Positions 1-24,896 of a DNA stretch of 24,896 bases are shown piece after piece. Position numbers and translations under genes: made by a program. Each line of letters begins with the position of its first letter. The stretch's first letter is position 1. Source of the stretch: Candidatus Cloacimonadota bacterium (GTDB lineage: Bacteria; Cloacimonadota; Cloacimonadia; JGIOTU-2); the NCBI GenBank assembly GCA_016932035.1, contig JAFGDR010000003.1:1-24896 (forward strand), given 5' to 3'. A model generated the notes under the pieces. The model was not told the DNA's origin and did not search any database. It was given only the letters and a program-made list of their open reading frames with translations.

Positions 1-377
1 AAATCAATTAACCATTTACTACACTTGTACTTCTCAGGAATCTCCTGGTTCAACGGATCGTAATACCCTAACTCCCCCAGTTCATCAAACCATTTATCCC
101 TTTTCGACTCTGGCAATTTGCTTCCGCACCATGGACAAAAGCCGATAAGTTCATATGTGCCTGACCCGTCATGAATCAGAAAACCGTATTCGTCAAAAAT
201 AGAAGAATAATATATAAGCTTGTCAGGGCATTGTAGTGTATCCTTACAGGTCGGGCAGACAAATTCAACCTCCCGCTTCATACGATCGCAACAATACTTC
301 CGGGAGTCTTTCTTCTTTGCTTCAAACTCAATCAGGAGCAACCGGGGAAATTTATTCTCGTCAGTCTTTAAGCTCAA
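1..377 (-). CDS. Small Cys-rich CPWCG protein, DUF6980-like, cut at the left edge
   Basis: The reading frame stays open to the window edge, so the C-terminus is missing. Visible pieces, in order, are KYCCDRMK, a CPTCK pair followed by a further Cys, FDEYGFLIHDG, FCPWCGSKLPESKRDKWFDELG and the segment DPLNQEIPEKYKCSKW. The CPTC and CPWCG pairs suggest a small zinc-ribbon-like metal site. The block CPWCG-KLPESKRD-WFDEL matches what I remember of short DUF6980-type proteins of unknown function. The start is uncertain. The only ATG (281) lies after the KYCCDRM segment, which looks like part of the domain, while upstream there are only TTG codons at 341 and 377, the latter overlapping the end of the membrane-protein gene in another frame. 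No clear ribosome binding site is seen. Function unknown. Confidence 0.6.
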   Translation of the reverse strand, partial: MSLKTDENKFPRLLLIEFEAKKKDSRKYCCDRMKREVEFVCPTCKDTLQCPDKLIYYSSIFDEYGFLIHDGSGTYELIGFCPWCGSKLPESKRDKWFDELGELGYYDPLNQEIPEKYKCSKWLID

Positions 378-1173
378 GATCCCAGTCCGATCGCAATGCG
401 TTTATATATATAATTGCAAAAATGAAACTTCCAATTCCCAAAATTGCATAGAGAAAAACATCAAAAATGGAAAGTGGTAGTCCGAAATAGGGACTGATAA
501 GTGCCCCAAGCAGTACTGAAAATCCAAGAAAACCCATCTTCATAAGAAGTATGCCTGAAATTAAAAAACCCAATTTTTTATTTCTGAACAAAGCTATTCC
601 TGAAATGATAAGTAATGGAATAAAAAATGAGAGATCAAAAACAAAGATCGGATTTCCTTCTGGTTGGGTCTTATCTATCATTGATGGAATAATGATCTGC
701 ATCCAGGCGATGATGAAAATAACTCCAAGCAACATGATAAAGACCGCAATCGTACGTCTTGGAATATGCTCTGTTCTAATTTCCTGGAAGTATGTTATTT
801 CTATTGAGCCGAAAAATATGATCAAACTATAAAGCGATATCCCAAAAATTGCAACATAAAACAGGAAGAACATATTATAAACTTTATCAAACGCATAAAT
901 CCCGTAAGCATATAGCAAATACGAGAGGAGAGCTATCCAAACAAGATAAATCTTTTCTGAAGAATTCCTGAGTTTGAGGAGAACGATCAGAAGCAGAATC
1001 GATACAACTAATGACACCACATCCTGGCCGAGAACGCCTGGGAAAAAGTTATCAGGAGTAAATGGTTTGTATATACGAATATTCAAAATCCCGTACAAGG
1101 AAACAATAAATGTAAGTATAATAAGTAATGAGGTAAACAGTTCAAGTAATCTTAAATATTTAGTTTTGAGCAC
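361..1173 (-). CDS. Polytopic integral membrane protein of unknown function
   Basis: This 270-residue protein is almost entirely hydrophobic, with about seven to eight predicted membrane segments separated by short polar loops such as RIYKPFTPDNFFPG and IRTEHIPRR. I chose the GTG at 1173 because AGGAGG lies 6 bases upstream (1180-1185). An ATG further upstream at 1272 opens the same frame but would add an N-terminus without a ribosome binding site. The C-terminus is short and charged (SDWDLELKD). I recognise no transporter or enzyme motif and see no signal peptide separate from the first membrane helix. It is transcribed away from the YchF-like gene, and its stop overlaps the possible start of the Cys-rich gene at 1-377, so the two may be co-transcribed. 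Confidence 0.75.
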   Translation of the reverse strand: MLKTKYLRLLELFTSLLIILTFIVSLYGILNIRIYKPFTPDNFFPGVLGQDVVSLVVSILLLIVLLKLRNSSEKIYLVWIALLSYLLYAYGIYAFDKVYNMFFLFYVAIFGISLYSLIIFFGSIEITYFQEIRTEHIPRRTIAVFIMLLGVIFIIAWMQIIIPSMIDKTQPEGNPIFVFDLSFFIPLLIISGIALFRNKKLGFLISGILLMKMGFLGFSVLLGALISPYFGLPLSIFDVFLYAILGIGSFIFAIIYINALRSDWDLELKD

Positions 1174-1200
1174 GTTATGCCTCCTGAATAAACATATCAG

Positions 1201-1230
1201 AGATAGAGTTTTTGGAAAAAAGTTCGTCAA
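1201..1230 (-). promoter_or_regulatory. Weak candidate promoter for the membrane-protein gene
   Basis: On the minus strand a TTGACG (1230-1225) is followed after 17 bases by TCTATC. The -35 box is good and the -10 box is poor. It lies upstream of the AGGAGG/GTG start at 1173, in the divergent intergenic region. Confidence 0.25.
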
Positions 1231-1269
1231 GAAATAATCACACCCTGAACAAAGAAGAATATATAAATA

Positions 1270-1289
1270 CAATATATATGAATATATTG
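1270..1289. repeat. Perfect AT inverted repeat in a divergent intergenic region
   Basis: The arms CAATATAT and ATATATTG are perfect reverse complements, 8 bases each, around a 4-base centre ATGA. The site lies between two divergently transcribed genes, where an operator would be expected. The sequence is A/T only except for the outer C/G pair and one G in the centre, so chance is a real alternative. There is no T-run suited to a terminator. Confidence 0.4.
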
Positions 1290-1301
1290 GGAACTAATGA
1301 A

Positions 1302-1329
1302 TTGCAATAATAATTGACGAATATATGCT
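1302..1329 (+). promoter_or_regulatory. Candidate sigma-70-like promoter for the ychF-ftsK run
   Basis: TTGCAA (1302-1307) and TATGCT (1324-1329) are 16 bases apart, each matching four of six consensus positions. The implied transcript start near 1336 would leave a leader of about a dozen bases before the ATG at 1349. Read by eye only, in AT-rich sequence where such matches are common. Confidence 0.3.
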
Positions 1330-1348
1330 CATTTAGAAAAGTTATGCC

Positions 1349-2413
1349 ATGATTAAAATAGGACTTGTGGGTCTATCCAAAAGCGGAAAAACAACGATAT
1401 TCAATGCAGTAACAGGCAGTGAAGCAGAGACATCGGATTACTACACCGGTGCTACCAAACCCAATCTTGCCACTGTAGATGTGGTAGATGAGCGTGTCGA
1501 TTACCTCGAAGGGATCTACAAACCTCACAAAAAGATTTTTGCAACAATCGAGTACATTGATTTCATAGGCATCAAGCATGATGAGGTCAAAAAGGAAATA
1601 TTTTCCAGCGAACTACTCGGTATCATCCGTCAGGTCAACGCCCTCGGTCTCGTGATCAAAGGTTTTGACATACCGGGCTCTCATGCTCAGCCGGAACAGG
1701 ATATAGAAACCCTTGAAACGGAATTCCTGTTTTCTGATCTGACGATCTGCGAGAAAAAGGTTGAAAGTCTCAGCAAGCAGTATCATAAGGGTGGTAAAAA
1801 TCCCGATATTGAGAAGGAACTTGCTCTTTTTCAAAAATGCTATGAGTGCCTGAGTGAAAACAAAATGTTGAAAACCTTTGAGTTCTCCGGTCAGGAAGAG
1901 AAAATTCTGCGCGGTTTCCAATTCCTCACTCTCAAACCGATGTTCATCATTCTTAATGTGGATGAAGAAAATTTCGGGAAAAACAATAACCTTATCGAGA
2001 AACTTGCACCCACATATAAAGTGGTCGAAATAGCTGGTAAGTTCGAGATGGAATTGCATCAATTGGATGATGACGAAGCCCGTGAGTTTATGGAAGAGTA
2101 TAATATCAAAGAATCAGCAGTAAATAAATTGACTCGAATCTCTTATGACACTCTTGGCTTGATAAGCTTCTTTACTATCGGCAGTGATGAAGTCCGTGCC
2201 TGGACACTGAAAATTGGAGAAACAGCTCTCGATGCAGCAGGAGAGATCCACACCGATCTTGCTCGCGGTTTTATTCGTGCAGAACGGTTTACCTTTGATG
2301 ATTTCAAAGAGTGCGGTTCGGAAAAAGCATTGAAAGCATCGGGAAAATTCCATCTTGAAGGAAAAGAATACAAAGTTCAAGATGGGGATATTCTCTGCAT
2401 ACGGCATAACTAA
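1349..2413 (+). CDS. Divergent YchF/DUF933-family P-loop NTPase
   Basis: This 354-residue protein aligns with the YchF (Obg-related) family along its whole length; E. coli YchF has 363 residues. The P-loop is GLSKSGKTT near residue 7, the switch-II DxxG is DFIG, and the G4-like NVDE replaces the usual NKxD, as in the ATP-preferring YchF proteins. The C-terminal TGS/DUF933 region is well kept: EVRAWTLKIG, AAGEIHTDLARGFIRAE, then EGKEYKVQDGD. Between DFIG and the next helix the usual Gly-rich KGASxGEGLGN stretch is replaced by an unrelated charged segment (IKHDEVKKEIFSSELLG). YchF proteins associate with ribosomes and the oxidative-stress response. The altered switch region suggests a paralogue with different nucleotide handling, so I withhold the gene symbol. 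FtsK follows 6 bases after the stop. Confidence 0.85.
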   Translation: MIKIGLVGLSKSGKTTIFNAVTGSEAETSDYYTGATKPNLATVDVVDERVDYLEGIYKPHKKIFATIEYIDFIGIKHDEVKKEIFSSELLGIIRQVNALGLVIKGFDIPGSHAQPEQDIETLETEFLFSDLTICEKKVESLSKQYHKGGKNPDIEKELALFQKCYECLSENKMLKTFEFSGQEEKILRGFQFLTLKPMFIILNVDEENFGKNNNLIEKLAPTYKVVEIAGKFEMELHQLDDDEAREFMEEYNIKESAVNKLTRISYDTLGLISFFTIGSDEVRAWTLKIGETALDAAGEIHTDLARGFIRAERFTFDDFKECGSEKALKASGKFHLEGKEYKVQDGDILCIRHN

Positions 2414-2419
2414 ACACAT

Positions 2420-4657
2420 ATGAAAAACAAAGATAAAGAAAAGAAACCAAAATCGAAAATTATCCTCGGATTCATCCTCATTGCTCTTGGAGCGCTGCTC
2501 TTTTTCTCCCTTCTCTCATTTACCTACGATGACATCGTTAGTCTTAAGCAGGCGGAATTAACGTTCAAAAAGATCGTTACGCTCGATTTTCCCTATACCA
2601 GGAACATGATTGGACCGTTTGGTGCAGGACTTGCCTGGGTTTTCCAGATAATATTCAGTGAACCATTCAGCTTTTTCCTATCTGTTTTCCTTTTTATTAC
2701 GGGAATTCTCTATATATTCGGCTCAAAAATTGAAAATCTGACGCGCAAACTTGTCTTCATCTTTCTCTTTTTTGTGTGGTTAACCTTATTCTATCTTTCT
2801 GTCGGAGGTGCTTTTCCCATTTGTAGAGGAGTAGTCTTTACGTTGATAATCAACAAAATATTTTACCCAATCTTTAACAGTGTCGGTTCAGCAATTATTC
2901 TTGGTTTGGCACTATTTGGTACGATCATATTTATCTTTGAAGCGAAGAACATATTGAATTTCCTCAAATCACTTTTCACTCCTTCAGAAAAACAAAAACG
3001 AGTAAAAGTCAAGACAAAACCAGAAGCAAAGAGAAAACCTGAAATATCTTATAAAAAGCCAGAAGCAGAACCGGAGTTGCCGACAAAGAAACATAAAAAA
3101 GACAGAGCAAAAAAAGAAAAGAAGAAACCGGAGCCTATTGTTACCAAACCTCAAAAAGCTGAAGATAAAGATGACAGCTCTTATCCGCTGCCAAATTATC
3201 ATAAGATGCTTCAGGATTCCCCTTCAATGACCAAGCAGGCATTGGAAGAAAAAAGAAAAGAGGTCGAGGAGAAAAGCCATCTCCTGCAATCAAAACTTAA
3301 AGAATTTGATATCGAGGGTGAAGTGGTAAATGTTAACATCGGACCTGTCATTACTCAGTACGAACTGCGACCTGCACCTGGCACAAAGATCAGCAAATAT
3401 ACATCATTAGCAGATGATCTTGCACTCGCTTTAAAAGCAAAAAGTATTCGTATCGTTGCTCCAATTCCTGGCAAGGATACCATAGGTTTTGAGATACCGA
3501 ACAATAAATCAGAATTCATCTACTTAAAAGAAGTGCTCGATTCCGATGAGATGAAGAACAATCCATCTCCAACGCTGATTGCACTTGGAAAAGATATCAC
3601 GGGCAAACCTGTCGTTACTGACCTGAAAGACCTCAGGCATCTGCTTATCGCAGGTGAAACAGGTTCGGGAAAGAGCGTTTGTTTAAATACGATTTTGAAC
3701 TCCTTCCTTTACCGGGCTCATCCCGACCAGGTTCGCTTAATTCTCTTCGATCCTAAAAAAATCGAGCTTTCATTATATAAAAACGTTCCTCATCTTATAA
3801 AAGAAGTTATCACAGATTTTGAGGATGTTGTATATCTTCTCAACTGGGCAGTGAATGAGATGGAGCATCGCTATGATTCATTGGCAAAATACCATGTCCG
3901 TGATCTTGCAAGCTATAATGAGATGTGCATTCAGAAGAAAAATGAATACGACCAGATCAAAGATAAAAAGGATGAACTTCCTGATCTTGAAGAACTACCT
4001 CAGACCATGCCCTATCTTGTGATCGTTGTAGACGAATTGGCAGATCTCATGCAGAAGATGGCTAAGGATATCGAACGCCCCATCCAGCGTCTCGCTGGAA
4101 TGGCAAGAGCAGTTGGCATCTATCTTATTTTTGCTACGCAGAGACCTTCTGTAAATGTCATCAATGGCGTAATCAAAGCAAACTTTCCATCAAGAATTTC
4201 ATTCCATGTTTCTTCGAAAACAGACTCCCGAACGATCCTTGACATCAATGGTGCAGAGAAACTCCTTGGACGGGGTGATATGCTTTTCTCTCCCCTTGGA
4301 AGAAAACCCCCGATTCGAGTTCACGGTTCATACGTTGGAACAGAAGAAGCGAAAAAACTCGTTGATTATCTTTCTCAATACCCGCAGCCGGAAATCGACA
4401 TCAAGCTGCCTACTGATATTGATAACGACGGAGAATTTGCGTATGATGACGACCTGTTTCCGCAAGCAATTCGGTATGCTGTAGAGAAGAAATATGCATC
4501 CATCTCGATGATGCAACGAAAGTTCAGGATCGGTTATGCGCGTGCAGGGCGACTGATAGATCAGATGCAGCGTGCCGGTTTTGTGCAGGATGCTGAAGGA
4601 AGTAAACCCAGAAAAGTACTCATAGGTATGGACGATCTGGAAAGATTAGGATATTAA
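2420..4657 (+). CDS. ftsK: DNA translocase FtsK/SpoIIIE
   Basis: FtsK is a septum-anchored hexameric ATPase that pumps chromosomal DNA and clears it from the closing septum. This 745-residue copy has the standard layout: four to five membrane helices in residues 13-175, a Lys/Glu/Pro-rich linker (about 190-255), the alpha/beta motor with Walker A GETGSGKS (412-419) and Walker B LVIVVDELADL (Asp538-Glu539), and a gamma winged-helix domain (about 681-745, RKFRIGYARAGRLIDQMQRAG) that in characterised homologues reads KOPS sequences and activates XerD. The linker is short compared with the E. coli protein (1329 residues) and more like SpoIIIE. No strong ribosome binding site precedes the ATG, and the 6-base gap after the YchF-like gene suggests translational coupling. 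The lolA ATG follows the stop directly. Confidence 0.97.
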   Translation: MKNKDKEKKPKSKIILGFILIALGALLFFSLLSFTYDDIVSLKQAELTFKKIVTLDFPYTRNMIGPFGAGLAWVFQIIFSEPFSFFLSVFLFITGILYIFGSKIENLTRKLVFIFLFFVWLTLFYLSVGGAFPICRGVVFTLIINKIFYPIFNSVGSAIILGLALFGTIIFIFEAKNILNFLKSLFTPSEKQKRVKVKTKPEAKRKPEISYKKPEAEPELPTKKHKKDRAKKEKKKPEPIVTKPQKAEDKDDSSYPLPNYHKMLQDSPSMTKQALEEKRKEVEEKSHLLQSKLKEFDIEGEVVNVNIGPVITQYELRPAPGTKISKYTSLADDLALALKAKSIRIVAPIPGKDTIGFEIPNNKSEFIYLKEVLDSDEMKNNPSPTLIALGKDITGKPVVTDLKDLRHLLIAGETGSGKSVCLNTILNSFLYRAHPDQVRLILFDPKKIELSLYKNVPHLIKEVITDFEDVVYLLNWAVNEMEHRYDSLAKYHVRDLASYNEMCIQKKNEYDQIKDKKDELPDLEELPQTMPYLVIVVDELADLMQKMAKDIERPIQRLAGMARAVGIYLIFATQRPSVNVINGVIKANFPSRISFHVSSKTDSRTILDINGAEKLLGRGDMLFSPLGRKPPIRVHGSYVGTEEAKKLVDYLSQYPQPEIDIKLPTDIDNDGEFAYDDDLFPQAIRYAVEKKYASISMMQRKFRIGYARAGRLIDQMQRAGFVQDAEGSKPRKVLIGMDDLERLGY

Positions 4658-5281
4658 ATGAAAAAAAATTTAGTCCTGCTTCTAATTATAATGATGAGCA
4701 TATCACTCTTTGCTAACCAGACTCTGCTTGAAAAATTCCTGAAAAAGAATGCTGAGGTATCGACTTTCGCAGCCAACTTCGAGCAAAGAAATTACTGGCC
4801 GGATAGTGATATCGAGCATTTTTCTTATGGAAATTTGTATACAAAAAAAGATAAGATCAAGCTCGATTTTTATTATCCTGAACCGCAAGTGATGCTCGGA
4901 ACTGAAGATGATCTTCGCTTCTACTTTCCAGAGCGAGAACAACTGATCATACAGGATTGGAGCTACTGGCAAAATTTCATTAATCCGGAATTACTTGCAA
5001 AGGAGTATATTGACTTCTGCGAATTGCAATCAACAAGTGTGTATGGCAATGTAACTATTTTTTCATTCAAACCAACAGAGGTTATGAGTGATTTTGCAGA
5101 GCTTGTTATCCAATTTTCAAACCAGGATTCCCTTATTGAAGTTATTGAGTATATGGACAATTATGAAAACGAAGTTGGTTTTAAATTTGAGAATAAAGTG
5201 GTGAACCAGGTACTCCCGGATAGCATTTTTACGCTGGATATACCCGATGATATTTCTGTTGTTGATCAACGAAATCAATAA
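4658..5281 (+). CDS. lolA: Outer-membrane lipoprotein carrier LolA
   Basis: This 207-residue protein has a cleavable-looking signal peptide (MKKNLVLLLIIMMSISLFA, cleavage near residue 19) followed by a LolA-like beta-rich domain. Family-like features are the early AANFEQRNYWPD segment (the usual F-Q after the first helix), the GNLYTKKDKIKLDFYYPEP strand pair, LRFYFPEREQLIIQDW, and the C-terminal IFTLDIPDDISVVDQ, which resembles the usual ending with FxxxxPxxxxV. LolA ferries lipoproteins from the LolCDE transporter across the periplasm to the outer membrane, so it marks a diderm cell. The ATG touches the ftsK stop codon; the AGGA of the ftsK 3' end can serve as ribosome binding site. The ftsK-lolA order is also found in Gammaproteobacteria. 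Confidence 0.88.
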   Translation: MKKNLVLLLIIMMSISLFANQTLLEKFLKKNAEVSTFAANFEQRNYWPDSDIEHFSYGNLYTKKDKIKLDFYYPEPQVMLGTEDDLRFYFPEREQLIIQDWSYWQNFINPELLAKEYIDFCELQSTSVYGNVTIFSFKPTEVMSDFAELVIQFSNQDSLIEVIEYMDNYENEVGFKFENKVVNQVLPDSIFTLDIPDDISVVDQRNQ

Positions 5282-5296
5282 TTAAAAGGTAAATAA

Positions 5297-6343
5297 ATGA
5301 TAGTAGTTATAATGGCTGGAGGAATCGGTACTCGATTCTGGCCTTTAAGCACGAAAGAAATGCCCAAGCAGTTTTTGAAAATTCTCGGCGAAGGGTCGAT
5401 GATCCAACAAACAGTGGATCGAATACTGCCGTTAGTAAAACCTGAGAATGTTTATGTTGTCACAAATGAATCACAGATAACGTTGGTTCATGAACATCTG
5501 CCCAAACTTCCTGCTGAAAATATAATTGCTGAACCGATGGGAAGAAATACCGCAGCATGTATTGGACTTTCCGCAGCACTTCTCAAAGACAAATATGATG
5601 AATCCGAAACTATGCTTGTTCTTCCAGCAGATCATTATATCGGAAAACCTGAACGTTTCAGAGAGATTGTTACGTATGCTGATGAATTTGTTAAACAACA
5701 AAAAAAACTACTTACTTTTGGTATAGAACCAACCTATCCTGCAACCGGCTATGGCTACATCGAATTTGGAAAGGAATTAAATAAGGACCCTCTTCCCATT
5801 TACTCTGTTAAGCAATTCAAAGAGAAGCCCAATATCCAAATCGCTGAGCAGTTTATAAACTCAGGTAACTTTGCGTGGAATAGCGGTATGTTCTTATGGG
5901 GCATCGATTCGATACTCAATGCAATACAGATACTCATGCCTGAACTGTTTGATTCATTGAAGCAAATCAAATATATTTGGAAAACAGATAAGAAGGGAGT
6001 AGGTGATCTTTATTCTCGGCTGAAATCAGTACCCATTGATATCGGCATTATGGAGAAAGCTGATAATGCGGCAGTCGTCCCGATCAATATTGATTGGAAT
6101 GATATCGGGAGCTGGGAAGCACTTGATGAGATGAAATTAAAGGATAAAAACGGTAATTGTTTTGAAGTGCCGGTTATGAACATAGAATCTCATAATTCTT
6201 ATGTTTATTCGGACAATTCGCAGAAGAGAATTGCCCTCATCGATGTGGATGATGTGATCATCGTTGAGACGAAAGATGCACTGCTTGTTTGCAGGAAAGA
6301 AAAGTCTCAAGACGTCAAAAAAATCGTGGAAATTTTAAAATAG
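5297..6343 (+). CDS. manC: Mannose-1-phosphate guanylyltransferase
   Basis: The enzyme makes GDP-mannose from GTP and mannose 1-phosphate, a precursor for mannose, fucose and related sugars in surface glycans. The N-terminal nucleotide-binding signature is MAGGIGTRFWPLSTKEMPKQ, followed by MIQQTVDRI, NAACIGLSAA-like ENIIAEPMGRNTAAC and the metal-site region LPADHYI. Sugar-binding segments such as ATGYGYIEFG and FKEKP, the NSGNFAWNSGMFLW block and DWNDIGSWEAL are all present. At 348 residues it is a single-domain ManC/Man1P-GT without the C-terminal cupin isomerase domain of bifunctional AlgA/ManC proteins. AAAAGG upstream of the ATG is a good ribosome binding site. It follows lolA by 15 bases and probably feeds the glycan genes downstream. 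Confidence 0.93.
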   Translation: MIVVIMAGGIGTRFWPLSTKEMPKQFLKILGEGSMIQQTVDRILPLVKPENVYVVTNESQITLVHEHLPKLPAENIIAEPMGRNTAACIGLSAALLKDKYDESETMLVLPADHYIGKPERFREIVTYADEFVKQQKKLLTFGIEPTYPATGYGYIEFGKELNKDPLPIYSVKQFKEKPNIQIAEQFINSGNFAWNSGMFLWGIDSILNAIQILMPELFDSLKQIKYIWKTDKKGVGDLYSRLKSVPIDIGIMEKADNAAVVPINIDWNDIGSWEALDEMKLKDKNGNCFEVPVMNIESHNSYVYSDNSQKRIALIDVDDVIIVETKDALLVCRKEKSQDVKKIVEILK

Positions 6344-6353
6344 AACAAACATT

Positions 6354-6827
6354 ATGAAAAATAAAGAATTAGTCTTTCGTTTCCCACCATTCCTCAGATG
6401 GCTCTCGATAATTGTTGCGATCTTTGCTCTTGTATGGGCACTATATTTTATCACACATGACTTTTACACTGCCGATAAATGGTTTAAAAAAGCAGTTCCT
6501 TTTGTTGTGATATTTCTCGTAGGAAATGTGCTTTATAAAAACCTTTTTACCATTAACTCAATAAAGTTTACTGATTATTCAGTAATTTTCAAACCTCTTT
6601 TACTAAAAAATATTGAAATCCCATTTGGTGACATAAAAAAAATTGAATACAGTATCAAAGCAGGCAAATCAATAATTCTTACGTATGAGCAGGGAGGAAA
6701 ATCCAAAACTCTTTTTATTCCACGTGGAATTGATAAGATCATTATCGTTCTGACACTCATCGCAGAAAATGTTCCGAACATCGAGCTCGATGAATTCATG
6801 AAAACGGTTATTACAACCAACAAATAA
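6354..6827 (+). CDS. Small membrane protein with a PH-like C-terminal domain
   Basis: A 157-residue protein with two predicted membrane helices (about residues 14-32 and 46-65) followed by a soluble stretch of roughly 90 residues. The pattern SIKFTDYSVIFKPLLLKNIEIPFGDIKKIEYS, with a later strand carrying basic residues, recalls the bacterial pleckstrin-homology-like domains (bPH, YcxB-type) that follow two membrane helices. This is a fold-level guess, not a motif match. It starts 10 bases after the guanylyltransferase stop without a clear ribosome binding site, so translation is probably coupled. Function unknown; possibly an accessory envelope protein. Confidence 0.65.
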   Translation: MKNKELVFRFPPFLRWLSIIVAIFALVWALYFITHDFYTADKWFKKAVPFVVIFLVGNVLYKNLFTINSIKFTDYSVIFKPLLLKNIEIPFGDIKKIEYSIKAGKSIILTYEQGGKSKTLFIPRGIDKIIIVLTLIAENVPNIELDEFMKTVITTNK

Positions 6828-6923
6828 CAAAATACTTTAATGAAATTCTTACACATAACCAAAGATAAATTTCTCAGATATATTTTTATGCATTGTAATC
6901 AAACACAAAGGAGCAAGTGAATA

Positions 6924-8780
6924 ATGCAAGCAGTTATTCTGGCAGCAGGAAGAGGTAATAGACTTAAGCCTTTAACGGATGAAGTTCCTAAATCACTCGT
7001 GGAAGTTTGTAACACTTCATTTCTTGAAAACTCATTAAACGCACTCATCATCCATAAAGAAATAAAAAAGGTCATTATCGTTGTTGGGTATAAAAAAGAA
7101 CTCATAATCGATGGTTTTGGAGATCAGTATAAGGGTGTTCAAATCGAATATGTGGATAATCCTAAGTGGAACTCGACCAATAATATTCAGTCACTCTGGC
7201 TTGCTACCGGTCAAATTGATGATGACTTTATACTCATGGAAGGAGACATATATTTTGAGAGTGAGATACTAGATTTTATTTTCCAGAATAGAGATAAAAA
7301 TATTGCGTATCTTTCTAAGTATCATTCAAGTATGTCGGGAACAGTTGTTGAAATTGACGAAAAGGGGAAAAAGATGATGTCAGGTGCAATAATTGAGATG
7401 GATAAAAGGTTTAATACCATTAAAAGACTCATCCCAGGCAGTGAACAGGACATCCATTTTGAATTTTCAGACAAATATAAAACGGTAAATATTTATTATT
7501 TCACAAAGGAATTTTTCTCAGTTTATTTCAAACCAAATCTTGAGATGTATATAAAAACTCATGGCGTGAAAGATTACTACGAACTCGTTCTTGGAACACT
7601 GATCTATCAAAAAACCCCGAACATTTATGGGCATATTGTTGACAGAGACACATGGTTTGAGGTGGATACTGAAGATGACCTTGAGATGGCAACCTATCAT
7701 TTCTCCCGTGGTGAAGATAGGGTTGATTGGCTTTATGGTCTTTATGGAGGACATTGGAGATATGACTGTAAGGATTTCTGCTATCTCTTTAACCTTTACT
7801 TCCCACCGCAGGATTTTTACACGAAACTATCCCATGAACTGCCCATACTGATAAATAACTATCCCTCAGCACATCACAAAATTGCAAGTTTACTTTCTCA
7901 ATGGTATTTTGACGATGGTTTTTCAAAAGACAATTTGATCGTTGGAAATGGGGCATCTGAATTGATTAAGATAATAAATAAAAACCTTATTAATAAGATA
8001 ACGATCCCTGTACCGAGTTTCAATGAGTATGAAAACCTTGAAAACGAAAAAATCAACTATCTCAATTTAAAAGAGGAAGATGATTTTCTGCTCGATGAAG
8101 ATGAATTTATCGATTCTGCAATAAAATCTAAAAGTAACTTTGCGTTGATAATCAATCCCAATAATCCAACATCCACCGTTACACGTAAAGAACAGATAAT
8201 AAAAATATTGAAAGAACTCAATCATCTTGATGGTATTATCATAGATGAATCCTTCATCGATTTTGCTGGTGATAGAGAAAAGTACTCTGTTCAACCTTTT
8301 ATTAATAATTATCCAAATCTCATAATACTGAGAAGTTTAAGCAAAGAATTCGGGATTCCTGGTCTGCGTCTTGGATATTTACTAACTGCAAATCAATCCA
8401 TAAAGAGAAAAGTTAAAAAGGAACTTCCAATATGGAATATTAATTCTATGGCAGAGCGATTTCTGGAATTATTCCCAAGATATCAAAAGCACTATAATCG
8501 ATCCATTGAGAAAATCATAGAGGATCGTGATCAGTTAATTAGTTTGCTCAAGGATGTACCTCATCTTAAGATTATTGATGGAAAGGCAAATTATTTATTC
8601 TGCAAACTACTTGGTGAGATCAAAAGTAGAGAATTAAAAGTTCAACTATATTCTAAGTACAACATTCTTATTAAGGACTGTTCAAACAAGACTGCACTTG
8701 ATGATTCATTTGTAAGAATTTCGATTAGAAAACCAGATGAAAATATCGAGCTCGTGAATGCTTTAAAGGAAATATTATGA
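6924..8780 (+). CDS. Bifunctional cytidylyltransferase fused to a CobD/HisC-like PLP enzyme
   Basis: This 618-residue fusion has two complete domains. Residues 1 to about 255 are a LicC-like nucleotidyltransferase: AAGRGNRLKPLTDEVPKSL (nucleotide loop, Lys23), the TNNI motif at 85-88, metal-site EGD (Asp108) and WFEVDTEDDLEMA (Asp248). Residues about 273-618 are a fold-type-I class I/II aminotransferase: GNGASELI (341-348), NPNNPT (411-416), IIDESFIDFAGD (PLP-ring Asp441) and RSLSKEFGIPGLRLGY with Schiff-base Lys474. The last motifs are most like CobD (threonine-phosphate decarboxylase) and HisC. CobD relatives are known that decarboxylate phosphoserine to phosphoethanolamine. Inference: the protein makes an amino-alcohol phosphate and activates it with CTP. 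AAGGAG lies upstream of the ATG; the stop overlaps the next gene by 4 bases. Confidence 0.85.
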   Translation: MQAVILAAGRGNRLKPLTDEVPKSLVEVCNTSFLENSLNALIIHKEIKKVIIVVGYKKELIIDGFGDQYKGVQIEYVDNPKWNSTNNIQSLWLATGQIDDDFILMEGDIYFESEILDFIFQNRDKNIAYLSKYHSSMSGTVVEIDEKGKKMMSGAIIEMDKRFNTIKRLIPGSEQDIHFEFSDKYKTVNIYYFTKEFFSVYFKPNLEMYIKTHGVKDYYELVLGTLIYQKTPNIYGHIVDRDTWFEVDTEDDLEMATYHFSRGEDRVDWLYGLYGGHWRYDCKDFCYLFNLYFPPQDFYTKLSHELPILINNYPSAHHKIASLLSQWYFDDGFSKDNLIVGNGASELIKIINKNLINKITIPVPSFNEYENLENEKINYLNLKEEDDFLLDEDEFIDSAIKSKSNFALIINPNNPTSTVTRKEQIIKILKELNHLDGIIIDESFIDFAGDREKYSVQPFINNYPNLIILRSLSKEFGIPGLRLGYLLTANQSIKRKVKKELPIWNINSMAERFLELFPRYQKHYNRSIEKIIEDRDQLISLLKDVPHLKIIDGKANYLFCKLLGEIKSRELKVQLYSKYNILIKDCSNKTALDDSFVRISIRKPDENIELVNALKEIL

Positions 8781-9838
8781 CTACATGGGAAAACATCAAG
8801 AATAATGGTGTGTTTGTAGGTGGACATAGAAAGAACGGTACCACCCTCTTGATAGCGCTACTCGATGGACATCCCGATCTCTTCGTCTATCCTTATGAAA
8901 CGCACTTCTGGTATGCTTTCTACCCTGTATATTTCTCTGACAATTTTACATATGAACAAAGGAAACAACGTATTATTGATTATGTATTCCATAGTCTCAG
9001 GCAAACAATTAAAAAATGGATGAGACTTGATGAGAAAGATCTGAAATGTACGTATAATGAACTGAACTCAATCTTTTCTGAAAAGGTGGATAATTCAGAT
9101 AGAGATGTTAAAGATTTTCTTGATGCAATAATCTATAGCGCAAGAGAGATATTACCCGATCCCAACTATGAAACGCACAAATATTGGATAGAAAAATGTA
9201 CCGGATCAGAAATATTTGTAAATGATATATGTAAGATGTATCCTCATGCAAAATATATTCATGTTGTTAGAGATCCAAGAGACAACTGGGCTGTAATAAA
9301 AAAAGGCTGGGATAAGCATTATCATACTCAATACGATTCGATGGATCGACTACTCAGAAGTGTTATAGATAGAAATTACATTTCTCAAAAAATGTCGATA
9401 GACAATACTAGGATCTATGGTGATGATCGCTATCTTGTAATCCGATACGAAGATATGGTTCATGATGCCATGAAAGTTCTCAAGAAAGTCTGTTTGTTTC
9501 TTGATATCAGCTTTGATGAATTATTCACTGAGCCTAGTTTTTGTAAAATCCCATGGGAAGGAAACAGTCTTTCAAACATTCGTTATCGTTCTGTTAGTAA
9601 TGAGAGAGTTGGCATTCACAAGAATTTACCGTCAGAAGAAATCAAGATTTTGGAATATTATTTTAGATCCGAGATGATCCATTACAACTATGAGCCGATT
9701 TATTCTGAGATTCAATGTGTGGATGCAGTCAGAGAACACTATAAGTGGTTTAATGCAAATCAAACTTATTCGATGAAACCCATCAGAACAAATTACGATC
9801 ATCTGGATGATAAGAATAGAACACGTAAACAAAAATAA
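8777..9838 (+). CDS. PAPS-dependent sulfotransferase
   Basis: This 353-residue protein carries the two PAPS-binding elements of the sulfotransferase family. The 5'-phosphosulfate loop is FVGGHRKNGTTLLIALLDGH (residues 13-32), and the 3'-phosphate site is YIHVVRDPRDNW (about 160-171). YLVIRYEDMVHD further on matches the conserved strand-helix before the C-terminal segment. Family members transfer sulfate to hydroxyl or amino groups of sugars, lipids or peptides. The acceptor cannot be read from the sequence, but the glycan-locus context favours a sugar or lipid headgroup. The ATG overlaps the stop of the fusion gene (ATGA), so the two are translationally coupled. No PAPS-synthesis genes are present in the window. 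Some members of this fold act differently, so the reaction is inferred. Confidence 0.85.
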   Translation: MTTWENIKNNGVFVGGHRKNGTTLLIALLDGHPDLFVYPYETHFWYAFYPVYFSDNFTYEQRKQRIIDYVFHSLRQTIKKWMRLDEKDLKCTYNELNSIFSEKVDNSDRDVKDFLDAIIYSAREILPDPNYETHKYWIEKCTGSEIFVNDICKMYPHAKYIHVVRDPRDNWAVIKKGWDKHYHTQYDSMDRLLRSVIDRNYISQKMSIDNTRIYGDDRYLVIRYEDMVHDAMKVLKKVCLFLDISFDELFTEPSFCKIPWEGNSLSNIRYRSVSNERVGIHKNLPSEEIKILEYYFRSEMIHYNYEPIYSEIQCVDAVREHYKWFNANQTYSMKPIRTNYDHLDDKNRTRKQK

Positions 9839-9863
9839 CATAGGTCCCTAACCAATACATCAT

Positions 9864-10793
9864 ATGTTTATATTAATTACGCCAGCTCATAATGAAATCG
9901 ATCAGGTCGACGGATTGGTTAAATGTATAGAATCCAGTTCATTAAAACCTGATATCTGGTTAATTGTTGATGACTGCAGTGATGATGGAACTGGAGATAA
10001 ATTTAAACAGAATGGCAAAGATTTAGATTTCATGCGAATCCACAGAATCAAAGAATCAAGCGATTACATGGAATTTCATTATTCACATGTACTCATAGAA
10101 GGTATTGCGTCTATTCGATCTGAAATTTCTCAAGCAGATTTCGTTGGGATTCTGGATGCAGATATACGTTTCGGAAAACATTACTGGGAAAAATTAAAAA
10201 ATTTTTTGACCATAAATCCTGACTATGGTATTGTATCCGGTGTGCTTTGTTCGCCTAACAAAAATGGAACCTTCGTAGTTGAGAACTTTCAACGCACCGA
10301 CAATCCCCGAGGGGGTTTAAGATTAATGAGGGGTTCTTGTTTCAGAGAAATTGGTAAAGTTCAAAGGAGCAGAGCACCTGACTCTATCATGAATGTAAAA
10401 TGCCGAATATTAAAGTGGAAAATTTGTATAATAAACGATGTCTATGCAGTAAGTACACGCTCTACGAATGATCGTATTAATATTAAAGCTGGTGCTATCA
10501 GTTTTGGGGTAAGAGCGTGGCATCTTCATCAACCCTTTTGGCAAGTATTCATTAGAACTTGTGCCCTTATCCTAAAGGGGCATTTTAAAAGAGGATTTTA
10601 TTATATTATCGGATTTTATAAAGCATGTTGGCATAGGGAGGAACAATTCCCTGACAAAGAGATACGCCATTATTATCGATATACTCGTACTCTTGAGTGG
10701 ATAAATATGAGTTTGAGAAAAATCTGTAATAAACCATCAAATATTACATTAATTCCAATTATGGAAAAAACCTCAGAAGAGATTTTTATTTAG
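9864..10793 (+). CDS. GT2-family glycosyltransferase
   Basis: A 309-residue GT-A fold protein. The N-terminus ILITPAHNEIDQVDGLVKCI, the nucleotide-binding IVDDCSDDGTGD and the metal-binding GILDADIRF (Asp98-Ala-Asp100) are standard GT2 signatures. The C-terminal third is unusually basic (many Arg/Lys/His) and has only weakly hydrophobic stretches, suggesting peripheral association with the membrane. Donor and acceptor are unknown. There is no clear ribosome binding site directly before the ATG, and 25 bases separate it from the sulfotransferase. A run of CCCCGAGGGGG at about 10306 codes for the DNPRGGLRLMRGS loop, in the place where GT2 enzymes contact the acceptor. Confidence 0.85.
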   Translation: MFILITPAHNEIDQVDGLVKCIESSSLKPDIWLIVDDCSDDGTGDKFKQNGKDLDFMRIHRIKESSDYMEFHYSHVLIEGIASIRSEISQADFVGILDADIRFGKHYWEKLKNFLTINPDYGIVSGVLCSPNKNGTFVVENFQRTDNPRGGLRLMRGSCFREIGKVQRSRAPDSIMNVKCRILKWKICIINDVYAVSTRSTNDRINIKAGAISFGVRAWHLHQPFWQVFIRTCALILKGHFKRGFYYIIGFYKACWHREEQFPDKEIRHYYRYTRTLEWINMSLRKICNKPSNITLIPIMEKTSEEIFI

Positions 10794-10809
10794 AAATTAA
10801 GGAAATTAT

Positions 10810-11475
10810 ATGTTTAAAAAATTTAAAGAAGTTAATGATTTTGCAAAAAAAACGAGTGCACAAAGAGCAATTTATTCAAAATTTATCGTAATACCTGCAG
10901 CCAATTTAATTGTTTCAATGGTTGAAAAGACCAAACTCACTCCCAATGCAGCAACTACTATTTCCCTTCTTTTCGGAATCCTTATGGCTGCTTCAATAGT
11001 ATTCATATCTGGTTATTGGGGAATGTTCATGGCAGCTATTTTTTATAACTTTCGTCTAATGTGGGATGTGGTAGATGGCACTCTTGCAAGAAGAAAAAGT
11101 ATGTCTTCAGAAAAGGGAAGCTGGTGGGATCAACTTGTGGGAAAAATCAGCACTTTATTACTTCTCGCTTCTTTGACCTATCGTGTATACCCAAAAAGTT
11201 TTTGGATTTGTGTTGTTGTATTTTTACTGTTTGTCTATTCCTCTCACAGGCTTATTACTCACACAAAGAAAAAGTACTCAACAAAAAAATTGTTAGACAA
11301 ACATAGCTCATTTATAGCAAATATATATTTTGAAATTTCCCGTTATCATATTTTCGCTGTTCCATTTCTCTTTTTGAACAAGCCACTTTGGGTAATCTAT
11401 GGATTTGGGTTAGTTGAATGTATTTGGGTTGTAAAAACTCTCATTTGTATGTTTGGTAATTTAAATCAGAAATAG
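10810..11475 (+). CDS. CDP-alcohol phosphatidyltransferase family protein lacking the fourth Asp
   Basis: This 221-residue membrane protein belongs to the family that transfers a phosphoalcohol between a CDP carrier and an alcohol, as in phosphatidylinositol-phosphate, phosphatidylserine or phosphatidylethanolamine synthesis. The signature DxxDGxxAR-x8-GxxxDxxxD is readable: Asp86, Asp89-Gly90, Ala93-Arg94, Gly103 and Asp107 are all in place, but position 111, normally the fourth Asp, is Gly (codon GGA, in WWDQLVGK). In characterised enzymes that Asp is the proposed catalytic base. The upstream element LTPNAATTISLLFG and about six membrane helices are normal for the family. AAGGAA precedes the ATG. 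It sits three genes after the cytidylyltransferase fusion, which could supply its CDP-alcohol. It may be an altered or inactive enzyme. Confidence 0.88.
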   Translation: MFKKFKEVNDFAKKTSAQRAIYSKFIVIPAANLIVSMVEKTKLTPNAATTISLLFGILMAASIVFISGYWGMFMAAIFYNFRLMWDVVDGTLARRKSMSSEKGSWWDQLVGKISTLLLLASLTYRVYPKSFWICVVVFLLFVYSSHRLITHTKKKYSTKKLLDKHSSFIANIYFEISRYHIFAVPFLFLNKPLWVIYGFGLVECIWVVKTLICMFGNLNQK

Positions 11476-11480
11476 ATTGT

Positions 11481-12977
11481 ATGTTTTCCAAGGTTCGGAC
11501 TACTCTTAAAGATTCAATAATTTACGGTTTCGGAAATATAACAACAAAAATTGTTGGGCTTGTTTTATTACCTTTATACACTTCTCATATTACGGTCTCT
11601 GATTACGGCATTCTTGGAATTCTGGAAATTACAATACTAATCCTCACTCAAGTACTTATGTTTGGTCAACATCAGGCATATGTGCGGTTTTTCTGTAAAC
11701 AAGACAATACTGAAAATACAAAAGATCCTTTCTTCACATCATTTCTATTTCTCATTCTTATAGGACTTTTACTCAATTTTTTTGGAAATATATTTTTAAA
11801 GAACATTTCAGGCAAGTTTCATGATCCTCAAGTTTTCAAAATATATGTTCAGATATCATTATGGGTCGTTGCATTCCGCTTAATTAACAAATTATGCCTA
11901 TCTTCGTTTAGAGCAAGAGGAAAAGCCCTTCTGTACACAATAAGTAATATCTGTAAATTAACATGCACGTTAGGACTTACTATTTATTTTGTTGCATTTA
12001 TGAAAATAGGAATTAAAGGAATACTCATTTCATATTTAATTGGTGAGGTTCTCCTATTCATCATAATCCTTCCAAGAATTTTAACTTCAATAAAGTTCGA
12101 GTTAGACCCTTTAATGTTGAAAAAAACATTGTACTTTGGATTTCCATTAATCTTTTCTGCTCTTGCCGGTATGCTTCTTAATATGGGAGATAGATATATC
12201 CTTAAAATACTCGGAAATTATAAAGAAGTTGGTTTATATAATCTCGGATACAAAGTAGCGAGTGTGTTGAGTATATTTCTGATACAATCTTTTCAACTTG
12301 GATTACAGCCGATTGCTTACTCTATGTATCAGAAAAAGGGAGACAAAAGATTCTATAGTAAAATGCTGACTTATTCTATGTTCGTTCTAACCTGGGCTGG
12401 TTTAGGTTTGGCGATTATCAGCAAAGAATTGATAAAAACACTGGCGCTGAATCCTGATTATTGGCTCGCATATACAATTGTTCCATATATAATCTTCGGT
12501 CTTCTTTTCAGTGGAGCGAGAACGGTTGTTAACATTGGATTATATATTACTCATAAAACATCTTCAATCGCAATAAATACTGTTATTGCAGCGATTCTGA
12601 ATATATTGCTCAATTTTCTGCTTATTCCAAAATTTCAAATACTCGGTGCTGCATATGCGACGATTATCTCTTTCATCGTGCTCTATATTATGAGTTACAG
12701 AGCAGCACAAAAACATTATAAGGTCCCATACGAAAATAACAAGCTCTTCCTGCTGATTTTGTTATGGATTGCACTTGTCTTTTTATCCTCATTAACCAAT
12801 GGGTTTTCAATTGTTATAAGAATCTTGATAAAAATTTCCGTTTTCATATCTTTCCCCTTTATACTCTATCTATTGAGATTTTTTGAACCAGTTGAGATTA
12901 GAAGAATAGGTGGATCAATCAATAAATGGATGAGCAAAATTCGTCATAAACAAGTGAATAAGGATTATCATGGATAA
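11481..12977 (+). CDS. Wzx-like polysaccharide flippase (MOP/PST family)
   Basis: A 498-residue protein with about 12-14 membrane helices. The N-terminus DSIIYGFGNITTKIVGLVLLPLYTSHITVSDYG is typical of lipid-linked oligosaccharide flippases of the PST family: a first helix, then PLYTxxlxxxdYG. Repeated features of the fold include GIKGILISYLIGE, YFGFPLIFSALAGMLLNMGDRYIL and the C-terminal GAAYATIISFIVLYIMSYRAAQKHY. Such proteins turn undecaprenyl-linked or other polyprenyl-linked glycans to the outer face of the cytoplasmic membrane. It follows the CDP-alcohol transferase by 5 bases and its stop overlaps the YfhO-like gene by 8 bases, so co-expression is very likely. No Wzy-like polymerase is obvious, which argues for a single-unit glycan or a polymerase elsewhere. 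Confidence 0.9.
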   Translation: MFSKVRTTLKDSIIYGFGNITTKIVGLVLLPLYTSHITVSDYGILGILEITILILTQVLMFGQHQAYVRFFCKQDNTENTKDPFFTSFLFLILIGLLLNFFGNIFLKNISGKFHDPQVFKIYVQISLWVVAFRLINKLCLSSFRARGKALLYTISNICKLTCTLGLTIYFVAFMKIGIKGILISYLIGEVLLFIIILPRILTSIKFELDPLMLKKTLYFGFPLIFSALAGMLLNMGDRYILKILGNYKEVGLYNLGYKVASVLSIFLIQSFQLGLQPIAYSMYQKKGDKRFYSKMLTYSMFVLTWAGLGLAIISKELIKTLALNPDYWLAYTIVPYIIFGLLFSGARTVVNIGLYITHKTSSIAINTVIAAILNILLNFLLIPKFQILGAAYATIISFIVLYIMSYRAAQKHYKVPYENNKLFLLILLWIALVFLSSLTNGFSIVIRILIKISVFISFPFILYLLRFFEPVEIRRIGGSINKWMSKIRHKQVNKDYHG

Positions 12978-15447
12978 AAAAAGAAAAAATATCGATATTG
13001 AGAATACTACAAACATCGAGCGTGGTATAAAAATATCCCCAATTCAAAGAAATATATTAATTTTTATCGGAATTTTTATTGTATTATTGATCGTATTCAG
13101 CCCAATGGTTTTCCAGAAACTTCGTCCGGGTGGTGTCGATGTGATCGGTTCGAAAGGTTCAAGTCATCAGATGAAGAAATATCAGGAAGAGAATAATGAA
13201 GAAGTATATTGGAACTCTCCCGTATTTTCAGGAATGCCGTCATATCACAGAAAGAGACCATTAGCATTTTCTTTTGATAAAATCATTCATGACATCTTAG
13301 ATAAAGTTGTCTATGCTTACATCTGGCTCTACCTCATCGGTTTTATCGGTATGTTCTATCTGCTTCGGTTTTTCAAACTCGGATTCTGGGAATCTGTTTT
13401 TGGCGGACTCGGATTTATTTTCATTCCGCACTTTATGTCTTTGTTGAATATCGGGCACTTTGCCAAGTTCCGTCCGATCATGTATATGCCAATTGTTACA
13501 TTCTTCTTCATCAGTTTTCTGAATAAGAAAAACCTGCTCTGGTTATTAGGATTCATCTTCTCATTTTCAATCCAGATCCGCACTCAACACTACCAGATCA
13601 TCTTCTACCAGATCATGATCCTTGTTTTTATTGGGCTTTACTATCTTATCAAAATGCTCGTTGATAAAGAACCAAAGCGTTTCCTCGTGAAAATTCTACT
13701 AGTTATAGGAGGATCTCTTCTGATAACTGCAATGGTTGCTCAACCGCTCTTTGTGACCAATGAATACACACCCTATTCTATCCGTGGTGGTACTGGTGAT
13801 GAAGAATCAACCGGACTTGATATGGATTATGCAACCGGCTGGTCAATGCACCCGACAGAACTTCTGACTTTTATAATGCCAAGATTTTACGGCGGAACGT
13901 CAAACGAACTCTATATGGGCACCAAAGTCGAGCAATGGCACAATAAACGACTTCCAACCTATTGGGGGCACATGCCCTTCAACCAGGCGTATGACTATTT
14001 TAGTGTTGTGCTTCTGATTTTTGCGGTTATCGGACTGATCTTGTGTTTTAAAAAAGGGTATATCAAAGTACTGCTTGGCTTGTTTATCTTGTCTCTGTTT
14101 CTTTCCTTTGGGAGACATTTCTCTGCATTTTACTCTGTCTTTTTCAATTATGTGCCATTCTTTAATAAATTTCGTGTGCCCTCGATGACGATCATCATCA
14201 TGCAGTTCATTATGATCATATGGGCTGCACATGGATTGAAGCAAGTCCTTGAAATCACAAAAAATAATCTGAAAAAGATTCAGAACATTGTCATCGGTAC
14301 TGGGGTTGCACTTATTCTCATTGGTTTGATTGTTATCATTGCCGGTTCATCCTTCCCTCTCGAGAAAGCAGGCGATGCTTCGAGATATGAACCCCAGGTA
14401 CTCGAAATGATCAAACAAGTACGGGTTGAAATGCTTCAAGCTGACGCTCTGCGCATGATCCTCTTTACTCTTGTCACTGCCGGCATTATTCTCCTTTTCA
14501 TCCATAAAAAGATCAAAAAATACATTTTCATCGGACTGGCTATCATTATTCTTCTTGTTGACCTTGTCCCATATGTGAAAAAAGCAGAGGGTGAATTGTA
14601 CGATCCAGTAAAACTCGAACAGCAGCATTTTAAAATGAAGTCAGCAGATAAAGCAATTTTGAAGGACACCTCTTATTATAGGGTTTTTCCGATTACCGAA
14701 AATCCATTCAATAATAATGATTGGTCATACTATCACAACTCTATTGGCGGATATAATGCAGCAAAGTTGAGGATTTATCAAGATATAGTAGAAAATTGTA
14801 TCCTGAGTATTACAGCTACGCAAGTTCCAATAAACTGGAATATCTTAAAAATGCTCAATACCAAATATATTATCTCATCTACACAGCTTCCTCAAGTCAA
14901 TCTCACTCCCTATTATTATGATCAAACCAATAAACTTCTTGTTTATCAGGCGACCTATGATCCCAAACCTGCCTGGTTTGTTGGTGATGTTATTACGATA
15001 ACAGATAGAGATGCTCGTTTTGCTAAAATCAACGATCCCACTTTCGATCCATATGAGACTGCGATCCTTGAAGAACAGTTCGTTCTGCCAATCGAAAAAC
15101 CGGACTCCTCCTATGTTAAGGTTACTCCGTCATTCAATACTATGGAATATGAAATCTATACTGACAAACCTGCATTGTTTGTTGCTTCAGAAATTTATTA
15201 TCCTGCAAAAGGTGGATGGAAAGCGTTTGTTGATGGTAAGGAAGTACCAATATATAAGACGGATCATATCCTTCGCTCGATCTATATAGAAAAGCCCGGT
15301 GAGCATGAAATAGTTTTTGAGTTTAGTCCCCAAACTTTCATAAAGTATTACAAAATTTCACTCATTGCCCATATTTTTGCATTTGTTTGTCTTATAGTAG
15401 TAGCATTACTCACGATTTTCAATAAAAAAAAGAAAGAAAAGAACTGA
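12970..15447 (+). CDS. YfhO-family multi-pass membrane protein
   Basis: An 825-residue protein with roughly a dozen membrane helices, starting with a cytosolic tail and helix at about residues 27-46. A long extracytoplasmic-type loop contains PVFSGMPSYH, and the C-terminal soluble domain (about residues 545-790) ends with the characteristic SEIYYPAKGGWKAFVDGKEV and EKPGEHEIVFEFSPQTF, followed by one last helix. These are hallmarks of the YfhO family, whose Gram-positive members modify teichoic acids with sugars from a lipid carrier. The fold resembles GT-C glycosyltransferases. AAGGA precedes the ATG inside the flippase gene. In this locus it could glycosylate the flipped product on the outer face of the membrane. 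The exact reaction is not known. Confidence 0.85.
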   Translation: MDKKRKNIDIENTTNIERGIKISPIQRNILIFIGIFIVLLIVFSPMVFQKLRPGGVDVIGSKGSSHQMKKYQEENNEEVYWNSPVFSGMPSYHRKRPLAFSFDKIIHDILDKVVYAYIWLYLIGFIGMFYLLRFFKLGFWESVFGGLGFIFIPHFMSLLNIGHFAKFRPIMYMPIVTFFFISFLNKKNLLWLLGFIFSFSIQIRTQHYQIIFYQIMILVFIGLYYLIKMLVDKEPKRFLVKILLVIGGSLLITAMVAQPLFVTNEYTPYSIRGGTGDEESTGLDMDYATGWSMHPTELLTFIMPRFYGGTSNELYMGTKVEQWHNKRLPTYWGHMPFNQAYDYFSVVLLIFAVIGLILCFKKGYIKVLLGLFILSLFLSFGRHFSAFYSVFFNYVPFFNKFRVPSMTIIIMQFIMIIWAAHGLKQVLEITKNNLKKIQNIVIGTGVALILIGLIVIIAGSSFPLEKAGDASRYEPQVLEMIKQVRVEMLQADALRMILFTLVTAGIILLFIHKKIKKYIFIGLAIIILLVDLVPYVKKAEGELYDPVKLEQQHFKMKSADKAILKDTSYYRVFPITENPFNNNDWSYYHNSIGGYNAAKLRIYQDIVENCILSITATQVPINWNILKMLNTKYIISSTQLPQVNLTPYYYDQTNKLLVYQATYDPKPAWFVGDVITITDRDARFAKINDPTFDPYETAILEEQFVLPIEKPDSSYVKVTPSFNTMEYEIYTDKPALFVASEIYYPAKGGWKAFVDGKEVPIYKTDHILRSIYIEKPGEHEIVFEFSPQTFIKYYKISLIAHIFAFVCLIVVALLTIFNKKKKEKN

Positions 15448-16496
15448 TGTCCCATTCTACATCCTGCGTCATTCCTCCTCCTTTGGTTTCAATCATCGTT
15501 CCGGCATATAATCGAGCTGAGGAGATCGATGAATTTCTCTCTTCTTTCGAGAAGCAAACGAAGAAGAATTTTGAAGTGATCGTTGTTGATGATGGCTCAA
15601 CTGATTCAACAAACCAAGTAATTGAAGACCATTCACCAAATCTCGATCTGAGATATTTTTTTCAGCAAAATAAAGGACCTGGTGCAGCACGAAATCTCGG
15701 GATGGAAAAAGCAAAAGGCACTATCTTTGTATTTATTGATTCTGACTGTACTGTTCCGGAAAATTACATCGAAAACCTATCTCAACACCTTAAGCACGAA
15801 GAATTCGATGCCTTTGGTGGACCCGACACCTGTCATGATGATTTCCCACCTTTTCTTAAAGCGATCAACTACTCAATGACCTCATTTATTGGAACAGGCG
15901 GCACACGTGGTTCGAAGGGTAAACAGCTGACAAGATATTATCCGCGCAGTTTTAATATGGGAATCAAACGAGAAGTATTCGATGCGATTGGCGGGATGAA
16001 TTCACTCAGACACGGACAGGACATGGAATTCTCGAATAGGATTTATGATGCAGGATTCAAGGTCACTTATTTTGATGATGTAAAAGTGTACCACAAAAGA
16101 AGAACGAATCTAAAGAAATTTTTTAAGCAGATATTCAACTGGGGGGTTACACGCATCAACCTCGGGAGAATCGATAAAAAAATGCTCAAACCGATCCACT
16201 TTCTGCCGGCGTTTGCTCTACTCGGATATATCGTCTCAGCTATTATTGCATTTTTCTTGCCTGTATTTTTATGGATATTTCTCGGGGAAAGTTCCCTGCT
16301 TGTTCTTATTCTCATCTTTGCATGCATTCAATCGACAATAAAGAATAAATCTTTTCGCGTCGGATTACTCTCAATTGTAACATTGCTTACACAAGTATTT
16401 GGGTATGGTGCAGGACTTATAGTCGGTGTTATTAAATCACTCTTTATTAAAAAAGGAAAGTGGATCACGGGATTTACGAAGAAGTATTATAAATAA
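15447..16496 (+). CDS. GT2 glycosyltransferase with C-terminal membrane helices
   Basis: A 349-residue protein. The GT2 catalytic part comprises VSIIVPAYNRAEEIDEFL, VIVVDDGSTDST, GPGAARNLGMEKAKG and FIDSDCTVP (Asp98-Ser-Asp100), followed by the acceptor-side HGQDMEFSNRI. Two or three membrane helices occupy about residues 248-320, and a basic tail (KKGKWITGFTKKYYK) ends the protein. This layout fits transfer of a sugar to a lipid-linked acceptor on the cytoplasmic face. The start overlaps the YfhO stop by one base (TGATG), indicating coupling. It is the last gene of the run; convergent minus-strand genes follow 45 bases later. Confidence 0.9.
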   Translation: MSHSTSCVIPPPLVSIIVPAYNRAEEIDEFLSSFEKQTKKNFEVIVVDDGSTDSTNQVIEDHSPNLDLRYFFQQNKGPGAARNLGMEKAKGTIFVFIDSDCTVPENYIENLSQHLKHEEFDAFGGPDTCHDDFPPFLKAINYSMTSFIGTGGTRGSKGKQLTRYYPRSFNMGIKREVFDAIGGMNSLRHGQDMEFSNRIYDAGFKVTYFDDVKVYHKRRTNLKKFFKQIFNWGVTRINLGRIDKKMLKPIHFLPAFALLGYIVSAIIAFFLPVFLWIFLGESSLLVLILIFACIQSTIKNKSFRVGLLSIVTLLTQVFGYGAGLIVGVIKSLFIKKGKWITGFTKKYYK

Positions 16497-16516
16497 ATTA
16501 ACTTACGACTTCTTTT
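16479..16516 (+). terminator. Weak candidate terminator at the end of the glycan locus
   Basis: AAGAAGT (16479-16485, inside the last codons of the GT2 gene) pairs with ACTTCTT (16508-16514), followed by TT. The loop is 22 bases, the stem only 7 pairs and the T-run short. It is in the right place between convergent genes but is weak, so other termination is possible. Confidence 0.25.
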
Positions 16517-16541
16517 ATACTTTTCTAAATAACTCTTGATT

Positions 16542-17180
16542 TTATTCCGATTTTCTCCTGCTTGCAATTGTCATAAAAACTGCCATAATAATCCAAAGTA
16601 CAATTGCCAAAGGAATTGAAACAAAAACCAAGATTGCAAAAGCCAAGAATGATGCAACCGGTGTCAGGGATGCAATAACCTTTTGCCTTTTTTCTGTTTT
16701 TGTTAGCGGACAAATATACAAATCATGATGATCTGCAACCAGTATAAGTACTACTTCCAAAGTACTTACGATAGCTACCCAAACCGAGAAGAATGATAAC
16801 GCTACCGGATTCACTGTATATTCTCCCAAGGTTGCAGCTGGAAGTGGCAACAACGCGATAAATGCAAGATAAAGCAGTTCTACAGTAATGTATCGGGCAT
16901 TCATCCCTTTGAGCGCAACGGTGAATTTGTGATTTGCTCTCCAGTAAAATGCAATCCACATAAATGTGAACGCATAAGCCACAAGTTTTGGCCACAATAC
17001 TAGGAGTGCATGTAATAATTCTGGGATAGAGCCAGCATCCTTCACCATCGGTAATCCAATTCCAACCGCTACGAGAGTTAATGCTATTGCAAAAACCGCA
17101 TCCGAAAAAAAGATCATTCTATCAAAAGCAGAGGTTCCTTTAGGATAGAATTTTTGATCCCAGGGGTCTTCTTTATTCAT
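16542..17180 (-). CDS. TMEM175-type channel protein (DUF1211)
   Basis: A 212-residue protein with six predicted membrane helices. The first helix carries RMIFFSDAVFAIALTLVAVGI, including the FSD motif that defines prokaryotic TMEM175/DUF1211 proteins. Characterised relatives assemble as tetramers and conduct K+ or other monovalent cations. Length and helix count match the single-repeat bacterial form. I start at the ATG at 17180 because AAGAGG lies 5-6 bases upstream; a GTG two codons earlier (17186) overlaps that site. It follows the NCS2 permease by 32 bases and may share its transcript. A potassium-conductance role is family knowledge; selectivity here is not visible. Confidence 0.85.
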   Translation of the reverse strand: MNKEDPWDQKFYPKGTSAFDRMIFFSDAVFAIALTLVAVGIGLPMVKDAGSIPELLHALLVLWPKLVAYAFTFMWIAFYWRANHKFTVALKGMNARYITVELLYLAFIALLPLPAATLGEYTVNPVALSFFSVWVAIVSTLEVVLILVADHHDLYICPLTKTEKRQKVIASLTPVASFLAFAILVFVSIPLAIVLWIIMAVFMTIASRRKSE

Positions 17181-17212
17181 AAACACCTCTTTTAAAAATT
17201 CTTCTTTTTATG

Positions 17213-18559
17213 TTACTGCGATCTAGGGAGAATGATATTGAGGATAATTGCTGTCAAACCGCCAGTAGAAATCGAAGAACCAAAAATATTTTGAATTATC
17301 TGTGGCATATTCTGTAATATCTGTGGTACGAACTGCACTCCCAGACCAAGTCCGAACGAGACTGCAAGAATGAGAAAGGAACGTCTGTCGAGTTTCGTTG
17401 TCGAAATAATCTTTATTCCAGCTGCAGCCACTGATCCGAACATTATCAATGTTGCAGCTCCAATCACAGAACTTGGAATTAATCTCAGCACGCCTCCCAC
17501 AATTGGAAATAATCCGAATACAAAAAGGAATATTGCGACGATCATTCCCACATACCTGCTGGCAACACCAGTCAGCTGTATCACTCCATTGTTCTGACTG
17601 AAGGTTGTGTTCGGAAATGTATTGAAAACAGAAGCAAGCATTGAATTGAATCCATCTCCCAACACTCCGCCTTTTATCCTTTTTATGTATAGATCACCCT
17701 GGATCGACTCGCCGGACACAACTGATGTCGCAGTCAAATCACCAATAGACTCGATTGTTGTAATAAGATAGATAATTGCAATAGGTATAAAGAACTCAAA
17801 TTTAAGATGGAACCCAAACTTGAACGGCACGGGTACACTCACAACCGGTAATGCCTGAATACTACTAAAATCAATCTCAACAAGAAAAAGTGAGAGAATG
17901 AAGCCGCACACAAGCCCGATCACTATCGAGGTCATGCGCAAAATTTGTGACTTACTCGTATTACACAAAACAATAACAATGATGGTCACAGCAGCAAGAA
18001 TAAGATTTGTGAAATTTCCAAACTGTCCCGAACCGCCTTTCAGTAAAGCACTTCCTCCGCCCATATCAATCACAGCAACTTTGATCAGACTCAACCCGAT
18101 CAGCGTAACAACAGTTCCGGTTACGGTCGGTGTAATGATCTTCTTCAGGAAATGCAAAAATCTGCTGATAATTATTTCTATGAACGAGCCAAGAAAACAA
18201 AGAGCAAATATTGTTCCAAGTATTTCCCGAGAAGAAGCACCTCGTTCTCTCATAATTAAACCTGCCGCAATAATCGGTGTTAGAAAAGCAAAATCTGTTC
18301 CCTGAATACTGAGAAGTCCAGATCCAACTGGTCCGACTCTCTTAATCTGAATGAACGTAGCAACACCCGACACCATCAGAGCCATTGAAATAAGGTAAGG
18401 AACTACCGCATGTAGATTCAGGATATTTCCAATAATGAGGGTTGGTGTAATGATGGGAATAAAGATCGCCAGAAAATGCTGCAAAGCTGCAAAAATAGCT
18501 TCTACCAATGGCGGTCTTTGATTCAACGTGTATATAATTCCAGATTTATTTTGCTCCAT
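17213..18559 (-). CDS. NCS2-family nucleobase permease (uracil/xanthine type)
   Basis: A 448-residue protein with about 12-14 membrane segments. It opens with the NCS2 pattern YTLNQRPPLVEAIFAALQHFLAIF, where the QH pair is characteristic, and carries GTDFAFLTPI, the substrate-site region TTIESIGDLTATSVVSGE and the GxFN-like GDGFNSMLASVFNTFPNTTFSQNNGVIQLTGVASR (family signature N-T-F-P-N-T-x-x-x-Q-N-x-G-x-I). The family exchanges H+ or Na+ with uracil, xanthine, uric acid or purines. QNNGV with TGVASR looks more like the xanthine/urate branch than uracil, but I would not fix the substrate. The start codon lies only 6 bases after the T-run of a strong hairpin terminator and no ribosome binding site is visible. 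Confidence 0.9.
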   Translation of the reverse strand: MEQNKSGIIYTLNQRPPLVEAIFAALQHFLAIFIPIITPTLIIGNILNLHAVVPYLISMALMVSGVATFIQIKRVGPVGSGLLSIQGTDFAFLTPIIAAGLIMRERGASSREILGTIFALCFLGSFIEIIISRFLHFLKKIITPTVTGTVVTLIGLSLIKVAVIDMGGGSALLKGGSGQFGNFTNLILAAVTIIVIVLCNTSKSQILRMTSIVIGLVCGFILSLFLVEIDFSSIQALPVVSVPVPFKFGFHLKFEFFIPIAIIYLITTIESIGDLTATSVVSGESIQGDLYIKRIKGGVLGDGFNSMLASVFNTFPNTTFSQNNGVIQLTGVASRYVGMIVAIFLFVFGLFPIVGGVLRLIPSSVIGAATLIMFGSVAAAGIKIISTTKLDRRSFLILAVSFGLGLGVQFVPQILQNMPQIIQNIFGSSISTGGLTAIILNIILPRSQ

Positions 18560-18565
18560 ATTAAT

Positions 18566-18607
18566 AAAAATGGAAGCTGAACGGTTAATGTGACCGACCA
18601 GCTTCCA
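18566..18607 (-). terminator. Rho-independent terminator after the decarboxylase gene
   Basis: TGGAAGCTG (18571-18579) and CAGCTTCCA (18599-18607) form a perfect 9-pair stem. Inner CGGT/ACCG pairs extend it beyond a small internal loop. On the minus strand the stem is followed by TTTTT (18570-18566). It lies directly after the decarboxylase stop and directly before the NCS2 permease start. Confidence 0.8.
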
Positions 18608-18620
18608 ATATTGTTAATCC

Positions 18621-20474
18621 TTATAGAGTTGACAGTATTTCCGCAATTTTTTGTTGCATGCTTTCCAGGTAGGTTTCCCAGTAATGCTCCACTACTTTAT
18701 CAATCATGAAGTACGGAGTAAGCACACAAGCACGCATGAGGCGGAAGCTGTGTACTTTATCCCATTCGGATTTATCAATCCCTAATCGCTTTGCAATGCC
18801 AACAGGGGCATCTCCATAATCAGCATAGGTAAATTCTGTGTGAGAGGTTATGAAATCATTTTTGAACACTGGTCCTGCTACATAAGAACTCAGATCATAA
18901 ATCTGGAAATTGAGCTCATTCATCTTTTTCAAGTCTTTATTGCCTTCAATATTGAATGCAAAATCAACCATATTGAAATCCGGTTTTGTGAGAGTATCCA
19001 TCTTTACTTTTGTTCCGTTTATGTTCAGAATCTTGTTCTTTTGGATATGATTGTAGAATCTCTGTGCTCCTTCGATGCTTGCACCGATGAGTCTGCCATA
19101 ACCTGTTATGTTCAAAGGTAAAACTCTATGGGCAACCCATACCGCTGCTGCGGTTGCTCCAGCTTTAGAACCTTCAAGGATATAGCTTCCAAGTAATGCG
19201 GGAACTTTGGTTCCTTTCTCAAATGTATACGCGGCAAAGTAGGAAATCGCATCGGTCATTCTTCTATCTTTTATCGTGATACCTCCTGCTGCGTAGGGCA
19301 CATAACCCATCTTGTGCGGATCTATGGTAACGGAGTCTGACTCTTCGATCGCTTTGAATGCATTGTACACATCCATGCTTGGCCAATCGATCTCATCCTT
19401 ATTGATAATGCCGTCTTTATGCAATCGGAGTCTCAGTTCATCATACGGGATAAATTTGAAATTCTCATCAAGAAAGATCGAACGTGCATAACCACCATAA
19501 GCAGCATCGATATGCAGATAGAAAGAGATTCCTTTCTTTTCTAGTTCCTTTCTAAGGGCAACGACCTGGTCGACATGATCAACTGCGCCTTCTTCTGTGC
19601 TTCCAACTACTGCAACGACTCCGAGTATGGGTATCTCCTTACTTACCAGATCATCAATCGTCTTTTTAAGCACATCGATATCCATTCTGTAATGTTCATC
19701 AACCTGGATGGAGATCACATTGTTCAATCCGAGTCCGATAATTTCACCGGCTTTTACCCATGAATAATGTTTTGTTTGCGGAACGATCCATTTACCAAGC
19801 TGTTTCTGAACGATGCCTGTTCCTCGAACAGATTTATCTCTGATCTCATCCCAGATATCTTTCACGTTCTCGGATAGATCGAGGATCTGCTCAACAGTCA
19901 TATTTGCAAGCTGCCAGTCTGATTTTCCTTCCACCAGTTTCGGGCGCAATTCTTTGATTGCAAAAGGTATCGACGTAAGATTTCTGGCATACCATATCGC
20001 TTCAAGGTTTGCCACGCTACCGTCTGTACAGATGTGTCCCCATGCTTTTTCGCGGTCATAGCCCATGAGGTCTGCAAAATCATACCCGCATTCTAGTTCC
20101 ATTGGAGACGTTGCAGTGGAAGCTTCATATGCAACGTTGTTCGGATTGTATAACATTGCAGCAATATAGCCGATCATTGCAGGCATCAGAATATCTGCAT
20201 TCATATGTCCGAGATAGCGCGGGGAATGCCAAGGCATTGACGTCTCTTTAAGTTTTGCACACACTGTATCGATCACCTGGTGAACCTTTTCCTCGGTCAT
20301 TCTGAAGTCTTTCTGATCCTTCTCATGCAAGGTGATAACAGGATCATCTTCCGGATGAAAATCTTTTCTCCAGAAAAGATGCTCATTTATCACATCGATG
20401 ACCTTCTCCTTAAAGAATTTACCATTCTCGGATTTAGGTCCTAAAAATAATCCGTTAATATCAATTTTATCCAT
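18621..20474 (-). CDS. tdc: Tyrosine-decarboxylase-like PLP enzyme (group II)
   Basis: This 617-residue enzyme resembles the enterococcal and lactobacillal tyrosine decarboxylases (about 620 residues) from end to end. It has GLFLGPKSENGKFFK, ending PWHSPRYLGHMNADILMP, NNVAYEASTATSPME, VPQTKHYSW (His236), GVVGSTEEGAV-like VVAVVGSTEEGAVD, YLHIDAAYGGYARS (Asp323) and TIDPHKMGYVPYAAGGI with Schiff-base Lys388. These enzymes release CO2 from L-tyrosine (some also L-DOPA or phenylalanine) to give tyramine, consuming a proton. AGGAG precedes the ATG, which lies one base after the antiporter stop. The close pairing supports a decarboxylation/antiport cycle. Substrate is inferred from similarity; glutamate decarboxylase is less likely because those are about 460 residues. 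Confidence 0.88.
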   Translation of the reverse strand: MDKIDINGLFLGPKSENGKFFKEKVIDVINEHLFWRKDFHPEDDPVITLHEKDQKDFRMTEEKVHQVIDTVCAKLKETSMPWHSPRYLGHMNADILMPAMIGYIAAMLYNPNNVAYEASTATSPMELECGYDFADLMGYDREKAWGHICTDGSVANLEAIWYARNLTSIPFAIKELRPKLVEGKSDWQLANMTVEQILDLSENVKDIWDEIRDKSVRGTGIVQKQLGKWIVPQTKHYSWVKAGEIIGLGLNNVISIQVDEHYRMDIDVLKKTIDDLVSKEIPILGVVAVVGSTEEGAVDHVDQVVALRKELEKKGISFYLHIDAAYGGYARSIFLDENFKFIPYDELRLRLHKDGIINKDEIDWPSMDVYNAFKAIEESDSVTIDPHKMGYVPYAAGGITIKDRRMTDAISYFAAYTFEKGTKVPALLGSYILEGSKAGATAAAVWVAHRVLPLNITGYGRLIGASIEGAQRFYNHIQKNKILNINGTKVKMDTLTKPDFNMVDFAFNIEGNKDLKKMNELNFQIYDLSSYVAGPVFKNDFITSHTEFTYADYGDAPVGIAKRLGIDKSEWDKVHSFRLMRACVLTPYFMIDKVVEHYWETYLESMQQKIAEILSTL

Positions 20475-20475
20475 G

Positions 20476-21903
20476 TTATTCTCCTTTATTTTCTTCTTTT
20501 TTGTTTTCTACTGCTTTCCATTCTGGCTTCCTGCATGCATAAATAATGATCGGAAGACTGACGAATACGATCAACCCAAGCGCCATGAAGATCACATAAA
20601 AGGTTGGACTCCCGATCTTAAGATTTGCAGGTGGGAAAAAACTAATCACGATTACAAAAAGCATGGTAAGAAATCCAAGCCCTCCAACGATCCACATGCC
20701 AACATTTCCTCCCGGAACTCGATAGGTTCGTTTTACATTCGGATATTTATATCTCAACTTGATACCAGCAGCAAATAAGAGCAAATACATAACTGCGTAC
20801 AGCACCGTCGTCAGGATAAGCACCATGAAGAAACCTGCATTTACTGCCGGGACAACCACGTAAATAAGTGCAACCAGCGTGATCATGCTTGCCTGGACCA
20901 GCACGAAATGTATTGGCACACCAGCACTATTAGTCTTCTGCCACCATCTGGGCATAAAGCCATTCTTTGCTACCTGGAGCATTGCCGTGGAAGGTCCAAG
21001 CACCCAGGTGCTGAGTTGACCAAAAGCACCGACTGCTGCCATGAATGCCACAACAGGAATAAGCCAATTGACATTTTGCTGATTAAAGAACACTGTAAAT
21101 GTTTGCATTATACCTGATGCCAAGTTAATTGAACTTCTTGGTTCAGCGATCTCTATAGCAAAAGCGCCGAAGATATTCATCAGCATAATAAGCACTGCCG
21201 CAACGAGCATGGCAAGAGGATAGTTCTTCTGGGGATTACTCACTTCATTAGCATGCACCGAAGATACCTCCATTCCTGAGTAAAGAAAGATTATCCCCAC
21301 AAAGAATGCAAGGTTTCCGATGCTTGAAAAATTTGGAAATAATTGTCCCCACGAAAACTTCGGAAGCTGAATGGGGTTTTTCCCAAGAAAGTATGCTAAT
21401 CCAAATCCGAGAATCAATATGAAAGGAATAAGCACACCTACCAGGAAGCCAACCGAGCTGATCAAACTCCCGGACTTCAATCCCTTTAAGTTGAAGATCG
21501 TAGCCACCCAATAAATAGCAATTGTGACAACTGCTATATAGATATTATTATTTGCAAGCTCCGGCTTAAAAATAAAAGCGATCATCGCTGCGATGAACGA
21601 TCCGATCATGACCATGCCGAAGAACATCTGCACCCAGAGCATCCATGAGCCGATGAAAGCAGCCCTGTCACCAAAAGCAAGCTTTATCCATTTGTAAACA
21701 CCACCTGCAGATGGCCATCCGGTTGCCAGCTCAGCCGAGATAAGCGCAGTTGGGATAAGAAAGATGATCGCAGCCACAAGCATGTAGAATATCTGCGCCC
21801 AGCCAGTTTCTGCCAGCATAGGTAAATTCCTTATACTCATAATGAACGCAAGCGTTATCATCACAAGTTTAAAAAGATTTAATTTGTGCGTGCTTTTTTC
21901 CAT
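20476..21903 (-). CDS. APC-family amino-acid/amine antiporter (TyrP/GadC-like)
   Basis: A 475-residue protein with about 12 membrane helices. The N-terminus KLNLFKLVMITLAFIMSIRNLPMLAETG is the start typical of the glutamate:GABA and tyrosine:tyramine branch of the APC superfamily. Later ELATGWPSAGGVYKWIKLAFG, SGMEVSSVHANEVSNPQKNYP and TYRVPGG also match. Family members exchange an external amino acid for the internal decarboxylated amine. Paired with the decarboxylase, the most likely exchange is tyrosine for tyramine. The C-terminus (EWKAVENKKEENKGE) is a short charged tail. AAGGAG lies upstream of the ATG. It is first in its operon, the reverse of the decarboxylase-permease order I recall from Enterococcus. 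Confidence 0.87.
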   Translation of the reverse strand: MEKSTHKLNLFKLVMITLAFIMSIRNLPMLAETGWAQIFYMLVAAIIFLIPTALISAELATGWPSAGGVYKWIKLAFGDRAAFIGSWMLWVQMFFGMVMIGSFIAAMIAFIFKPELANNNIYIAVVTIAIYWVATIFNLKGLKSGSLISSVGFLVGVLIPFILILGFGLAYFLGKNPIQLPKFSWGQLFPNFSSIGNLAFFVGIIFLYSGMEVSSVHANEVSNPQKNYPLAMLVAAVLIMLMNIFGAFAIEIAEPRSSINLASGIMQTFTVFFNQQNVNWLIPVVAFMAAVGAFGQLSTWVLGPSTAMLQVAKNGFMPRWWQKTNSAGVPIHFVLVQASMITLVALIYVVVPAVNAGFFMVLILTTVLYAVMYLLLFAAGIKLRYKYPNVKRTYRVPGGNVGMWIVGGLGFLTMLFVIVISFFPPANLKIGSPTFYVIFMALGLIVFVSLPIIIYACRKPEWKAVENKKEENKGE

Positions 21904-21945
21904 TCATTTTCTCCTTCTTATATTCATGCATTTCATGTATACAAA

Positions 21946-21975
21946 ATTCTCAATTTCTTTTTATTTTGATGTCAA
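21946..21975 (-). promoter_or_regulatory. Candidate promoter for the antiporter-decarboxylase operon
   Basis: On the minus strand a perfect TTGACA (21975-21970) is followed after 18 bases by GAGAAT (21951-21946), four of six matches to the -10 consensus. The predicted leader before the ATG at 21903 is about 35 bases and contains the AAGGAG site. Confidence 0.4.
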
Positions 21976-21981
21976 TAAAAA
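21958..21981. repeat. Inverted repeat overlapping the antiporter promoter
   Basis: TTTTTATT (21958-21965) and AATAAAAA (21974-21981) are perfect 8-base reverse complements around an 8-base centre that includes most of the TTGACA box. It is placed where a repressor could sit. The arms are almost pure A/T, so chance is possible. Confidence 0.35.
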
Positions 21982-22080
21982 TAGAAAATTTTGAGGGAAA
22001 TTTTAGTCATTTAAACGTATTATTAAATTCTGATGAACATTTAGGATATTAACAAAACATAATTCTTTTTTGAATTCAAC

Positions 22081-22114
22081 GTGAGGTATGAAGTAATTAT
22101 AAAACAAACCTCAC
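22081..22114. repeat. GTGAGGT/ACCTCAC inverted repeat upstream of the acyl-CoA dehydrogenase
   Basis: GTGAGGT (22081-22087) and ACCTCAC (22108-22114) are perfect 7-base reverse complements separated by 20 AT-rich bases. They lie just upstream of the candidate promoter at 22137. The GC-containing arms stand out in the surrounding AT-rich spacer. It could be an operator or a hairpin. Confidence 0.4.
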
Positions 22115-22136
22115 TTTAACCCCAATCCCGTATAAC

Positions 22137-22165
22137 TTGACTAATTTAAAGCCCATTTCATTTAG
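22137..22165 (+). promoter_or_regulatory. Candidate promoter for the acyl-CoA dehydrogenase gene
   Basis: TTGACT (22137-22142) and ATTTAG (22160-22165) are 17 bases apart. The -35 is strong and the -10 weak. The implied leader of about 20 bases contains the ribosome binding site GGAGG before the ATG at 22193. Confidence 0.35.
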
Positions 22166-22192
22166 GTAAAAATTCAAAATTCCGGAGGTTCT

Positions 22193-23341
22193 ATGGAATA
22201 CTTCTTAACAGAAGAACAGCAGGAAATCAAAGCGCTTGCACGGCAACTTGCTGAAGAAAAAATAAAACCAGTACGAGAAGAATATGACGAAGAAGGGATC
22301 TTCCCCTGGGATATAGTCAAGCAGATGGCTCAGACCGATCTTTTCCGTGTCATGCTGCCGGAAGAGTATGAAGGATTCGGCGGCAAGGTCATGGACCTTG
22401 TGGTCATGATGGAAGAGTTATGCCGTGTGGACAGCGGTATTGCACTGGCACTTGGCGGTACCGGACTCGGTATGTACCCGATCCTGCTCAGCGGGAATGA
22501 TGAACAAAAACAGAAATATCTCCCATCAATCGCAGATGGGGTAAAGTTAGCAGCTTTTGCTCTTACCGAAGCAAATGCCGGCTCCGATGCAGGCGGCATC
22601 AAGACAACTGCCACAAAAGATGGAGATCACTATATATTGAACGGCACAAAGCAATGGATCACCAATGGCGGTGAAGCGGACATTTACACCGTTTTCGCGC
22701 TTACGGATAAGTCAAAAGGTGCTCGTGGCGCATCGGCATTTATCGTGGAAAAAGGCACTGAGGGATTCAGTTTCGGCAAGAAAGAAAATAAGATGGGAAT
22801 CCGTGCTTCCTGTACAAGAGAGCTCATATTTGAAGATGTAAAAGTACCAGCTGAAAATCTCATTGGCAGAGAAGGAATGGGATTCATGATCGCAATGAAA
22901 ACCCTTGACAAATCACGTCCAATGGTTGCCTCTCAAGCGCTTGGAATTGCACAGGGCGCAATGGAAGAAGCAGTTCGATATTCCCATGAACGCCATCAAT
23001 TCGGCAATCCGATCTCTGCATTTCAAGCAGTCCAATTCATGCTTGCAGATATGGCGATCAAGGTTGAAGCTGCGCGTTCTCTCATCTATGCAACAGCCCG
23101 TATGATGGACTCTGGTGAAAAAAGATACAGTATGGAATCTGCAATGTGCAAAACCTTTGCGTCGGACATAGCAATGGAAGTGACCACCGATGCAGTGCAG
23201 GTGCTTGGTGGTTACGGTTACATGAAGGAATATCCTGTTGAAAAAATGATGCGTGATGCAAAAATAACTCAAATTTACGAAGGTACGAACCAGATACAAA
23301 GAATGGTCATCGCATCACATCTTCTTAAACAATACAAGTAA
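22193..23341 (+). CDS. Acyl-CoA dehydrogenase, butyryl-CoA-dehydrogenase-like
   Basis: A 382-residue flavoenzyme that oxidises a short acyl-CoA to the enoyl-CoA or, in fermenters, runs toward reduction of crotonyl-CoA. Readable signatures are FALTEANAGSDAGGIKTTA and QWITNGGEADIYTVFA (FAD site), KMGIRASCTREL, ERHQFGNPISAFQAVQFMLADM and QVLGGYGYMKEYPVEKMMRDAKI. Catalytic Glu363 lies in IYEGTNQIQR. Length and the position of the base match short-chain enzymes such as Megasphaera butyryl-CoA dehydrogenase. GGAGG lies 6 bases before the ATG. No electron-transfer flavoprotein or thiolase genes are adjacent, so chain length and direction are unresolved. Its GC content looks higher than that of the glycan locus. 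Confidence 0.93.
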   Translation: MEYFLTEEQQEIKALARQLAEEKIKPVREEYDEEGIFPWDIVKQMAQTDLFRVMLPEEYEGFGGKVMDLVVMMEELCRVDSGIALALGGTGLGMYPILLSGNDEQKQKYLPSIADGVKLAAFALTEANAGSDAGGIKTTATKDGDHYILNGTKQWITNGGEADIYTVFALTDKSKGARGASAFIVEKGTEGFSFGKKENKMGIRASCTRELIFEDVKVPAENLIGREGMGFMIAMKTLDKSRPMVASQALGIAQGAMEEAVRYSHERHQFGNPISAFQAVQFMLADMAIKVEAARSLIYATARMMDSGEKRYSMESAMCKTFASDIAMEVTTDAVQVLGGYGYMKEYPVEKMMRDAKITQIYEGTNQIQRMVIASHLLKQYK

Positions 23342-23348
23342 AGAGAAT

Positions 23349-23405
23349 GTCTAATATCGAATTTCTAATTTCTAATTTCCAGTTTCCATTTTCAAATCTC
23401 TAATT
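23349..23405. repeat. Tandem AATTTCT-type low-complexity repeat
   Basis: Between the acyl-CoA dehydrogenase stop and queH the sequence is built from degenerate units such as AATTTCT, TAATTTCT, AATTTCC and AGTTTCC, strongly pyrimidine-rich on the plus strand. It fills nearly the whole spacer and leaves queH without a visible ribosome binding site. Confidence 0.5.
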
Positions 23406-23409
23406 TAAT

Positions 23410-23973
23410 ATGCCTAAGCTTCTTTTTCATATCTGCTGCGCACCGTGCTTTATCGCGCCATACGAACACCTCAAAAAGGAATTTGACATCACTGGCTTAT
23501 GGTACAATCCTAATATTCAACCCTACCAGGAGTTTCAAAAACGATTAGAAGAAGTGGAGCGATTTGAAAATAATCACGACCTTCGTATAATCTACCACAA
23601 AGACTATCTCCTTGAAAAATGGCTTCGGAATGTTGTTTTCAGGGAGCATGAGCGATGCAGAATATGCTATCAGGACAGACTTGAACAAACTGCCAGATAT
23701 GCGAAAAAAGGTAAATTCGATTATTTCACATCGACGCTTCTCTACAGCAAATTTCAGGATCATGAAGTCATGAAGAATATCGCAGAAACGCTTGCAAAAG
23801 AATATGGCGTGAAATTCCTGTATAGAGACCTCCGTGAATTCTGGAAAGAAGGTATCGAGCGTTCTAAAACTGAAGATATGTATCGTCAGAAATATTGCGG
23901 GTGTATTTACAGTGAAAAAGAACGATATTATCATCCTGATAAAAGAGTAAAACAAGATTCCGACCTTGTTTAA
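23410..23973 (+). CDS. queH: Epoxyqueuosine reductase QueH
   Basis: QueH performs the last step of queuosine synthesis, reducing epoxyqueuosine in tRNA to queuosine, and is unrelated to the cobalamin enzyme QueG. This 187-residue protein has all the expected cysteines: HICCAPC (Cys9, Cys10, Cys13), ERCRICYQDR (Cys83, Cys86) and KYCGCIYSEKER (Cys163, Cys165), which bind the iron-sulfur cluster and a second metal site. The segment ITGLWYNPNIQPYQEFQKRLE and FDYFTSTLLYSKFQDH are also typical of DUF208/QueH. No ribosome binding site is seen before the ATG, which follows a pyrimidine-rich repeat. The PNPOx-fold gene follows 10 bases after the stop. Confidence 0.95.
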   Translation: MPKLLFHICCAPCFIAPYEHLKKEFDITGLWYNPNIQPYQEFQKRLEEVERFENNHDLRIIYHKDYLLEKWLRNVVFREHERCRICYQDRLEQTARYAKKGKFDYFTSTLLYSKFQDHEVMKNIAETLAKEYGVKFLYRDLREFWKEGIERSKTEDMYRQKYCGCIYSEKERYYHPDKRVKQDSDLV

Positions 23974-23983
23974 AGGAAATAAT

Positions 23984-24406
23984 ATGGAAAATAACCTTAA
24001 AACAGAAATTTTCTCCTATTTCAAGCAGATGCAAACTGTCTTTTTCGCAACCTGCGATGAAGAACGCCCGTATGTTCGACCCATGCTGTTATTGTATGTT
24101 GATAAAAAATTCTGGGTAGCAACGGGTGCCAATGATGCAAAAACCCCACAGCTGAAAAACAATCCACATTTTGAGTTCTGTTATTTCATCGAAAAGGAAC
24201 AAGATCATGGCTACATTCGAGGTTCTGGAGTTGTTGAATTCATAGCTGATCTGAATTTGCGAAAGAAATTCATCGATAATTTTGGTTACATTAGACATTA
24301 TTGGCAGAAGCAAGACAACCCTAACTATATTTTACTTGAATGTATGATCAAGAATTTCGAGTTCATCCGTCCCGGTGAAAATACTTCTGATAAATTGGAA
24401 TTGTAA
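23984..24406 (+). CDS. PNPOx-like flavin-binding family protein
   Basis: A 140-residue protein of the pyridoxamine-5'-phosphate-oxidase-like split-barrel fold: VFFATCDEERPYVRPMLLLYVDKKFWVATG, then KTPQLKNNPHFEFCYF and GSGVVEFIADLNLRKKFIDNFG. The pattern is that of the small FMN- or F420-binding or haem-binding proteins rather than true PdxH, which is larger and has its own C-terminal signature. Substrate and cofactor cannot be read. I start at the ATG at 23984, preceded by AAAGGAA at 23972-23978; a TTG frame opening at 23966 overlaps the queH stop and has no such site. The DUF2461 gene begins 2 bases after its stop. Confidence 0.85.
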   Translation: MENNLKTEIFSYFKQMQTVFFATCDEERPYVRPMLLLYVDKKFWVATGANDAKTPQLKNNPHFEFCYFIEKEQDHGYIRGSGVVEFIADLNLRKKFIDNFGYIRHYWQKQDNPNYILLECMIKNFEFIRPGENTSDKLEL

Positions 24407-24408
24407 CC

Positions 24409-24896
24409 ATGGAAATATTTAAAGGTTTTGATAAAAAAACACTAATATTTTACAGGCAGCTTTCATCTCACAACAGTAGAGAGTGGTTTGAAAAACATAG
24501 AAAAGAATACGATGATTTCGTTCTGAAACCAGCGCAGGAATTCGTCATGGCAATGGGTGAGAAACTCAGAGAACTCTCACCTGACATTCATGCAATTCCA
24601 AAAGTAGATAAGACGATCTTCCGCATCCATCGAGACATCAGATTCAGTCCTGATAAAACTCCCTACAAGACCCATCTTGCTTTCTTTTTCTGGGATGGTC
24701 CGCGTAAGAAAAATGATAATCCGGGCTATTATCTGCAAATCGATGCACAGAAAGTATTCATCGGACTCGGTTTATATATTTTCCCAAAAGACATTCTCGA
24801 AACCTACCGGGAACTCATTGCCAAATCACGAGAAGCAGAGAAGCTACAAGCAATTCTCCAGCAGATCAGAGATAAAGGATACGGCGCAGGTGGTCA
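24409..24896 (+). CDS. DUF2461-family protein (TIGR02453), cut at the right edge
   Basis: The first 162 residues are visible and the frame runs off the window. The family pattern is clear: FYRQLSSHNSREWFEKHRKEYDDFVLKPAQEF, then RIHRDIRFSPDKTPYKTHLAFFFWDG, followed by GYYLQIDAQKVFIGLGLYIF. DUF2461 proteins are about 220 residues and of unknown function, so roughly the last quarter is missing. The ATG at 24409 follows the previous stop by 2 bases, suggesting a queH-PNPOx-DUF2461 transcript. No ribosome binding site is distinct from the end of the preceding gene. Confidence 0.88.
   Translation, partial: MEIFKGFDKKTLIFYRQLSSHNSREWFEKHRKEYDDFVLKPAQEFVMAMGEKLRELSPDIHAIPKVDKTIFRIHRDIRFSPDKTPYKTHLAFFFWDGPRKKNDNPGYYLQIDAQKVFIGLGLYIFPKDILETYRELIAKSREAEKLQAILQQIRDKGYGAGG

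Follow-up and report, generated by a model that had tools for sequence, protein, structure and literature searches.

The protein encoded at positions 6924..8780 on the forward strand of the window (the whole 24,896-nucleotide stretch of Candidatus Cloacimonadota DNA analyzed here) is probably an L-serine-O-phosphate decarboxylase fused to a CTP:phosphoethanolamine cytidylyltransferase, supplying CDP-ethanolamine for glycan decoration. In the mechanism that we propose, the C-terminal PLP domain would bind O-phospho-L-serine as an external aldimine, displacing Lys474, and release CO2 to yield phosphoethanolamine, which the N-terminal cytidylyltransferase (NT) domain would then join to CMP from CTP, generating CDP-ethanolamine and pyrophosphate. 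Ethanolamine phosphate would next be moved to a lipid-linked glycan, built and flipped by the same operon, through a transferase that is here probably the product of the gene at 10810-11475 and elsewhere often LicD. We infer the serine phosphate substrate, its decarboxylation, the CDP product, the glycan acceptor and any channelling between the two domains. The decarboxylase reading is based on the clade that the PLP domain forms with SMUL_1544 and a probable Cj1436 homologue, on its CobD-type motifs, on structural ranking and on the absence of rival pathways. Whereas the component activities are of known kinds, the fusion itself is apparently undescribed, no description of it having been found in the open full-text literature searched.

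Domain architecture and relatives of the fusion protein

The open reading frame encodes 618 amino acids from an ATG start with no internal stop codon, and its division into an N-terminal phospho-amine cytidylyltransferase domain and a C-terminal PLP decarboxylase-like domain is based on the ORF call, Pfam and an AlphaFold2 model. Pfam recognized NTP_transferase at residues 3-126 (E 6.7e-13) and the class I/II family Aminotran_1_2 (PF00155) at residues 312-613 (E 4.6e-30), and the model of the 618-residue protein, calculated from an alignment of 38 fusions, displayed a confident two-domain fold (mean pLDDT 91.5). The initial annotation had described a LicC-like nucleotidyltransferase fused to a CobD/HisC-like PLP domain; this was borne out, and all the motifs quoted in its support were found.

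The PLP domain (residues 268-618; 7725..8777, forward strand) has CobD (1lc7), 3ftb and SMUL_1544 (6oux) as its closest solved structures. By sequence, its best match in the PDB was SMUL_1544 (6oux; E 7e-41), followed by 3ftb and then by HisC and CobD. In the comparison of the predicted structure with CobD and HisC that had been suggested at the outset, the CobD group came first (Z 36.5-38.4) and the HisC group reached at most 35.9, a gap of 1-3 units that supports the placing of the domain but does not prove it. In a maximum-likelihood tree, SMUL_1544 and its identical orthologue shared one clade (100/98) with the fusions and with a stand-alone protein from locus L170, and outside of this clade fell Salmonella CobD and 3ftb; E. 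coli and Medicago HisC, the HisC-like proteins of the phylum itself and the HisC-like neighbor in L170 lay beyond a 95/91 branch. A tree built with fewer, other anchors agreed, the fusion/SMUL_1544 clade being recovered at 100/99. The fusions make up several branches around SMUL_1544 within this shared clade, and the stand-alone L170 protein is termed a probable Cj1436 homologue only on account of its flanking HisC-like gene and HAD gene. SMUL_1544 reportedly decarboxylates serine phosphate, as described by Keller and colleagues in 2016. Cj1436 converts serine phosphate to ethanolamine phosphate by decarboxylation (PMC12409886).

The residues of the domain are in line with this placing. The codon for the PLP Schiff-base lysine, Lys474, lies at 8343..8345 (forward strand, as are the other parts of the fusion and the operon genes given below), and lysine occupies this site in 85 of 85 aligned full-length fusions. 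A CobD/SMUL_1544-type W-x-x-N motif, W504-N-I-N507 (8433..8444), has its tryptophan and asparagine conserved in all 85, HisC references having tyrosine, and R598-x-x-x-R602 (8715..8729) corresponds to CobD Arg337/Arg341 where the HisC references read R-x-x-x-G. Lys584 (8673..8675), a lysine in 69 of the 85 fusions, stands at the position of CobD Arg323, an arginine shared by CobD, SMUL_1544 and HisC, and details of the substrate may differ accordingly from those of the relatives. The CobD relationship proposed by the initial annotation is thus supported by tree, motifs and structural ranking alike, and no grouping with HisC was seen; fold and clade by themselves do not settle whether the chemistry is that of a decarboxylase or of a transaminase. 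SMUL_1544 from Sulfurospirillum multivorans and Cj1436 from Campylobacter jejuni, which share the clade with the fusion (Cj1436 through its probable homologue; the W-x-x-N and R-x-x-x-R motifs having been compared with SMUL_1544), are single-domain proteins serving norcobamide or capsule glucuronamide synthesis, whereas the window protein is fused to a cytidylyltransferase and has Lys584 in place of arginine.

The NT domain (residues 1-264; 6924..7715) has PntC (6pd1, E 1.3e-14) and LicC (1jyk, E 2.8e-12) as its nearest solved chains. Glu106 (7239..7241) aligns with the amine-contacting Glu104 of Tde-PntC and with Asp105 of LicC, whereas Glu220 (7581..7583), part of a YYE motif, lies opposite Tde-PntC Glu196 and LicC Asp192, an equivalence that is drawn from the spacing to the following W-x-E-x-D motif and from the multiple alignment, as the pairwise alignment stopped short of that site. 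In Tde-PntC, Glu104 and Glu196 grip the primary amine of aminoethylphosphonate; LicC, which accepts choline, carries the smaller aspartate at both sites (PMC6697681). Because PntC-type glutamates are found at both amine contacts in 85 of 85 fusions, the Glu106/Glu220 pair would fit phosphoethanolamine or another small primary amine. Stand-alone NT proteins of the phylum, both in genome G090 (L010, 692-3115) and in relatives, share the TNN, E and YYE residues with the fusion; the gene for one of them in G090 overlaps a sulfotransferase gene and adjoins a CDP-alcohol transferase (CDP-OH) gene, and this trio recurs without a PLP domain.

PntC-AEPT (Tde1415; 6pd1/6pd2) has the same design as the fusion, a LicC-like cytidylyltransferase with two glutamate amine contacts followed by a PLP domain. 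Its PLP domain, however, is a class V aminoethylphosphonate transaminase encoded in PepM clusters, whereas that of the fusion is of the class I/II CobD type and mostly occurs without PepM, and the sequence match of 6pd1 to the fusion runs through the NT domain only. The analogy to PntC drawn in the initial annotation therefore holds for the NT domain and fails for the PLP halves, which belong to different families. As to LicC, which operates with LicD, its NT domain is homologous to that of the fusion and LicD is often encoded nearby, but LicC has aspartate at both amine contacts and receives phosphocholine from a separate kinase, whereas the fusion appears to synthesize the phospho-amine that it activates.

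The surface-glycan operon and genome-wide searches

The fusion is the first gene of a tight co-directional run finishing at 16496. Upstream of it lie a mannose-1-phosphate guanylyltransferase-like gene (5297..6343) and a gene for a 157-residue protein without Pfam family (6354..6827), both shared with the equivalent locus of another genome of the same family (L178, discussed below), the former as a synteny anchor at 63% identity and the latter in the same place at 53%. Downstream, the first gene, whose start overlaps the fusion's last codon region, encodes a sulfotransferase family protein (Sulfotransfer_3; 8777..9838), and after it come a family 2 glycosyltransferase (9864..10793; 58% identity over 173 residues with its positional counterpart in L178), a CDP-alcohol phosphatidyltransferase family protein (PF01066; 10810..11475), a polysaccharide flippase assigned by Pfam (Polysacc_synt; 11481..12977), a large membrane protein of 825 residues without Pfam family (12970..15447) that has homologues near fusions in L102 and L110, and a second family 2 glycosyltransferase, again assigned by Pfam, which ends the run (15447..16496). 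By its gene content the fusion locus serves a surface glycan, and it includes a potential CDP-alcohol user. Elsewhere in the window (18621-20474 and 20476-21903), inspection by eye pointed to a second PLP decarboxylase, of the glutamate/tyrosine type, next to a gene resembling amino-acid antiporters; the pair has no bearing on the fusion.

A CDP-alcohol transferase, which lends support to the reading of the initial annotation, is encoded three genes downstream of the fusion and is a candidate CDP-amino-alcohol user. The protein retains the D-x2-D-G-x2-A-R and G-x3-D parts of its motif and has glycine in place of the expected last aspartate (11140-11142); given this missing residue, it is not certain that the protein serves as the acceptor enzyme. 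The corresponding protein encoded immediately after the Nanoarchaeota fusion (L046) has histidine at the same site, and two other CDP-OH proteins of the window's genome have the complete motif. A viral scan with the window's CDP-OH protein returned no relatives.

Among 124 genomes of the phylum, the full fusion was found in two, namely the window's genome, the assembly of which is 95% complete, and G018. In neither was a histidinol dehydrogenase, a phosphatidylserine decarboxylase (PSD) or a PepM scoring over the cut-off found, the best PepM match in the window's genome being a 257-residue frame at 22.7 bits vs a cut-off of 31.5, and no CobD over cut-off was found in the window's genome. The genome check for pepM put forward in the initial annotation as a possible refutation of its reading, to which PepM would have been adverse, thus came out in favor of that reading. 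Likewise, 20 of 27 other fusion-bearing genomes contained no member of the PEP mutase family over cut-off; as this family also includes lyases, the genomes with a true PepM are possibly fewer than 7 of those 27. The bypass of PSD in lipid synthesis, which had also been proposed, was not upheld: no PSD was found in 114 of the 124 phylum genomes, only two genomes have the fusion, and the gene belongs to a polysaccharide operon. Since PSD was found in only 10 phylum genomes, the lack of a PSD match in the window's genome is hardly informative on the fusion, and a general replacement of PSD in lipid synthesis was rejected, absence of PSD being common in the phylum without the fusion.

In the same-family genome G118, the equivalent locus (L178, G118:C21, 2-8436) harbors a decayed N-terminal remnant of the fusion, about 112 residues long and interrupted by in-frame stops, together with a replacement cassette. 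The site is flanked, like that of the window, by LolA, ManC, the 157-residue protein gene and a glycosyltransferase (46-63% identity). The cassette comprises a LicD, a cytidylyltransferase-PepM fusion that scores over the PEP mutase cut-off and bears the motif EDKVGLKKNS, a phosphonopyruvate decarboxylase (Ppd) over its own cut-off, and an iron alcohol dehydrogenase to which PsrA is nearest, at a score below the PsrA model cut-off. From its gene content, this cassette looks like a CMP-hydroxyethylphosphonate pathway. One two-carbon phospho group thus seems to have been swapped for another at a single glycan locus, in one case, and this replacement supports the view that the fusion makes a head group.

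Distribution of the fusion and its neighbors

At least 572 relatives were confirmed in a scan that used the fusion alignment, and from these 80 loci with full-length fusions were retained. Full-length homologues with the same domain order occur in metagenome-assembled genomes of Thermoplasmata (62% identity) and Nanoarchaeota (56%) and in Aenigmatarchaeota (47%), and others of 33-47% identity occur in many other phyla, as well as on annotated plasmids; the bacterial bearers include Bacteroidota, Bacillota, Spirochaetota, Actinomycetota and Chloroflexota, among others. Because same-order full-length homologues recur in this manner, the fusion is genuine, and a chance or assembly join was excluded as its origin. 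In the tree, the nearest partner of the window's protein is the Thermoplasmata homologue (99/93), and the second copy in the phylum, that of G018, lies far away, which suggests horizontal transfer of the fusion.

Across bacteria and some archaea, relatives of the fusion belong to gene clusters for surface sugars, and LicD is encoded within six genes of the fusion in 38 of 85 loci. The 95 directly downstream proteins that were scanned included 17 Octopine_DH, 12 LicD, 10 OCD_Mu_crystall, 7 CDP-OH_P_transf and 5 methyltransferase proteins, a count by purpose-built HMMs that is too low for CDP-OH proteins, the one immediately following the Nanoarchaeota fusion (L046) having been missed, then seen by eye and confirmed by Pfam. 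On a Gloeothece plasmid, genes for a methyltransferase and a LicD come after the fusion, an order suggestive of CDP-ethanolamine being converted to CDP-choline prior to transfer. At L070, L074 and some 30 other fusion loci, an octopine/nopaline dehydrogenase or ornithine-cyclodeaminase-like gene directly follows the fusion, and these opine-type genes suggest reductive N-alkylation of the amino-alcohol. N-carboxyethyl-ethanolamine phosphate occurs in O-antigens. Open reviews list phosphoethanolamine and N-acetyl-phosphoethanolamine in Proteus O-antigens, and in these same reviews there is no mention of N-carboxyethyl-ethanolamine phosphate in O-antigens.

Several loci displayed further features. 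The end of the Fusobacterium fusion is overlapped by a gene for a DUF1015 protein (L035, 10820-11869) carrying an ADGHHR motif, which we take to resemble that of ParB-like serine kinases; such a protein could provide phosphoserine. A fusion-like protein of Sinorhizobium fredii NGR234 (pNGR234a; L137, 5536-7392) reads SLGAI at the site of the Schiff-base lysine, and its PLP domain is probably inactive. On Priestia megaterium pBM700 (L037, 4534-12638), the fusion and a CDP-OH transferase have two ATP-grasp genes and a second DXP reductoisomerase as neighbors, in what looks like a natural-product cluster. In two Campylobacterales-order genomes, the gene directly before the fusion (L172, 2784-3773; L171, 4898-5872) encodes an adenylylsulfate-kinase-like protein joined to a GNAT domain, the GNAT domain being weakly similar to aminoalkylphosphonate N-acetyltransferase.

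Alternative substrates and implications

The substrate and chemistry assigned to the PLP domain compete with four other readings, of which the decarboxylation of L-threonine phosphate, leading to CDP-aminopropanol, keeps the chemistry but takes a larger substrate. Salmonella CobD (1lc5-1lc8) performs this reaction and has its fold (Z 38) and motifs in common with the fusion, which is matched by the CobD model TIGR01140; the score of 169.4 bits is nonetheless far below the cut-off of 290.55, CobD has Arg323 where the fusion has Lys584, and the fusions cluster with serine-phosphate enzymes, away from Salmonella CobD. With PntC-type glutamates accompanying a small amine pocket, and few glycans with aminopropanol phosphate being known to us, threonine phosphate is an unlikely substrate. 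We similarly consider it improbable that the domain is an aminotransferase, acting either on dihydroxyacetone phosphate to give serinol phosphate (as Cj1437) or on phosphonoacetaldehyde to give aminoethylphosphonate (as PntC-AEPT), with CDP-serinol or CMP-AEP as the product of the NT domain. The PLP fold is one of aminotransferases, PntC-AEPT is a similarly built fusion, and in one Campylobacterales-order genome PepM and Ppd lie upstream of the fusion with no aminoethylphosphonate transaminase recognized within 12 kb upstream. Yet the fusion separates from both HisC and the L170 HisC-like protein and is devoid of their motifs, and the results for PepM in the window's genome and in the 20 of 27 others also speak against it. 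A Treponema contig (L065), moreover, encodes PepM, Ppd and a canonical PntC-AEPT after the fusion, such that the fusion would not be needed there as a transaminase; because both coexist on one contig, these two separate NT-PLP fusions probably use two substrates.

A phosphonate route, in which the PLP domain would decarboxylate phosphonoalanine to 2-aminoethylphosphonate for conversion to CMP-AEP by the NT domain, is suggested by rhizobia, where the NT and PLP domains have genes of their own that adjoin aepX and an aminotransferase gene, together with a CDP-OH gene in two of three cases. These split PLP proteins nest within the fusion clade and may decarboxylate phosphonoalanine, and with such relatives and a few fusions adjoining PepM the family is not bound to serine phosphate alone. 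For the window's protein, however, this route is very unlikely, neither its genome nor G018 having a PepM over cut-off, and the rhizobial proteins have arginine at the site where most fusions have Lys584. That the PLP domain might be the organism's own HisC can scarcely be entertained: the fusion is the closest HisC/CobD-like protein of the genome and hisC is its top NCBIfam name, yet it scores 172 bits vs a cut-off of 276.6, falls outside the HisC clade and occurs in two phylum genomes in neither of which a histidinol dehydrogenase was found. A role in histidine biosynthesis was rejected on the latter ground, as far as a 95% complete assembly allows.

The preferred reading, a serine-phosphate decarboxylase coupled to a phosphoethanolamine cytidylyltransferase, may extend well beyond this phylum. 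We tentatively envision, at somewhat less than even confidence, a widespread soluble route from phosphoserine to CDP-ethanolamine that would supply the surface glycans of many bacterial phyla as well as of archaea of the Thermoplasmata and Nanoarchaeota type. This route would form an exchangeable cassette, as in the swap for a CMP-hydroxyethylphosphonate pathway, and opine-type dehydrogenases and methyltransferases would lead from it to N-carboxyalkyl-ethanolamine or choline phosphate. The sources of phosphoethanolamine, phosphocholine and related zwitterionic groups for surface glycans are poorly known in bacteria devoid of the Lic pathway or of phosphatidylethanolamine donors. If the proposal is true, a single marker protein, uniting the making of the head group with its activation, would predict such decorations from genomes, with predictions reaching gut Bacteroidota, oral Fusobacterium and Treponema, Providencia and DPANN archaea, and the adjoining opine dehydrogenases and methyltransferases would hint at how the substituents are diversified.
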